Positions 1-64,000 of a stretch of DNA of 64,000 nt are shown here, piece after piece. The notes below the pieces were generated by a model that made no database searches, was not told the origin of the DNA, and saw only the letters and a list, made by a program, of their open reading frames with translations. Origin of the DNA: Lysobacter auxotrophicus (GTDB lineage: Bacteria; Pseudomonadota; Gammaproteobacteria; Xanthomonadales; Xanthomonadaceae); the NCBI RefSeq assembly GCF_027924565.1, contig NZ_AP027041.1, forward strand, positions 1,302,001 to 1,366,000, read 5' to 3'. Positions within the stretch are counted from its first letter, which is position 1. Every line of letters begins with the position of its first letter. The position numbers and the translations under genes were made by a program.

Positions 1-13
1 GTTCGGAGGACAT
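1..13 (-). CDS. Start of next minus-strand gene, probably uppS (partial)
   Basis: Only the first four codons (reading Met-Ser-Ser-Glu) and one base lie in the window, starting 21 bases after the frr stop codon on the same strand. In related genomes frr is followed by uppS (undecaprenyl diphosphate synthase), so this is the likely identity. That rests on gene order alone; too little sequence is present to test it. Confidence 0.35.
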
Positions 14-34
14 GGCGCGACGGGGTCTGACCCG

Positions 35-592
35 TCAGACGGCCATGAGTTCCTGTTCCTTCGCCTTGACCACGTCGTCGACGTCCTTGATCGCCGAGTC
101 GGTGATCTTCTGGATCTCGGTTTCGGCGCGGGCCACGTCGTCCTCGGTGACCTGCTTTTCCTTCAGCAGTTCCTTGACCTGGTGGTTGGCATCGCGACGG
201 ATGTTGCGGATCGCCACCTTGGCGTTCTCGCTTTCCGAATGCACCAGCTTGGACAGCTCCTTGCGGCGCTCTTCGGTCAGCGCGGGCAGGTTGAGGCGGA
301 TCACGGTGCCGGCGGTGTTCGGCGTCAGGCCGAGGTCGGAGGCGAGGATCGCCTTCTCGACGGCGCCGACCATCTGCTTCTCCCACGGGGTGATCGTCAG
401 CGAGCGCGCATCGGAGATGGCGACGGTGGCGACCTGCGAGAGCGGCATGTCGGAACCGTAGTAGTTCACTTTCAGGTGATCGACCAGCGCGGTGGTCGCG
501 CGCCCGGTGCGGATCTTGATCAGGTCGTGGCGAAACGCTTCGACGCTCTTGGCCATGCGGGTCTGTGCGTCTTTCTTGATGTCGTTGAGCAT
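35..592 (-). CDS. frr: Ribosome recycling factor
   Basis: 185 aa, the normal length for the family. With EF-G, RRF splits the post-termination ribosome so that subunits and mRNA are released. Family sequence is plain from the N-terminus (MLNDIKKDAQTRM) through the central ITPWEK segment to the long helical C-terminal half. The start at 592 was chosen over the longer open frame because it matches the family N-terminus and has a GGAG about 8 bases upstream. In most relatives frr directly follows pyrH; here a cation-efflux gene and its flanks separate them by about 1.3 kb. All are on the minus strand, so read-through from pyrH remains possible. Confidence 0.97.
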   Translation of the reverse strand: MLNDIKKDAQTRMAKSVEAFRHDLIKIRTGRATTALVDHLKVNYYGSDMPLSQVATVAISDARSLTITPWEKQMVGAVEKAILASDLGLTPNTAGTVIRLNLPALTEERRKELSKLVHSESENAKVAIRNIRRDANHQVKELLKEKQVTEDDVARAETEIQKITDSAIKDVDDVVKAKEQELMAV

Positions 593-701
593 CGCCGGCT
601 CCGGTCCTGTTGCGGTAATCGCGGGATTATATAGGCGGCCGCGCATCCTCGCCCGGGCCAGCGCGGTGGCGGGGCGTGAGCGCGTCGTTCAGGCGGCCGG
701 T

Positions 702-1709
702 TCAGTGGGCGTGATCGTGGTCGCGGTCGTGCGGGTGGGCGTGGGCATGCCCGTGATCGTGGCCATGATCGTGGTCGTGACCGTGCGCGCCGTGCGGGGC
801 GCGGTCGTGGCGGTCGTGTTCGCACGCGCGGCCCAGCTCGACCTGCAGGGTCGGGTGGTTGATGCCGAAGCGCTGGTCGAGTTCGCGGTTGAGGCGATCG
901 ATGAAGGCGTCGTGGTCGACGGCGGCATCCGCACCGGCCATCGGGCGGACCAGGTGCGCGGTCATGGCGATCTCGCCCGCGCCCAGCGACCAGATGTGCA
1001 GGTGGTGCACCGCCTGCACGCCCGGCTGCAACGCGAGGAACGCCTGGACATCGGCCTGGCGGATGCTCGGCGGCACCGCGTCCATCGCGGCGTTGAAGGC
1101 ATCGCGCAGCAGGCCGAACGCGCCCACCGCGACGACGACGCTGACCAGCAGAGCGATCGCCGGGTCCAGCCACTCCCAGCCCAGCCACCACATGCCGGCA
1201 CCGGCGATCACCGCGGCCAGCGATACGGCGGCATCGGCGATGAGATGGAGGAACGCGCCACGGCGGTTGAGGTCCTGCTCGTGGCCCTCGCGCACCATCC
1301 ACGCGGCGCCGAGGTTCACCGCGATGCCGATGGCCGCGACGACCATCACCGGAAGCGCGGGGATCTGCGGCGGCGCATTGAAGCGGCGCACCGCTTCCCA
1401 CGCCAGTGCGCCGGAGAAACCCACCAGGAGCACGGAGTTCGCAAGCGGCGAAAGCAGCGTGGCGCGTCGCCAGCCGTAGGTGTGGCGGTCGGTCGGTGCG
1501 CGCCTCGCCAGGACCGCCGCACCCCAGGCCAGGCCCAGGCCGAGCACGTCGCCGAAGTTGTGGAGCGCATCGGACAGCAGCGCCAGCGAGTTGGTGGCGA
1601 AGCCGTAACCCGCCTCGAGCGCGGTGTAGGCGAGGTTGATCAGCGTGACGGCGGCGAAGGCGCGCGTCGAGCTGATGGCGTGGTCGTGGTGGTGGTGTCC
1701 GTGGCCCAT
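702..1709 (-). CDS. Zinc-type cation diffusion facilitator
   Basis: 335 aa inner-membrane antiporter of the CDF family, exporting Zn2+ (or Cd2+/Co2+) from cytoplasm to periplasm in exchange for protons. Six transmembrane helices are visible. The transport site shows HxxxD in helix 2 (SDALHNFGD) and again in helix 5 (HLIADAAVS), the arrangement typical of zinc-selective members. Both ends are histidine-rich: the protein opens with MGHGHHHHDH and closes with about 30 residues of alternating His, Asp, Gly and Ala, a likely metal-buffering tail. The start at 1709 keeps the His-rich N-terminus; an upstream in-frame extension has no family similarity. It lies between pyrH and frr, an unusual place. 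The exact metal is inferred. Confidence 0.9.
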   Translation of the reverse strand: MGHGHHHHDHAISSTRAFAAVTLINLAYTALEAGYGFATNSLALLSDALHNFGDVLGLGLAWGAAVLARRAPTDRHTYGWRRATLLSPLANSVLLVGFSGALAWEAVRRFNAPPQIPALPVMVVAAIGIAVNLGAAWMVREGHEQDLNRRGAFLHLIADAAVSLAAVIAGAGMWWLGWEWLDPAIALLVSVVVAVGAFGLLRDAFNAAMDAVPPSIRQADVQAFLALQPGVQAVHHLHIWSLGAGEIAMTAHLVRPMAGADAAVDHDAFIDRLNRELDQRFGINHPTLQVELGRACEHDRHDRAPHGAHGHDHDHGHDHGHAHAHPHDRDHDHAH

Positions 1710-1836
1710 GCGCTCAATGGTGGCATGGGCGATGCGGCGGACTCTATTACAGCGCCCCTGGGCTGCGCCCTGTGCTTGTGCTCCCCAAGGGTTGCTTCGC
1801 AAACCTCGGGTCCCGCTGCGCGCTCCCATACGCCCA

Positions 1837-1855
1837 TTCGCACCTTCGGTGCGAA
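1837..1855. terminator. Short perfect hairpin between pyrH and the CDF gene
   Basis: TTCGCACC and GGTGCGAA form an 8-bp stem around a 3-base loop, 68 bases past the pyrH stop codon. There is no clear T-run on the minus strand, so it could be a weak terminator or a processing/stability hairpin. Confidence 0.3.
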
Positions 1856-1922
1856 TTCGCCCCCTGACTTAGGGGCTGAGAGGCGCCAAGCCGGCGGCTG
1901 GCAAGCGCCCGGTTGCCTTGAT

Positions 1923-2648
1923 TCAGCCGTTGCGCCCCTGCACCAGCGTGCCGATGTGCTCGCCGCTGAGGATTTTCAACAACTGGCCCGGCTGGCCCAT
2001 GTCGAAGATGCGCAGCGGCAGGTCGCTGTCGCGGCACAGGGCGAAGGCGGCGGTGTCCATCACCTGCAGGTCGCGGGCGATGACCTCGTCGTAGCTGAGC
2101 TTCTCGAAGCGCACCGCGTCGTCGTGCTTCTTCGGGTCCTTGTCGTACACGCCATCGACCTTGGTCGCCTTCAGCAGCAGGTCGGCGCCGATCTCGATCG
2201 CCCGCAGCGCAGCGCCGGAATCGGTGGTGAAGAACGGATTGCCCGTGCCGGCGGCGAAGATCGCGATGCGGCCCTTCTCGAGGTGGCGGATCGCGCGGCG
2301 ACGGATGTAGTCCTCGCACACGTCGTTGATCTTGATCGCGCTCATCACGCGGCACTTGGCGCCGAGTTTCTCCAGCGCGTCCTGCATGGCGAGCGCGTTG
2401 ATGACCGTGGCGAGCATGCCCATCTGGTCGCCGGTCACCCGGTCCATGCCGCCGGCCGCCAGGCCGGCACCGCGGAAGATGTTGCCGCCGCCGATCACCA
2501 GGGCGACCTCGGCCCCGGCCTGCTGCGCTTCGATCACCTCGCGGGCGAGGCGGCCGATCATCTTCGGGTCGATCCCGTAATCCTCGTCCCCCATCAGCGC
2601 CTCGCCGGAAAGTTTGAGCAGGACACGGCGATAGGCGAGCTGGGACAT
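1923..2648 (-). CDS. pyrH: UMP kinase
   Basis: 241 aa, normal for bacterial UMP kinase, which phosphorylates UMP to UDP with ATP and is allosterically controlled by GTP and UTP. Amino-acid-kinase fold signatures are present: LLKLSGEAL at the N-terminus, the IGGGNIFRG glycine-rich loop, and TNPFFTTDS-like nucleotide contacts (here [15 protein letters not shown]). The start at 2648 ([18 protein letters not shown]) matches relatives and is preceded by GAGG at a workable distance. It is on the same strand as tsf and frr but is separated from tsf by the three-gene signalling set at 3158-7702, so it probably has its own promoter in the 0.5-kb gap upstream. Confidence 0.97.
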
Positions 2649-3157
2649 GGGGGCCTCGGTGGTGAGTGGGCAAACGGCGGGATTGTACGGGATCAGGTGT
2701 CTGCGCCGCGGTACGCCGGTTTCGCGCGTGGCGCGTGCCCGGACACGGAAGGCGTCGCCGCGCGGCGCGTGAAGACCCGGCGGAAGCGCATCCCAGAGGC
2801 GATGGGAACCGCGTCGCAGAGCTGAACGCACGCCACGGCGGCGGGTGGGGTAGGGCAGCCCCCTCGCGTTGATCAGGCATGGACGGACGCCCGTACAACG
2901 CGCTCGCGACAGACCCGGCCGGCCAGGAGGCGGCCGGGGCCTCCGCATGGGCGGCGCGCGCATGCTACAAATCCGCATTGCGCCAAGCGCTGTCCGGTGT
3001 TGAGGGCTCGGTTTCCGACGCGGAGGCCGGCTGGGAGTGGGGCGATCCGGACGGTGCGCAACCCGATGTCGCCCCCGCAGGAGCCGCCGGTCCCTACCAT
3101 GCGTTCGAATCGTTTTCGGCCTTCGGGCTGGCCCTGCCGTCCGGCGAGGCGATCGCC
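2649..3157. other. Divergent intergenic region pyrH / ECF sigma gene
   Basis: About 510 bases lie between the pyrH start and the chosen sigma-factor start. It must hold promoters for both directions. The plus-strand frame is open from 2879, but the extra N-terminal 93 residues it would add resemble no sigma factor and are low-complexity. No RNA gene or repeat was recognised. Confidence 0.5.
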
Positions 3158-3739
3158 ATGACCCCGTCGGGCGCGATGCGATCCAGCCCGCAGGACGACG
3201 ACGCGCACGCGGCCATGGGCGCGGGCGACTTCGACCGGTTCCTGCGCGACCACCGCCCGTTGCTGGTGGCGTGGCTCAGCCGCCGCATCGGCGAGGACGA
3301 CGCGCAGGACGTGGCGCAGGAAGCGCTGGTGCGCCTCATGCGTTACCGCGAGCAGCCGTTCGAACAGCTGCGACCGCTGATGTACCGCATCGCCATCAAC
3401 GTGATCCACGACCGCGGACGTCGCGATTCGACGCGACAGGTGTTCGCGCACGTGAGCCTGGACCAGGATTTCGTCGGCCTCCCGTCGCTGGAGCCCGCGC
3501 ACGAGACGCGCATCGAGCACGAGCAGGAGCTGGCGCTGGTACGCGCCGCCATCCTGCAACTGCCCGAGCGCTGCCGGCAGGTCTACCTGCTCAACCGCAT
3601 CGATGGCCTGAGCTACAGCCAGATCGCGCAGCACTGCGGGATCTCGGTGAAGGCCGTCGAAAAACACATCGGAAAGGCGCTGTCGCTGCTTCGTTCGAAG
3701 CTCAGGCGTGAAGGCGTCGATCGCGAGGAACGCACATGA
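3158..3739 (+). CDS. ECF (FecI-type) RNA polymerase sigma factor
   Basis: 193 aa from the chosen start, which has GAGG 8 bases upstream and gives a usual ECF length. The region-2 helix ([16 protein letters not shown]) and the region-4 helix-turn-helix ([19 protein letters not shown]) are both intact, separated by a short linker without region 3. The gene overlaps the following FecR-type anti-sigma gene by ATGA and precedes a TonB receptor carrying an STN domain. The order sigma, FecR, receptor is the hallmark of cell-surface signalling: ligand bound outside is reported through the receptor N-terminus and FecR to release this sigma factor. The ligand is unknown. Confidence 0.9.
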
Positions 3740-4716
3740 ACACACGGACGTGGCAGCCGGCCGACGGCGAAGCCGAAGCGTGGATGGCGCGCCTGATGGC
3801 GCCCGACTGCACGCCGGCGGATCGGGCGGCCTTCGAGGAATGGCTCACGCAATCGCCGCGGAACATCGAGGCGTGGCTGGAAATGGAACGCGTGCAGGCG
3901 CTCTCGGCGCAGTTGCGCTCGGACGAGATGCTGCGCGCGGCGACGCGCGCGATCCGCCGCGCGCCGGCCAGGCCGTTCAACGCGTGGCTGCCGGCGGCCG
4001 CCGCGGCCGTACTGGTCGTCGCCGTGGCGGCGATCTGGTGGCGCTACGAGCCCCGCACCGCCGCCGTTGCGCAGCAGTACGCCACCGCCATGGGCGAGCA
4101 GAGTGAAGTGACGCTGGCCGACGGCACGGTGGTGCTGCTGGACACCGGCACGCAGCTCACGGCGACGTTCGATTCGCGCGAGCGCCTCGTCGTGCTCGAG
4201 CGCGGCCGCGCGCAGTTCGTCGTCGGCCACGATGCGCAGCGCCCGTTCCTCGTGAAAGCCGGCGCGGGCACGATCCGCGACATCGGCACGACGTTCCAGG
4301 TCGCGCATCGCAACGATGCAGTCGACGTGGGATTGCTCGAAGGCCGGGTGGACGTCACCGCGCGCAACGGCGGCGGCGTCGCCACCTTGTCGCCCGGCGA
4401 GAAGGTGAGCGTGGATGCCTCCGGCCGCCTTGGCGCCAAGGCGCCGCTGGATCTGGTGAGCGCGCGCGCCTGGCCCCAGGGCGACCTGGTGTTCAAGCAG
4501 CGCCGCCTGGACGAACTGCTGACGGAAATGAACCGCTATTCCAAGCAGCAGGTCCGGCTGGCCGATCCGTCGATGGGCGGCCTGACGGTCAGCGGCGTGT
4601 TCCACGCAGGCGACCAGGACGCGCTGGTCGCGGTGCTGGAACGCGGCTGGTCGCTGCGCGCCGAACGCCGCGGCGCAGACGAGATCGTCCTGCATCGTCG
4701 CGTCGCGGAGCGTTGA
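3736..4716 (+). CDS. FecR-family anti-sigma regulator
   Basis: 326 aa inner-membrane signal transducer. Residues 1-75 form the cytoplasmic DUF4880-like sigma-binding part (AEAWMARLMAPDCTPADRAA and following). A single transmembrane helix spans about 84-102. The periplasmic FecR domain follows (about 112-215, with GEQSEVTLADGTVVLLD and DIGTTFQV). A C-terminal STN-like module (about 255-322) probably touches the receptor. The start overlaps the sigma stop codon by four bases, indicating translational coupling. In this family the protein can act as anti-sigma, as pro-sigma, or both; the sequence does not say which. Confidence 0.9.
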   Translation: MNTRTWQPADGEAEAWMARLMAPDCTPADRAAFEEWLTQSPRNIEAWLEMERVQALSAQLRSDEMLRAATRAIRRAPARPFNAWLPAAAAAVLVVAVAAIWWRYEPRTAAVAQQYATAMGEQSEVTLADGTVVLLDTGTQLTATFDSRERLVVLERGRAQFVVGHDAQRPFLVKAGAGTIRDIGTTFQVAHRNDAVDVGLLEGRVDVTARNGGGVATLSPGEKVSVDASGRLGAKAPLDLVSARAWPQGDLVFKQRRLDELLTEMNRYSKQQVRLADPSMGGLTVSGVFHAGDQDALVAVLERGWSLRAERRGADEIVLHRRVAER

Positions 4717-4858
4717 TCGGCGCCGCGCGCACGACGGGGCGATCGCCGGCGCAGCGGGCAAATGGCGCAAAGTCGCTGAATCGTTAAGCAAACGTTGCGC
4801 GGCGCGGTCGCGCTCTCTATCGTGTGAGCAACTTTCACGTTGACTCGCGCAAGCACCA

Positions 4859-7702
4859 ATGGCCAGGAAGTTCCGACTCGCCCTCGCCATTGCCGGTGCG
4901 CTTTCCGTCGCCTGCGCGGGCGCGACGCCGGCGTTCGCGGCGCAATCCGCGCCGGCCGCATCGATCCGCTTCGTGATTCCCGCCGGGTCGCTCGACCAGG
5001 CATTGCAGTCCCTCGCCACCCAGGGCCGCGTGCAGTTGATGTACGCGCCGGCGCTCGTCGAACAACGCCATTCGTCCGGCCTGCAGGCCGATCTGTCGCC
5101 CGCGCGCGCGCTGGAGATCCTGCTGCGCGACAGCGACCTGCACGCCGTGCAGGTCACGCCGAACACCTACCTGATCGAACGCGCACCGTCGCCCGACATC
5201 GGGCCGCCCACGCCCGCGCCGGTGCGCGAGCCGGTCGAACTGGCGACGGTCGAAGTCACCGGCACGCACATTCCGCGCGCGTCGATCGACGTCGTCACGC
5301 CCGCGCCGCTGACGCGCATCAATCGCGCGCAGATCGAGGCGAGCGGCTACCAGACGGTGTTCGAGCTGCTGAGCTACCAGCCCGGCATGATCAGCCACCA
5401 CCCGGTGGACGTGGCGACCGACGGCAGTTTCAACTCGCAGCAGCCGTTCGCGGCCGCGGCGACGACGAGTCTCTACGGTCTCGGCCCGCGGGCGACGCTG
5501 ATCCTGATCGACGGACGGCGTGTGGCCAATTACGGCTTGGCTTCGGCCGACCTCGGCGGCCTCACCGATCTCAACGGCATTCCGCTGACGATGGTGGATC
5601 GCATCGAGGTGATGCGCGGCGGCGCGTCGGCCATCTACGGCGCCGATGCGATGGCCGGCGTGATCAACATCATCCTGAAGAAGGAGCAGGAAGGCGGTGA
5701 GGTCACCGTGCGCTACGGCCTGTCCGAGCGCGGCGACGCCGAACAGCGGCGCGTGTCGCTCAGCTACGGCGAAGCGACGCAGCGCGGCGGCAACTTCTTC
5801 CTCGGCGCGGACTACTTCCATCGCGACGCATTGCAGGGCGATGAGCGCGACTGGCGCACGGCCGACCGCAGCGACGAGGGCCTCGCAGACCGCCGCATTC
5901 CGCTGGGTTATTTCAGCCTGTTCGACCTGGCGATCATCCAGCCCGCGTGCCCGGACGACGTGCGCGCGGCGGAAAACGGCTGCTACCTGGACGTGCCGCG
6001 GTACCTCACGCTGCAGCCGGAGATGGAGAGCGCGTCGGTCTACCTGCGCCTGCGCCAGCCGCTGGGCGGCACGCTGGAGTTCGACGGCTCGCTGCGCCTG
6101 GGCCAGGTCCGCCAGAGCCTGCAGGCGGCGCCGTTGTACGGTGGCGTCGCGATGCCGGAAGTGCATCCGGACAATCCGTTCCCCGACATTCCGATCCAGC
6201 TGGACTACGCGTTCTTCGACGTCGGTCCGGTGCGCAGCCGAAGCGATTCACGGACCGCCGACCTCGATCTGGGCCTGTCCGGCCTGTGGGGCGACTGGGA
6301 GTGGCGCGCCGGGGTCTCGCATCATCAAAGCCGCGTCGACAACCTGATCGACGGGCTGATCAGCAACGCCGCGCTGTCGCAGGCGCTGGTCGATTTCAGC
6401 TACCGCTTCAACTCGCCCGACAACCCGCCCGAGGTCCTGCGCGCGCTGTCGCCGCGCGTGGAAGCCGAAGGCGAAGCGCGCTTCGACCAGTTCACCTTCG
6501 CGGTGAACGGTGCGTGGTTCTCGCTGCCGGGCGGGGACGCGCAGACGGCGCTCGGCGTGGAATGGTCGCGCGATGCGCTACGCAACGAGCCCGACCCGCG
6601 CATGCTCGACGGCGACATCGCGCTGGGCGCGCAGAAGAGCCGCCTCGACGACAGCCAGACCAGCGCTGCGTTCTACGCCGAAATGAGCCTGCCGGTCGCG
6701 ACGTGGCTGCACGCCGACCTCGCATGGCGCATCGACAGCCGGCAGGGTTACGGCAGCGAGTCCTCGCCGATGTTCGGCCTGAAGTGGACGCCGCTGGAGT
6801 CGCTCACGGTGCGCGCGACATCCGCCACGGGCTATCGCGCGCCGTCGCTGTTCGAACTGCGACGACCCAGCATCGCGGGCGGCACGTTCGAAGTCGTCGA
6901 AGCGACGCCGGCGGTCGCGCCGTGCGCGATCCCGACCAGTTTCATGGGCGTGGATTACTGCATCGTCACGCACGGCGCCGTCGAAAACCCCGACATCGCG
7001 CCGGAAACCTCGCGCAGCCACACGCTGGGACTGGTGTGGGCGCCGACGCAGTCGTTCGACGTGAGCCTGGACCGCTTTCGCATCCGTCGCCGCAACGAGA
7101 TCGTCACCACCAATGCGATCGCCGATCCGGCTGCGTTTCCGCTGTCGCTCCAGCGCGACAACGAGGGACGCCTGATCGCGGTGAACGACTACTTCACCAA
7201 CGTCGGCCGCACGCAGGTCGACGGCTGGGAACTGCAATCGGAATACCGGCTCGATACGACATCGGCAGGGCATTTCACCTTCCGCCTTGCCGCCAGTTAT
7301 CTCCAATCGCTGACGCGGAAGGTGAGTCCGGACGCACCGGAACTCGATTACGCCGGCCACGGTTCGCCGAAGCGCTCGGTGCTTGCGGGACTGGAGTGGT
7401 TGATCGGCGACTGGATCGCCACGCTCAACGTGCACCAGCTCGGCCCGGTGGAGATCGCGTCGCCCTCCGGAACGTGCCCGACGCTCAACGCCGCGGCAGG
7501 CCGCTGCCGCACGCCGTCCTCGACGACCGCCGACATGTACCTGGCGTACGTCGGACTTCCGCATTGGCGCCTGTCGCTCAACGTCGACAACCTCACCGAC
7601 CGCGAGCCGCGCAACTACGACCCGTTCAAGGGCGGCTACGACATCGCCTACGACGACCCGCGTGGCCGCTACTACCTGCTGAGCGCGGCGTACCGCTTCT
7701 AA
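4859..7702 (+). CDS. TonB-dependent receptor with N-terminal STN signalling domain
   Basis: 947 aa outer-membrane receptor. A signal peptide of about 27 residues ends at AFA. An STN domain follows (about 38-105: SLDQALQSLATQGRVQLMYAP), then a plug (about 125-260: VEVTGTHIPR, ILIDGRRV, DRIEVMRGGASAIYGADA) and a beta-barrel ending in the terminal aromatic motif YYLLSAAYRF. The STN domain marks it as a transducer that reports ligand binding to the neighbouring FecR and sigma factor. The plug resembles the large xanthomonad group that takes up carbohydrates or peptides as much as siderophore receptors, so the substrate cannot be assigned. A 142-base gap precedes it, leaving room for its own promoter. 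It is followed by a GTAG repeat pair. Confidence 0.93.
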   Translation: MARKFRLALAIAGALSVACAGATPAFAAQSAPAASIRFVIPAGSLDQALQSLATQGRVQLMYAPALVEQRHSSGLQADLSPARALEILLRDSDLHAVQVTPNTYLIERAPSPDIGPPTPAPVREPVELATVEVTGTHIPRASIDVVTPAPLTRINRAQIEASGYQTVFELLSYQPGMISHHPVDVATDGSFNSQQPFAAAATTSLYGLGPRATLILIDGRRVANYGLASADLGGLTDLNGIPLTMVDRIEVMRGGASAIYGADAMAGVINIILKKEQEGGEVTVRYGLSERGDAEQRRVSLSYGEATQRGGNFFLGADYFHRDALQGDERDWRTADRSDEGLADRRIPLGYFSLFDLAIIQPACPDDVRAAENGCYLDVPRYLTLQPEMESASVYLRLRQPLGGTLEFDGSLRLGQVRQSLQAAPLYGGVAMPEVHPDNPFPDIPIQLDYAFFDVGPVRSRSDSRTADLDLGLSGLWGDWEWRAGVSHHQSRVDNLIDGLISNAALSQALVDFSYRFNSPDNPPEVLRALSPRVEAEGEARFDQFTFAVNGAWFSLPGGDAQTALGVEWSRDALRNEPDPRMLDGDIALGAQKSRLDDSQTSAAFYAEMSLPVATWLHADLAWRIDSRQGYGSESSPMFGLKWTPLESLTVRATSATGYRAPSLFELRRPSIAGGTFEVVEATPAVAPCAIPTSFMGVDYCIVTHGAVENPDIAPETSRSHTLGLVWAPTQSFDVSLDRFRIRRRNEIVTTNAIADPAAFPLSLQRDNEGRLIAVNDYFTNVGRTQVDGWELQSEYRLDTTSAGHFTFRLAASYLQSLTRKVSPDAPELDYAGHGSPKRSVLAGLEWLIGDWIATLNVHQLGPVEIASPSGTCPTLNAAAGRCRTPSSTTADMYLAYVGLPHWRLSLNVDNLTDREPRNYDPFKGGYDIAYDDPRGRYYLLSAAYRF

Positions 7703-7727
7703 ACCCCGAAGGCGCGCTGGTGCTCGT

Positions 7728-7810
7728 GTAGCCCGGGTAAGCGGAGCGCACCCGGGGAATTCCTGGCGCGTCGGCCGCCTTCCCGGGGGCGCTTTGCTTA
7801 CCGGGGCTAC
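7728..7810. repeat. GTAG-type REP inverted pair (copy 1)
   Basis: The left arm begins GTAGCCCGGGTAAGCGGAGC; the right arm ends with the inverted form (TTACCGGGGCTAC), somewhat decayed. It sits just after the TonB-receptor stop codon. Confidence 0.85.
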
Positions 7811-8173
7811 AAGTGCCGGGGCATTCCCGACGGCTGGGCGTCACGACGCCTCGCGCCCATTCAGCCCGCGACTTCAAAAAAATGTCGTAGCCGGGGTAGG
7901 GGGGATGGAACGGGGGCGCGTTATGGATTGCGAAGAGGGATCAGGACGACGGATACGGATGTCTCCGCGCCACGGATGGCGCACTTCTTCGGCGGTCCAT
8001 TTGGGCGGCCACGACTCATGCGTACCAGGAGGGTGCGTACTTGGCGGGAACCACGGGACTCGCCACCGGATCGAAGCGGACCCTGCCGCTTAGGTCCCTT
8101 CTGGGGAAGCCCCGGACGGCTTCTCCAGACCTTCCCCCGGCGGCGCCGCCTCTCCCCCGCGCCGCAGAAACGG
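7811..8173. other. Gap between REP element and tsf terminator
   Basis: About 360 bases without a supportable gene. Short open frames exist on the plus strand, but none has family similarity or a convincing ribosome binding site. It contains a run of seven A around 7877 and GC-rich, mildly palindromic sequence. This may be a decayed repeat region. Confidence 0.4.
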
Positions 8174-8201
8174 AAAAGGCCGCGATCGCTCGCGGCCTTT
8201 T
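8174..8201 (-). terminator. Intrinsic terminator after tsf
   Basis: A 12-bp perfect stem (AAAAGGCCGCGA with TCGCGGCCTTTT) around a 4-base loop lies 23 bases beyond the tsf stop codon. The A and T ends make it usable in both directions; the rpsB-tsf transcript is the obvious client. Confidence 0.9.
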
Positions 8202-8223
8202 CTCTGTCCGAAGGACCGGTGGC

Positions 8224-9105
8224 TTACGCCAGGCCGGCCTGCTTCATGACTTCGGCGGCGTAGTCTTCCACCACCTTCTCGATGCCTTCGCCGACGGCCA
8301 GGCGCTGCATGCTGACCACTTCGGCGCCGGCGGCCTTCAGGACCTGCTCGACGGTCTGGTTGGTGTCCAGCACGTACGGCTGGCCGTACAGCGTGACCTC
8401 GTTGACGATCTTGGCGATCTTGCCGCTGATGATCTTCTCGAGGATGTCGGCCGGCTTGGCCTTGTCCTTGTCGGACATCTTGGCCAGCTCGATTTCCTTT
8501 TCCTTCGCGACGAAGTCGGCCGGGACGTCCGACGCCTTGATGTGCGGCGGGTTCATCGCGGCGACGTGCATCGCCAGGCCGCGGGCCAGTTCGGCGTCGC
8601 CGCCCTTGACCTCGACCAGCACGCCGATCTTGCCGCCGTGCACGTAGGCCGCGACGTTGTTGTTGCCGTCGACCAGCGCGATGCGACGCACCTGGATGTT
8701 CTCGCCGAGCTTGGCGATGGCGGCGGCGCGGGATTCCTCGACCGTCTCGCCCGAGGCGAGCTTGGCGGCCTTGACGCCTTCGACGTCGGTCGCGCCGGAG
8801 GTCAGCGCGGCGTTGGCGACGGCGTTGGCGAAGGCGAGGAAGTTCTCGTCCTTGGCGACGAAGTCGGTCTCGGAGTTGATCTCGACCAGCACGGCCTTGC
8901 CGCCGTTCTGGGCGACGGCGATGCGGCCTTCGGCAGCGACGCGGTCGGCCTTCTTGTCGGCCTTGGCCAGGCCCGACTTGCGCAGCCACTCGGCCGCGGC
9001 GTCGATGTCGCCGTTGTTTTCGACGAGTGCCTTCTTGCACTCCATCATGCCGGCGCCGGTGCGCTCGCGCAGATCCTTGACCAGGGAAGCGGTGATTTCT
9101 GCCAT
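8224..9105 (-). CDS. tsf: Elongation factor Ts
   Basis: 293 aa nucleotide exchange factor that regenerates EF-Tu-GTP. The N-terminal signature is present ([19 protein letters not shown], then MMECKKAL), as is the core segment [12 protein letters not shown]. The start at 9105 matches this conserved N-terminus. It follows rpsB on the same strand after 132 bases and ends at a strong terminator, so rpsB-tsf is a closed two-gene unit here. In many relatives pyrH and frr come next; here they are displaced about 5.6 kb away. Confidence 0.97.
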
Positions 9106-9237
9106 GGGGGTACCTCTGAATGGTGTAGGGCGGGCAGGGCCCGCCTTTTCGATTCCGGACGTGCGCGGGGCGTAACCCGGCGCACGCGAAAACTCGGATG
9201 CGGCCGCGCAGCTTGGCGCGGCCACATGACGCGGTCC

Positions 9238-10044
<807 letters not shown>

Positions 10045-10392
10045 TGCTTAACTCCAAGGCAGTGGAACCGGCCGCCCGCGTGACAAGGCACGGTGTGGGG
10101 GCGGTGCCGCCGGCAGGGCCGGGGGCGAGGGTTCCGGGGTTGGGCCTCCCCGCAGCGTTCGTGGCCGAAACCTCGCCATTGATGGCTTGGTCACCCCGGC
10201 ACGACGTGTGGCTGCGGGTGTGTATTCGCCTGCGTCCCGGACGGGGCCGGTGCGCTCTCGCCCTGGCGTGGGCGGTCAGGATCGGACGAAGCCGGTCGCT
10301 GAGCCGCGGGATTGTAGCCGTAACAGTGCGTTACGGGCAACTTCGGGCGTCCGGAAAGCCTGAACGGACCGCGGATGGGCCATAATGCCTGC
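10045..10392. promoter_or_regulatory. Divergent promoter region rpsB / map
   Basis: 348 bases separate the two starts. On the map side a CATAAT at 10381-10386 lies only seven bases before the map ATG, suggesting a very short or absent map leader. The rpsB side has no clear boxes by eye and probably contains the r-protein leader RNA. No gene was seen. Confidence 0.4.
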
Positions 10393-11169
10393 ATGCCCAT
10401 CACCATCAAGACCCCCGAAGAGATCGAGAAGATGCGCGTCGCCGGCCGCTTGGCCGCCGAGGTGCTCCAGGTCGTCGCGCCGCACGTCAAGGCGGGCGTG
10501 ACCACCGAGGAACTGGACCGCATCTGCCACGATCACATCGTCAACGTGCAGAAGGCGATCCCGGCCAACGTCGGCTACAAGGGATTCCCCAAGACCGTCT
10601 GCACCTCGGTCAACAACGTCATCTGCCACGGCATCCCGAGCGAGGCCAAGGTCCTGAAGGACGGCGACATCGTCAATATCGACGTCACCGTGATCAAGGA
10701 CGGCTGGCACGGCGACACCAGCCGGATGTACGTCGTCGGCACGCCGTCGGTCATGGCCAAGCGCCTGGTAGAGGTGACCCGCGAGGCCATGTTCCGCGGC
10801 ATCCGCACGGTAAAGCCGGGCGCGACGCTCGGCGACATCGGCGCGGCGATCCAGCAGTACGCCGAAGCCGAGCGCTTCAGCGTGGTGCGCGAATACTGCG
10901 GCCATGGCATCGGCAAGATCTACCACGAGGATCCGCAGGTCCTGCATTACGGCCGCAACGGTGAGGGGCTGGTGCTCAAGCCCGGCATGACCTTCACCAT
11001 CGAGCCGATGATCAACGAGGGCACGCGCTACACCAAGCTGCTGCCCGACGGCTGGACCGTGGTCACCAAGGACCGCAAGTTGTCCGCACAGTGGGAGCAC
11101 ACCGTCGCGGTGACCGAGGACGGCGTGGAGATCCTCACCCGCGTGCCGGGCGACGACAACGATCTATGA
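10393..11169 (+). CDS. map: Methionine aminopeptidase, type I
   Basis: 258 aa. Removes the initiator methionine from nascent proteins using two divalent metal ions. The pita-bread fold residues are visible: DIVNIDVTVIKDGWHGD (two metal Asp), CGHGIG (metal His) and TIEPMINEG (metal Glu). The start at 10393 gives MPITIKTPEEIEKMRVAG, the usual N-terminus. No Shine-Dalgarno sequence precedes it. The stop codon overlaps the glnD start (ATGA), so map leads the glnD-dapD-arsC-dapE run. Confidence 0.97.
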   Translation: MPITIKTPEEIEKMRVAGRLAAEVLQVVAPHVKAGVTTEELDRICHDHIVNVQKAIPANVGYKGFPKTVCTSVNNVICHGIPSEAKVLKDGDIVNIDVTVIKDGWHGDTSRMYVVGTPSVMAKRLVEVTREAMFRGIRTVKPGATLGDIGAAIQQYAEAERFSVVREYCGHGIGKIYHEDPQVLHYGRNGEGLVLKPGMTFTIEPMINEGTRYTKLLPDGWTVVTKDRKLSAQWEHTVAVTEDGVEILTRVPGDDNDL

Positions 11170-13802
11170 ACGAACTCCCCGCCGCCGTCGACGAACCCTC
11201 GGCGGCGCAGGGCAGTGCCGATCCGGCCGCGTCGATCCGCGCGGCCATCGCCACGGTAGATGCCGGCCTCGCCAAGGCCTTCGACAGCGACTCCAACGCC
11301 GACATCGACCGCCTGCTTGCCGCGCGCGCAGGCGCGATGGACGCGCAGGTGCGCGCCGCATGGAAGGCGTGCATTCCGGACGACGCACCGCTGGCGTTGT
11401 TCGCCGTCGGCGGCTACGGCCGCGCCGAGCTGTTCCCGCAATCCGACGTCGACCTGCTCGTGCTCGCCGAACCCGACGCGCAGGCCGCGCACGCCGAAGC
11501 GCTGGCGCGTTTCGTCGCGCTGCTGTGGGACGGCGGCGTGCCGGTCGGCCATGCGGTGCGCTCGCCGATGCAGTGCACCGAAGCGGCGGCCGACATTACC
11601 GTGCTCACCGCGATGCTGGAAGCGCGCCCGCTGATCGCGCAGGTCGAACACCTGCACGCGTTGCAGGCGGCGATCGCCCCGAGCCTGGTGTGGCCCGCGC
11701 GCGAGTTCTTCGCCGCCAAGCGCGAGGAACTGCGCCTGCGCCACGCGCGTTACGAAGACACCGCCGACAACCTCGAGCCCAACCTGAAGGAAGGCCCCGG
11801 CGGCCTGCGCGACGTGCAGACGCTTCGCTGGATGGCGTTGCGCATCGTCGGTACGGGCGACCTGGAATCGCTCGTCGCCATCGGCCAGTTCGGCGCGGAC
11901 GAACTGGCCACGCTCGAGCGCGAACGCCGCGCGCTGTCGCGCCTGCGCTTCGGCCTGCACCTGGTCGCCGGCAAGCGCGAGGAACGCCTGCGTTTCGATT
12001 ACCAGAAAGTGCTCGCCGAACGCCTGGGGCATGTCGACAACGCCGACAACCTCGCCGTCGAGCAGATGATGCAGGGCTTCTATCGCAGCGCCGCGCTGGT
12101 GCTGCGCATCGGCGAGCGGCTGCTGCAGCGTTTCGAGGAACAGATCGAAGGCGAAAGCACGCCGGTCGCGATCGACCACGCATTCGAGTTGCGCCGCGAT
12201 TACCTGTGCGCACGCGATCCGCACTGGCCGCGCGATGCCTACGACGTGTTCGCGCTGTTCGCCGTCTGGGCCTCGCACGACGCCGTGCGCGGCCTGCATT
12301 CGCGCACGGCGCGCGCGCTGGCCGAATCGTTGTCGCGCGTGCCGGCGTTCCAGCAGGCCGAGCCGGCCTTGCGCGAGCGTTTCATCGCGCTGCTGCGCGG
12401 CCCGCATCCGGTGCACGCGCTCGAACGCATGGCGCGCCTGGGCGTGCTCGGGCGCTGGATTCCGGCCTTCGCGAAAGTCTCCGGCCGCATGCAGTTCGAC
12501 CTGTTCCACGTGTTCACGGTGGACCAGCACACGCTCGCGGTCCTGCGCAATCTCGCGCGCTTCGCTTCGGGCATCGCCGACGAGCGCTTCAGCATCGCGC
12601 ATGAAGTCTGGCCGCGGCTGCGCAAGCCGGAACTGCTGCTGCTCGCCGGGCTTTTCCACGATATCGGCAAGGGGCGCGGCGGCGATCATTCCGAACTCGG
12701 CGCCGAGGATGCGCGCATCTTCTGCAGCACGATGGGCCTGTCGCAGGCCGACGGCGCCCTCGTCGAATGGCTCGTCCGCCAGCACCTGCTGATGTCGGTG
12801 ACCGCGCAGAAGCAGGACATCGCCGATCCCGAGGTCATCCATCGCTTCGCCGGCAAGGTCGCCGATCGCGAACGCCTCGATCATCTCTACCTGCTCACCT
12901 GTGCGGACATCGCCGGCACCTCGCCCAAGTTGTGGAATGCGTGGAAGGATCGGCTGCTGGCCGATCTCTACACCGCCACGCGCCTGGCGCTGCGACGCGG
13001 CCTGGAACATCCCGTCGCCGGCGACGAGCGCGCGAACGAAACCCGCGACGCCGCGCGCGCGATGCTCGCCACGATGGGCATCGGCGACGAACAGGTCGAC
13101 GCGCTGTACGCGCGCATGCCGCAGATCGGTTTCGAGCGCGGGCGTCCGGACCAGATCGCGTGGCAGGCCGCTTCGCTGCGCGGCGTCGACGTCGGCCAGA
13201 CGCGCGTTCGCGCGCGTGCGCTGGGCGAGCATTCCGGTGCGCTGGAAGTCTTCATCCATTCGCCCGATCGCGACGGCCTGTTCGCCGCGATCGTCGCGAC
13301 GCTCGATCGGCTGGGCCTGGCGATCCAGCAGGCGCGCGTGCTCGACGGGCCCAACGGCATGGTGTTCGACAGCTTCGAAGTCGTGCCGATCGACCCGCGT
13401 TGCCCGCCGTCGACGGAAGACGTCGAGGGGCGATTGGGCGCGGCGCTCGACGGCGAACTCGAACGCATCAAGCCCGCGCGCCGCGCGCAGCCGCGGCACC
13501 TGAAGCATTTCCGCATCGCGCCGCAGATCGGGTTCGACACGCTCCAGACGGAGCAGGGCACGCGCACCATGCTGAGCCTGGTGTGCACCGACCGGCCCGG
13601 CCTGCTGGCCGACGTGACGCACGCGATCCGCAGCCAGGGCCTGCGCGTGCACGACGCGCGCATCGCCACCTTCGGCGAGCGCGCGGAGGACGTGTTCCAG
13701 ATCACCCATACCCATCACGACGGGCGCGACGGCGCGCTCGACGACACGCAAAGGCAGGCGCTGCGCCAGGCCCTGCTCGCATGCCTCGAAGGAGACTGCT
13801 GA
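11166..13802 (+). CDS. glnD: Bifunctional PII uridylyltransferase/uridylyl-removing enzyme
   Basis: 878 aa nitrogen sensor that uridylylates PII (GlnB/GlnK) when glutamine is low and removes UMP when it is high. The nucleotidyltransferase motif GGYGRAELFPQSDVDLLVL is at about 82-100. The HD hydrolase domain has LFHDIGKG with His498-Asp499. Two C-terminal ACT domains, which bind glutamine, begin near 692 (ALEVFIHSPDRDG) and 801 (LSLVCTDRPGLLADV). The start at 11166 overlaps the map stop (ATGA). dapD begins at the very next base after the stop, so the two are translationally coupled. Confidence 0.96.
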   Translation: MNELPAAVDEPSAAQGSADPAASIRAAIATVDAGLAKAFDSDSNADIDRLLAARAGAMDAQVRAAWKACIPDDAPLALFAVGGYGRAELFPQSDVDLLVLAEPDAQAAHAEALARFVALLWDGGVPVGHAVRSPMQCTEAAADITVLTAMLEARPLIAQVEHLHALQAAIAPSLVWPAREFFAAKREELRLRHARYEDTADNLEPNLKEGPGGLRDVQTLRWMALRIVGTGDLESLVAIGQFGADELATLERERRALSRLRFGLHLVAGKREERLRFDYQKVLAERLGHVDNADNLAVEQMMQGFYRSAALVLRIGERLLQRFEEQIEGESTPVAIDHAFELRRDYLCARDPHWPRDAYDVFALFAVWASHDAVRGLHSRTARALAESLSRVPAFQQAEPALRERFIALLRGPHPVHALERMARLGVLGRWIPAFAKVSGRMQFDLFHVFTVDQHTLAVLRNLARFASGIADERFSIAHEVWPRLRKPELLLLAGLFHDIGKGRGGDHSELGAEDARIFCSTMGLSQADGALVEWLVRQHLLMSVTAQKQDIADPEVIHRFAGKVADRERLDHLYLLTCADIAGTSPKLWNAWKDRLLADLYTATRLALRRGLEHPVAGDERANETRDAARAMLATMGIGDEQVDALYARMPQIGFERGRPDQIAWQAASLRGVDVGQTRVRARALGEHSGALEVFIHSPDRDGLFAAIVATLDRLGLAIQQARVLDGPNGMVFDSFEVVPIDPRCPPSTEDVEGRLGAALDGELERIKPARRAQPRHLKHFRIAPQIGFDTLQTEQGTRTMLSLVCTDRPGLLADVTHAIRSQGLRVHDARIATFGERAEDVFQITHTHHDGRDGALDDTQRQALRQALLACLEGDC

Positions 13803-14702
13803 ATGGCTGTACAGAAGAAGACCGCCCGCAAGAAGACCGTTCGCAAGAAGGCCGTGCCGGCCGGTCCGGGCGTCGACGAGCTGAAGTTCATGGTCGACAG
13901 CGCGTTCGAGCGACGCGCGATGTTGACCCTGGACGAGATCGAAGGTTCGACGCGCCCCACCGTGGAGCGCGTGATTTCCGGCCTGGAAACCGGCGAATTC
14001 CGCGTCGCCGAGCCCGATGGCGACGGCGGCTGGAAGGTCAACGAGTGGTTGAAGAAAGCGGTGCTGCTGTACTTCCGCGTAAACGACATGCAGGTCGTCG
14101 ATGGGTATCCCGCGCCGTACTGGGACAAGGTGCCGTCGCGTTTCGAAGGCTACGGCGAATCGGATTTCCGCAAGCTCGGCGCGCGCGTCGTGCCCGGCGC
14201 GGTCGCGCGTCGTGGCGCGCACATCGGCAAGGACGTCGTGCTGATGCCGAGCTTCGTCAACATCGGTGCGCACGTCGGTGAAGGCACGATGGTCGATACG
14301 TGGGCGACCGTGGGTTCGTGCGCGCAGGTCGGCAAGCACTGCCACCTGTCCGGCGGCGCGGGCATCGGCGGCGTGCTCGAACCGTTGCAGGCGAGCCCGA
14401 CGATCATCGAGGACCACTGCTTCATCGGCGCGCGTTCGGAAGTGGTCGAAGGCGTCGTCGTCGGCCATCACAGCGTGATCGGCATGGGCGTGTTCCTGGG
14501 CCAGAGCACGCGCATCTACAACCGCGCGACGGGCGAGATCACCTACGGTTTCGTGCCGCCGTACAGCGTCGTCGTCTCCGGCCAGCTGCCGGCGAAGGAC
14601 GGCTCGCACTCGCTGTACTGCGCGGTGATCGTCAAGCAGGTCGATGCGAAGACGCGCAGCAAGACCAGCATCAACGAACTGCTGCGCGGGCTGGCGGAGT
14701 AA
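13803..14702 (+). CDS. dapD: Tetrahydrodipicolinate N-succinyltransferase with basic N-terminal extension
   Basis: 299 aa; transfers succinyl from succinyl-CoA to tetrahydrodipicolinate in lysine/diaminopimelate synthesis. The N-terminal helical part ([20 protein letters not shown]), the LLYFRVNDM segment and the left-handed beta-helix hexapeptide core ([20 protein letters not shown]) are all present. Compared with the E. coli enzyme (274 aa) it carries about 24 extra N-terminal residues, nearly a repeat of Lys-Lys-Thr units ([14 protein letters not shown]). The ribosome site AGGAGA precedes the ATG, so the extension is probably translated. It sits directly after glnD and two genes before dapE, which acts two steps later. 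Confidence 0.95.
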
Positions 14703-14706
14703 CCCG

Positions 14707-15075
14707 ATGGCGACCACGCTCTATGGGCTGGGCAACTGCGACACCTGCAAGAAGGCGCGCAAGTGGCTGGAGCGCTTCGGCGTCGCGCATGCCTTCGTGG
14801 ATTACCGCGATCAACGCCAGGCGCCCGAAACGCTGCTGGAATGGAAGGACAAGCTCGGCGGCTGGGACGCGATGATCAACAAGTCGTCCACGACGTGGCG
14901 CACGCTGCCCGACCACCGCAAGACCCCGGGTTCGGATGCCGAATGGAAGCTGCTGCTGACGGAATACCCGCAGCTGATCCGCCGCCCGGTGGTGATCACC
15001 GACGACGGCGCGATCGCGCAGGGGTTCAGCGACAACGGCTTCAAGAAGCGGTTCGGAGTGGGCGCCCTTGGCTGA
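14707..15075 (+). CDS. ArsC/Spx-family reductase-like protein (YffB type)
   Basis: 122 aa thioredoxin-fold protein of the ArsC/Spx superfamily. The N-terminal active-site motif is [13 protein letters not shown], with a CxxC pair near residues 10 and 13. The C-terminal [18 protein letters not shown] matches the family substrate-binding loop. The E. coli relative YffB lies next to dapE and its role is not settled (a glutathione-linked thiol reductase has been suggested). The same pairing is found here: the dapE start lies inside the last codons of this gene. It is unlikely to be a true arsenate reductase, given no ars genes nearby. Confidence 0.85.
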
Positions 15076-16216
15076 TCTGGACGCTGCAGGCGACGTCCTC
15101 GCGCTCACGCGCGAGCTGATCGCGCGCCCGTCGGTCACGCCCGACGATGCCGGTTGCCAGGCGCTGATCGCGCGCCGACTGTCCGCAGCGGGTTTTCGCT
15201 GCGAATCGCTGCGCTTCGGCGACGTCGACAACCTGTGGGCGGTCCACGGCAGCGACGGCCCGACGCTGGTGCTGCTGGGCCACACCGACGTGGTGCCACC
15301 GGGGCCGCGCGAATCGTGGAGCAGCGACCCGTTCGTGCCCGAAATCCGCGACGGCGTGCTGTACGGTCGCGGCGCGGCCGACATGAAGGGCAGCGTCGCG
15401 GCGTTCGTCGTGGCGCTGGAGGACTTCGTCGCCGCGCATCCGGATCATCCGGGCCGCGTCGCGTTGCTCGTCACCTCGGACGAGGAGGGCGATGCCGTCG
15501 ACGGCGTGCGCCAGGTCGCCGAGACGTTCCGCAAGCGCGGCGAGCGCATTGACTGGTGCGTCACCGGCGAGCCGTCGTCGAAGGCGGTGCTGGGCGACCT
15601 GCTGCGAGTGGGACGTCGCGGCACGCTGTCGGCGACGCTCAACGTGATCGGCGTGCAGGGCCACGTGGCATATCCGGAAAAGGCGCGCAATCCGATCCAT
15701 CTGGCGATGCCGGCGCTGAGCGAACTGGCCGCGCGGCGTTGGGACGACGGCTTCGAAACCTTCCCGCCGACGAGCCTGCAGATCAGCAACATCCACGCGG
15801 GCACCGGTGCCAACAACGTGATTCCCGGCGAACTGCAGGCGCTGTTCAACCTGCGCTTCAACCCGAACTGGCGTGCCGAGCAGCTGGAGCGCGAGTGCGA
15901 GGACGTGCTGCGCCGCCACGGCCTGGAGTACACGATCCGCTGGCATCGCGGCGGCGAACCGTTCTACACGCCGGAAGGCCCGCTGCGCGCCGCGGCGCGT
16001 TCGGTGCTGGGCCGTTACGGTGGTGGTGTTCCCGAAGAAAGCACCGGCGGCGGCACGTCGGACGCGCGCTTCATCGCGCCGCTGGGCGCGCAGTGCATCG
16101 AGATCGGCCCGGTGAATGCGAGCATCCACAAGGTCGACGAGAACGTCGCCGTCGCGGATCTGCAGCGCCTGCCGGGGCTGTATCGGGAATTGATCGAGCG
16201 GATGCTGCTCGACTGA
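15068..16216 (+). CDS. dapE: Succinyl-diaminopimelate desuccinylase
   Basis: 382 aa zinc metallopeptidase-fold enzyme (M20) that hydrolyses N-succinyl-LL-diaminopimelate to LL-diaminopimelate and succinate. Metal and catalytic motifs are complete: [30 protein letters not shown] and the C-terminal [11 protein letters not shown]. The start is TTG at 15068: it gives the usual N-terminus ([19 protein letters not shown]), overlaps the preceding gene by 8 bases and has GGAG 9 bases upstream; no ATG or in-frame GTG fits. The rare TTG start may hold down its translation relative to its neighbours. A GTAG repeat pair follows the stop. Confidence 0.95.
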
Positions 16217-16232
16217 GTATCGCGGGGCTGTT

Positions 16233-16306
16233 GTAGCCCGGGTAAGCGAAGCGCACCCGGGAGCTGTCACGTCTGAACCCGGGTGCGCTTCGCTTACCCG
16301 GGCTAC
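16233..16306. repeat. GTAG-type REP inverted pair (copy 2)
   Basis: Nearly perfect arms: GTAGCCCGGGTAAGCGAAGC on the left and its complement ending in CTAC on the right, around a 16-base spacer. It lies between convergent dapE and the acylase gene, where it may also end transcription. Confidence 0.9.
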
Positions 16307-16349
16307 AAATGCCCGAGCGACGAGATGCCCGGGAAGTGCTGGCCCGCAT

Positions 16350-16373
16350 CCCGGCCTTCGCCGGAATGACGCC
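16350..16373. repeat. Degenerate second-family repeat
   Basis: CCCGGCCTTCGCCGGAATGA resembles one arm of the CGTCATTCCCGC-type repeat found further right. Confidence 0.5.
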
Positions 16374-16402
16374 CAAGGTGGATGTCGCGGTTATCGCCGG
16401 GA

Positions 16403-18751
16403 CTACGGTTTACCCGGCACCAGCCTCATCGTGTAACGCGTCTGCCCCGGCAGGAACGGCGTCGCACGTCCGTGCACCCAGTCGTCGTGCCCCGCGCCCC
16501 AGAACGGCGACATCGGATGGCCGCTCTGTCCGCCTGGCATGTGGATGATTCCATCGGCCTCGTGCCCCGGCGACACCACCATGCGCTCGGACGCGCCGAA
16601 ATCCGGTCCCTGCACGCGCGGCATGCCGCTGTCGCCGGGCAGCTCGTCGGCGGGCATGCACAGTTGCGGCTTCAGGAAGCCCGGCAGCGCACGCGACAGC
16701 GGATGGCAGATGCGCGCGGTATTGCGCTCGCCCCACGTGCGTTGCGCGATGGGCCCGTCCTTCGCCAACTCGTCGCGCACTTCGCGCGCGGCGTCCTCGA
16801 ACAGCGCGTCCCACGTCGCGAAGCGGCGCGGCAGCAGGTTCGCCGGACGCTGTGTCACCAGCGGCCACGCGACGCCCTCGAAATGCGAGAGGTTCGGCAT
16901 CTCGAACGCCTCGCCCATCGCGGCGTGCGCCGGTGCGGTCAGGCCATCCAGCAAACGATCGTGCACCGCCAGTCGCCACGCGCGCACGATGCGATAGCTC
17001 GCCGAATCCGTACTCGCGCGACCCTGCCACGTCGATGCGGCCGCCGCGAGTTCGTGCAGCGCCGACGTTTTCTGCGCGCCGTCGCGCTCGCGCAGCAAGG
17101 TCCACCAGCGCTGCAGGAACAACGCGCGATCGTCGAGCTGGATCGCGAGCAGGTCGCGTTCCGCGAAACGGTCCTTCGCGAAGAGGTCGTCGCGGATCTG
17201 CCGCGCGCGCGCGCCGTTGGCGTAGCCGCCGTCGCCCACGCGCGCCAGCAACGCGCCATCGACCACGCGCGAATTCGCCGTCCACAGGCGCTGCACCGTG
17301 CCGATCGGCAGCATCGTGCCGTGCGCGGTGGTGATCGGCCACGGCGCGCAGGCCTCGGGCTCGACGACCTGCGTCGCGTCGCAACCGGCGCCGCGCTGCG
17401 GCATCGGGCCGAGCAGGCGCCAGGTGATGCGGCCCTGCGAATCGCCGATCGCGAGGTTCTGCGCCGGGATCGCGGTGCGATCGGCCATCGCGAGCGCGTC
17501 GTCGAGCGAGCGCGCGTGCAGGAATTCGGCCAGACCGAGGTTCATCGAGCCGGGCTGGTGCGCGATCCAGCGAAGCGCCAGGCCGCTGCCGTCGCGTTCG
17601 CGGTGCAGGATCGGGCCCCACGCCGTTTCATCGACGGGGAATTGGACGTCGTCGCTTCCGGCCACGCGGATGATCTCGACGTGGCGCGTCGCGCTGTCGC
17701 AGGTCGACTCGCTGCAATCGGCAACGCGTTGCCAGTCGAGCCAGTCGCCGTAGCTGTTGGTGAAGCCCCATGCGACGTGGCCGTTGCTGCCGACCACCAG
17801 CGCGGGCAGGCCGGGCAGGGTGAAACCGTTGGCGTCGACGCGACCGCCTTGCGCGCGCGCATCGGGATAACGCAACCGCGCCCGGAACCAGATGTTCGGC
17901 GCGCGCAGGCCCAGGTGCATGTCGTCGGCGACGATCGCGCGGCCGTCCGCGGTGAGCTGGCCCGACACCGCGAAGTTGTTGCTGCCGACTTCCGGGCGCT
18001 CCGGCACGTCGGCGGGGTTCGCGTTCTCCTGCATCGGCAGGCTGCGAAGATCGACCGTCGCCGCGTCGGGCAATGTCGCGTCCCCGCGCGGGCGACCTGC
18101 GACCGGCGCATCCCAGCTTGAGCCGTCGTGCGACAGCAAGGCGAACAGCGCGGCGGGCAGATGCGGGCGCAGGCGCCACATCGCCAGTTCGCGCTCGTTG
18201 CGCGCATCCTGCAGGTCGAAGTACATCGCGTAGCCGGTGAGCGCCGAGTCGGCGAGCGTCCACGGTTCCGGCTCCGCGCGCAGCAGCAGGTACGGCCACG
18301 GACGCACCTTCAGTGCGGCGCGCCCGGCGTTCACGCCGTCCACGTACGCCTGCGCCATCGCGCGCTTGTCGCCGAGGATCGCGTCCATGTGCTGCGTCAC
18401 GCGTGCGCGCATGCGGTGCACGCGATGTCGCTTGTCGACGTCCACCGCGACCGGCCCGAACAGCGCGGCGAGTTCGCCCGCGGCCGTGCGCCGCAGCAGG
18501 TCCATCTCGAAGTAGCGCTCCTGCGCGTGCACGTAGCCGAGCGCGCGCATGGCGTCGTTCTCGTTGGCGGCGTCGACCGTCACCACGCCGTTGCCGTCGC
18601 GCTGGATCGTCACGGCTGCCGACAGGCCGGGCAGCGCGAGTTCGCCGTCCAGTCGCGGCAGGCTGCCGCGCATCAGCCACCAGCCGACGAGCACCGCCAC
18701 CAGCAGAACCACCACCAGCGCGACGAGCACGCGCGCGATCCACTTCCTCAT
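16403..18751 (-). CDS. Penicillin acylase-family N-terminal nucleophile amidohydrolase
   Basis: 782 aa. An uncleaved or cleaved N-terminal hydrophobic helix (about 4-30) directs export, and the family matures autocatalytically into alpha and beta chains. The beta-chain nucleophile is Ser257 in EVGSNNFAVSG; the downstream asparagine motif and FTNSYGDWLDWQRV loop also fit. Members hydrolyse amide bonds of beta-lactams, acyl-homoserine lactones or other acyl amides; substrate cannot be told from sequence. The start at 18751 (MRKWIARVLVALVVV) was preferred to a long arginine-rich upstream extension. It is a single gene, convergent with dapE and divergent from the asnB leader. Confidence 0.9.
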   Translation of the reverse strand: MRKWIARVLVALVVVLLVAVLVGWWLMRGSLPRLDGELALPGLSAAVTIQRDGNGVVTVDAANENDAMRALGYVHAQERYFEMDLLRRTAAGELAALFGPVAVDVDKRHRVHRMRARVTQHMDAILGDKRAMAQAYVDGVNAGRAALKVRPWPYLLLRAEPEPWTLADSALTGYAMYFDLQDARNERELAMWRLRPHLPAALFALLSHDGSSWDAPVAGRPRGDATLPDAATVDLRSLPMQENANPADVPERPEVGSNNFAVSGQLTADGRAIVADDMHLGLRAPNIWFRARLRYPDARAQGGRVDANGFTLPGLPALVVGSNGHVAWGFTNSYGDWLDWQRVADCSESTCDSATRHVEIIRVAGSDDVQFPVDETAWGPILHRERDGSGLALRWIAHQPGSMNLGLAEFLHARSLDDALAMADRTAIPAQNLAIGDSQGRITWRLLGPMPQRGAGCDATQVVEPEACAPWPITTAHGTMLPIGTVQRLWTANSRVVDGALLARVGDGGYANGARARQIRDDLFAKDRFAERDLLAIQLDDRALFLQRWWTLLRERDGAQKTSALHELAAAASTWQGRASTDSASYRIVRAWRLAVHDRLLDGLTAPAHAAMGEAFEMPNLSHFEGVAWPLVTQRPANLLPRRFATWDALFEDAAREVRDELAKDGPIAQRTWGERNTARICHPLSRALPGFLKPQLCMPADELPGDSGMPRVQGPDFGASERMVVSPGHEADGIIHMPGGQSGHPMSPFWGAGHDDWVHGRATPFLPGQTRYTMRLVPGKP

Positions 18752-18858
18752 GGGCCTGTCGCCTGTGTGTTTCCCCGCGCCGAGCTTATCCGATGAACGG
18801 CGGGCCCGGCGTGCGCCTGCCCCTTGCAAGCGGCGCCGCGGGCCGGCAGGATCGACCC

Positions 18859-18978
18859 ATGTCTTCCGTCCAGGCCACTGCCTACGCCGCCCATGCCGCC
18901 TCGCGCGGTGGCGCGCCCGTGCAGGGCCTGAACAACAACAACCGCAATAACGCCAGCCTCCCGCGGGCCGGTGATTAG
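18859..18978 (+). CDS. Candidate Asn-rich leader peptide of asnB
   Basis: 39-codon open frame preceded by AGG about 8 bases upstream of its ATG. Residues 25-31 read NNNNRNN, encoded by four AAC in a row, CGC, AAT, AAC: six asparagine codons among seven. The stop (TAG, 18976-18978) lies 28 bases before an intrinsic terminator that stands directly ahead of asparagine synthetase. This is the layout of amino-acid attenuators such as the his, leu and phe leaders, with the control codons matching the product of the downstream gene. I infer a regulatory rather than structural role. It is too short for ordinary gene finders and is unconfirmed. Confidence 0.8.
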   Translation: MSSVQATAYAAHAASRGGAPVQGLNNNNRNNASLPRAGD

Positions 18979-19040
18979 CGCGTTGTAACCGCACTAAGCA
19001 CCCACGAAGCCCGCGCCGGAAAGCGCGGGCTTTTTCGTTT
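18915..19040 (+). promoter_or_regulatory. Transcription attenuator of asnB (segments 1-4)
   Basis: Four mutually exclusive segments can be read. Segment 1 is GCCCGTG (18915-18921), just before the Asn codons. Segment 2 is CGCGGGC (18962-18968), just after them. Segment 3 is GCCCGCG (19009-19015). Segment 4 is CGCGGGC (19024-19030). 1 pairs with 2 (7 bp, one G-U), 2 pairs perfectly with 3 (7 bp), and 3 pairs with 4 inside the terminator. A ribosome stalled at the Asn codons would cover segment 1 and free 2 to pair with 3, preventing termination; one reaching the stop codon would cover 2 and allow the terminator. Confidence 0.75.
19007..19040 (+). terminator. Attenuator terminator ahead of asnB
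   Basis: AAGCCCGCGC and GCGCGGGCTT form a 10-bp perfect stem around a 6-base loop, followed by TTTTTCGTTT. It ends 44 bases before the asnB ATG, so it must be read through for asnB expression from any promoter upstream of it. Confidence 0.92.
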
Positions 19041-19083
19041 GTCCGCCCCTGAAGAAAAGCCTCTAGCCCACGGAGTCATCGTT

Positions 19084-20772
19084 ATGTGTTCGATCCTCGG
19101 AATATTCGGCCTCCAACCCGGCGACGATGTGCAGGCCCTGCGCCGGCACGCGCTGGAACTCTCCCAACGCCAGCGCCATCGCGGCCCCGACTGGAGCGGC
19201 GTGCACCTGGACGACGGTGCGATCCTCGTGCACGAGCGCCTCGCCATCGTGGACCCCGCCGGCGGCTCGCAGCCGTTGCACTCGGCCGACGGCGACCTCG
19301 CGCTCGCGGTGAACGGCGAGATCTACAACCATCGCGAACTGGAACAGTCGCTGGCCCAGGATTACGCGTTCCAGACCGGCTCGGATTGCGAGGTCATCAA
19401 CGCGCTGTATCGGCAGCGCGAGGACATCGGACAGTGGCTCAACACGCTCAACGGGATCTTCGCCTTCGCCTTGTGGGATCGCGCGCGGCAACGGTTCGTC
19501 ATCGCGCGCGATCCGATCGGCGTGTGCCCGCTGTACTGGGGGCACGATCGCGACGGACGCCTGTGCGTCGCCTCCGAAATGAAGGCGCTGGCCGACACCT
19601 GCGCGGACGTGGCGCAGTTCCCGCCGGGCCATTACTACGACAGCGACGTCGACGAACTCGTGCGCTACTACGAGCGTCCGTGGCGCGAGCATGCCGCCAC
19701 GGACGGCGTGGAGGTTTCCCGGCAGGAGCTGCGCGAGGCGTTCGAACGCGCCGTGCATCGCCAGCTGATGAGCGACGTGCCGTACGGGGTGCTGCTGTCG
19801 GGCGGGCTGGATTCCTCGCTGGTCGCCGCCGTGGCCGCGCGATTCGCGCGCAAACGCATCGAGGACAACGACACGACCGAGGCGTGGTGGCCGCGCCTGC
19901 ATTCCTTCGCCATCGGGCTGGAAGGCTCGCCCGATCTCGCCGCCGCACAGGTCGCGGCGAAAGCCCTCGGCACGGTGCATCACGGGTTCACCTACACGTT
20001 CGAGGAAGGCCTGGACGCGTTGCCGGAAGTGATCCGGCACATCGAAACCTTCGACGTGACCACGATCCGCGCATCGACGCCGATGTTCCTGCTCGCGCGG
20101 CGCATCAAGGCGATGGGCGTGAAGATGGCGCTGTCGGGCGAGGGCAGCGACGAGGTGTTCGGCGGCTACCTGTACTTCCACAAGGCGCCCGATGCGCGCG
20201 AGTTCCATGCCGAAACCGTGCGCAAGCTCGACGCGCTCCACAACTACGATTGCCTGCGCGCGAACAAGTCGATGATGGCGTGGGGCGTGGAGCCGCGCGT
20301 GCCGTTCCTCGATGTCGAATTCCTCGACGTGGCGATGCGCATGGACGCCGCGCACAAGATGGTGCGTCCGGGCCCGGGGGGGCGGCCGATCGAGAAGGCG
20401 ATCCTGCGCGAGGCGTTCGAGGGCTACCTGCCCGACGAGATCCTGTGGCGCCAGAAGGAGCAGTTCAGCGATGGCGTCGGCTACGGCTGGATCGATGGCC
20501 TCAAGGCGCACGCGCAGGCGCAGATCAGCGATCGTGTGTTCGCGGCCGCCGCGAGCCGTTTCCCCGTGAACCCGCCGCAGACGAAGGAAGCGTACCTGTA
20601 CCGGCACCTCTTCGAGCAGTTCTTCCCGGGCGTGGCCTGCGCGCAGACCGTGCCGGGCGGCAAGTCGATCGCGTGCTCGTCGCCGGCGGCGATCGCGTGG
20701 GATGCGGCCTTCGCGAAGATGGCCGACCCGTCGGGACGCGCCGTTGCAGGGGTGCACGAGGCGGCGCTCTGA
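19084..20772 (+). CDS. asnB: Asparagine synthetase B, glutamine-hydrolysing
   Basis: 562 aa. The N-terminal class II glutamine amidotransferase domain starts with the catalytic Cys2 (MCSILGIFG); the ATP-pyrophosphatase synthetase domain has the PP-loop LLSGGLDSSLVAA near 238-248. It converts aspartate, glutamine and ATP to asparagine, glutamate, AMP and PPi. The start at 19084 is fixed by the need for Cys at position 2 after Met removal. The gene stands alone on the plus strand behind the Asn-codon leader and terminator, so its expression is probably tied to the charging level of tRNA-Asn. Confidence 0.97.
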   Translation: MCSILGIFGLQPGDDVQALRRHALELSQRQRHRGPDWSGVHLDDGAILVHERLAIVDPAGGSQPLHSADGDLALAVNGEIYNHRELEQSLAQDYAFQTGSDCEVINALYRQREDIGQWLNTLNGIFAFALWDRARQRFVIARDPIGVCPLYWGHDRDGRLCVASEMKALADTCADVAQFPPGHYYDSDVDELVRYYERPWREHAATDGVEVSRQELREAFERAVHRQLMSDVPYGVLLSGGLDSSLVAAVAARFARKRIEDNDTTEAWWPRLHSFAIGLEGSPDLAAAQVAAKALGTVHHGFTYTFEEGLDALPEVIRHIETFDVTTIRASTPMFLLARRIKAMGVKMALSGEGSDEVFGGYLYFHKAPDAREFHAETVRKLDALHNYDCLRANKSMMAWGVEPRVPFLDVEFLDVAMRMDAAHKMVRPGPGGRPIEKAILREAFEGYLPDEILWRQKEQFSDGVGYGWIDGLKAHAQAQISDRVFAAAASRFPVNPPQTKEAYLYRHLFEQFFPGVACAQTVPGGKSIACSSPAAIAWDAAFAKMADPSGRAVAGVHEAAL

Positions 20773-20815
20773 TCGGCGGCGCGGCGGGCTGCGCTCGTGG
20801 CCCGCTGCGAAAGTC

Positions 20816-20835
20816 AATGCGACTGATTCTGATTA
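20816..20835 (+). promoter_or_regulatory. Possible Fur box upstream of bacterioferritin
   Basis: AATGCGACTGATTCTGATTA partly fits the iron-regulator consensus of repeated GATAAT-like hexamers and lies 55 bases before the gene. Several positions deviate, so this is tentative. Confidence 0.3.
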
Positions 20836-20890
20836 GGACGCGGCGCGGCGCGATCGGGCACCCTATGCGCCTTGCAAGGAGGTTTCCCCC

Positions 20891-21379
20891 ATGAAAGGCC
20901 ATCCGGACGTCGTCGACTACCTGAAGCAGCTTCTGCGCGGCGAACTCGCCGCACGCGACCAGTACTTCATCCATTCCCGTCGTTACGAGGACATGGGGCT
21001 GCAGTCGCTGTACGAGCGCATCGACCACGAGATGCAGGAAGAGACCGAGCACGCCGACGCGCTGCTGCGCCGCATCCTGTTCCTGGAAGGCGATCCGGAC
21101 ATGCGCCCGGAGCCGTTCGTCGCCGGCCATACGGTCGAGGAAATGCTGCAGCGGGACCTGGAAGTGGAATACCGCGTGCGCGCCGCGCTGGCCGAGGGCA
21201 TGGCGCTGTGCGAGCGCGCCGGCGATTTCGTCAGTCGCGAAATCCTGCGCGTGCAGCTGCAGGACACCGAAGAGGACCACGCGCACTGGCTGGAGCAGCA
21301 GCTCGGGCTGATCAGGCGACTGGGGATCCAGAATTACCTGACGGCGCGGTTGGCGCAGAAGGCGACGTCGGCGGAGTGA
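20891..21379 (+). CDS. Bacterioferritin, variant lacking the haem-ligand methionine
   Basis: 162 aa four-helix iron-storage protein. Ferroxidase ligands are conserved by numbering with E. coli Bfr: Glu18 ([11 protein letters not shown]), Glu51 and His54 (EETEHAD), Glu93, and the EEDHAHW segment. The residue that supplies the inter-subunit haem ligand in E. coli, Met52, is Thr52 here, so this subunit probably cannot bind haem in the usual way; non-haem BfrA-type subunits are known in other bacteria, often paired with a haem-binding partner. AAGGAGG precedes the ATG. The gene is alone between asnB and a REP pair. Confidence 0.9.
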
Positions 21380-21401
21380 GGTCGCTCTCTTCTTCGCCCT
21401 T

Positions 21402-21473
21402 GTAGCCCGGGTAAGCCAAGCGCACCCGGGGGCTGTCACGCTCACCCGGGTGCGCTTCGCTTACCCGGGCTAC
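21402..21473. repeat. GTAG-type REP inverted pair (copy 3)
   Basis: Left arm GTAGCCCGGGTAAGCCAAGC (one change from the consensus), right arm perfect and ending in CTAC. It lies between the converging bacterioferritin and tpm genes. Confidence 0.9.
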
Positions 21474-21487
21474 AAATGCAGGCAGTG

Positions 21488-22147
21488 TCAGCCCTTGTGC
21501 GTAAGACGATAGACCGACGTGTACAGCGCGGTCACGCCTTCATCGACGAACCTCGGCTGCGTATCGAGGATGTCGCGACGCTCCAGCGTTTCGACATTCC
21601 AGTCGCGTCCATACAGCTCGCGCACTTCTTCTTCGACCACGCTGAAAGGCGGGCCGGCCTTCTCGTGCTGCGGGTATTCCAGCGTGACGAGCAGGCCGCG
21701 GCAGTGCGACGGAAGGCGCGCGTAAAGCTCGTGCACGTAGCGGCGGCGAAGGTCGGCCGGTAGCGCGATCAGCGCCGCGCGATCGAAGACCGCGCCGCAC
21801 CCGGCGAGCGCCGCCTCGTCCAGGCCGAACGCATCGCCGCAGATCAGTTCGATGTCGCCGGCGCGGAAATGCGTGCCGTACTTCGATTCGCTGATCTCGG
21901 GCGTCACGCCGTGTCCGGCGAAGAACGCCTCGATCGCGATGCGCGACAGTTCCACGCCCAGCACGCGATAGCCCTGCGACGCGAACCACGCCATGTCGAG
22001 CGACTTGCCGGCGAGCGGAACGAACACCTGCGTCCCCGGTTCAACGCCGAGGGATGGCCAATGCTTGAGCATCAGCGGCGTCGGTGCGTCCTGGTGGAAG
22101 CCGATCTGGTTGTCGGCCCAGCGTTGATGCCAGAAGTCGGGATGCAT
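21488..22147 (-). CDS. tpm: Thiopurine S-methyltransferase
   Basis: 219 aa SAM-dependent methyltransferase. The N-terminus (MHPDFWHQRWADNQIGFHQ) and VFVPLAGKSLDMAWFASQG motif are diagnostic of bacterial TPMT, which methylates thiopurines and, in some bacteria, selenium or tellurium compounds. The family SAM contacts GVELSRIAIEAFF and FDRAALIALP are also present. Normal length and intact ends. The biological substrate in this organism is unknown. It stands alone, converging with bacterioferritin and separated from parC by an inverted repeat. Confidence 0.93.
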   Translation of the reverse strand: MHPDFWHQRWADNQIGFHQDAPTPLMLKHWPSLGVEPGTQVFVPLAGKSLDMAWFASQGYRVLGVELSRIAIEAFFAGHGVTPEISESKYGTHFRAGDIELICGDAFGLDEAALAGCGAVFDRAALIALPADLRRRYVHELYARLPSHCRGLLVTLEYPQHEKAGPPFSVVEEEVRELYGRDWNVETLERRDILDTQPRFVDEGVTALYTSVYRLTHKG

Positions 22148-22195
22148 GGTTCGTCCTTGCTGGAGCGGCGGCAGCGTAATGGCATCCCACCCACC

Positions 22196-22302
22196 CGTCG
22201 CCCCGGCGAAGGCCGGGATCCGGGCTGTGGAGGTGCCAGTTCTCGTGTTGCCGCTCTCGTAACGTTGTGAGCCTGGATCCCGGACTTCGCCGGGATGACG
22301 GT
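22196..22302. repeat. Second-family inverted repeat pair
   Basis: Two diverged arms of the CCCGGCGAAGGCCGGGATC type face each other about 50 bases apart between tpm and parC. Together they could form a long hairpin. Confidence 0.7.
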
Positions 22303-22348
22303 GATATGGGGGGCTCGTTGCCGGGGAATGAAGCCCGCGCTGCGCGCC

Positions 22349-24592
22349 TTACTCGACCCCCAGCCCTTCCACCTTCTGCCACCCGCGCGGCAGCAGCCCG
22401 CCACGCGTTGCCCGCGCGCCGAGGTAGGTGTCGAGGTCCTTGAACGACAGCGACATCGTGCGTGCGCCCGATTTCACCACCAGCGTGCCGCCCGGCGACA
22501 CGACGGCGACGGCGACCACGCGTTCGGTGCCGAGCTTCGCCTTCGGGATGTCGATGAGCTTGTTGCCCTTGCCCTTGTCGAGTTCCGGCAGCTCACCGAC
22601 CGGGAACGTCAGCAGATGGCCGACGTTGGTGACCACCGCGATGCGATCCTGCTCGACGCTGCCGACCGCCGCCGGCTGCACGACCTTCGCGCCCGGCGTG
22701 AGCGAGAGCATCGCCTTGCCGGCCTTGTTGCGGCCGGTGAGGTTCTCGAAGCGGGTGACGAAGCCGTAGCCGTGGCTCGACGCCAGCACGAAGCGGGTGT
22801 CGTTCTCGCCGCTGGCGAGCGCCTGGAACGACGCGCCCGGCGCCGGCGAGAAGCGGCCGGTGAGCGGTTCGCCGTTGCCGCGCGCCGACGGCAGCGAATG
22901 CACGACGGTCGAATACGCCCGGCCCGTCGAATCCAGGAACGCCACCTGCTGCGTGCTGCGGCTCTTCGCCGACGCCAGCAGTTCGTCGCCTTCGCGATAG
23001 CTGAGCGATGCGGCATCGACGTCGTGCCCCTTCGCCGCGCGCACCCAGCCCTTCTCGCTGAGCACGACGGTCATCGGCTCGCTGGCGACCAGTTCGGTTT
23101 CGCTCAGCGCCTGCGCCGCACCGCGCGCGACCAGCGGCGAACGACGCGCGTCGCCGAACTTCTTCGCATCGGCCAGCAGTTCGTCCTTCACCAGCTTCTT
23201 CAGCTTGGCGCGGCTCTCCAGCGTGGCGACGATGCGTTCGCGCTCGGCCTTGAGCTCGTCCTCCTCGCCGCGGATCTTCATCTCCTCCAGGCGCGCGAGC
23301 TGGCGCAGCCGGGTTTCGAGGATGTAGTCGGCCTGGTCCTCGCTGAGCTTGAAGCGCTTCATCAGGACGGGTTTGGGCTCGTCCTCGGTGCGGATGATGC
23401 GGATCACCTCGTCCAGGTTGAGGAACGCGACCAGCAAACCTTCCAACAGATGCAGGCGACGCTCGACCTTGTCCAGGCGATGCTTGAGGCGGCGCGTCAC
23501 CGTTTCGGTGCGGAACGCCAGCCATTCGGTCAGCAGCGCCTTCAGGCCCTTGACCTGCGGGCGGCCGTCGCGACCGATGATGTTGAAGTTGACGCGGTAG
23601 CTCTTCTCGAGGTCCGTCGTCGCGAACAGATGGCCCATCAGCTGCTCGGCGTCCACGCGGTTGCTGCGCGGCACCAGTACGATGCGCGTGGGGTTCGCGT
23701 GGTCGGATTCGTCGCGGATGTCCTCCAGCCACGGCAGCTTCTTCGCGCGCATCTGCGTGGCGATCTGCTCGATCACCTTGCCCGGCGAGGTCTGGTAGGG
23801 CAGGGCGGTGATGACCAGGTTGCTGCCGTCCTTCTCGTACACGGCGCGGGCGCGCACGCTGCCCAGGCCCGTCTCGTACATCTGCTGGAGGTCGGCCGCC
23901 GGCGTGATGATCTCCGCCGCGGTCGGATAGTCCGGGCCGCGCACGTGCTCGCACAGGTCGCGCGTGGTGGCGTCGGGATCATCGAGCAGCCGCACGCAGG
24001 CGCTGACGACTTCGTTGAGGTTGTGCGGCGGCACGTCGGTGGCCATGCCGACCGCGATGCCGGTGGTGCCGTTGAGCAGCAGGTGCGGCAGGCGCGCCGG
24101 CATCCACGAGGGTTCTTCCAGCGTGCCGTCGAAGTTCGGCGTCCAGTCGACGGTGCCCTGGCCCAGTTCGCCCAGCAGCACTTCGGCGATCGGCGTCAGC
24201 TTCGCCTCGGTGTAGCGCATGGCCGCGAACGACTTGGGATCGTCGCTGGAACCGAAATTGCCCTGGCCTTCGATCAGCGGATAGCGGTACGAGAACGGCT
24301 GGGCCATCAGCACCATCGCCTCGTAGCACGCGCTGTCGCCGTGCGGGTGGTATTTACCGATCACGTCGCCGACGGTACGTGCGGACTTCTTCGGCTTGGA
24401 CGCCGCGTTCAGTCCCAGCTCGCTCATCGAATAGATGATGCGGCGCTGCACCGGCTTGAGCCCGTCGCCCAGGAACGGGAGGGCGCGGTCGAGCACCACG
24501 TACATCGAGTAATCGAGGTAGGCGCGCTCGGCGTACTCGCGCAGCGGAATCTGCTCGAAGCCGTGGAATGCCGGTCGGACGGTATCGTTCAT
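22349..24592 (-). CDS. parC: DNA topoisomerase IV subunit A
   Basis: 747 aa. With ParE it decatenates daughter chromosomes. The breakage-reunion domain is clear: catalytic Tyr127 in [10 protein letters not shown] and the quinolone region [16 protein letters not shown], where Ser87 and Glu91 keep the usual susceptible-type residues. The C-terminal beta-pinwheel carries repeats such as [18 protein letters not shown]. The start at 24592 matches relatives ([30 protein letters not shown] region). Transcribed toward tpm, with rnk 81 bases upstream on the same strand; parE is not in the window. Confidence 0.96.
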
Positions 24593-24673
24593 TTAAGCGG
24601 TACGGGCCAGGTGAGTCGGAATGCGGGGATTCTAAAGCGGCGCGTGCGGCAGCGGCCCGGCGCGCCGCACGGT

Positions 24674-25087
24674 TCAGCGATGCAGCTCGCCGGCGGCTTC
24701 GGGCTGGTAGCGGATCGACAGCACGCGCAGGCGGATCGTGCGCCCGCCGGGCAGCGGCCATTCAATCGAATCGCCCACGTGCAGGCCGAGCAGCGCGCTG
24801 CCCACCGGCGCCAGGATGGACACCTTCTCGGCGCTGCCGTCGGCATCGCGCGGGAACACCAGCGTGAGCTCGCGCTCCTCGCCGCTGGTTTCCTCGACGA
24901 AACGGGCGGTGGAGTTCATCGTGATCACGTCCGGCGGCATCTGCGCCGGCTCGATGATGGTCGCGCGTTCGAGCTCGGCCTCCAGCGCGGAGGTGTCGAC
25001 GTTCTGCGCGGCCGGGGATTCCAGCAGCGACTCGATGCGCTCCACATCCAGGCGCGACATCAGCAGCGGGGGCTTGGGGTCGGACAT
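24674..25087 (-). CDS. rnk: Regulator of nucleoside diphosphate kinase (GreA/GreB-like)
   Basis: 137 aa, matching E. coli Rnk (136 aa). It has the short coiled-coil N-terminal arm (SRLDVERIESLLESP and following) and the FKBP-like C-terminal domain seen in GreA (SILAPVGSALLGLHVGDSIEWPLPGG). Rnk binds RNA polymerase and influences nucleotide pools; unlike GreA it lacks the long acidic-tip coiled coil. The start at 25087 (MSDPKPPLLMSRLD) fits family length; an upstream extension is low-complexity. It may be co-transcribed with parC. A hairpin (25159-25178) lies in its upstream region. Confidence 0.88.
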   Translation of the reverse strand: MSDPKPPLLMSRLDVERIESLLESPAAQNVDTSALEAELERATIIEPAQMPPDVITMNSTARFVEETSGEERELTLVFPRDADGSAEKVSILAPVGSALLGLHVGDSIEWPLPGGRTIRLRVLSIRYQPEAAGELHR

Positions 25088-25158
25088 TGCAAATCTCCAA
25101 AGCAACGCGGGCGCCGCACCGGGTGCGTCGCCCGCAGAGGAAAATGTCCGGCGACCAT

Positions 25159-25178
25159 AGCCCCGAGCGGTCGGGGCT
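25159..25178. terminator. Perfect 8-bp hairpin between rnk and tRNA-Leu
   Basis: AGCCCCGA and TCGGGGCT pair around a GCGG loop, 72 bases upstream of the rnk start codon. Without a good T-run on either strand its role is unclear: leader structure or weak terminator. Confidence 0.35.
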
Positions 25179-25274
25179 TCAAGCCGACAATGCCGAACCG
25201 GCCGGTTCGGACGGGTCCGGGCGGGGGCATCGGGGCGGGGGCGCATCGAAAGTGAAAATTTTCGTGACGAGACG

Positions 25275-25305
25275 TTGACAAGGCGGTCCTCGCACCGCAA
25301 CATAC
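25275..25305 (+). promoter_or_regulatory. Likely tRNA-Leu promoter
   Basis: A perfect TTGACA at 25275-25280 is followed after 17-19 bases by an AACATAC-like -10 region, about 32 bases before the mature tRNA 5' end. Confidence 0.6.
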
Positions 25306-25336
25306 GCGGCCTCGCTCGGCGAAACACCGAAGCGAT

Positions 25337-25421
<85 letters not shown>

Positions 25422-25472
25422 ACTGATCTTGCTGGACACAGCACGCTGAATGGCCTTCGGGCCCGGCACAAG

Positions 25473-25503
25473 AACCCGCGCATCGCGCGGGTTTTTTGTT
25501 TTC
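25473..25503 (+). terminator. Intrinsic terminator after tRNA-Leu
   Basis: A 9-bp stem AACCCGCGC/GCGCGGGTT around ATC is followed by a T-rich tract (TTTTGTTTT), 51 bases after the tRNA. Confidence 0.9.
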
Positions 25504-25854
25504 CGGCTTTCCGGTGTGCGAGTCCGAAGCCCCTGGCCGGCGTGGCATCCCCCGATGGGGCGTGGGGCTGGAAGGGCGGCCCGATGTCGCAACGGGGCCT
25601 GCAGGAAACCGGCGAGCACTCGCGTCGAAGTACGCAGTGCTTCCGACGCGCATCCGCGCCGATGCGTTCCGCCGTCGCGGCAACGACGCATTGCATCCCT
25701 CGCGATCGCGCGTCTTCTTGTTCTTCCGCAACCGCCGCGCATCTTCTTCATCATCATCAACCGCCGTGCGCGTGAACGTCTCTGAACGTTCGTTTCACGG
25801 TGACATACCTGCGCGCTCGCAAGCTGAGGTCGTCCTTCGAAACGGCCTCACCTC
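25504..25854. other. Gap between tRNA-Leu terminator and glycan cluster
   Basis: About 350 bases with no supportable gene. Open frames here are low-complexity and lack ribosome sites. It must contain the promoter for the inositol-phosphate synthase gene. No direct repeat of the tRNA 3' end was seen that would mark an integration site. Confidence 0.4.
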
Positions 25855-27180
<1,326 letters not shown>

Positions 27181-27199
27181 CGCAGGCGGATGCGCGACC

Positions 27200-28084
27200 A
27201 TGATCGAGGCGGTGAAGTTCTGGAACGAGCCCAACAACAAATCGCACTGGGATCTCGAGCTCGATCCCGAGTGGCGCCTCTACGCGCAGATGGTGAAGAG
27301 CGCGGCGCAGGCGGTGAAAGCCGAGCGGCCGGACGTCCTGCGCGTGCTCGGCGGCATCTCGCCGATCGATCCCGCGTTCGTCACGCGCTTGCAGGCGCTG
27401 GAGGCAACTGCCGATCTCGATGCCGTCGCGGTGCACGGGTTTCCGCTGGATTGGAACCTGTGGTCGATCCACGACTGGCGCGAGAAGATCGCTGAAATCG
27501 AGGCTGTGACGCAATTGCCGGTGTGGGTGACGGAAGTGGGCGTGTCGAGCTTTGGCGCGGAGGAGGTGCAGGAGTTCGGCCTGCGCCGCACGGCGGAACT
27601 GCTGTGCGGTCGCGTCGATCGCATCCACTGGTACAGCCTGTACGACCTGCCCCGCGCCTGGGAGGCCACGACGCGCCACCGCGAAGCCGAGGGCTCCTCG
27701 TACTACCGGCATTTCCACATGGGCCTGCTCCGCGAGGACGGGACGCCCAAGCGCGCGCTGGAGCAGTTCGCGCAGTACACGCCGGAAATCGGCATCTGCC
27801 AGTGGTTCCATTTCGAAGACCATCGCCTCGACGACGCTGTCGCGTGGTTGCAGCGGCTGGGCGTACGGCGCCTGCGCACGGGGTTGAGCTGGGCCGATCA
27901 TCTGCGCCCCGACGCGGAGCGCTGGTTCGATCGCATGATGCGCAGGCTCGAAGGGTTCGACCTGACGATCACGTTCTGCTTCACGCCTGAATCCAAGGGA
28001 TTGCGGCCGCACCACACCAGTCCGCCGCAGGATCCGGTCGAATTCGCCGACTTCTGCGCCGCGATGCTGCGGCGCTATGCGTGA
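27200..28084 (+). CDS. Glycoside-hydrolase-like protein with apparently permuted TIM barrel
   Basis: 294 aa, related to beta-xylosidase-like (GH39/clan A) proteins. Two clan-A signature sites are present: FWNEPN with the putative acid/base Glu10 and WVTEVG with the putative nucleophile Glu112. Oddly, the part that normally starts such barrels (ICQWFHFEDHRLDDAVAWLQ, LGVRRLRTGLSWAD, TFCFTP, HHTSPPQDP) is at residues about 195-294, after the catalytic half instead of before it. Its last residues are those that would usually run into the FWNEPN strand, so the order looks circularly permuted rather than truncated. No signal peptide is seen. The stop overlaps the next gene's GTG start. Confidence 0.75.
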   Translation: MIEAVKFWNEPNNKSHWDLELDPEWRLYAQMVKSAAQAVKAERPDVLRVLGGISPIDPAFVTRLQALEATADLDAVAVHGFPLDWNLWSIHDWREKIAEIEAVTQLPVWVTEVGVSSFGAEEVQEFGLRRTAELLCGRVDRIHWYSLYDLPRAWEATTRHREAEGSSYYRHFHMGLLREDGTPKRALEQFAQYTPEIGICQWFHFEDHRLDDAVAWLQRLGVRRLRTGLSWADHLRPDAERWFDRMMRRLEGFDLTITFCFTPESKGLRPHHTSPPQDPVEFADFCAAMLRRYA

Positions 28085-29007
28085 GCGCGCTGGTGTCCGC
28101 AACGCCGGACGCGTGGCTCGAGCACATGCGCGCGGGACGCTGGGAACATGCCTGGCGCGTGAAGGATGCACAGCTGGAAGCGCGCCGCGACGAACCATGC
28201 TGGCATTGGCCGCGCCACGAGCAATACGTGTGGAACGGAGATCCGATCGACGGCCGGCGTGTGCTGGTGCGCTGTTATCACGGGCTCGGCGACACGATCC
28301 AGTTCATCCGCTACATGCCGCTGCTGCGCGAGCGTGCGCGCGAAGTCATCGTGTGGGCGCAGCCGAACCTGCTTGCGTTGCTGGCGCGAGTGAACGGTAT
28401 CGATCGTCTCCTGCCATTGCACGAGGGTGCGCTTGAAGCCGGTTTCGACGTCGACCTCGAGATCATGGAGCTGCCGCATCTGTTCCGCACGACGATCGAC
28501 TCGATCCCGTCGCGCGTCCCGTACCTGCATGCCTCGCCGCTGCCGATGCCCCACGACCGCAGCCGGGTGGCCGTCGGCCTGGTATGGAAGGCGGGCGACT
28601 GGGATGCGAGGCGCTCGATTCCCTACGCGACGGTGCGGCGGCTGTTCGCGGTGGGCGGCATCGACTGGTTCATCCTCCAGCCCGACGCGCGTGAAGCGGG
28701 GTGGCCCGGCGATGCGGGGCAATGGCCGGGCGAGCTCAACCTGCTCGATCATGCGCGCGCCCTGCGCGCGATGGACCTGCTGATCACCATCGACTCGATG
28801 CCCGCGCACATGGCCGGCGCATTGGGTGTTCCGGTATGGACGCTGCTCACGGACGATCCCGACTGGCGCTGGATGCTCGATCGCGACGACAGCCCGTGGT
28901 ATCCGACGATGCGTTTGTTCCGGCAGCGCCGCAGCGGCGAGTGGGGCGAGGTGATCGATCGCGTGTCCGCGGAGCTGTCCGGTTTCATCCAGGCCCGAGC
29001 CGGTTGA
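28081..29007 (+). CDS. Glycosyltransferase of heptosyltransferase (GT9)-like fold
   Basis: 308 aa. GT-B fold features resemble ADP-heptose transferases and the transferase modules found after TPR domains: GLGDTIQFIRYMPLL in the N-terminal half, VGLVWKAGDWDARRSIP at the domain junction and LITIDSMPAHMAGALGVPVW, the donor-binding segment, in the C-terminal half. It starts with GTG at 28081, overlapping the previous stop (GTGA), which indicates coupling. Its 3' end overlaps the convergent FrhB-like gene by 23 bases. Donor and acceptor are not predictable. Confidence 0.8.
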   Translation: MSALVSATPDAWLEHMRAGRWEHAWRVKDAQLEARRDEPCWHWPRHEQYVWNGDPIDGRRVLVRCYHGLGDTIQFIRYMPLLRERAREVIVWAQPNLLALLARVNGIDRLLPLHEGALEAGFDVDLEIMELPHLFRTTIDSIPSRVPYLHASPLPMPHDRSRVAVGLVWKAGDWDARRSIPYATVRRLFAVGGIDWFILQPDAREAGWPGDAGQWPGELNLLDHARALRAMDLLITIDSMPAHMAGALGVPVWTLLTDDPDWRWMLDRDDSPWYPTMRLFRQRRSGEWGEVIDRVSAELSGFIQARAG

Positions 29008-30349
29008 CGAGCGCGCCGAGGCGGCCGCGCCGGTACGCGAAGGCGTGGTACACGGTAAGCGCGACGCGCGCCCACACCAGATAGATCGCGCGAATGCGCG
29101 TCGCTCGCGCGATACCGAACATGCGATGGCTCCAGCGCGACGTGCCCGCACGCAAGGCGTAGATCCGGCGGCGTTCGGGCGTGGCGGCGTTGGCGTCGGG
29201 CGGAACGCGTTTGGGGGGCGCGTCGGAACGCTTCGACAGCCGGTACGAAAGCCCTTCGCGCCGCTGGCGCAAGCCGGCGGCCTGAGTTGCCGCAACGAAG
29301 GCGGCGTCCACCTCGTCCAGCGCGATGCGGCCCGCATCGCGGGCGTAGCGCAACATGCCGTCGAGCTCACGCGTGCGCACGACCACCACGTTGTGTCCGC
29401 GCCAATCCGAGGAGTACGGCTCGACCCATGCATCGCCGAACGAGATGTCCGCCGTTTCGGCCATCACGTCGTCGCACAGGTTGCACGCGGCGTCCATGAA
29501 GAACCCGGCGCCCCAGTCGCCATCCACCAGCGGCCACCAGTCGCGGCCGAGCGTGCGGCCGTCGCGCAGCTGTATCCGCGCGTGATACTGGTTCGCCGCG
29601 CGATCCGGGTGCTTGCGGCGGAAGTCGACGTGCCGGATGTCGTCGCCGTTCGCGCCCATCTGCCACGCGAGGCTTTCGGCGAAGCGCGCACTTTTCATAT
29701 GACCGCAGAACAGGCCCATCGTGTGCACGATGCGTTCGCGAAGCTGCGGATGGCGGCGTCGCATCAGCTGCACCGCTTTCACAAAGCAGGGAATGCCGAC
29801 GACGGCATAGCGCCCGGGTTCGTCGAGCATGGTGCGCAGGGCAGCCGACATCTCGACGGGGTAATAGCGCGAGCCTGCACCGCGGCGCACGTCGGTTTCG
29901 CTGCGCGATAGCCGGTAGTCGAACAGGCGACCGCTCGCTTCGGGGTCCTCGCAGGCGTGCACGTGCGCGACCGCGTCGACGCGACCGCTGCGCAGCAGCT
30001 CGCAGGCGACCCAGCTGACGAGTCCGCCTGAACTGCCGCGGTCGCGATAACCGCCTTCAATCGCATGACCGACGTAGGCGGCGACGTACCGGCCCGTCGC
30101 CGCGTCGTGCGCTGGCGCGTCAGCAAAGAGGCTGGCGGCGAGTCGATCCTCGTCCGGCACGCAGGAGGCGAACGGACAGGTCTGCGCGACGATGGCTGCG
30201 GCGTCCCGATCCCACCTGCGCGAGCCAACCGGCCTGATCTGTCCATAGCGATCGAACTGCATGCCCGCGCCGTGCGACTGCGCCACGCAGCCGCCGCAGC
30301 CGATGCAGCGCCCCGAGCGCACCATGCGGCGAGGCCCCGGCGCGCTCAT
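28985..30349 (-). CDS. FrhB-like iron-sulfur flavoprotein (coenzyme F420 hydrogenase beta-subunit family)
   Basis: 454 aa. An N-terminal CIGCGGC cluster motif plus TCPF supplies ligands for an iron-sulfur centre. The family core (GSSGGLVSWVACELL, YAVVGIPCFVKAVQLM, CDDVMAETADISFGDAW) is intact. Such proteins are common in bacterial polysaccharide loci beside pyruvyl transferases, where they are thought to reduce a sugar or carrier; no F420 is implied. Translationally coupled to the upstream pyruvyl transferase gene (ATGA overlap at 30346-30349). The pair is transcribed opposite to the rest of the cluster. Confidence 0.85.
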   Translation of the reverse strand: MSAPGPRRMVRSGRCIGCGGCVAQSHGAGMQFDRYGQIRPVGSRRWDRDAAAIVAQTCPFASCVPDEDRLAASLFADAPAHDAATGRYVAAYVGHAIEGGYRDRGSSGGLVSWVACELLRSGRVDAVAHVHACEDPEASGRLFDYRLSRSETDVRRGAGSRYYPVEMSAALRTMLDEPGRYAVVGIPCFVKAVQLMRRRHPQLRERIVHTMGLFCGHMKSARFAESLAWQMGANGDDIRHVDFRRKHPDRAANQYHARIQLRDGRTLGRDWWPLVDGDWGAGFFMDAACNLCDDVMAETADISFGDAWVEPYSSDWRGHNVVVVRTRELDGMLRYARDAGRIALDEVDAAFVAATQAAGLRQRREGLSYRLSKRSDAPPKRVPPDANAATPERRRIYALRAGTSRWSHRMFGIARATRIRAIYLVWARVALTVYHAFAYRRGRLGALVNRLGPG

Positions 30350-31413
30350 GCAGCCACCGGCGCATTCAGCGCCTCGCGCAGGATCTCGCGGGACGCCGAA
30401 CGCAACGATTCGATGCGCGATTCGATGCCCGCTGCGAGCGGCTTGTCGAGCAGGCGCGAGATGCCCTGCATCGCGCTGGACGCATCGACCAGATGCCGTT
30501 CACCGCCGACCTGCCGCATCAGGCATCGGAGTTTCGTGCCGCGATACCACGACGCCTCGCACGCGAACGGTCGCTGGAAACGCAGCGCGAACACGCAGCC
30601 GTGGAAGAACGTCGTCGCCACCGCGCCCGCGTTCGCCATGAACGCGGCGAACTCATGCGGACCGGCGTCGATCCATTGCCGGTCCGCCCAGTCGTTGCGG
30701 TAGCCGATACTCACCACCGGCCAGCCGCGACGTCGCGCCCATGCGTGGACCGAACTCGCAAAGCCGGGAGAGAAGCCGTGGCCGTACAGCGCGACGTAAG
30801 CGTGCTCTTCGGGACCGCGCCAGGATTCGTCACGCGCCGGAGGGAACGCAAGGCAGGGGTCGAGAACGACGGGTACGTCCGTTCCCAATGCGCGGCTCAC
30901 GATCGAACGCGATGCCTCGTCACGCACGCATATCGCATCGAAGGCGCGCAGCCGCTGCGCCCACGCGCGGTCGAGTCCGCCGGATTCGTCGTGATGCCCG
31001 AAGCTTGCCGCGTACGCGACCATGAGCGGTGCCTTCAGGCCTTCGCCGTAGAAGATGGGAACGCGCCCATACCAGGGATGCGACAGGTTCCAGACTTCAT
31101 CGCTGCCGACGACGACCGCGTCGAACTCCGGCATGCGCTCGGGCGCGTCGAGCGGAAAGCGCGGCGACCTCGGCAGCGCTTCGAACGCCTCGAAGAAGCG
31201 CGATACCTTGCGCCGGTATACCGCGCGATCGCCCCGTTGTCCGGGCACCGGACGCAACGCGCACTTCCACTCGGCGCGATCCACACGCCCGCTTGCGTGA
31301 TCCAGCAGCACGGCGTCATGGCCAAGCGAGCGCAAGCCCTCGAGCAGGCAACGCGCCTGCCAGTAGCTCCCGTAATTGATGCAGCGATGGAAGGTGAGTA
31401 CACCGGTCTTCAC
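30346..31413 (-). CDS. Polysaccharide pyruvyl transferase family protein
   Basis: 355 aa. The N-terminus (MKTGVLTFHRCINYGSYWQA) is typical of the family that adds ketal-linked pyruvate from phosphoenolpyruvate to a sugar, as in CsaB. Other conserved parts are VVVGSDEVWNLSHPWYG, CVRDEASRSIV and TTFFHGCVFALRFQRPF, where the His may be catalytic. First gene of a two-gene minus-strand unit with the FrhB-like gene, divergent from the phosphatase gene across about 56 bases that must hold both promoters. Confidence 0.85.
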   Translation of the reverse strand: MKTGVLTFHRCINYGSYWQARCLLEGLRSLGHDAVLLDHASGRVDRAEWKCALRPVPGQRGDRAVYRRKVSRFFEAFEALPRSPRFPLDAPERMPEFDAVVVGSDEVWNLSHPWYGRVPIFYGEGLKAPLMVAYAASFGHHDESGGLDRAWAQRLRAFDAICVRDEASRSIVSRALGTDVPVVLDPCLAFPPARDESWRGPEEHAYVALYGHGFSPGFASSVHAWARRRGWPVVSIGYRNDWADRQWIDAGPHEFAAFMANAGAVATTFFHGCVFALRFQRPFACEASWYRGTKLRCLMRQVGGERHLVDASSAMQGISRLLDKPLAAGIESRIESLRSASREILREALNAPVAA

Positions 31414-31469
31414 GGACCCGTCCCCGCAATGTGTCGAATCTGCAGCGGTCGCGCCCGCTCGTGCTCGCC

Positions 31470-32069
31470 ATGACCCGCCTGCTGCTCGTCCGCCATGCCA
31501 GTACCGATGCCAACGGTGTGCGTCTTGCCGGACGTACCGCCGGAATCGCGCTGAACGAGGAAGGACGCGCCCAGGCGCGATGGCTTGCCGCGCGCCTGGC
31601 GAGACTCCCCGTCGCGGCGGTTTACAGCAGTCCGTTGCAACGCGCGATGGAAACCGCTCGATCGATTGCGACGTTAGTGGGATGCGATGTCGAACCTCGT
31701 GAAGAATTTCTCGAAATCGAGTTCGGTCGATGGACCGGGCTCGACTTCGCGGAACTCTCGCGCGACGTGCGCTTCGACCGGTTCAACCGTTTCCGCAGCT
31801 GTGCGGACGTGCCCGGTGGCGAGAACATGCTGCAGGCGCAGGCGCGCATGGTCGCGGGCCTGTCGCGCGTGCGCGATGGCCATCCGCACGAATGCGTGGT
31901 CGTGGTGAGTCATGGCGATCTCATCCGCGCGGCGATTGCGTACTACGCGGGAATCGCGCTCGACATGTTCCAGCGCATCGAGATTGCCACCGGTTCGGTA
32001 AGCGAAATCGAACTCGGCGACGACCATGTACGCATCGTGCGAATCAACGAAACCGACGCCAGAGTGTGA
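31470..32069 (+). CDS. Histidine phosphatase (phosphoglycerate mutase-like)
   Basis: 199 aa from ATG 31470. The catalytic motif is LLLVRHASTDANG (RHA rather than the usual RHG), with the second histidine in VVVSHGDLIRAAI. Family members dephosphorylate small sugar phosphates; in this setting an inositol phosphate or sugar phosphate is a reasonable but unproven substrate. An alternative GTG start at 31431 would add 13 residues without family similarity. A 526-base gap separates it from the next gene. Confidence 0.85.
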   Translation: MTRLLLVRHASTDANGVRLAGRTAGIALNEEGRAQARWLAARLARLPVAAVYSSPLQRAMETARSIATLVGCDVEPREEFLEIEFGRWTGLDFAELSRDVRFDRFNRFRSCADVPGGENMLQAQARMVAGLSRVRDGHPHECVVVVSHGDLIRAAIAYYAGIALDMFQRIEIATGSVSEIELGDDHVRIVRINETDARV

Positions 32070-32595
32070 AAGCCATGTCGGTCGAGCCCATCCGTTTCTT
32101 CTCGCCGGTTTAAAACGCGGCGTGCAAGACTGGCTTCGTACCTGATGGGGCGATCCCTGGAGTCACGAAGCGGAACCGATGACGTGGCAACGTGCCGGTC
32201 GCCCATTCCACTCAGGTAATGGAGGTGGACACCGGCTACACATCAGCACGGCATCGAACCCCGTTACTCAGACGGTTCGTGCGCAGACGTTGCATCCTGC
32301 ACAAGGCTTCCCCGCGGTGATGGCGAACTGATCCGCAGGCAAGCGCGAACCGTCGCCTCGTATTGGACGAGGCCGGTGTTGAGCGTCAGCCGGGCATGCC
32401 TGGCGACGACAAGAACGCTACAGCCGCCCGTTACCCGCCGCGCGCAGGACGTGTCATTCCCGTCCGCGCCGGCGGATCAAACAGCCCGACGAAGTGCGCC
32501 GTTGCAGTCCGGCGCGGGTTTCGTTCGGCTCCCAGAACACCGGGCCGCCGCGCGCAGCGATGCACGCGGGCACCCGAAGCACATAGGGAACGGAT
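32070..32595. other. 526-base gap before the 11-gene glycan operon
   Basis: No supportable gene on either strand. It includes a 7-bp hairpin (GCCTCGT/ACGAGGC around ATTGG, 32355-32373) and an ACCTGA/TCAGGT pair near 32140 and 32213. The length suggests a promoter with a long leader ahead of the operon beginning at 32596. Confidence 0.4.
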
Positions 32596-33630
32596 ATGGA
32601 CGGCGTAGAACGGAACAAACACGCGCGGCGCAGGGCGCTGGTGGCCGGTGGCGCGGGATTCCTCGGAGCGCACCTGTGCCGCCGGCTGGTCGAGGACGGT
32701 TACGACGTGATCGCGATGGACAGCCTGGTCACCGGGCGGCTGAGCAACCTTGCCGAACTGCTCGACGATGCCATCGGCGAACATCGGCTGCGATTCGTGC
32801 GGCACGACGTCACCGAGCCCTTCGATATCGCGTCTTTCGATGCCCGCGCGGACATCGTCTTCAACCTCGCGTGCTGCGCCTCGCCGATCCATTACCAGGC
32901 CCAGCCGGTCCATACATTGAAGACGTGCCTGGAAGGCGCATTGAATCTGCTGCAACTGGCGCACCGCAACGGCGCGCGCATTTTCCAGGCTTCCACCAGC
33001 GAGGTCTACGGCGAGCCGGAAACGCATCCGCAGAAGGAGGCCTATCGCGGCGCGGTGAGCACTACGGGACCGCGTGCGTGTTACGACGAAGGCAAGCGCT
33101 GCGCCGAAACGCTGTTCTTCGACTACCGGCGCCAGCACGGCGTGCAGATCAAGGTCGCGCGCATCTTCAATACGTACGGGCCGTTCATGCGCGAGGACGA
33201 TGGCCGCGTGGTGTCCAACCTGATCGTGCAGGCACTGCGAGACGAGCCGATGACCATCTACGGGGAAGGACTGCAGACGCGTTCGTTCTGCTACGTCGAC
33301 GATCTCGTGAACGGCATCATGCGCCTGATGGACACGCCGTCCACGTTCACCGGGCCGGTGAATCTCGGTAATCCGGTGGAAGTCACGGTGCTGGAGCTTG
33401 CCGAACGGATCATCGCGCTGACCGGCTCGCGCTCGCGCCTGGTGCGCAAGCCGATACCGACCGACGATCCGACGCGCCGTTGTCCCGACATCTCGCTTGC
33501 ACGCGCGCAACTGGGGTGGGAGCCGCGCGTCGCACTGGACGACGGCCTGCGGCGCACGATCGCGTGGTTCGCCATGCAGGAAGCCTCGCGCAACGCGCGC
33601 GTCCGGGAGGTGGATCGTGACTGCGCATGA
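32596..33630 (+). CDS. UDP-glucuronic acid decarboxylase-like SDR
   Basis: 344 aa extended short-chain dehydrogenase. The Rossmann motif is [11 protein letters not shown], and the active site shows Ser in STSEVYGEP and YxxxK in CYDEGKR. Segments specific to UXS enzymes ([48 protein letters not shown]) are present. UXS oxidises and decarboxylates UDP-glucuronate to UDP-xylose. It has AGGGAACGG before the ATG and opens a run of eleven overlapping genes to 43354. The presence of a UDP-xylose supplier suggests a pentose in the product. Confidence 0.88.
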
Positions 33631-34768
33631 TCGCGGCAATGGCGGTTCGGCCGCGCGCGGTCGCGTGCTCATCACCGGCGGCGCAGGCTTCGTCGGGTCG
33701 CACCTGGCCGATGAGCTGCTGGCCCATGGCTATCAGGTGCGCGTGCTCGACGTGCTCGCCGCGCAGGTGCATGGCGACGACGCACAATGGCCGGGCTACC
33801 TGTCCGCCGAAGTCGAACGCATGCAGGGCGACGTGCGCGACGCGGATGCCGTTCGCGCCGCGCTGGAGGACGTGGACCGCGTGTTCCACCTCGCCGCCGC
33901 CGTGGGCGTGGGGCAGAGCATGTACGAGATCGAGCATTACACCGACGTCAACAACCGCGGAACGGCCGTGCTGCTCGAAGCGCTGTCGCGTTCGCCGGTG
34001 AAGAAGCTGGTGGTGGCCTCGAGCATGAGCGTCTACGGCGAAGGCTTGTACGTCGATGCGGACGGTCGCACCGTCTCGCCATCGGAGCGCGATGCCGACG
34101 CGCTGCGCGGTGGCGACTGGGAGCTGCGTGCGGGCGGCAAGCCGCTGACGCCGGTGCCGACGCACGAAGGCAAGCCGCCGATGCCGACGTCGGTTTATGC
34201 GCTTTCCAAACTCGATCAGGAACGGTTATGCCTGATCGTCGGGCAGGCATACGGCATTCCGACCACGGCGCTGCGCTTTTTCAACATCTACGGAACGCGG
34301 CAGGCGCTGTCCAATCCGTACACCGGCGTGCTGGCGATCTTCGCGGCCCGCTACATGAACGGCAAACCGCCGCGCATCTTCGAGGACGGGCAGCAACGCC
34401 GCGATTTCGTGCACGTAAGCGATATCGCGCGCGCGTGCCGCCTCGCGCTGGAATCGGACGACGCAACGGGGCGCGCGATCAACGTCGGCAGCGGCGTGTC
34501 GGTATCGATTGCCGATGTCGCGCACGCGATGGCGAAGGCGCTGGACATCGACGACCTGCCGCCGGAGATCACCGGGCAGTTTCGCGTCGGCGACATCCGG
34601 CACTGCTTCGCCGATATCACGCTCGCGCGTGAACTGCTCGGTTATGCACCGCGCGTGACGCTCGAACAGGGCCTTGTCGAACTCGTCGAGTGGATGCAGC
34701 ACCAGCAGGCCGTCGACCGCGTGGATGCGGCCGCGGCCGAACTGGCGAGCCGGGGGCTGCAACGATGA
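33617..34768 (+). CDS. NAD-dependent sugar-nucleotide epimerase/dehydratase
   Basis: 383 aa extended SDR. The Rossmann loop is [15 protein letters not shown]; active-site residues are in [10 protein letters not shown] and YALSKLDQE (YxxxK). It resembles dTDP-sugar 4-epimerases acting on deoxysugars, but the exact substrate is not clear. The GTG at 33617 was chosen because GGAGG lies 6 bases upstream and the longer frame is a shadow of the previous gene; this makes a 14-base overlap with that gene's end. Confidence 0.8.
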
Positions 34769-35871
34769 ACGCGCGCATGCCTCCCCAGCATCCCAGCCAC
34801 GACGCACCCGCGCTGATCACCGGCGGCGCCGGCTTCATCGGCACCAACCTCGCGACGCGCCTGCTGGAATCCGGCCGTCGTGTGGTGGTCTTGGACAACC
34901 TGTCGCGCCCGGGCGTCGAAGCGAACGCGCATTGGCTGTGGCATCGATTCGGCGACCGCGTCGAGATTCAGGTCGGCGACGTTCGCGATGCCGAACGCGT
35001 GCGCGGCCTCGTGGCGAACGCCTCGGAGGTGTTCCATTTCGCGGCGCAGGTCGCGGTGACGTCGAGCTTGATCGATCCGCGCAACGATTTCGATGTCAAC
35101 CTTGGCGGTACGCTCAACGTGCTCGAAGCCATGCGCGCGCTCGAAGCGCCGCCGTCGCTGGTATTCACCTCGACCAACAAGGTGTACGGCGCGCTGGACG
35201 ACATCGCGCTGGAGCGCGCCGGCGATCGCTACGCGCCGCGCGATGACGCGTTGGGCGAAGCGGGCGTCGACGAGTCGCGGCCACTGGATTTCCATAGTCC
35301 GTACGGCTGTTCGAAAGGCGGCGCGGATCAATACGTGCTCGATTACGCGCGAAGCTTCGGTCTGCCGGCTGCGCTGTTCCGCATGAGTTGCATCTACGGT
35401 CCGCATCAGTGCGGCAACGAGGACCAGGGCTGGGTCGCGCATTTCCTGCGTCGGGCGTTGGCGCGCGAGCCGATCACGCTGTATGGCGATGGCCGGCAGG
35501 TGCGCGACATCCTGTTCGTCGAGGATCTCGCCGACGCGTTCGTGCGCTGCCAGGCGCGCATGCACGAGCTCGCCGGGCGTGCGTTCAACATGGGCGGCGG
35601 GCCGTCGAACGCGCTGAGCCTGCGCGAAGTGCTCGATGTCATCGCCGGGCTGACCGGTCGCGTGCCGCGCATCGAGTACGGCCCGTGGCGCGTCGGCGAT
35701 CAGCGCTGGTACGTCTCCGATACGCGGGCATTCCGGCGCGCCACGGGTTGGGCGCCGTCGGTCGCCGCGCGAGACGGGATCGGCCGGCTCCACGATTGGC
35801 TGCTCGAAACCACGATGCCGCCGCGCGTACATGCGCCGGCCCCGGCGACGTCACGGACGCACGCCGCATGA
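34765..35871 (+). CDS. CDP-paratose 2-epimerase-like SDR
   Basis: 368 aa. Beyond the general SDR motifs (ITGGAGFIGTNLA, TSTNKVYG, YGCSKG) it has the segments typical of CDP-tyvelose/paratose epimerases: NEDQGWVAHFLRRAL, YGDGRQVRDILFVEDLADA and GPWRVGDQRWYVSDT. These enzymes invert C2 of a CDP-linked dideoxyhexose. No genes for making CDP-dideoxyhexoses are in the window, so the real substrate may be another nucleotide sugar. Start overlaps the previous stop (ATGA). Confidence 0.82.
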   Translation: MNARMPPQHPSHDAPALITGGAGFIGTNLATRLLESGRRVVVLDNLSRPGVEANAHWLWHRFGDRVEIQVGDVRDAERVRGLVANASEVFHFAAQVAVTSSLIDPRNDFDVNLGGTLNVLEAMRALEAPPSLVFTSTNKVYGALDDIALERAGDRYAPRDDALGEAGVDESRPLDFHSPYGCSKGGADQYVLDYARSFGLPAALFRMSCIYGPHQCGNEDQGWVAHFLRRALAREPITLYGDGRQVRDILFVEDLADAFVRCQARMHELAGRAFNMGGGPSNALSLREVLDVIAGLTGRVPRIEYGPWRVGDQRWYVSDTRAFRRATGWAPSVAARDGIGRLHDWLLETTMPPRVHAPAPATSRTHAA

Positions 35872-36827
35872 GCACGATGCGCTCGGCGGTGTTCGACGGG
35901 GAGGGGCGCATCCGCGTCGCGCGCACGTCCCGGCCGGAGCCCGGCCACGGCGAGGTGCGTGTGCGGCTGCACGGGTGCGGCGTGTGCGCGTCGAACCTGC
36001 CGGTGTGGGCGGGGCGGCCGTGGTTCCAGTATCCCTTCGAGCCCGGCGCGCCCGGGCACGAAGGCTGGGGCGAGATCGACGCGGTGGGCGAGGGCATCGA
36101 CGACTGGCACAGCGGCGATGTCGTTGCGCTGCTCTCGACGCGCGCGTATGCCGAGTACGACATCGCGCGCGCCGACGCCCTGGCGAAGCTGCCGGTGACG
36201 TTCGCCTCGCGCGACCTGCCCGGCGAGCCGCTCGCGTGCGCGATGAACATATGGCGCCGTAGCGACATACGCGCGGGGCAGACCGTTGCGGTGGTCGGCG
36301 TCGGTTTCATCGGCGCGTTGCTGGTCCAGTTGGCGACGCGCGCCGGCGCGCGCGTGATCGCGCTGTCGCGGCGTCCGTTCGCACGCGGCGTGGCGCGCAG
36401 CTGTGGGGCCGTCGAGGTACTCGAAACCGGTGACGTGCACGCCGCCATCGGCGCGGTGAACGAACTCAGCCCCGGCGGGTGTGCGCGCGTGATCGAAGCC
36501 GCCGGCGAACAGGCCACCCTGGACATCGCCAGCGGCATCAGCGCCGAAGGCGGGCGGCTGGTGATCGCCGGCTATCACCAGGACGGCCCGCGGCAGGTCG
36601 ACATGCAGCAGTGGAACTGGCGCGGGCTGGACGTGATCAATGCGCACGAGCGCGATCCCGCCGTGGCCGCACGCGGACTGCGCGAGGCGATGGATGCAGT
36701 GGAGCACGGACGCATCGACCCGTTCGCGCTCATCACCCATCGCTTCGCGCTCGATCGCATCGGCGACGCCTTCCAGACCCTGTCGTCGCGGCCCGACGGC
36801 TTCCTCAAAGCGGCGGTACTCGCATGA
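35868..36827 (+). CDS. Medium-chain alcohol dehydrogenase/reductase
   Basis: 319 aa, shorter than classical zinc ADHs. The catalytic zinc ligands appear as Cys in GCGVCASN and GHEGWGEI; the four-cysteine structural zinc lobe is absent. The nucleotide-binding loop is VAVVGVGFIGALLVQLA. It probably oxidises or reduces a sugar or cyclitol hydroxyl; with the inositol synthase and the Gfo/Idh gene next door, an inosose-type intermediate is a speculation worth testing. ATGA overlaps bind it to both neighbours. Confidence 0.82.
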   Translation: MSTMRSAVFDGEGRIRVARTSRPEPGHGEVRVRLHGCGVCASNLPVWAGRPWFQYPFEPGAPGHEGWGEIDAVGEGIDDWHSGDVVALLSTRAYAEYDIARADALAKLPVTFASRDLPGEPLACAMNIWRRSDIRAGQTVAVVGVGFIGALLVQLATRAGARVIALSRRPFARGVARSCGAVEVLETGDVHAAIGAVNELSPGGCARVIEAAGEQATLDIASGISAEGGRLVIAGYHQDGPRQVDMQQWNWRGLDVINAHERDPAVAARGLREAMDAVEHGRIDPFALITHRFALDRIGDAFQTLSSRPDGFLKAAVLA

Positions 36828-37837
36828 ACGCGCGGCTCCAACCCGCGGCACGCGCGCCCCGCCTGGGCTTCCTCGGGCTCGGCTGGATTGGCTGCCAGCG
36901 CATGCAGGTGCTCGCCGGGAGCGGCATCGCGAGCATCGGCGCGATCGCCGACAGCAACCCCGACTGCCTCGCGCGTGCGGCGCCCAGCGCGCCCGACGCG
37001 CGCCAGTGCCGCAACCTCGACGAACTGCTGGCGATGGACGAGCTGGACGGCGTGGTGATCGCCACCCCGAGCGGCGCGCATGCCGTGCAGGCCATCGCGG
37101 CGCTCGACCGGGGCCTCGCGGTGTTCTGCCAGAAACCGCTGACGCGCACCGCGCTGGAAGCCAGGCAGGTCGTGGATGCCGCGCGCCGCGCCGATCGCCT
37201 GCTCGAAGTCGACTTCAGCTACCGCTATCTGGACGGCGTCGCGGATCTGCGCGAGCGCATGCAACGCGGGGAGTTCGGCGACATCCACGCGATCGATCTG
37301 GTGTTCCACAACGCGTACGGTCCCGACAAGCCGTGGTTCTACGATCTGTCGCAATCCGGCGGTGGGTGCGTGATGGACCTGGGCATCCATCTGGTCGACC
37401 TGGCGCAGTGGATGTGCGGCGCGGCGGGGCACTCGCAGCTGTCCGCGATGCTGCAGGCGGCGGGGCGTCCGCTGCATGCGCCACAGCGCGAAGTGGAGGA
37501 CTACGCAACCGCGCAATGGCGGCTCGACAACAACGCGAGCGTGCGCATGGCGTGCTCGTGGCGGTTGCACGCGGGACGCGACGCGGTGATCGAAGCGGCG
37601 TTCTACGGAACCCGCGGCGGCGCGGCGATCCGCAATGTCACCGGCTCGTTCTACGACTTCACCGTCGACGTGTTCGACGGCACGCGGTCGACGCGCACCG
37701 CCTCGCCGCCGGATGCGTGGGGCGGCCGCACGCTGATCGAATGGGCGCGCCGCGTGGGCGCCGGAGAAGGTTTCGACCCGCAGGCCGAGTCGCTCGTCGG
37801 TGTCGCACGCACGGTGGACGCGATCTATGGCCGCTGA
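36824..37837 (+). CDS. Gfo/Idh/MocA-family oxidoreductase
   Basis: 337 aa. N-terminal Rossmann domain (LGFLGLGWIGCQRMQVLA), the conserved EKP-like motif in the form QKPLTRTALEA, and a C-terminal sheet domain with GGCVMDLGIHLVDLAQWM containing the catalytic Asp/His pair. The family includes inositol 2-dehydrogenase, making it a natural partner for the inositol-phosphate synthase at the head of the cluster, though many other sugars are possible. Coupled to the genes on both sides. Confidence 0.85.
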   Translation: MNARLQPAARAPRLGFLGLGWIGCQRMQVLAGSGIASIGAIADSNPDCLARAAPSAPDARQCRNLDELLAMDELDGVVIATPSGAHAVQAIAALDRGLAVFCQKPLTRTALEARQVVDAARRADRLLEVDFSYRYLDGVADLRERMQRGEFGDIHAIDLVFHNAYGPDKPWFYDLSQSGGGCVMDLGIHLVDLAQWMCGAAGHSQLSAMLQAAGRPLHAPQREVEDYATAQWRLDNNASVRMACSWRLHAGRDAVIEAAFYGTRGGAAIRNVTGSFYDFTVDVFDGTRSTRTASPPDAWGGRTLIEWARRVGAGEGFDPQAESLVGVARTVDAIYGR

Positions 37838-38966
37838 GCGACTGCGCATCCTGATGACCGCCGACACCGTCGGCGGCGTGTGGACGTTCGCGATGGAACT
37901 GTGCGCCCAGCTGTGCGCGCGTGGCGATCGTGTGCTGCTCGCCGCGACGGGTCGCGAACCCGATGCCGGTCAGCGTGCGCAGGCGGAACGAATCGACGGG
38001 CTCCGGTTGCACGCGCGGCCGTACAAGCTGGTGTGGATGCCCGAACCCTGGCGCGACCTGCGCGCCACCGGTGCCTGGCTGCGCCGCCTCGCGCGCGGGT
38101 TCCGGCCCGACGTCGTGCATCTGAACGATCTGTCGCAGGGCGATGCTGGTTGGGAGCCGCCGGTGATCGTGTCGGCGCACTCGTGCGTCTGCTCGTGGTG
38201 GCGCGCGGTGCACGGCGAGGCCGCGCCGCCGTCGTGGGATCGCTATCGACAGCACGTCGGCGCGACCCTGCGTGCGGCGGATCGCGTCGTCGCGCCGACG
38301 CGCGCGATGCTCGACGCGCTCATGCGCGAGCACGGTGCGCTGCCCGCGTCGGAGGTCATCCATAACGGACGGAGCGCGGCCGGGCTCGTCACGGACAAGT
38401 CGCCCGTCGTGTTCGCGGCCGGCCGGCTGTGGGACGCGGCGAAGAACCTGAGCGCGTTGGCGGCGATCGCCCCCGATCTGCCGTGGCCGGTCTGCATCGC
38501 CGGCGATGCACGGCATCCTGGCGAGGGGCGCACGACGACGTTCGACAACGTCGACCTATTGGGCCCACTCGGCAGCGAGGCCGTGCGCGAACTCATGGCG
38601 CGCGCCGCGATCTACGCCTTGCCGGCGCGTTATGAACCGTTCGGTCTGTCCGCGCTGGAAGCCGCGCAGGCTGGATGCGCGCTGGTGCTCGGCGATGTGC
38701 CGAGCCTGCGCGAAGTGTGGGGCGATGCCGCGATGTTCGTTCCGCCGGACGATGCCGGTGCGTTACGCGACGCACTGCTGCGCCTGATCACCGACGTGGC
38801 GGCGCGCGACGCGTTGGCAAGGGCGGCGCAACGGCGCGCGGCACGCTACACGCCCGACGCGATGGCGAGTCGCTATCGCGACGCCTACTTCGAACTGCTC
38901 GACGCCCGCCGGACGCCATCGAGGCGTGCGGATTCCGCCTCCATCGAAACAGGAGCGCATGCATGA
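37827..38966 (+). CDS. Glycosyltransferase family 4-like protein
   Basis: 379 aa GT-B enzyme. The N-terminal acceptor domain starts RILMTADTVGGVWTFAMELC; the donor domain has FAAGRLWDAAKNL and the retaining-GT motif ARYEPFGLSALEAAQAGCALV. The start at 37827 overlaps the preceding gene by 11 bases. It differs from the three following transferases, which belong to another group, so at least two kinds of linkage are probably made. Confidence 0.88.
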   Translation: MAAERLRILMTADTVGGVWTFAMELCAQLCARGDRVLLAATGREPDAGQRAQAERIDGLRLHARPYKLVWMPEPWRDLRATGAWLRRLARGFRPDVVHLNDLSQGDAGWEPPVIVSAHSCVCSWWRAVHGEAAPPSWDRYRQHVGATLRAADRVVAPTRAMLDALMREHGALPASEVIHNGRSAAGLVTDKSPVVFAAGRLWDAAKNLSALAAIAPDLPWPVCIAGDARHPGEGRTTTFDNVDLLGPLGSEAVRELMARAAIYALPARYEPFGLSALEAAQAGCALVLGDVPSLREVWGDAAMFVPPDDAGALRDALLRLITDVAARDALARAAQRRAARYTPDAMASRYRDAYFELLDARRTPSRRADSASIETGAHA

Positions 38967-40096
38967 AGTTCGTCCTGTTCTACCACTCGCTCGTGTCCGA
39001 CTGGAACCACGGAAACGCACATTTCCTGCGCGGCATCGTGGCCGAACTGCAATCGCGGGGCGATGAGGTGCACGTCTTCGAGCCCGACGACGCGTGGAGC
39101 GTGACGCAGCTGGTCGCCGACCACGGCCAGAAGGCCATCGCCGATTGGCAGGCGCGCTATCCGCAGCTGCGCAGCCATCGCTATCGCCGCGACCGGTTCG
39201 ATGTGGAACAGGCGCTGGACGGTGCCGATGTGGCGATCGTGCACGAATGGAACGAGCCGGCGCTGGTGGCCAGCGTAGGGAAAGCCGCGCCGCCGTCGTG
39301 CCGCGTGTTCTTTCACGACACGCACCATCGCAGCGTGAGCGCGCCGGCGGAGATGGCCCGCTACGAGCTGCACGATTACGACGGCGTGCTCGCATTCGGC
39401 GAAGCCGTTCGGCAGCGTTACCTCGAGAACGCGTGGTGCGATCGCGCATTCACCTGGCACGAAGCCGCGGATGTGCGCGTGTTCCATCCACGACGCAAGC
39501 CCGACGTGCCCGACGGCGACCTGGTCTGGATCGGCAACTGGGGCGACGACGAGCGCGAGACGGAGCTTCGCGAATTCCTGATCGAACCGGTGCGGGCGCT
39601 GGGCCTGCGGGCGCGGCTGCACGGCGTGCGCTATCCCGCGCATGCGCTGGCGATGCTGCGCGATGCCGGTATCGATTACCGCGGTTGGTTGCCGAACTGG
39701 CGCGCGCCGGAGGTGTTCGCGCGCTTCAGGGCGACCGTCCACGTGCCGCGACGCCCGTACGTGCGGCTGCTGCCCGGCATCCCGACCATCCGCGTATTCG
39801 AGGCCCTGGCCTGCGGCATCCCGCTGGTGAGCGCGCCCTGGGACGACGCCGAACACCTGTTCGCACCGGGCCGCGATTTCCTCGTCGCGCGCGATGGCGC
39901 GCAGATGCGCGATCACCTTCGCATGCTCGTCGAGGATGCGTCCGCGGCCGAGGAACTCGCCGCGCATGGTCTGGCCACCGTGCTTGCGCGCCACACCTGC
40001 GGGCATCGCGTCGACGAGCTGCTTTCGATTGCCTCGTCGTTGGACGCGTCATCGCACCCCCTTGCATCCGCCTCCCGGAGTGTCTCCCATGCCTAG
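38963..40096 (+). CDS. CgeB-like glycosyltransferase (first of three)
   Basis: 377 aa GT-B protein. N-terminus YHSLVSDWNHGNAHFLRGIV; C-terminal donor-type segment IRVFEALACGIPLVSAPWDD followed by LFAPGRDFLVARDG. It shares its overall plan, including the WxxGxxxxxRGIV opening and the F-E-A-x-A/G-C-G block, with the next two genes, so the three look like old tandem duplicates. Overlaps the previous gene by ATGA. Confidence 0.8.
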   Translation: MKFVLFYHSLVSDWNHGNAHFLRGIVAELQSRGDEVHVFEPDDAWSVTQLVADHGQKAIADWQARYPQLRSHRYRRDRFDVEQALDGADVAIVHEWNEPALVASVGKAAPPSCRVFFHDTHHRSVSAPAEMARYELHDYDGVLAFGEAVRQRYLENAWCDRAFTWHEAADVRVFHPRRKPDVPDGDLVWIGNWGDDERETELREFLIEPVRALGLRARLHGVRYPAHALAMLRDAGIDYRGWLPNWRAPEVFARFRATVHVPRRPYVRLLPGIPTIRVFEALACGIPLVSAPWDDAEHLFAPGRDFLVARDGAQMRDHLRMLVEDASAAEELAAHGLATVLARHTCGHRVDELLSIASSLDASSHPLASASRSVSHA

Positions 40097-41183
40097 CCCC
40101 CTTCGCATCGCCTTCTTCGGTTCCAGCCTCGTGTCGTCGTACTGGAACGGCGCGGCCACCTACTACCGTGGCATCGTGCGTGCGCTGCACCAGCGTGGCC
40201 ACCGTGTCACGTTCTTCGAGCCCGACGCGTTCGAGCGGCAACAGCATCGCGACATCGAAGACCCGGAGTGGGCGCAGATGGTCGTGTATCCGGCGCACGG
40301 CGAAGCCGACGCCGCGCGTGCCCTCGAACAGGCGCGCGGCGCGGACCTGGTGGTGAAGGCCAGTGGCGTGGGGGTGTTCGACGAGTTCCTAGAACGCGAG
40401 GTGCTGGCGCTGCGTTCGCCATCGACGTGGGTCGCGTTCTGGGACGTCGATGCACCGGCGACGCTGGAGCGCATGCTCGCCGATCCCGGCGATGCGCTGC
40501 GTGCCCACGTGCCGAGCTACGACCTCGTGCTGACCTACGGCGGCGGACAGCGCGTGATCGATGCGTACCTCGGCCTCGGCGCGCGCGAATGCGTGCCCAT
40601 CTACAACGCGCTGGACCCGGACACGCATCATCCAGTGCCGATCGACCACCGGTTCGCGGCTGACCTGGGATTTCTCGGAAATCGCCTTCCCGATCGCGAG
40701 GAACGCGTACACCGTTTCTTCTTCGACGCGGCGCGCAAGGCGCCCGAATTCGATTACCTGCTCGGCGGCAGCGGGTGGGACGACGTCGAGCTTCCGACCA
40801 ATGTCACCCGCATCGGGCATGTGTCCACGCGCGATCACAACGCATTCAACTGCAGCTCGCACATGGTGCTCAACATCAATCGCGACAGCATGGCGCGCTT
40901 CGGGTTTTCGCCACCGACGCGCGTGTTCGAGGCCGCGGGGGCGGGCGCCTGCCTGATGACCGATGCGTGGGACGGCATCGAGATGTTTCTCGAACCCGGG
41001 CGCGAGGTGCTGATCGCCGACAGCGCCGAGCAGGTCAACCAGCACCTTCGCGCGATCGGACCGGTGCTTGCGCGCCAGATCGGCGAGCGCGCGCGTGCGC
41101 GCATGCTGCGCGAACACACCTACGCGCATCGCGTCGTCCAGCTCGAATCGCTGCTGGAGGCGCGCCTGCGCGCGGCGGCGTGA
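40089..41183 (+). CDS. CgeB-like glycosyltransferase (second of three)
   Basis: 364 aa. The opening SSLVSSYWNGAATYYRGIVR and the C-terminal TRVFEAAGAGACLMTDAWDG with FLEPGREVLIADS are the best matches to the CgeB/DUF3880-type transferases. Starts inside the last eight bases of the previous gene. No membrane segments or signal peptide; expected to act on a lipid- or nucleotide-linked intermediate in the cytoplasm. Confidence 0.82.
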   Translation: MPSPLRIAFFGSSLVSSYWNGAATYYRGIVRALHQRGHRVTFFEPDAFERQQHRDIEDPEWAQMVVYPAHGEADAARALEQARGADLVVKASGVGVFDEFLEREVLALRSPSTWVAFWDVDAPATLERMLADPGDALRAHVPSYDLVLTYGGGQRVIDAYLGLGARECVPIYNALDPDTHHPVPIDHRFAADLGFLGNRLPDREERVHRFFFDAARKAPEFDYLLGGSGWDDVELPTNVTRIGHVSTRDHNAFNCSSHMVLNINRDSMARFGFSPPTRVFEAAGAGACLMTDAWDGIEMFLEPGREVLIADSAEQVNQHLRAIGPVLARQIGERARARMLREHTYAHRVVQLESLLEARLRAAA

Positions 41184-42343
41184 TGGGCGCGCCGCTCGAC
41201 ATCGTGGTGATCGGCCTGAGCCTGCGTTCGGCGTGGGGCAACGGACATTCGACGACCTATCGCGCCCTGCTCGGTGCATTGCAGGCGCGCGGGGATCGGG
41301 TGCTGTTTTTGGAGCGCGACGTGCCGTGGTACGCGCAGAACCAGGACGCGGCGAGCGATCTGCCGGGGCGGCTCGCGCTGTATGCCAGCCTCGACGAACT
41401 GTGCGATCGCCACGCGGACGACGTCGCGAACGCGGACCTGGTGATCGTCGGTTCGTACGTGCCGCAGGGCATCGAGGTCGGCCGGTGGGCGCAGCGCACC
41501 GCGCGCGGGATCGTCGCGTTCTACGACATCGACACGCCGGTCACGCTGGCGGCGCTCGCGCAGGGACGCTGCGGGTACCTGGATGCGCAGACGATCGCCG
41601 GCTACGACCTGTATCTGTCCTTCAGCGGCGGTCCCGCGCTGGAGACGCTGCAGGAGCGACACGGCGCGCAGGTGGCCGTGCCGCTGTACTGCTCGGCCGA
41701 TCCGAAGCGCTATTTCCCGGAAGAGCGCGAGGCCGCCTACGACCTGGGCTACATGGGCACCTACAGCGACGATCGCCAGCCCGTGCTCGATCGCCTGCTG
41801 CTGCAGCCCGCGCGCACGTGGAACGACGGCCGGTTCGTCGTGGCCGGTCCGCAATACCCCGAAACGGTTGGATGGCCGCCCAATGTCGAGCGCATCGAAC
41901 ACCTGCCGCCTTCGGAGCATCGCGCGTTCTACAACCGGCAGCGCTTCACGCTGAACGTCACCCGCGCCGACATGGTCGCGATGGGGTTCTCGCCGAGCGT
42001 TCGCCTGTTCGAGGCGGCCGCGTGCGGAACGCCCATCGTGTCGGATCCGTGGACGGGGCTGGACGCGCTGTTCGAGCCGGACAAGGAAATCCTCATCGCG
42101 CATTCCGGCGCGCAGGTCGCGCACTGGCTGCAACGCATTCCCGACCCGATGCGACGGCGCATCGGCCACGCCGCGCGCGCACGTTTCCTCGCCGAGCACA
42201 CGCCGGCGCATCGCGCGCAATCGCTTCACACGTATTTCGAACGCGCGGCCGCATGGCGTTCGCGCACCACGCCGCCACGCCTTTCCGGCAACAGGAGGAC
42301 ATCGCATGAGCCGTCATTCGTCCCACCAGACCACCGATCATGA
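41183..42343 (+). CDS. CgeB-like glycosyltransferase (third of three)
   Basis: 386 aa. Opening GLSLRSAWGNGHSTTYRALL and C-terminal VRLFEAAACGTPIVSDPWTG with FEPDKEILIAHSG parallel the two genes before it. Joined to the previous gene by a one-base overlap (TGATG). Its last 38 bases overlap the start of the small gene that follows, and the C-terminal 30 residues are Arg/Pro/Ser-rich and probably unstructured. Confidence 0.82.
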   Translation: MGAPLDIVVIGLSLRSAWGNGHSTTYRALLGALQARGDRVLFLERDVPWYAQNQDAASDLPGRLALYASLDELCDRHADDVANADLVIVGSYVPQGIEVGRWAQRTARGIVAFYDIDTPVTLAALAQGRCGYLDAQTIAGYDLYLSFSGGPALETLQERHGAQVAVPLYCSADPKRYFPEEREAAYDLGYMGTYSDDRQPVLDRLLLQPARTWNDGRFVVAGPQYPETVGWPPNVERIEHLPPSEHRAFYNRQRFTLNVTRADMVAMGFSPSVRLFEAAACGTPIVSDPWTGLDALFEPDKEILIAHSGAQVAHWLQRIPDPMRRRIGHAARARFLAEHTPAHRAQSLHTYFERAAAWRSRTTPPRLSGNRRTSHEPSFVPPDHRS

Positions 42344-42584
42344 CCGCATCCGCCGCTGGGTGGAGGAACGCGACGGCAGCCCGGCCACCGTGCGCGGCAC
42401 CGCCGAACGCGGCGAGGAAGCGGGGCTGTTGCGGATCATGTTCCGCGACGACGAAGACCTGGAGGAGATCGAGTGGGAGGACTTCTTCGAGAAGTTCGAC
42501 GAGGAGAAGCTCGCCTTCCTCTACCAGGACAAGACGGCGGACGGCGAGGTGAGCCGTTTCTTCAAGTTCGTGCAGCGGGAATGA
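42306..42584 (+). CDS. Small acidic protein of unknown function
   Basis: 92 aa, rich in Asp and Glu (DDEDLEEIEWEDFFEKFDEE at about 48-67) and with a conserved-looking LAFLYQDKTADGEVSRFFKF end. I recall similar roughly 90-residue proteins carrying a propagated name of 1,4-alpha-glucan branching enzyme, but nothing here resembles that enzyme and it is far too short. Preceded by AGGAGG, so translation is convincing despite a 38-base overlap with the upstream gene. Its location between transferases and a methyltransferase suggests an accessory role in the same pathway. Confidence 0.78.
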   Translation: MSRHSSHQTTDHDRIRRWVEERDGSPATVRGTAERGEEAGLLRIMFRDDEDLEEIEWEDFFEKFDEEKLAFLYQDKTADGEVSRFFKFVQRE

Positions 42585-43354
42585 ACATGGATGCGCGCGC
42601 ACCGGGCAGCGTCGAATCGGCGATCCGCGATCTGGGCCCCTGGTTCCACAACCTGCATCTGCCGGGCGGCGTGCAGACCGCTCCGCACCACGAATACGGG
42701 GATTTCCCCGCGTTCAAATGGCGGCAGATCGCGCCGCACATTCCCGAAGACCTGCATGGCGCGACGGTGCTCGACATCGGGTGCAATGCGGGTTTCTACA
42801 GTTTCGAACTGGCCCGGCGGGGCGCGCGGGTGACGGCGATCGACATCGATCCGCATTACCTCCAACAGGCCCGCTGGGCGGCGGCACAGTACGGCCTGGA
42901 CGACCGCATCGAGTTCCGGCGCATGCAGGTCTACGAGGTCGCCGACCTGCCGGGCCGGTTCGACTGGGTATGGCTGATGGGCGTGCTGTACCACCTGCGC
43001 CACCCCTTGCTCGCGCTGGACCTGGTGCGGCGCAAGGCGGCCGATCGCATGGTGCTGCAGACCATGACGATGCCGGAGACCGAACAGGTCCACACGCCGC
43101 CCGACGTGGGCCTGGGCGAGCGCGACCTGCTGCGCGCGCAGGGCTGGCCGCGCATGGCCTTCATCGAGCATCGGCTTGCGGGCGATCCCACCAACTGGTG
43201 GGCGCCCAACGATGCGTGCGTGCTGGCGATGCTGCGAAGCTCGGGCTTCTCGATCGAACGCCAGCTCACGCACGAAACCTGGATCTGTCGCGCTGACGGC
43301 GAGCCGGACGGTTTCGTCCGGCGCGAGCTGGAGGCCATCCTAGCGCGGCGCTGA
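42581..43354 (+). CDS. SAM-dependent methyltransferase, CmoB-like fold
   Basis: 257 aa. SAM-binding motif VLDIGCNAGFYSFELARRGA with acidic IDIDPHYLQQA; upstream HHEYGDFPAFKWRQIAPHIP and downstream VWLMGVLYHLRHPLLALD match a group related to tRNA-modifying CmoB but lacking its C-terminal part. A named TIGRFAM group of methyltransferases from glycan clusters fits this description from memory. Likely methylates a sugar or cyclitol of the cluster product. ATGA overlap with the small acidic gene; last gene of the operon. Confidence 0.82.
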   Translation: MNMDARAPGSVESAIRDLGPWFHNLHLPGGVQTAPHHEYGDFPAFKWRQIAPHIPEDLHGATVLDIGCNAGFYSFELARRGARVTAIDIDPHYLQQARWAAAQYGLDDRIEFRRMQVYEVADLPGRFDWVWLMGVLYHLRHPLLALDLVRRKAADRMVLQTMTMPETEQVHTPPDVGLGERDLLRAQGWPRMAFIEHRLAGDPTNWWAPNDACVLAMLRSSGFSIERQLTHETWICRADGEPDGFVRRELEAILARR

Positions 43355-43396
43355 CCCGGCGCCGCCAAGACGCCGCATTCATGCGGATGTGCGACC

Positions 43397-45913
43397 ATGC
43401 GCGGCATGAAGAAAAAAGCCTCAGGCGCATCGAAATCCGGCTCGAAATCGGGCTTCTCCAAGGCAGGCTCGTCGAAGGCGGGCTCATCGAAGGCAGGCCC
43501 GCGCGGCGGCAAGGGCGGCGGCAAGCCCGGCGCCGGCAAGGCGACATCCGGCACGACCGGCAAGTTCGCCAGCGGATCCGGTGGGCGCAAGGCACCGCCG
43601 GCACGCCCTGGCTGGATGCCCGAACCGCCACCGCCGGCGCATCGCGGTCGCGGCGGTGCCGCATCGGGTTTCCATGATCCTTACGCCGCACGCGAGGCCG
43701 CACGTTACGAGCAGCCCATCGCCAGTCGCGAAATGATCCTGCAGTTGCTGGTGCAGGCCGATGGCCCGCTGTCGGCCGACGAGCTCGCGCAACGTCTCGG
43801 TCTGACCGAGGAAAGCCGCTTCGACGCGCTGGGCAAGCGCCTGGGCGCGATGGTGCGCGACGGCCAGTTGCTGCGTAACCGCATGGGCGAGTTCCTGCCG
43901 GCGCAGCAGCTCGATCTGATCCCCGGCGTGGTGATCGCCAATCCCGACGGTTTCGGCTTCCTCCGACCGGAATCGGGCGGCGGCGACGACCTGTTCCTGC
44001 CGCCGATGGAAATGCGCAAGGCGATGCACGGCGACCGCGTGCTCGCGCGCGTCACCGGCGTGGACCGTCGCGGCCGTCGCGAAGGCGCGATCCTGCGCGT
44101 GCTCGAACGCCGCCTCAATCGCCTCATCGGCCGCTTCTGCCTGGAAGCCGGCATCAGCTACGTCGTGCCCGACGACCGGCGCATCCAGCGCAACGTGCAG
44201 GTGCCGCCGGACGAGCGACTGGGCGCGCAGAACGGCCAGCTGGTCGTGGTGGAACTGATCGAGGCGCCGGACGAGCACGGCCCGCAGCGCACGCCGATCG
44301 GCCGCGTGCTCGCGGTGCTGGGCGATCGCCTCACCGCGTCGCTGGCGGTGCAGGCGGCGATCCACGGCCACGAGATCCCGCACGAATTCCCGCAGGCCGT
44401 GCTCGACGAAGCCAGCGACGTGCCGCTCACCGTGCCGGAGGAAATCGCCGCGCAGCGCGTGGACCTGCGCGAGCTGCCGCTGGTCACCATCGACGGCGAG
44501 GACGCGAAGGACTTCGACGATGCGGTGTATTGCGAGACCAATCGCAACGGTTTCCGCCTCGTCGTCGCCATCGCCGACGTCTCGCATTACGTGCGCCCCG
44601 GCACGCCGCTGGACGACGAAGCGCAGAAGCGCGCCACCTCGGTGTACTTCCCCGGTTTCGTCGTGCCGATGCTGCCGGAGACGCTGTCCAACGGCATCTG
44701 CTCGTTGAACCCGAAGGTCGACCGTCTGTGCTTCGTCTGCGACATGCAGATCGATCGCGAAGGCGAAGTCACCAGGTCGAAGTTCTACGAAGCGGTGATG
44801 AACTCGCACGCGCGCCTCACCTACACGCAGGTGTGGAATGCGGTCGGCGACGACGTGCGCGAGGAAGACAGGGAGGAGGCGATCGAGCGCATCGGCTCGC
44901 TGATGCCCAACGTCGAGCGGCTGCACCAGCTGTACCAGATCCTCGCCAAGGCGCGCGAGCGCCGCGGCGCGATCGAATTCGAATCCAGCGAAGTGCGCTT
45001 CGTGCTCGGCCCGAAGGGCGAGGTCGTGCAGGCCGGCATGCTCCAGCGCAACGACGCGCACAAGCTGATCGAGGAATGCATGATCGCCGCGAACGTGGAG
45101 GCGGCGAAGTACCTGATGGCGAAGCACGTGCCGTCGCCGTTCCGCATCCACGAGCGCCCGCCGGAGCAGAAGTACGCCGACCTGCTGGAATTCCTGAAGG
45201 AGTTCAAGCTGCGCATGCCGCCGTGGAATCGCGTCGAGCCGCGCGATTTCACCGCGCTGCTGAAGAAGATCCGCGAGCGCCCCGATGCGGCGCTGATCGA
45301 GTCGGTGCTGCTGCGCAGCCAGTCGCTGGCGGTGTATTCGCCGGAAAACGTCGGCCATTTCGGCCTGGCGCTGGAGGCGTACACGCACTTCACCTCGCCG
45401 ATCCGTCGCTATCCCGATCTGCTGGTGCATCGCGCGATCAAGTACGCGCTGACCGGCGGGCGTCCCGAGAAGTACCGCTATTCGCCCAGCGAAATGGCCG
45501 CGCTCACGCTGCAGTGTTCCGAACGCGAGCGCCGTGCCGACGAAGCCGAGCGCGAAGTCGACGAGCGTTACCGCGCCGCGTGGATGGAACAGCACGTCGG
45601 CGGCGAGTTCGACGGCGTGATCAGCGGCGTCACCAGTTTCGGCCTGTTCGTCGAGCTGGTCGACTCGAAGGTGACCGGCATGGTCCACGTCACGCAGCTG
45701 CCGCACGACTATTACCAGTTCGATCCGATCCGCAAGACGCTGTCGGGCGAGCGCGCCGGCCGCGAGTTCCGCCTCGGCGATCGCGTGCGCATCGTGGTGA
45801 TGAAGGCCAGCGTCGAGGACCGCAAGATCGACTTCAAGCTGGTCGAGGACCGCGGCGTGAAGCCGCTGCCGCCGCGCGGGCAGCCGGCCAAGCGGGTGAA
45901 GCAGAAGTACTGA
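43397..45913 (+). CDS. rnr: Ribonuclease R with low-complexity N-terminal extension
   Basis: 838 aa 3'-5' exoribonuclease. After an 80-residue N-terminal tail comes a winged-helix domain (REMILQLLVQADGPLSADEL), cold-shock domains, the RNB catalytic core with the Asp cluster in TIDGEDAKDFDDAVYCE, the HFTSPIRRYPDLLVHRA segment and a C-terminal S1 domain (FDGVISGVTSFGLFVELVDS). The tail is made of Ser-Lys-Ala-Gly repeats (for example SKAGSSKAGSSKAG), while the long lysine-rich C-terminal tail of E. coli RNase R is nearly missing. An internal ATG at 43406 is an alternative start. It precedes rlmB, as in many proteobacteria. Confidence 0.95.
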   Translation: MRGMKKKASGASKSGSKSGFSKAGSSKAGSSKAGPRGGKGGGKPGAGKATSGTTGKFASGSGGRKAPPARPGWMPEPPPPAHRGRGGAASGFHDPYAAREAARYEQPIASREMILQLLVQADGPLSADELAQRLGLTEESRFDALGKRLGAMVRDGQLLRNRMGEFLPAQQLDLIPGVVIANPDGFGFLRPESGGGDDLFLPPMEMRKAMHGDRVLARVTGVDRRGRREGAILRVLERRLNRLIGRFCLEAGISYVVPDDRRIQRNVQVPPDERLGAQNGQLVVVELIEAPDEHGPQRTPIGRVLAVLGDRLTASLAVQAAIHGHEIPHEFPQAVLDEASDVPLTVPEEIAAQRVDLRELPLVTIDGEDAKDFDDAVYCETNRNGFRLVVAIADVSHYVRPGTPLDDEAQKRATSVYFPGFVVPMLPETLSNGICSLNPKVDRLCFVCDMQIDREGEVTRSKFYEAVMNSHARLTYTQVWNAVGDDVREEDREEAIERIGSLMPNVERLHQLYQILAKARERRGAIEFESSEVRFVLGPKGEVVQAGMLQRNDAHKLIEECMIAANVEAAKYLMAKHVPSPFRIHERPPEQKYADLLEFLKEFKLRMPPWNRVEPRDFTALLKKIRERPDAALIESVLLRSQSLAVYSPENVGHFGLALEAYTHFTSPIRRYPDLLVHRAIKYALTGGRPEKYRYSPSEMAALTLQCSERERRADEAEREVDERYRAAWMEQHVGGEFDGVISGVTSFGLFVELVDSKVTGMVHVTQLPHDYYQFDPIRKTLSGERAGREFRLGDRVRIVVMKASVEDRKIDFKLVEDRGVKPLPPRGQPAKRVKQKY

Positions 45914-45937
45914 GGCAGATAGCCTCGCGGGTTTGCT

Positions 45938-45961
45938 CCCTCCCCTGCTTGCAGGGGAGGG
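45938..45961. terminator. Long perfect hairpin after rnr (also an interspersed repeat)
   Basis: CCCTCCCCTG and CAGGGGAGGG form a 10-bp stem around CTTG, followed by GTTGGGGAGGGG. It lies 24 bases past the rnr stop. The sequence looks like a common xanthomonad intergenic repeat; no T-run follows on the plus strand. Confidence 0.6.
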
Positions 45962-46015
45962 TTGGGGAGGGGTGAAGCGCCGTGCGATGGCGCTTGCTGC
46001 CGACGTGACGCTTCT

Positions 46016-46043
46016 CCGGGTGCGCTTCGCTTACCCGGGCTAC
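46016..46043. repeat. GTAG-type REP, single right arm (copy 4)
   Basis: CCGGGTGCGCTTCGCTTACC followed by CGGGCTAC, matching the right arm of the pairs at 16 and 63 kb. The left arm is absent. Confidence 0.85.
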
Positions 46044-46233
46044 AAATGCGGTGAGCGGCGCGCCTCGGAACGCCTTGCCCAATCGGGCCGATCCGTTCAG
46101 GAATACCGGTCGTGCGCCACCCAGGCCCCCAATCCGCGACCTTCCGCACAAAACACTGGACCGCCGCCCCCGGCCGGCCCGACGATACGGACCTTCTGGC
46201 GCCCGCCCGGCGCCCCGCAATTCCGGAACCCCC

Positions 46234-46980
46234 ATGAGCCAGAAACAATGGATCGCCGGCATCAATGCCGTGTCGGCGGCGCTCGAACACGATGCCGAAC
46301 ACGTGCGCGAGGTGCTGATCGAGGCCGGCGCCAAGAATCCGCGCATCACCGAGATCGAGAGCAACGCGCGCCGTCTCGACATCGACGTGCGCCGCGTCGC
46401 GACGCAGGCGCTGGACGGCGTGGTCGGCAACCTGCGCCACCAGGGCGTGGTCGCGCGCTACGCCGCGGCGAAGACGTGGAACGAGAACGAGCTCGAAGCG
46501 CTGGTCGAAGGCGCGGAAGGTCGCGCGTTGCTGCTGCTCCTGGACGGCGTTCAGGACCCGCACAACCTGGGCGCATGCCTGCGCAGCGCGGCCGCGGCCG
46601 GTGCGACGGCGGTGATCATCCCGAAAGACAAGTCGGTGCAGGTCAACGCCACCGTGCGCAAGACGTCCGCGGGCGCGGCCGACAGCGTGGCCGTGATCCC
46701 GGTGACCAATCTCGCGCGCACGATGCGCGATCTGCAGAAACTCGGCGTGTGGCTGTACGGCCTGGCGGGTGAGGCGGACACGTCGCTGTATTCGCTGGAC
46801 CTGAAGGGCAACGTCGGCCTGGTGCTCGGCGGCGAGGCCGATGGCCTGCGCCGCCTGACGCGCGAGAACTGCGACCAGCTGGTGCGCATCCCGATGCCGG
46901 GCGGCGACAGCGTCGAAAGCCTGAATGTTTCCGTCGCCGCGGGCGTCACCCTGTTCGAAGCGGTGCGCCAGCGGGCTTGA
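46234..46980 (+). CDS. rlmB: 23S rRNA (guanosine-2'-O)-methyltransferase RlmB
   Basis: 248 aa SPOUT enzyme that methylates the ribose of G2251 in 23S rRNA. Motif 1 is LDGVQDPHNLGACLRSA; the SAM-binding trefoil knot is formed by VGLVLGGEADGL and IPMPGGDSVESLNVSVA. The N-terminal substrate domain begins QKQWIAGINAVSAALE. The start at 46234 gives the usual N-terminus. It follows rnr after 320 bases of repeat-containing sequence. Confidence 0.95.
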   Translation: MSQKQWIAGINAVSAALEHDAEHVREVLIEAGAKNPRITEIESNARRLDIDVRRVATQALDGVVGNLRHQGVVARYAAAKTWNENELEALVEGAEGRALLLLLDGVQDPHNLGACLRSAAAAGATAVIIPKDKSVQVNATVRKTSAGAADSVAVIPVTNLARTMRDLQKLGVWLYGLAGEADTSLYSLDLKGNVGLVLGGEADGLRRLTRENCDQLVRIPMPGGDSVESLNVSVAAGVTLFEAVRQRA

Positions 46981-47032
46981 GCGCGGGCGAACGGGGCCGT
47001 TAACGCCTGCGGGAACGAGATTCGGGGTCGCG

Positions 47033-50000
47033 ATGGGGGCTACGCAAACACGGGGAGAACGCCGCGGTTGGCGGCGATGGCTTCTGTTTTGCGCGTCATG
47101 GCTGCCGGCCATGGCGTTCGCGCTCGCCGCGTGCGGCATCGCGAACGCCCATCCGGTCCTGGGGCCGCCGCCGCTTCGCGATTACGTCGTCGACGAATGG
47201 ACGACGCGCAACGGCCTGCCGCACAACTCGCTGCGCGACATCGCGCAGACGCCGGAAGGGCACCTGTGGTTCGCCACCTGGGAAGGCGCGGTCCGCTACA
47301 ACGGCATCGATTTCACCGTGGTCGGGCGCGGTACGCGGCCCGGACTGCGCGATAACGGCATCGGTGCGCTGTACGTCGATCCGGCCGGCCGCCTGTGGTT
47401 GAGCGATTCGCGCGGCAACCTGGGGCGACTGCAGCCCGACGGCCAATGGCGTTTCTGGGAACGCGCGAAGGACTGGCCGCAAGCGTTGATCCACGACATG
47501 GCGATGGACAGCCGCGGCCGCCTGTGGCTGCTGTTCGAAAACCACGGCATGGGGCGCCTGGACCCCGACGATCGCTTCACGTACCTCGCGCCACCGGCGG
47601 GCATTCCGCTGGCGGCGAGTTTCCCGCGCATGGCGATCGACGCCGAGGATCGCGTCTGGGTCGGCACGATGGACGGGCTGGTGATCCGCCAGCCCAACGG
47701 CCGATGGGAACGTGCCCCGGCCCGCTGGAATCTCCCGCCGGGTCTGGCGTGGCCGTATCGCGCCGCCGACGGTTCGCTGTGGCTGGTGGCAAGCGACCGC
47801 GTCTACCGCCTCCAGGGCGACACGGTGGCGCTGGTGAAGCACGTGCCGGGGCTTGGCCACTTCACCGCGATGCTGCGCGACCGCAACGGCGAGCTGTGGC
47901 TGGGCACGGAAAACCACGGCCTGCTGCGCATCGGCGCGCACGGCGTGGAGCGCCTGCCCGGCGGCGACGTGCTGCCCAACGGCCGCATCGCCAGCCTGCT
48001 GGAAGACGCCGAGGGCAACATTTGGGTCGGCGCGAACGGCGGCCTGTTCCGCCTGCGCGAGACGCTCTTCAGCGCGATCACGCGGCGCGACGGCATCTCG
48101 GGCGACTACGTGCGCGCGATCTTCGAAGACCGCGACGGCGAGTTGTGGATCGGCGGCGGCGGCGGGCTCGATCGCCTCGGCGCGGACGGCCAGGTGCGCC
48201 ACATCGGGATCGATCGCGCCGACAGCGACCGTGCCGATGCGCTGTCGGTGCTGAGCATCGCGCAGGGCGTCGACGGCGACCTGTGGGTCGGCACGTATGC
48301 CGATGGCGTGTTCCGCCTGCGCGACGGTCGCCTGCAACGTCGCTACGCGCAGGACGAAGGCGTGCCCAGCGGCCACGTGCGCGCGATCGCCGTGGACGAT
48401 GCCGGCGTGGTCTGGGCCGGCACGCGACGCGGCCTGGTGTCGCTGGACGGGCAGGGCGCGCATGCGCCGTCCGTGCCCGGCCTGCCGCAGGGATTGATCA
48501 CCGCGCTCGCCAGCATCGACGGCGCGCTGTGGATCGGCTCGGTCGAAGGCGCGCACGTGTTGCGCGACGGCAAGGTCGAACGCATCGACCTGGAAGCGAG
48601 CGGTGCGCGTTCGGTGTTCGGATTCCGCAGCGTCCATGGCGACGTGTGGATCGCCACCGATCGCGGCCTGTACCGCTATCGCGAAGGCAAGCTGGCGCGT
48701 GTCGGACTCGAACAGGGCCTGCCGGTGGACGCGGTGTTCCAGATCGTCCCCGACCGTGTCGGCAATGCCTGGGTGACCAGCAATCGCGGCGTGCTGCGCA
48801 TCGCGACGGACGCGCTCGACACCGCCGCCGACGGCAGCACCACGCCGGTGCCGAACGAGCGCTACACCGAAGCCGACGGCCTTCCGAGCGCGCAGGCCAA
48901 CGGCAGTTCGTCGCCCTCGGCGATCCTGCGTCGCGACGGCAGCGTGTGGATCGCCACCGCGGCCGGTGTCGCGTCGGTGGATCCCGCGCGCCTGCAGCGC
49001 TATCTCGACCGCCGCGCACCGCCGACGGTGATCGAACGCGTCGCGCTCGACGGGCGCGACGTGCCGTTCCACTCGCGCGCCGCGCTGCCGGGCGGCAAGC
49101 GCATCGGCGTGTCGTACGTCGGGCTGAGTTACGTGATGTCCGATCGCATCCGCTATCGCACGCGGCTGATCGGGCTGGATGAACACTGGGTCGAACGCGA
49201 TCGGCAGCGCACCGTCGAATACATGGGCCTGCCTCCGGGCGATTACGTGCTGCAGGTCGCCGCGGCGCATCCGGGCGGGCCGTGGACGCAGGACGTGGCG
49301 GTCTGGGCGTTCACGATCAAGCCGCTGTGGTGGCAGCGCGCCGACACGCGCGTGCTCGCCGCGCTGCTGCTCATCGGCGCGCTGTTCGCGCTGTACCGCT
49401 ATCTGGTGCATCGCTACCGCACCAAGAACGTGCGCCTGGCGCGACTGGTCAATGAACGCACGCGCGACCTGCAGGCACAGGCCGAACGGCTGCTCGCGGT
49501 CGATCGCGAGCGCGCGCAGTTGCTCGAACGCGTGCGTCGCCAGGCCGTTGCCTACGAACGGCAGGCGCGCGAGGACGCGCTCACCGGCCTGCCGAATCGA
49601 CGCCGCTTCGACGAAGTGCTCAAGCGCGACATGGCCGTCTCGCAGCGTGCAGGCCATCCGCTGTGCCTGGCGTTGATCGACCTGGATCACTTCAAGCGCA
49701 TCAACGACACGCACTCGCACGCGGTGGGCGATGCCGTGCTGCGCGAGGCGGCGATCCTCTTCGCCAGCGGCAGCCGCGCGGCCGACCTGCTCGCGCGCCT
49801 GGGCGGCGAGGAGTTCGCGTTGCTGCTGCCCGACACCACGCTGGACGAGGCGATCACGATCTGCGAACGCATGCAGGAAACCTTCCAGAAGCATGCGATC
49901 TGGGCCGGGATCGAGGGCCTGCGCGTGACCTTCAGCGTCGGCATCGCCGAATGCCGTTTCGACGACACGACCGCGCGCCTGCTCGAACGCGCCGACGCGG

Positions 50001-50074
50001 CGATGTACCGCGCCAAGAACCAGGGACGCAACATCATCTGCGTGGACGCGAACCCGCCACAGGCGCGCCTGTGA
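47033..50074 (+). CDS. Propeller-type sensor diguanylate cyclase
   Basis: 1013 aa. A signal peptide or anchor (about 15-40) is followed by a periplasmic beta-propeller of two-component-regulator repeats, each with a pattern like GxLWxGTxxGxxR, then a Y_Y_Y domain (about 665-755), one transmembrane helix (about 771-790), a coiled coil, and a GGDEF domain. The catalytic motif is GGEEF (924-928), and an RxxD inhibitory site (RAAD) stands five residues before it, so it should be an active, product-inhibited c-di-GMP synthase. Similar sensors often detect carbohydrates; the ligand here is unknown. No phosphodiesterase domain. Confidence 0.92.
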
Positions 50075-50129
50075 ACCGCCCGCGCGCGTGACGGCGCGCG
50101 CGGCATGCGTGTGGAATAATCCGCGAAGC

Positions 50130-50185
50130 CCAGGAAGCGGGGACGACCCCGCCGCTCCAATCGCAACCGGGGACGGCCCCATCCG
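50130..50185 (+). ncRNA. Guanidine-II riboswitch (mini-ykkC)
   Basis: Two small hairpins with the diagnostic ACGR loops: GCGGGG-ACGA-CCCCGC (50137-50152) and GGGG-ACGG-CCCC (50169-50180), separated by 16 bases. This is the full mini-ykkC pattern, in which guanidinium binds the two loops as they dock and exposes the ribosome site. GGAG (50189-50192) begins 10 bases before the ATG of a guanidinium exporter of the expected type. Confidence 0.93.
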
Positions 50186-50198
50186 ACTGGAGACTCAC

Positions 50199-50516
50199 AT
50201 GCCCTGGATCATCCTCGTACTCGCCGGCCTGTTCGAAGTAGGCTGGGCGATCGGCCTCAAGTACACCGACGGTTTCACCAAAACCTGGCCCACGATCGGC
50301 ACCGTCGCCGCCATGGCGATCAGCCTCGGGCTGCTGGGCATCGCGATGAAGTCGCTGCCGGTGGGCACGGCGTATGCGATCTGGGTGGGCGTCGGTGCAG
50401 TCGGCACCGTGATCCTGGGCATCGTGCTGTTCAACGAGCCCGTCAACGCGCTGCGCCTGATCAGCGTGGGCCTGATCGTCGCGGGACTGATCGGGTTGAA
50501 GCTGGCGTCGCCGTAA
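50199..50516 (+). CDS. gdx: Guanidinium exporter Gdx (SugE, SMR family)
   Basis: 105 aa with four transmembrane helices. The essential proton/substrate Glu13 is in [18 protein letters not shown], and the Gdx-type sequence ([20 protein letters not shown]) separates it from the multidrug Qac branch. It exports guanidinium in exchange for protons. The upstream guanidine-II riboswitch supports the assignment and explains the regulation. Start at 50199 with GGAG upstream. Confidence 0.95.
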
Positions 50517-50526
50517 GCACGCGTTT

Positions 50527-50554
50527 GTAGCCCGGGTAGCGAAGCGCGCCCGGG
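50527..50554. repeat. GTAG-type REP, single left arm (copy 5)
   Basis: GTAGCCCGGGTAGCGAAGCG followed by CGCCCGGG, one base shorter than consensus, just after gdx. Confidence 0.75.
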
Positions 50555-50637
50555 TCGTGCATCCGGGTCCCCGGGGTCGCCTGCGATGGAGCATCCAGCC
50601 GCGATCCTTCCGCGTCGCGGAACGATGCGGAGGTCGG

Positions 50638-51204
50638 TTACGCGCCCTTGGACACGATGCGCGCCGGATTACCGGCCACGGTCGCGCCGGCGGGCACATC
50701 GCGCGTGACCACGCTGCCGGCGCCGATCAGCGCATCGTCCCCGACGCTCACGCCGGGCAGGAGGATCGCGCCGCCGCCGATCCACACGTTGCGGCCGATG
50801 CGCACGGGTTTGCCGAATTCCCAACCGTCGCGGCGAATGGCCGGATCGCGCGGGTGGTCGGCGGTGTAGATCTGCACCGCCGGGCCGATCTGCGTGCCGT
50901 CGCCGATCTCCACGCGCACCACGTCGAGGATCACGCAGTCGAAGTTGAGGAACACGCCGCGACCCAGGTGCACGTTGAAACCGTAATCGCAATGGAACGG
51001 CGGGCGGATCTCGCTGCCTTCGCCGGCGGCGCCCAGGCGCTCGACCAGTAGCGAATGCCGCTGCGCCGGCGTCATGCCCAGCGCGGCGTTGTAGCGCACC
51101 AGCCAGTCGCGCGTGTCGGCCTGCGCGGCCTGAATTTCGGCGTCGTCGGCGCGATACAGCTCGCCGGCCAGCATGCGCTGCATCGGCGTGCGCGCGTCGG
51201 TCAC
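50638..51204 (-). CDS. Maltose O-acetyltransferase-like protein
   Basis: 188 aa left-handed beta-helix acetyltransferase. The N-terminal MaC domain ([17 protein letters not shown]), the hexapeptide core ([20 protein letters not shown]), the catalytic His region YTADHPRDP and the capping [20 protein letters not shown] match the Maa/NodL group, which acetylates sugar hydroxyls from acetyl-CoA. The GTG at 51204 overlaps the rnt stop (GTGA); an ATG at 51183 would shorten it by seven residues. In this context the acetylated sugar is unknown. Confidence 0.87.
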
Positions 51205-51845
51205 GGCGCGACCACCGGCGGCAGCGGCGACGGCCACGCGTTGACGATGCGGCAGAACAGCTGCGCGGTGCGCTCGGTGTCGTACACGGCCGAGTGCTGC
51301 TCCTCGCTGTTCCACGATAGCCCCGCCGCCTGCACCGCGCGCGCGAGCACCGTCTGCCCGTACGCGACGCCGGCCAGGCTCACCGTGTCGAACACGCTGA
51401 AGGGATGGAACGGATTGCGCTTGTGGCCGCTGCGCGCGACCGCGGCGTTGAGGAAATTCAGGTCGAAATGCGCGTTGTGGCCGACCAGGATCGCGCGCTG
51501 GCAGCCGTGCTTCTTCAGCGCGGCCCGCACCGGGGCGAACACGGTTTCCAGCGCGATGCGCTCGATCTTCGCGTCCCGGAAGGGATGGTCGATGTCGATG
51601 CCGGTGACTTCCAGCGACTTCGGATCGATCTCGAGGCCTTCGGCCGGCACGACGTGGCTGCTGGTGATCTCGCCGACGAAAAGCAGGCCGTTCTCGTCGA
51701 TGTCGATGGGCGCCACGGCGATCTCGAGCAGCGCGTGGCGGTTCCAGTCGAACCCGCCGGTTTCCACGTCCACCACCACCGGCAGGAAGCCGCGGAATCG
51801 GGTGCAAAGGCGGGCGGGCGGGGCGGGTGCGTCGGGGTTCTGCAT
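51201..51845 (-). CDS. rnt: Ribonuclease T
   Basis: 214 aa DEDD-family 3' exonuclease that trims tRNA and other stable RNA ends. Active-site residues are visible: Asp26 and Glu28 in [10 protein letters not shown], Asp in [11 protein letters not shown] and the His/Asp pair in [10 protein letters not shown] preceded by EEQH. The start at 51845 ([13 protein letters not shown]) was chosen for length against the family. Its stop overlaps the acetyltransferase start, so the two are coupled. Repeats fill the region upstream. Confidence 0.93.
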
Positions 51846-51881
51846 GCCGGAAAGGTTAGCAGACGGGGGAAATGCCGCTCC

Positions 51882-51908
51882 CGTCATTCCCGCGAAGGCG
51901 GGAATCCA
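51882..51908. repeat. CGTCATTCCCGC-type repeat (copy a)
   Basis: CGTCATTCCCGCGAAGGCGG then GAATCCA: a self-complementary 16-base core. Upstream of rnt. Confidence 0.85.
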
Positions 51909-51952
51909 GCCGTGGACGCGTCAAGTCTTCCGTCAAGCGTGATGCCTATCAG

Positions 51953-51980
51953 CCGTCATTCCCGCGAAGGCGGGAATCCA
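51953..51980. repeat. CGTCATTCCCGC-type repeat (copy b)
   Basis: Identical in the core to copy a and in the same orientation, with similar flanking sequence (CGTCAAG...CGTGAT), so the two form a tandem unit of about 71 bases. Confidence 0.85.
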
Positions 51981-52026
51981 CCTGTGAACGCGTCAAGGCT
52001 TCCGTCGAGCGTGATACACGCACGGT

Positions 52027-52053
52027 TGGATCCCGCCTTCGCGGGGATGACGG
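52027..52053. repeat. CGTCATTCCCGC-type repeat (copy c, inverted)
   Basis: GGATCCCGCCTTCGCGGGGA then TGACGG: the inverse of copies a and b. The set could fold into a large hairpin ahead of both flanking genes. Confidence 0.8.
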
Positions 52054-52094
52054 ATAAAGAAGGGGATGACGGACAAAGAAGATGCCGGATGCGG

Positions 52095-52856
52095 CTACAG
52101 CCGCGTCCCCAGCACCACGCCCGCGCCGCGCATCTGTTCGAACAGCGCACGGCCCTGCTCGACGAACGCGTCCGCATCCGCGTGGCCGGCTTCCGACGCC
52201 AGCGCTTCCAGCTGCGCGCGACCAGTCAGCGTCGGCGCTTCATCCAGCCGCTGCAGCAGCCGGAACGCGAGCGGGCTCAGCTGCGAGAACCGCACGTCGC
52301 CGTCGGGGCCCCGACGCACCAGCAGCAACGTCGGTTCGGGCGGCGGAACCTCGGGGCGATGATCCGGCCCGATGCGATGCACCGGCCACGCATACGCCAG
52401 CGGCCACGCCAGCGGCGACAGCACCGGCACGCCGTCGATCAGCTCGCCGCGCGCGTCGAACGACGGCAGTTCGGCATCGCTGATCTGCAAAGCGAGTTCA
52501 ACCCACTCGTAATGCGCGAGTTCGCCGGCGAACGGCGGCAGCGACGGCGCGTGGTCCTCGCGCGCATCGAGGAAGCGCAGGAATTCGCGGCCGAGTTCCG
52601 GGAACAGCGGCGTCTGGGCGCGGTGCACACGGAAGAAATCGCGGACGAGCGCGCGCCAGTGGCTATCGCCGAGCACCTGCTTGAGCACCGGGAAATTGCC
52701 GGCGAGCAGGCTTTCGACGTTGTTGAAGACGAGGTCGCGGTAGATCGCGACGCGCCGATCCTCCACGCCGTCCGGCGCGGACACGGCCTGCGGATCGCGC
52801 AGGTGGCGGGTGAGGGCGAGTTGCTGCGCGCGCAGGCGCGGCGGTGCGTCAGGCAT
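52095..52856 (-). CDS. hvfC: HvfC-type RiPP maturation partner (DUF2063)
   Basis: 253 aa. The N-terminal DUF2063 domain ([52 protein letters not shown]) is the partner subunit of DUF692 iron enzymes, delivering the precursor peptide to them. The C-terminal part is a winged-helix-like domain. Its start overlaps the DUF692 gene by eight bases. It is the third gene of the hvfA-hvfB-hvfC order on the minus strand. Confidence 0.88.
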
Positions 52857-53712
52857 GGGCGTGCGCGTGCGATGCGGGCGCGTGCTCGCGCATCACGCGA
52901 CGCACGGTGTCGAGTTCGCCGAGCAGTTCGGCGTAGGACGGGATGTTGAAATCGCGCTCGAGCAGCGTCGGGCGCGCGCCGAAGCGGCGGTACGCCTCGC
53001 GCAGCAGCGACCACACCGCGTCCTTCACCGGCGCGCCGTGCGTGTCGACCTTGAGGTCGTCGGCTTCGTCGTAATGACCGGCGACGTGGATGCAGGCGAT
53101 GCGCTGCGCCGGCATCGCCGCGAGGAATTCGTGCGGATCGTAGCGATGGTTGATCGCGTTGACGTAGACGTTGTTGACGTCCAGCAGCAGGTCGCAGTCG
53201 GCTTCGCTCAGGACCGCGTTGATGAAGGTCGCCTCGTCGAGCGCGGATTGATCGCCATCGACCGGCATCGTCGCGTAGTAGGAGACGTTCTCCACCGCGA
53301 TGCGGCGGCCGACGATCTCCTGCGTCTGGCGGATGCGCGCGGCGACGTGATGCACCGCTTCTTCGGTGAACGGCAGCGGCAGCAGGTCGTAGAGCTGGCC
53401 GTCGTCGCTGCAGTAGCTCAGGTGTTCGCTGTAGAGCGCGACGTGGTGGCGGTCGAGGAACCGGCGCACGCGCGCGAGGAAGGTTTCATCCAGCGGCGCG
53501 AAACCGCCGAGCGAAAGCGACAGGCCGTGGCAGCTGATCGTGTGGCGCGCGGCGAGTTCGTCCAGCGCTTCGCCGAGCTTGCCGCCGACGCCGATCCAGT
53601 TTTCCGGCGCGCATTCGAGGAAATCGAAATCGCCCGCGGCGGCGTTCCGCAGCGGGCCCATCAGGGCCCGCCGCAGTCCGAGTCCGACTGAAGTGTCAGC
53701 CAGGCTGCTCAT
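52849..53712 (-). CDS. hvfB: HvfB-type multinuclear non-haem iron oxidase (DUF692)
   Basis: 287 aa TIM-barrel enzyme. Metal ligands are seen in [25 protein letters not shown] and [22 protein letters not shown] enzymes oxidise cysteine residues of a ribosomal peptide to oxazolone-thioamide or related copper-binding groups, as in methanobactin (MbnB) and in HvfA/bufferin pathways. The last residues (SHAHAHA) add a small His run. hvfA lies 72 bases upstream and hvfC overlaps its end, supporting the pathway assignment. Confidence 0.92.
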
Positions 53713-53742
53713 TGCCTATCCATGAGCGACGCACTATTGAAG

Positions 53743-53766
53743 AGTCCGCATAAGGATGTGCGGGCT
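53743..53766. terminator. Hairpin between hvfA and hvfB
   Basis: AGTCCGCA and TGCGGGCT face each other around an 8-base loop (8 bp with one G-U on the plus strand; one mismatch on the coding minus strand). It lies about 20 bases after the hvfA stop and may limit read-through into hvfB, leaving precursor in excess over enzyme. Confidence 0.4.
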
Positions 53767-53784
53767 TTTGCGAGGGACTCGCAT

Positions 53785-54141
53785 TCAATTCATGCCGCCG
53801 CACTTGCCCTCGCCGCACTTGCCTTCCATCTTGTCGCCCTTCTTCGCCTTCAGTTCGTCGGCGGAGAGGAACCCGTCCTTGTTCGCGTCGTGCGTGGCGA
53901 ACTTGCTGGTGTCGCCGTTGTGCGCCGCGCCGAATTCGGCCTGCGACACCTTGCCGTCCTTGTCGGTGTCCATCTTCTCGACGCCGCACTTGCCTTCACC
54001 GGCCTTCGCGCCTTCGCCGGCGCTGACCATGTAGCCGGAGGCGAGGTCGGTCATGGCGAACGCCGAGCCCGAAAGGGCGATCCCGCCGGCCAGGGCGGCG
54101 CCGGCAACGAGGGCGACGGTCTTGCTGGTCTTGCTGGACAT
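53785..54141 (-). CDS. hvfA: HvfA-like RiPP metallophore precursor with two EF-hands
   Basis: 118 aa. A Sec-type signal sequence (residues 1-29, ending SAFA) precedes the mature part. EGKCG motifs, the sites modified in HvfA-type metallophores, occur three times: 49-53, 106-110 and 111-115, the last two in tandem near the C-terminus (MEGKCGEGKCGGMN). Between them are two canonical 12-residue EF-hand loops, Asp58-Glu69 (DTDKDGKVSQAE) and Asp85-Glu96 (DANKDGFLSADE). The start at 54141 has AGGAG upstream. Neighbouring hvfB and hvfC make it the likely substrate. The EF-hand insertion is unusual to me; it could be a calcium-binding storage protein with modified cysteines. Confidence 0.85.
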   Translation of the reverse strand: MSSKTSKTVALVAGAALAGGIALSGSAFAMTDLASGYMVSAGEGAKAGEGKCGVEKMDTDKDGKVSQAEFGAAHNGDTSKFATHDANKDGFLSADELKAKKGDKMEGKCGEGKCGGMN

Positions 54142-54411
54142 GAGTGAACTCCTGTGCGCGATGCGGGGGACCCGCGGAGATGGCCCGGTTTCAGGCCTGG
54201 GAACGATGACAGGGCAAAGGATAGCGATCGGTGAATTCCGCTTCACGTGACGCAGTGCAGCACGTGGTGTAAGCGGTTTCCGCGCGAACGCGTCTGCAGA
54301 TCGCGACTTTGCGCAATCCGGCGCGCCGCGTCATAGGCCATCAGTCGTGGGCGCTGGCGGTGAATGCGCCGAGGCGGGCGGGATACGCGGTGAAACGAAC
54401 GCCGGGCGTTT
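54142..54411. other. Upstream region of hvfA
   Basis: About 270 bases before the first repeat. It must contain the hvfABC promoter on the minus strand; no box could be assigned by eye. No gene seen. Confidence 0.4.
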
Positions 54412-54440
54412 GTAGCCAGGGTAAGCGAAGCGCACCCGGG
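54412..54440. repeat. GTAG-type REP, left arm (copy 6a)
   Basis: GTAGCCAGGGTAAGCGAAGC and following CGCACCCGGG; one change from consensus. The matching right arm is about 280 bases away at 54721-54744, with other repeats between them. Confidence 0.85.
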
Positions 54441-54468
54441 TTAACGGCACAGCAACATCAAGGAAGAT

Positions 54469-54568
54469 CGTCATCCCCGCGAAGGCGGGGATCCAACGGC
54501 CCGGATGTCAGCCTTTCCGTAGGCGGTGATGCGCTCAAAGCTGGATTCCCGCCTTCGCGGGAATGACG
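54469..54568. repeat. CGTCATTCCCGC-type inverted pair
   Basis: CGTCATCCCCGCGAAGGCGG (starting 54469) and its inverse ending near 54568 (CCGCCTTCGCGGGAATGACG) flank about 45 bases. Confidence 0.85.
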
Positions 54569-54720
54569 GTCTTCCAGGTTGCCGGGTCGCTGAAGTTGGT
54601 TCGCAAGTCGCAAATCCACGCCGCAAGAGCCGGTGCCGGGCGAAAGGAATCGCCGCCTCCGCGATACGGCGCGCTGCGGCGCGGTCATCGCTACCACGAC
54701 CGAATTGCCCAGAGGCGCGG

Positions 54721-54744
54721 TGCGCTTCCGCTTACCCGGGCTAC
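54721..54744. repeat. GTAG-type REP, right arm (copy 6b)
   Basis: TGCGCTTCCGCTTACCCGGG then CTAC, one base longer than consensus, 15 bases after the phoU stop on the minus strand. Confidence 0.8.
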
Positions 54745-54758
54745 AAAAACAGGCTCGC

Positions 54759-55463
54759 TTACGGCGCCGCCGTCGTGCTGCTGCCGTCGCGCTTCTCGCG
54801 CGGGGGCAGGGCTTCCTCGCCGCGCACGAGGAACCACACGTTCTCGGCGATGTTGGTGGCGTGGTCGCCGATGCGCTCGATGTTCTTCGCCATGAACAAC
54901 AGGTGCGTGCACGGCGTGATGGCGCGCGCGTCTTCCATCATGTAGGTCAGCAGTTCGCGGAACAGCGCGGTGTAGGCGACGTCCAGGTCGGCGTCGCGGG
55001 CGCGCACGCGCTGGGCGAGTTCGACGTTGTTGTCGCGATACGCCACCAGCACGTCGCGCACCTGCTGCACCGCCAGCGTGCCGATCGCATGCAGGCCGCT
55101 CACGTGGGGCAGCGGCGGCGACAGGTTCAGCGCGAGCGAGCGCTTGGCGACGTTGGCCGCGTAGTCGCCGACGCGTTCGATGTCCGAGGCGATGCGGATC
55201 GCGGCGAGGATCTCGCGCAGGTCGCGCGCCATCGGCCCGCGCAGGGCGAGCTTCATCACGTCGTGGCTGACTTCCTGCTCCAGCGCGTCGATGGCTTCAT
55301 CGTTGGCGATGATGCGCTCGGCGGCCTTGTCGTCGCGACGCTGGACCACGTCGAGCGCGGCCTCCAGCTGCGCGGCGGCCATCTCGCCCATGCGCAGGGT
55401 TTCGTTGAGCAGCCGGCGCTGCTCGTCGTCGTAACTCTTGACGATGTGGTCGTGCATGGTCAT
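54759..55463 (-). CDS. phoU: Phosphate uptake regulator PhoU
   Basis: 234 aa made of two homologous three-helix bundles, each with a metal-binding E/DxxxD motif (SDIERVGDYAANVAKR and AKNIERIGDHATNIAE). PhoU links the Pst transporter to the PhoR kinase and keeps the Pho regulon off when phosphate is plentiful. Last gene of the pst operon, 112 bases after pstB, with a large inverted repeat in between. Confidence 0.96.
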   Translation of the reverse strand: MTMHDHIVKSYDDEQRRLLNETLRMGEMAAAQLEAALDVVQRRDDKAAERIIANDEAIDALEQEVSHDVMKLALRGPMARDLREILAAIRIASDIERVGDYAANVAKRSLALNLSPPLPHVSGLHAIGTLAVQQVRDVLVAYRDNNVELAQRVRARDADLDVAYTALFRELLTYMMEDARAITPCTHLLFMAKNIERIGDHATNIAENVWFLVRGEEALPPREKRDGSSTTAAP

Positions 55464-55474
55464 CTGTCTGGGAA

Positions 55475-55574
55475 CCGGGAATGGGGAATGGGGAATCGCA
55501 AAGCGGCAGGGCGGGAGGGCGGGAGGAATGAGGCGAGCGCTTTCGATTCTCGATTCCCCATTCCCTGTTCCCGG
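55475..55574. repeat. Inverted heptamer-repeat element between pstB and phoU
   Basis: Left arm 55475-55498 holds three tandem heptamers of the form GGGAATG/C. Right arm 55551-55574 is its reverse complement with 22 of 24 positions matching. The 52-base centre is unrelated. In the pst mRNA this would fold into a long hairpin ending two bases from the pstB stop codon. Confidence 0.85.
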
Positions 55575-55575
55575 C

Positions 55576-56436
55576 TTATCCGAACCTGCCCGTGATGTAA
55601 TCCTCGGTCTGCTGCTTCGTCGGATTGGAGAAGATCGTGTCCGTCGTGCCGTGCTCGATCAGGTCGCCCAGGTACATGAAGGCGGTGAAGTCCGACACGC
55701 GCGCGGCCTGCTGCATGTTGTGGGTCACGATGACGATCGTGTAGTCCTTCTTCAGCTCCTCCACCAGTTGCTCGATGCGGCTGGTGGAGATCGGATCCAG
55801 CGCCGAGGTCGGCTCGTCCAGCAGCAGCACGTCCGGGCGCAGCGCGACGGCGCGCGCGATGCACAAGCGCTGCTGCTGGCCGCCCGACAACCCGAGCGCG
55901 CTCGCGCCGAGCTTGTCCTTGACCTCGTCCCACAGCGCGCCCTGGCGCAGCGCATGTTCGACGCGCGCGTCCATGTCGGCCTTGGACAGCTTCTCGTGGT
56001 GGCGGATGCCGTAGGCGACGTTCTCGTAGATCGTCATCGGGAACGGCACCGGCTTCTGGAACACCATGCCCACCTTGCTGCGCAGGCGGTTCATCGGGTA
56101 GCGCGAATCCAGGATGTTCTCGCCGTCCAGGATCACCTCCCCGCGCGCTTCCAGCTTCGGGTACAGCGCGTAGATGCGGTTGAAGATGCGCAGCAGCGTG
56201 GACTTGCCGCAACCGGATGGGCCGATCAGCGCGGTGACGCGCTTTTCCGGCATTTCCAGGTGGATGTCCTTCAACGCATGGAACTTGTCGTAGTAGAAGT
56301 TCAGGCCGCGGGCGGCGAGCTTCACCGGTGCGGCGGCGGCAGGCGCGTTGCGTTCCGGCGTGGCGAGGGCGATGCGGGCGTCGTTCATGGCGGTGTTCCG
56401 GGTCGAAAGGCCCGAGAGGTTCGAGAGGTCAGTCAT
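55576..56436 (-). CDS. pstB: Phosphate ABC transporter ATP-binding protein PstB
   Basis: 286 aa ATPase. Walker [10 protein letters not shown], signature LSGGQQQRL and Walker [13 protein letters not shown] are intact, as is the switch His in IVIVTHNM. The start at 56436 overlaps the pstA end by eight bases. A second in-frame ATG at 56388 would remove 16 residues of a Ser/Leu-rich extension ([13 protein letters not shown]), and either could be used. Part of the pstSCAB-phoU operon. Confidence 0.96.
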
Positions 56437-57328
56437 GGCTGATCCGGTTGCGCAGCACGATGGCGCGCGCGACGAGGCTGATGAGGAGGACGAAAGCGGT
56501 GAGCACGAGCGCGCCGGCCCAGGCCAGCACCTGCCAGGACTCGTACGGGCTGCCGGCGAACTGGTTCATCACCACCGGCACCGAGGCCATCGGCTGCAGC
56601 ACGTTGGCCGACCAGTACTGGTTGCCGAACGCGGTGAACAGCAGCGGCGCGGTTTCGCCGGAAATGCGCGCCAGCGCCAGCAGGATGCCGGTGACGATGC
56701 CCGCCGACGCGCTGCGATAGAGCACCTGCACGATCACCTTCCACTGCGGCACGCCGAGCGACAGCGCGGCTTCGCGCATCTGCGCCGGCACCAGTCGCAG
56801 CATTTCGTCGGTGGTTCGCACCACCACCGGCAGCACGATGAAGGCGAGCGAGATCGCACCGGCCAGCGCCGAGAAGTTGCCGCCGGTCTGCATCACCACC
56901 AGCGTGTAGACGAACAGGCCCAGCACGATCGACGGCGCCGACAGCAGGATGTCGTTGACGAAGCGCACCACCGTGCCGAACTTTCGCGCGTGGCCGTATT
57001 CGGCGAGCCACGTACCCGCCGCGATGCCCAGCGGCGTGCCGATCAGGATGGCGATCACGCACATCACGGCGCTGCCGAAGAAGGCGTTCATCAGGCCGCC
57101 CTCCTGCATGGGCGGCGGCGTGTTCTGCGTGAACAGCGCCCAGTTGATGCCGCCGATGCCCTTGGCGATCAGCGTCCACAGGATCCAGCCCAGGAAGAAC
57201 AGGCCGAACAGCGCCGCCGCGCACGCCAGCACGAGCGAGACGACGTTGATGATCCTGCGGCGACGATACAGCGCGTCGGCGACCTTGAATTCGCGTTCGG
57301 TCTTGACCGAGACGGTGGGGGCGCTCAT
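56429..57328 (-). CDS. pstA: Phosphate ABC transporter permease PstA
   Basis: 299 aa inner-membrane permease with six predicted transmembrane helices after a cytoplasmic N-terminus ([20 protein letters not shown]). The EAA-type loop contacting PstB is in [18 protein letters not shown]. The start at 57328 shares one base with the pstC stop (TGATG), so the two permeases are coupled. Confidence 0.95.
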
Positions 57329-58299
57329 CAGGTGCCCTCCTTGCGGGCGAGCTTGAGCAGCATGAAGCGCGCGATGGCCAGCACGACGAAGGTCACGATG
57401 AACAGCACGAAGCCCAGCAGCAGCAGCGCGGAGCGGTAGGTTTCCGTCGCCTCGCCGAAGTCGTTGGCGATCAGCGCGGCGATCGTCGTGCCCGGTTCGA
57501 GCAGCGAGGCGGAGAAGTTGACGCTGTTGCCGATGACGAAGGCGACCGCCATCGTCTCGCCCAGCGCACGGCCCAGGCCGAGGAAGATGCCGCCGATCAC
57601 CGCCGAGCGCGTGTACGGCAGCACGATGTCCCAGCTCACTTCCCACTTCGTCGAGCCCAGCGCGTACGCCGATTCCTTCAGGCGCGTGGGCACGGTGAGG
57701 AAGACCTCGCGCATCACCGAGGAGATGAAGGGGATCACCATGATCGCCAGCACGATGCCGGCGGTCAGCATGCCGATGCCCAGCGGCGGGCCCTGGAAGA
57801 GGGCGCCGACGACCGGCAGCGTGCCGACGTGGTCGTTGAGCCACGGCGTCACGTATTCGGTCATCACCGGCACGAGCACGAACAGGCCCCACATGCCGTA
57901 GATGATCGAGGGAATGCCGGCGAGCAGTTCGATCGCCGTGCCGATCGGGCCGCGCGCCCAGCGCGGTGCGACTTCGGTGAGGAAGAAGGCGATGCCGAAG
58001 CTCACCGGCACCGCGATCACCATCGCGATGAGCGCGGTGACGACGGTGCCGTAGATCGGCACGAGCGCGCCGTAGCGGTTCTCGACCGGGTTCCATTCGG
58101 TGCTGAAGAAGAAGCGCAGGCCTTCGGCTTGAAGCACGTGGCGACCGCCCCACAGCATCGACAGCGCCGCGCTGGCGAGCGCGACGAGCACGAAGACCAC
58201 GGTGCAGGTGAGCACGATGCGGAACAGCCGGTCGTTGCGCGCGTCCTGGTGGTCGCGCGCGGCGGGAACTTCGACGGCGGGGAGGGAAGTGGCGTTCAT
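57328..58299 (-). CDS. pstC: Phosphate ABC transporter permease PstC
   Basis: 323 aa, six to seven transmembrane helices, with the EAA loop in KESAYALGSTKWEVSWDIVL and the conserved LGRALGETMAVAFVIGN. The start at 58299 (MNATSLPAVEV) avoids an upstream extension that is translated repeat DNA. About 420 bases of repeats separate it from pstS. Confidence 0.95.
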   Translation of the reverse strand: MNATSLPAVEVPAARDHQDARNDRLFRIVLTCTVVFVLVALASAALSMLWGGRHVLQAEGLRFFFSTEWNPVENRYGALVPIYGTVVTALIAMVIAVPVSFGIAFFLTEVAPRWARGPIGTAIELLAGIPSIIYGMWGLFVLVPVMTEYVTPWLNDHVGTLPVVGALFQGPPLGIGMLTAGIVLAIMVIPFISSVMREVFLTVPTRLKESAYALGSTKWEVSWDIVLPYTRSAVIGGIFLGLGRALGETMAVAFVIGNSVNFSASLLEPGTTIAALIANDFGEATETYRSALLLLGFVLFIVTFVVLAIARFMLLKLARKEGT

Positions 58300-58379
58300 C
58301 CGGAGGGTTTCGTGTGGCCGGTTCCGTGCGTGTTTCGGCGGGCGCGAAGGCGATTGGGTGGTGCGCGATGCGTGGTGTT

Positions 58380-58407
58380 CGTCATTCCCGCGAAGGCGGG
58401 AATCCAT
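58380..58407. repeat. CGTCATTCCCGC-type repeat (copy d)
   Basis: CGTCATTCCCGCGAAGGCGG then GAATCCA, matching copies a and b exactly, in the pstS-pstC gap. Confidence 0.85.
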
Positions 58408-58469
58408 GGACGTTGTCGCCGACCTGCCGGGAGAGAGAGGGAGAGCGGGCCGGCGATGCGTTCATGGGT

Positions 58470-58680
58470 TCTCCGCGTTTCGCGGGATGACGGTGACGCT
58501 TTGATGCGTATTGCGGTGTTTCCTGCCGTCATTCCCGTGCGGGCGGGAGCGAGGTTTTGCTCTTGCTCTTTGCCGTTATTTCCGCGTAGGCGGGAGTCCA
58601 TCTGTCCGCCGCGTCACGCTTGACGAATGACCCCTGCTGCGTGGTCAGCCTGGATCCCGGCTTTCGCCGGGATGACGCAT
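58470..58680. repeat. Cluster of decayed CGTCATTCCCGC-type repeats
   Basis: Four diverged copies: GCGTTTCGCGGGATGACGG (about 58475), GTCATTCCCGTGCGGGCGGG (about 58529), a TTTCCGCGTAGGCGGGA copy (about 58578) and an inverted copy ending GATGACG (about 58650-58678). Confidence 0.7.
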
Positions 58681-58688
58681 CGGCAAAG

Positions 58689-58711
58689 GCGCTCGCGCGT
58701 TGCGCGAGCGC
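58689..58711 (-). terminator. Strong hairpin just after the lipoprotein pstS
   Basis: GCGCTCGCGC and GCGCGAGCGC pair perfectly over 10 bp around a 3-base loop, ten bases beyond the stop codon; followed on the minus strand by CCTTTGCC. It may protect the pstS mRNA end or partly stop transcription before pstC. Confidence 0.6.
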
Positions 58712-58720
58712 GCCGATGCG

Positions 58721-59818
58721 TCACTTGAACTCGGCTGCCCAGTAGGCTTCGACCTGCTTCACCAGCTCCGGCGGCAGCGGGACGTAGTCCAGCGCCTGCG
58801 CCTGCGACTGGCCCTGTTCGAAGGCCCACTTGAAGAACTCGCGCGTGTCGGCCGACCGCTTGGCGTCCTTCGGCGTCTTGTACATCAGGATGAAATTGGT
58901 CGCGGTGATCGGCCAGGCCTGGTCGCCGGCTGCGTTGGTGACGACCAGGTTGAAGTCCTTCGCGCTCGCCCAGTCGGCGCCCGCGGCGGCGGCCTGGAAG
59001 GTTTCGGCGCTCGGCTGCACCCAGTTGCCGGCGGCGTTCTGCAAGGATGCGAACGCCATCTTGTTCTGCAGCGCGTAGGCCAGTTCGACGTAACCGATCG
59101 AACCCTTGATCTGCTTCACGTACGAGGCAACGCCCTCGTTGCCCTTGCCGCCCACGCCGCCCGGCCACTGCACCGAGGTGCCTTCGCCGACCTTCGACTT
59201 CCAGTCCGGCGACACCTTCGACAGGTAGTTGGTGAAGTTGAACGTCGTGCCCGAACCGTCGGAGCGGTGGACGATGTTGATCTTGGTCGACGGCAGGTTC
59301 ACGCCCGGGTTCACGGCGGCGATCGCCGGATCGTTCCAGGTCGCGACCTTGCCGGCGAAGATGTCGGCCAGCAGCGGGCCGGTGAGGCGCAGCTTGCCGG
59401 GCTCGATGCCTTCGATGTTCACCACCGGCACCACGCCGCCGATGGCCGACGGGAACTGGCCCAGGCCCGCGGTCGCGAGTTCGTCGGACGCCAGCGGCTT
59501 GTCGGACGAACCGAAGTCCACCGTGCCGGCCTTGATCTGCGCGATGCCGCCGCCGGAACCGATCGACTGGTAGTTGACCTTCGCGCCGGTGGCCTTGTTG
59601 TAGTCGTCCGACCACTTGGAGATCAGCGGATAGATGAACGTGGCGCCGGCGCCGGTGATCTGCGCGGCGACCTTGTCGCCCGCGGGAGCGTTCGCGGCGG
59701 GCGCGCCGGCGTCGGCGGCGGTGGCCGGTGCGTTGGTGTCGCCGGCGGGCTTGCAGGCCGCGGCGGACAGGGCGATGGCGAAGGCGAGGGCGGCAATGCG
59801 GGCCGACGACGGGTTCAT
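58721..59818 (-). CDS. pstS: Phosphate-binding lipoprotein PstS (second copy)
   Basis: 365 aa. The signal sequence ends in a lipobox (SAAAC, Cys at about 22), then an Ala/Pro/Thr-rich linker to about 50, so this copy should be membrane-tethered. The phosphate-binding residues are in GAGATFIYP, IGSGGGIAQ, DFGSSDKPL and HRSDGSGTTFNF. It is closely related to the other PstS at 60145, which is freely periplasmic. A PhoB-like site lies about 60 bases upstream of its start, so it could be transcribed separately as well as from the upstream gene. Confidence 0.95.
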   Translation of the reverse strand: MNPSSARIAALAFAIALSAAACKPAGDTNAPATAADAGAPAANAPAGDKVAAQITGAGATFIYPLISKWSDDYNKATGAKVNYQSIGSGGGIAQIKAGTVDFGSSDKPLASDELATAGLGQFPSAIGGVVPVVNIEGIEPGKLRLTGPLLADIFAGKVATWNDPAIAAVNPGVNLPSTKINIVHRSDGSGTTFNFTNYLSKVSPDWKSKVGEGTSVQWPGGVGGKGNEGVASYVKQIKGSIGYVELAYALQNKMAFASLQNAAGNWVQPSAETFQAAAAGADWASAKDFNLVVTNAAGDQAWPITATNFILMYKTPKDAKRSADTREFFKWAFEQGQSQAQALDYVPLPPELVKQVEAYWAAEFK

Positions 59819-59879
59819 GCGCAACTCCGAGAGGAAGGATCTGGCCTGCTGGCCGGCTGCGCCATTTGATGATCTTTTT

Positions 59880-59897
59880 GTTACAGCGCTATGACAT
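59880..59897 (-). promoter_or_regulatory. PhoB box upstream of lipoprotein pstS
   Basis: On the minus strand ATGTCAT-AGCG-CTGTAAC: two 7-base direct repeats with a 4-base spacer, close to the CTGTCAT consensus. Confidence 0.75.
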
Positions 59898-59954
59898 CCA
59901 GTCGTCACATATCTGCAATGAGCGGGCGACACTGCTTGAGCCGCTCCTCGTGTG

Positions 59955-60060
59955 CTGCTGGAGCGACCCTTCTCCCGCGAGCGGGAGAAGGTGCCGGCAG
60001 GCGGATGAGGGCGATGAGGATGGGACGCTCGCCGTTCGCCCTCACCCCAACCCCTCTCGA
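59955..60060. repeat. CTTCTCCCGCGAGCGGGAGAAG repeat
   Basis: A palindrome of CTTCTCCCGC and GCGGGAGAAG arms around a 2-base centre, followed by GGTGCCGGCAGGCGGATGAG and, 50 bases on, CCCTCACCCCAACCCCTCTC. This tract resembles a common intergenic element of xanthomonads and related proteobacteria; also relates loosely to the hairpin after rnr. Confidence 0.7.
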
Positions 60061-60079
60061 CCCGGGGCGCTTGAACGAA

Positions 60080-60104
60080 GAAGGCGGGCACTAGGCCCGC
60101 CTTC
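60080..60104 (-). terminator. Terminator after the first pstS
   Basis: GAAGGCGGGC and GCCCGCCTTC form a 10-bp stem around ACTAG, followed on the minus strand by TTCGTTC. It lies 41 bases past the stop codon and would reduce read-through from this pstS into the next. Confidence 0.8.
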
Positions 60105-60144
60105 GATCCACCTGAACTTCGATCCACCTGAAGCCGCGAGCGGA

Positions 60145-61164
60145 TCAGTAGTTCATGTTCGTCGACCAGTAGGTCTCGATCTGCTTCACCAGCGCGTCCG
60201 GCAGCGGGACGTAGTCCAGCGCCTTGGCCTGCGCGTCGCCGTTGGCGTAGACCCAGCGGAAGAATTCCTTGGCGTTCTTGGCGCCGGCGGCGTTCTTGGG
60301 CTGCTTGTACATCAGGATGAAGTTGGTGGCGGTGATCGGCCAGGAGTTCGCGCCCGGGGCGTTGGTCATCACCAGGTAGAAGTCCTTCGCGTTGCCCCAC
60401 TCGGCGCTGGCGGCGGCGGCCGAGAAGCTCTCGTCCGAGGGCAGCACGAAGTTGCCGGCGGCGTTCTTCAGGCGCGAGTACGACATCTTGTTCTGCAGCG
60501 CGTACGACAGCTCGACGTAGCCGATGCCGCCGACGATCTGCTTCACGTAGGCCGCGACGCCTTCGTTGCCCTTGCCGCCGATGCCGACCGGCCACTTGAC
60601 CGACGTGCCTTCACCGACCTTGGTCTTCCACTCCGGCGACACCTTCGCGAGGTAGTTGACGAAGTTGAACGTGGTGCCCGAACCGTCCGAACGATGCACG
60701 ACGGTGATCTTGCGGTCCGGCAGCTGCACGCCACCGTTGAGCGCGGCGATCGCCGGGTCGTTCCACTTGGTGATCTTGCCCAGGAAGATGTTGGCGAGCG
60801 TGTCGCCGTCCAGCTTCAGCGCGCCCGAGGCCACGCCCGGCACGTTGACCACCGGCACCACGCCGCCGATGACCGACGGGAACTGCGCCAGGCCGGCCTG
60901 CGCCAGTTCTTCCGGCTTCAGCGGGGCGTCGGAGGAACCGAAGTCGACCGTCGCGGCCTTGATCTGCGCGATGCCGCCGCCGGAACCGATCGACTGGTAG
61001 TTGACCTTCTTGCCGCTCGCGCGGGCGTAGTCGGCGGACCACTTCGACATCACGGGATACACGAACGACGCGCCGGCGCCGGTGACGTCGGCGGCCTGCG
61101 CACTCATGGCGACGGTGCCGGCCAGCGCGAGCGCGGCGAGGCGGAACTGGATGGACTTGAACAC
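60145..61164 (-). CDS. pstS: Periplasmic phosphate-binding protein PstS (first copy)
   Basis: 339 aa. Signal peptide MFKSIQFRLAALALAGTVA then MSAQA, no lipobox. Binding motifs GAGASFVYP, IGSGGGIAQ, DFGSSDAPL and HRSDGSGTTFNF match the neighbouring PstS; the two differ throughout, so this is an old duplication. Start is GTG at 61164, with AGGAGA 5 bases upstream; no ATG fits the signal peptide. Two PhoB-like sites lie within 100 bases upstream, and a terminator follows the gene. Confidence 0.95.
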   Translation of the reverse strand: MFKSIQFRLAALALAGTVAMSAQAADVTGAGASFVYPVMSKWSADYARASGKKVNYQSIGSGGGIAQIKAATVDFGSSDAPLKPEELAQAGLAQFPSVIGGVVPVVNVPGVASGALKLDGDTLANIFLGKITKWNDPAIAALNGGVQLPDRKITVVHRSDGSGTTFNFVNYLAKVSPEWKTKVGEGTSVKWPVGIGGKGNEGVAAYVKQIVGGIGYVELSYALQNKMSYSRLKNAAGNFVLPSDESFSAAAASAEWGNAKDFYLVMTNAPGANSWPITATNFILMYKQPKNAAGAKNAKEFFRWVYANGDAQAKALDYVPLPDALVKQIETYWSTNMNY

Positions 61165-61213
61165 GATGCTCTCCTGGAGTGACGACGGGCCGTGCCCGTG
61201 CGTGGCGCATTTG

Positions 61214-61231
61214 ATAACCGTTGGATGACAG
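61214..61231 (-). promoter_or_regulatory. PhoB box A upstream of first pstS
   Basis: On the minus strand CTGTCAT-CCAA-CGGTTAT: a perfect first repeat and a 5-of-7 second repeat. Confidence 0.7.
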
Positions 61232-61246
61232 CGCGGAGGCGGGGAT

Positions 61247-61264
61247 GTGACAGCGCTGTTACGT
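61247..61264 (-). promoter_or_regulatory. PhoB box B upstream of first pstS
   Basis: On the minus strand ACGTAAC-AGCG-CTGTCAC; spaced 33 bases (three helical turns) from box A, which is expected for cooperating PhoB dimers. Confidence 0.65.
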
Positions 61265-61276
61265 GATTCTTGACTC

Positions 61277-61370
61277 GTGATTCGTGATTGGTGATTGGTG
61301 ATTCGTGAAAGCGAAGAGCGAAGAGCGGCGGCCCGCTTCTTCGAATCACGAATCACGAATCACGAATCAC
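61277..61370. repeat. Inverted heptamer-repeat element upstream of first pstS
   Basis: Left arm 61277-61309 has four tandem heptamers GTGATTC/G. Right arm 61340-61370 has four GAATCAC heptamers, the complement. A 30-base centre separates them. It lies between the porin gene and the PhoB boxes of pstS. Confidence 0.88.
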
Positions 61371-61373
61371 AAA

Positions 61374-61405
61374 CCAAAAAAAGGCGCGGCCAACCGACCG
61401 CGCCC
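61374..61405 (-). terminator. Intrinsic terminator after the porin gene
   Basis: GGCGCGG and CCGCGCC pair around 8 bases; on the minus strand the stem is followed by TTTTTTT. It lies 42 bases past the porin stop codon. Confidence 0.88.
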
Positions 61406-61446
61406 GGAGTTCCACTAGGGGAGGGAAACAGAAACCGTCGAATCGA

Positions 61447-62733
61447 TTACCAGTAGAACTGGACGCGCGCTTCGATGACGTTCGGGTTGTCGTCGACCTT
61501 GCGGTTGACGAGCTGGCCCTGGTCGGCCGGATCGACCAGGCCCGTCGCCGGCGTGCGCGCGTAGAAGCGCGAGCTGTCGACCATCACGTAGTTCAGCATG
61601 AACTTGAAGTTCGAGCGCCAGTACCAGTTCACGCCGACCGTCCAGCTGTCCATCTGGCCACCGAGGACGCCGTCCACGGCCGCCGCGGCGGTCGGGTTGG
61701 CGGCGGGGATGATCACGCCGTCGTCCAGGTCGATCGAGTCGAAGCGCGCGCCCAGCTGCCACATGCCGCTGGCCGGTTCGTCCGGCAGGCCGGTGGTCGG
61801 CACGCCGCCCTTGTAGCCCCAGGTCTCGCCGGTGATGTTCCACAGGCCGCTGACGTACCAGCTGCTGCTGTCGAAATCCTTCGACTGGCGCGGATTGCCG
61901 TTGTCGTAACGCTCGACCGTCGACTGCATGTACTCGCTCTGCAGCTTGAACGGACCGGTGATCCACATCGCTTCGCCGCCGATGGTGGCCTGGCGGTCGA
62001 CGTTGGTCATGTTGCCGCTGTCGACCAGGCGCGTACCGGCCAGATCAGCCTGCGGACGGGTGCGGATGCGCACGGTGTCCTGGAAGCTGTCGTAGTTCAC
62101 GTACGACAGGCCGAGGTGCACGATGTTGCCGGACTCGTTGATCGGCGCGAACGTGCCGCGCACGCCCCAGCCCGGACCGTGCGGCGTCGGCGCCGGGTGC
62201 TCGGTCAGTTCACGCGTGAAGAAGCTGGTGGTCAGCGACCAGTTGTTGTCGCCGATGCCGTACTGCGCGCCGAGGCGGCGGGCCACACCGTAGGTGTTGG
62301 TGACCATCGCCTTGGAGATGAAGTCGTTGTTCTTGGTCGAGGACAGCTCTTCCAGGCTGTTGGGCTGCTTGAACTGGCCCAGCTGGAAGAAGTGGTTCGA
62401 ATTGCCGCCGATCTTGTACTTGGCGTTCACGTCGAGCCACTTGTCGGCCTTGGCGTCGTAACCGACGACCCACTCGAAGTTGCCCGGGCCCTTGCCCTTG
62501 AGCACCAGCTCGGCGCGGCGCAGTTCGTTGTCGCTGTCGCGGCCGTCCAGCTGGTCGCCGCCGACGTTGAGGTCGGTGAAGTCGCTGTCGAAGTAGTTGT
62601 AGTCGGCCTGGACCAGGCCTTCGAAGGAAACCTCGGAGTTGCCGATCACATCGAGCGCGATTTCGGCATGCGCGGCAGGCGCGACGAGAGCGGCGAGCAG
62701 CGCGACGGACAGGGTGCTGCGGGACAGTTTCAT
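61447..62733 (-). CDS. Phosphate-selective porin of the OprP/OprO family
   Basis: 428 aa outer-membrane beta-barrel. A signal peptide (MKLSRSTLSVALLAALVAPA ending AHA) precedes FEGLVQADYNYFDSD, and charged strands such as RRAELVLKGKGPGNFEWVVG and QLGQFKQPNSLEELSS mark the OprP/OprO group. These porins pass phosphate or polyphosphate when phosphate is scarce. The last residue is Trp in VQFYW rather than the usual Phe. It heads the pst region but has its own terminator, so it is probably a separate PhoB-controlled unit. Confidence 0.92.
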   Translation of the reverse strand: MKLSRSTLSVALLAALVAPAAHAEIALDVIGNSEVSFEGLVQADYNYFDSDFTDLNVGGDQLDGRDSDNELRRAELVLKGKGPGNFEWVVGYDAKADKWLDVNAKYKIGGNSNHFFQLGQFKQPNSLEELSSTKNNDFISKAMVTNTYGVARRLGAQYGIGDNNWSLTTSFFTRELTEHPAPTPHGPGWGVRGTFAPINESGNIVHLGLSYVNYDSFQDTVRIRTRPQADLAGTRLVDSGNMTNVDRQATIGGEAMWITGPFKLQSEYMQSTVERYDNGNPRQSKDFDSSSWYVSGLWNITGETWGYKGGVPTTGLPDEPASGMWQLGARFDSIDLDDGVIIPAANPTAAAAVDGVLGGQMDSWTVGVNWYWRSNFKFMLNYVMVDSSRFYARTPATGLVDPADQGQLVNRKVDDNPNVIEARVQFYW

Positions 62734-62795
62734 GGACGATGGCCCTGGGGCGTGAGAAGACGCTGCGCAGGCTAGGTCGTGAAAGTTGCGTAAAT

Positions 62796-62813
62796 GTGAC
62801 AGCGCTGACTTAT
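62796..62813 (-). promoter_or_regulatory. Possible PhoB half-site upstream of porin
   Basis: On the minus strand a good CTGTCAC preceded by AGCG, as in the two pstS sites, but the second repeat (ATAAGTC) is poor. Confidence 0.4.
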
Positions 62814-62877
62814 TTCGCCGGGATGACCGGGTGATGACGACGAAAACGACAGCGACCGGCGTCGTTACAGAACCTGG

Positions 62878-62974
62878 ACGTCATCCCGGCGAACGCCGGG
62901 TCCCAGGCTGATGACTCGGGTGCTCTGGTACGGCGAACCACCACACCGTCATCCCCGCGAAGGCGGGGATCCAG
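62878..62974. repeat. CGTCATTCCCGC-type repeats, two copies
   Basis: CGTCATCCCGGCGAACGCCG (62878 on) and CGTCATCCCCGCGAAGGCGG (about 62947 on), same orientation, between the porin and nth. Confidence 0.8.
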
Positions 62975-63020
62975 CCGTGAGTGCGTCATGCCTCTGGTCA
63001 GAGGTGCCAGCAGAGACTTT

Positions 63021-63106
63021 GTAGCCCGGGTAAGCGAAGCGCACCCGGGAGCCATCACGGGGTATCCGGCGCGGTAACCCGGGTGCGCTCCGCTTACCCG
63101 GGCTAC
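63021..63106. repeat. GTAG-type REP inverted pair (copy 7)
   Basis: Left arm GTAGCCCGGGTAAGCGAAGC (perfect), right arm with one change, 7 bases past the nth stop on the minus strand. Confidence 0.9.
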
Positions 63107-63113
63107 AACACCG

Positions 63114-63830
63114 CTATGTCGCCACCGGCTCCGGCTCCCCCGGCGTCTTGTCCGGATACCGGCAGATGTCGCGGATGACGCAATGCGGGCAGTCGGGCCG
63201 GCGGGCCTTGCAGACGTAGCGGCCGTGCAGGATCAGCCAGTGGTGCGCATCGAGCAGGTAGTCGGGCGGCACGACCTTCACCAGCCCGTCCTCGACCGCG
63301 CGCACCGTCTTGCCCGGCGCCAGCCCCGTTCGGTTCGCGACGCGGAAGATGTGCGTGTCCACCGCCATCGTCGGCTCGCCGAACGCGGTGTTGAGCACGA
63401 CGTTCGCCGTCTTGCGGCCGACGCCCGGCAGCGCTTCGAGCGCCTCGCGTTCGCGCGGCACTTCGCCGCCGTGCAGCGCGATCAGCTGCTGCGCCATCGC
63501 GACCACGTTCGCGGCCTTCGTGTTGTACAGGCCGATCGTCGAGATGTACGGCTTGAGTCCTTCGACACCGAGCTTCGCGATGGCTTGCGGCGTGTTCGCG
63601 ACCGGAAACAGCTTGCGCGTGGCCTTGTTGACGCCGACGTCGGTCGCCTGCGCGGACAGCGTCACGGCGACGAGCAGCTCGTAGGGCGTGGTGAACTCGA
63701 GTTCGGTCGTCGGCTTGGGATTGAGCGCCTTCAACCGCGCGAACATCGCCTCGATCTCCGCGGCGGACAGGCGGCTGATGCGCCGCGCGCGCTTGCTTGC
63801 GGTCTTTTTCTTCGGTGCGGCGGGCGTCAT
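63114..63830 (-). CDS. nth: Endonuclease III
   Basis: 238 aa DNA glycosylase/AP-lyase for oxidised pyrimidines. The helix-hairpin-helix is LPGVGRKTANVVLN, the catalytic Asp lies in VDTHIFRV with Lys in the HhH, and four cysteines (CKARRPDCPHCVIRDIC) hold the 4Fe-4S cluster. The N-terminal 20 residues are basic and rich in Lys, Arg and Ser, longer than in E. coli. The start overlaps the stop of the upstream gene (ATGA). Confidence 0.96.
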   Translation of the reverse strand: MTPAAPKKKTASKRARRISRLSAAEIEAMFARLKALNPKPTTELEFTTPYELLVAVTLSAQATDVGVNKATRKLFPVANTPQAIAKLGVEGLKPYISTIGLYNTKAANVVAMAQQLIALHGGEVPREREALEALPGVGRKTANVVLNTAFGEPTMAVDTHIFRVANRTGLAPGKTVRAVEDGLVKVVPPDYLLDAHHWLILHGRYVCKARRPDCPHCVIRDICRYPDKTPGEPEPVAT

Positions 63831-64000
63831 GGTTTGTGGCGTTGCGCCGCCTTCGCGCGCGCACGTGCGAGTGCGGCGGCGGCGGCCGAGGGCAGGGCGG
63901 AAGGCGTGGGCGTCGCGACCTCGCTCACCGGCGGTGCGGCACGCTTCTCGGCGCGTTCGCGTGCGCGACGTTCGAGCCGCGCGTTGCGTGCGCGGTAGCG
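63827..64000 (-). CDS. C-terminal end of upstream gene, probably rnfB (partial)
   Basis: 57 codons plus stop are in the window, reading into the right edge. The visible part is Arg/Ala/Glu-rich (YRARNARLERRARERAEKR near its start; PSAAAAALARARAKAAQ near its end) with no domain signature. In xanthomonads nth is preceded by rnfB (electron transport complex subunit B), whose C-terminal tail is of this character. Identity rests on gene order and composition. Confidence 0.5.
   Translation of the reverse strand, partial: RYRARNARLERRARERAEKRAAPPVSEVATPTPSALPSAAAAALARARAKAAQRHKP

Follow-up and report, generated by a model that had tools for sequence, protein, structure and literature searches.

A candidate asparagine-codon transcription attenuator upstream of asnB in Lysobacter auxotrophicus and its relatives

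The asnB locus and the supply of asparagine

The 64,000-nucleotide stretch of Lysobacter auxotrophicus DNA that was analysed, referred to here as the window, carries an asnB gene that is preceded on the same strand by a short, asparagine-rich open reading frame and an intrinsic terminator. The features of this region are listed below in window coordinates.

18824..18829, + strand: predicted -35 box, TTGCAA
18847..18852, + strand: predicted -10 box, CAGGAT, after a 17-nt spacer
18859..18978, + strand: leader peptide ORF of 39 codons (ATG at 18859, stop codon at 18976-18978), peptide MSSVQATAYAAHAASRGGAPVQGLNNNNRNNASLPRAGD
18931..18951, + strand: putative control codons NNNNRNN (AAC AAC AAC AAC CGC AAT AAC)
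18962..18969, + strand: segment 2, the putative antiterminator 5' arm (CGCGGGCC), within the ORF tail; pairs with segment 3
19006..19016, + strand: segment 3, the putative antiterminator 3' arm and terminator 5' arm (GAAGCCCGCGC)
19023..19033, + strand: segment 4, the intrinsic terminator 3' arm
19031..19039, + strand: T-rich tail of the terminator
19084..20772, + strand: asnB, glutamine-hydrolysing asparagine synthetase B, the putatively regulated gene (NF006949, PF00733, PF13537)

A sequence-only reading of this DNA had reported a 39-codon leader frame with an NNNNRNN run ahead of asparagine synthetase, and this frame is present, as are the four short segments that it listed (GCCCGTG at 18915-18921, CGCGGGC at 18962-18968, GCCCGCG at 19009-19015 and CGCGGGC at 19024-19030). 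The same reading described a 10-bp intrinsic terminator with a T-tract. The terminator and its T-rich tail are there, but the stem, which spans 19006-19033 with a loop of 6, has 11 pairs (8 GC) rather than 10. It is the sole terminator found by a scan of positions 18750-19100, where shuffled sequences average 0.3. The fold of the whole leader has a z-score of -2.67 relative to shuffles, with 1 of 200 shuffles as good, which taken alone is weak evidence. The leader peptide has no match in Pfam or NCBIfam. A divergent gene of the penicillin amidase family (16403-18751) lies upstream of the leader, a tRNA-Leu(CAG) gene (25337-25421) lies further downstream, and at 50135-50181 Rfam places an ordinary Guanidine-II riboswitch directly 5' of a gene for a small multidrug resistance protein.

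The AsnB protein scores 853 bits against NF006949 (asparagine synthase B), for which the cut-off is 499. The same genome encodes a full asparaginyl-tRNA synthetase (AsnRS; 625 bits, cut-off 342.6). No match to AsnA was found in it, and only 1 of the 20 genomes searched, this one included, has AsnA. Likewise, no match to GatB was found in the genome, which argues against a transamidation route to Asn-tRNA; therefore, tRNA-Asn should be charged with free asparagine. A further gene of this genome, L208 (G000:C1:2479000-2481800; 647 aa), scores 467 bits against TIGR01536 (cut-off 267.1). Among families, it scores best against the XrtA/PEP-CTERM amidotransferase TIGR03108, yet it stays below the cut-off there. 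By these scores, L208 appears to be a second, divergent asparagine-synthase-like gene that lies between the TIGR03108-type and asparagine synthase models. Since L208 passes the asparagine synthase cut-off, the idea that AsnB is the sole source of asparagine is weakened, and AsnB is likely the main source. Feedback through the charging of tRNA-Asn would be economical whether AsnB is the sole source or not.

Distribution and conservation of the leader

We compared the regions upstream of asnB, as the sequence-only reading had proposed, among 80 loci kept from 589 that encode a relative in genomes of named species, together with unnamed relatives of the window's genome. Dropping four repeats (L084, L088, L090 and L096) left a close set of 60 loci, among them that of the window, in which AsnB identity is 68% or more. 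At 56 of these 60 loci, an Asn-rich ORF ends in a stop codon 19-36 nt upstream of a terminator, where the combination with the best score was taken and 2 or more Asn among the final 25 codons were required; each of the 56 leaders has 3 or more Asn among its final 26 codons. Leader and terminator are missing from four loci: L013, L024 and L043, whose records carry the labels Holophagales, Rhodococcus and Deltaproteobacteria, respectively, and L099, from the window's family. The AsnB of L024, whose record is that of Rhodococcus sp. RD6.2, falls within the Rhodanobacteraceae group in an AsnB tree, as might result from transfer or contamination.

Among 11 congeners, Asn is found in 11/11 at 5 of the 6 Asn positions of the run and in 10/11 at the sixth. 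AAC and AAT replace one another at 3 of the 6 positions, and the residues 5' of the run are variable; the Asn codons are thus conserved as codons, by way of synonymous changes. The run reads NNNNRNN in the window's genus, NNANRNNLRANNR in Xanthomonas, NNNRANNNAN in Rhodanobacter and NNNANNN in Dyella. Between genera, the Asn run and the tail that encodes the antiterminator are the parts chiefly retained, while the N-termini differ and the ORF ranges from 22 to 43 codons. Conservation of the Asn codons across relatives, which had been named beforehand as a test of the attenuator, is seen in both Lysobacteraceae and Rhodanobacteraceae.

The Asn codons of the leaders also differ from those of the gene in their third base. 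AAU makes up 155 of the 352 Asn codons (44%) in the 56 leaders and 65 of the 475 (14%) in asnB, and its share is higher in the leader in 53 of 56 genomes, a raw count over genomes that are related to one another. Other C- or U-ending codons end in U at 17% in leaders and 16% in asnB in the same 56 genomes. Since these other pyrimidine-ending codons of the leader match those of asnB, the shift toward AAU, about threefold relative to asnB, is specific to the control codons. It could reflect slower decoding, avoidance of perfect AAC repeats or a need for an unstructured run.

To survey the order, a covariance model built from the 56 leaders was run on 200 genomes with strict filters, under which weak matches are lost; the survey is not fully independent of the training set, with which G000, G016, G017, G018 and G029 overlap by handle and others perhaps by species. 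Of the 200 genomes, 64 reach a model score of 62 bits or more, and when AsnB was sought in 200 genomes drawn in like manner, the same 64 gave an AsnB match of at least 929 bits (at least 75% identity). In all 64, the model match lies on the same strand as asnB and 22-167 nt upstream of it (median 48.5), and no other site listed in the survey exceeds 46 bits. In the window's own genome, the asnB site scores 116.7 bits and the next site 30.2. AsnB is matched at E 1e-150 in 127 genomes, and the remaining 63, with identities of at most 71%, include none with a strong model match. G108 and G084 belong to leader-bearing families, yet have a divergent asnB and no strong match. Because strong matches occur in three families of the order, the asnB attenuator appears to be old. 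A class-wide asnB survey, in which 4 of 229 genomes reached E 1e-150 or better, including the window's own and two of its family, is little informative.

As a positive control, leaders rich in Leu, Val and Ile were also picked up by the covariance model in front of ilvC (L125 and L127) and of an ilvD-type gene (L130). The leaders at L125-L127, L129 and L130 carry LVVLIT-like runs (around 1150-1350) and have leaderless-looking starts after TTGACA. The ilvC identity of L125 and L127 is given by NCBIfam, and the leaders of L126 and L129 are near-identical to them; the ilvD-type gene of L130 is cut by the end of its stretch and hence scores below the ilvD cut-off. Of 16 lower-scoring survey matches that were inspected, 5 are ilv-type leaders and the other 11 look like the tails of longer ORFs that have terminators, with no second Asn-type leader among these 16.

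To gauge how often such an arrangement arises by chance, we scanned for frames whose final 22 codons include 3 or more Asn and whose stop codon is closely followed by a terminator. The 64-kb window holds one other match (3 Asn). Both strands of 454,554 bases of the collected loci, from which the asnB-upstream regions of L004-L083 were excluded, hold 27 matches, 20 of which are copies of the asnB leader and 7 of which are unrelated (3-5 Asn). A scan of 102 outside loci, which include 2 core members and 4 repeats under another id, was stricter than the close-set criterion and missed the known core leader L047, so its count of at least two further candidates is a lower bound. These are L155 (G099), from another family of the order, where the leader MFAIYNTINTTNNRLLRSAGSF is accompanied by a GCCCGC/GCGGGC terminator, and L073, from a Rubrivirga MAG, with an Asn-rich leader and terminator before asnB. 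In the AsnB tree, made by a quick method with a midpoint root and leaving 34 of its 103 inner branches open, a single supported group of 60 rows (95*) contains the 56 core leaders; L073 and the gene of L155 (L201) sit elsewhere on long branches, and the leader label needs 6 changes. The simplest reading of this tree would be one main origin with a few losses, the two outliers representing perhaps separate origins or transfers.

Pairing of the leader segments

The pairings that had been proposed between segments 2 and 3 (antiterminator) and segments 3 and 4 (terminator) are both backed by compensatory changes across the 56 leaders, and the 2:3 pairing is kept in Lysobacteraceae and Rhodanobacteraceae alike. 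For 2:3, 89.0% of cells are paired in the 56 sequences, compared to 28-46% for slid versions of the helix, and the covariation score of 0.180 exceeds all 500 shuffles (0.082, sd 0.010). The most variable 2:3 pair is G-C in 13 sequences, C-G in 12, U-A in 12 and unpaired in 17. For 3:4, 93.9% of cells are paired, with a covariation score of 0.363 compared to 0.184 in shuffles. Two of the five covariation measures are indistinct from shuffles in both helices. Pairs changed on both sides number 3 for 2:3 (2.0 in shuffles, 34/500 as high) and 6 for 3:4 (5.3 in shuffles, 168/500 as high), and the counts of further pair types are 8 for 2:3 (7.8 in shuffles, 359/500 as high) and 16 for 3:4 (14.5 in shuffles, 80/500 as high). 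These two counts stay near the shuffle level because the helix core is nearly invariant. In L019 and L098, the 2:3 core GCGGG:CCCGC has become GCAGG:CCTGC, with changes on both sides, and the terminator tolerates the resulting U-G. Since this two-sided change leaves the terminator with a U-G, it suggests that the 2:3 pairing is maintained for its own sake. A leader's own segments 2 and 3 pair at a mean of -20.4 kcal/mol, compared to -17.5 kcal/mol for permuted partners, and 0 of 10,000 permutations are as good, although this count, like those for covariation, is not a probability, the sequences being related. The own pairing outdoes the average over swapped partners in only 41 of the 56 leaders, and it is weak in L021, L022 and L025.

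A pairing of segment 1 with segment 2, also put forward by the sequence-only reading, did not hold up. At fixed distances from the stop codon, all 7 pairs are present in only 5 of 11 congeners, and the modelled probability of the pairing has a median of 0.05 over the 56 leaders and is 0.00 in the window. We therefore rejected a 1:2 protector hairpin as a conserved feature, while noting that some single genomes can form one. Because a conserved 1:2 hairpin is unsupported, leader RNA that is not translated may lean toward read-through.

The positions of the promoter-like boxes point to where the transcript would begin. The -35 TTGC begins 35 or 36 nt 5' of the leader ATG in 48 of 55 loci, and the best-scoring -10-like box ends 5-8 nt 5' of the ATG in 55 of 55, with boxes and ATG picked by best score and L042, which lacks an ATG, excluded. 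The second base of the -10 box is A in 43 of the 55 loci, and the -10 score is equalled by 173 of 11,000 shuffled regions. A stricter consensus promoter scan found none before the leader or in the gap between terminator and asnB; before the leader, it is silent because the boxes depart from TTGACA and TATAAT, so its silence in the gap carries no weight either way. Transcription is predicted to start at about 18858-18860, which coincides with the leader ATG, and the leader would then be translated as a leaderless mRNA. Pairing to the anti-Shine-Dalgarno sequence is weaker before the leader (median -4.0 kcal/mol) than before asnB (-6.6 kcal/mol). An asnB transcription start after 19040, the case that had been named as standing against attenuation, would call for a separate promoter 3' of the terminator. 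Such a promoter is unsupported, since in relatives asnB can begin as little as 22 nt after the model match ends, which leaves no room for it. Palindromic repeats of the type GGCCATCCATGGCC, identified by eye, occur between the terminator and asnB in L023, L029, L030 and L036 and lengthen this gap; variants of them are present in further genomes, L022 and L086 among them.

The effect of a translating ribosome was considered using a simple footprint model. When the ribosome occupies the first Asn codon before segment 4 has been transcribed, the predicted probability of the 2:3 pairing is at least 0.49 in 56 of 56 leaders (median 0.70). With the ribosome at the stop codon, that of the 3:4 pairing has a median of 0.98. 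The claim that a ribosome at the stop codon covers segment 2 fits most leaders under this model, in that at least half of the segment would be covered in 47 of 56, but in the other 9 less than half of it would be.

Proposed mechanism, rival explanations and known systems

This region very probably functions as a ribosome-mediated transcription attenuator that couples asnB to the level of charged tRNA-Asn. Transcription would begin at or beside the leader ATG, and the ORF would be translated from a leaderless mRNA. When Asn-tRNA is plentiful, the ribosome would reach the stop codon and cover segment 2, allowing the 3:4 terminator to form. When Asn-tRNA is scarce, the ribosome would stall in the Asn run and leave segment 2 free to pair with segment 3, and this would block the terminator and permit transcription of asnB. 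From the arrangement of the parts we infer the stalling, the termination and the response to asparagine, and with them the regulation by tRNA-Asn charging. An Asn-rich leader ORF, an intrinsic terminator before the gene, an antiterminator that excludes it and, in the simple model, a suitable geometry are all found; a conserved 1:2 protector or pause hairpin is not, and we treat that hairpin as an optional part with no bearing on membership among attenuators. Given the shift of its Asn codons toward wobble-read AAU, the attenuator might read more than charging and respond also to how efficiently tRNA-Asn decodes AAU (for example to its queuosine modification), and its leaderless start would free translation of the leader from Shine-Dalgarno initiation, although we consider this broader version unlikely. 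If it were true, asnB would be tuned by the supply of asparagine together with the state of tRNA or ribosomes.

Other explanations of the same anatomy were weighed against attenuation. The ORF might encode a conserved small protein with a function of its own, the terminator ending that gene and asnB being transcribed from its own promoter. The ORF tail is indeed conserved among members of the window's genus, and terminated small-ORF transcripts can be genes themselves. However, what survives between genera is mostly the Asn run and the tail, in frames of variable length with differing N-termini, the peptide resembles no Pfam or NCBIfam family, and the gap to asnB shrinks to 22 nt, so that we regard this explanation as very improbable. 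That asnB is controlled by a T-box-like tRNA-binding or ligand-binding riboswitch, with the ORF incidental, has a precedent in the tRNA-Asn T-boxes of Firmicutes. The search of Rfam that the sequence-only reading had suggested gave no family at gathering score in the leader region, T-box included, and the nearest families are those of leader peptides: Thr_leader (RF00506; 26.4 of 55 bits, E 0.0074) and Leu_leader (RF00512; 24.1 of 50 bits, E 0.0096) are the best sub-threshold matches, and Trp_leader (RF00513) reaches 18.6 of 41 bits. The conservation of the Asn codons as codons also speaks against a riboswitch, and its probability appears to us close to negligible. It is also conceivable that, besides attenuation, the terminated short leaderless mRNA acts in trans as an sRNA or peptide, as is reported for rnTrpL/peTrpL of Sinorhizobium meliloti. 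The layout predicted here matches that of S. meliloti trpL, whose RNA begins with the ATG of its leader ORF (PMC7298713). This additional role has no known target and would involve a peptide whose N-terminus is poorly conserved between genera, and we think it distinctly improbable.

Attenuation governed by asparagine codons thus remains our preferred explanation, and the leader appears to be a classical ribosome-mediated attenuator whose amino-acid specificity is new, none with this specificity having been found in the literature searched. The sequence-only reading knew of no described attenuator of an asparagine synthetase gene; neither Rfam nor the open-access full-text literature that was searched yielded one, and a report in a subscription journal is possible. 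Asparagine would be added to the amino acids that are sensed by leader-peptide attenuation, and the supply of asparagine would have a possible means of control in many environmental, plant-associated and opportunistic bacteria, including Lysobacter, Xanthomonas, Rhodanobacter and their relatives. With its apparently leaderless start, the leader would furthermore lend itself to the study of how attenuation works in the absence of Shine-Dalgarno initiation and of what wobble codons do within a control region.

Leader-peptide transcription attenuators are classical for the his, trp, phe, leu, ilv and thr operons. The asnB leader resembles them in having a short ORF rich in the amino acid product of the pathway, an antiterminator and terminator that share a strand, and a biosynthetic gene downstream; it differs in that the amino acid is asparagine and the gene asnB, in having no conserved 1:2 hairpin, and in the coincidence of the leader start with the predicted start of transcription. 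In Firmicutes, tRNA-Asn T-box leaders couple asparagine genes to the charging of tRNA-Asn. The asnB leader would achieve the same coupling, but T-boxes bind the tRNA directly and the asnB leader has no T-box match in Rfam. The S. meliloti trpL attenuator, as described in PMC7298713, likewise produces an RNA that starts at the ATG of its leader ORF, whereas for the asnB leader such a start is predicted; trpL differs further in its Trp codons and in belonging to an alphaproteobacterium. Nearest at hand are the ilvC and ilvD leaders of the order (L125-L127, L129 and L130), in which the parts follow one another as in the asnB leader, the arms of terminator and antiterminator are similar and, by eye, a TTGACA box lies similarly close to the leader ATG, but which carry Leu, Val and Ile control codons where the asnB leader carries Asn.
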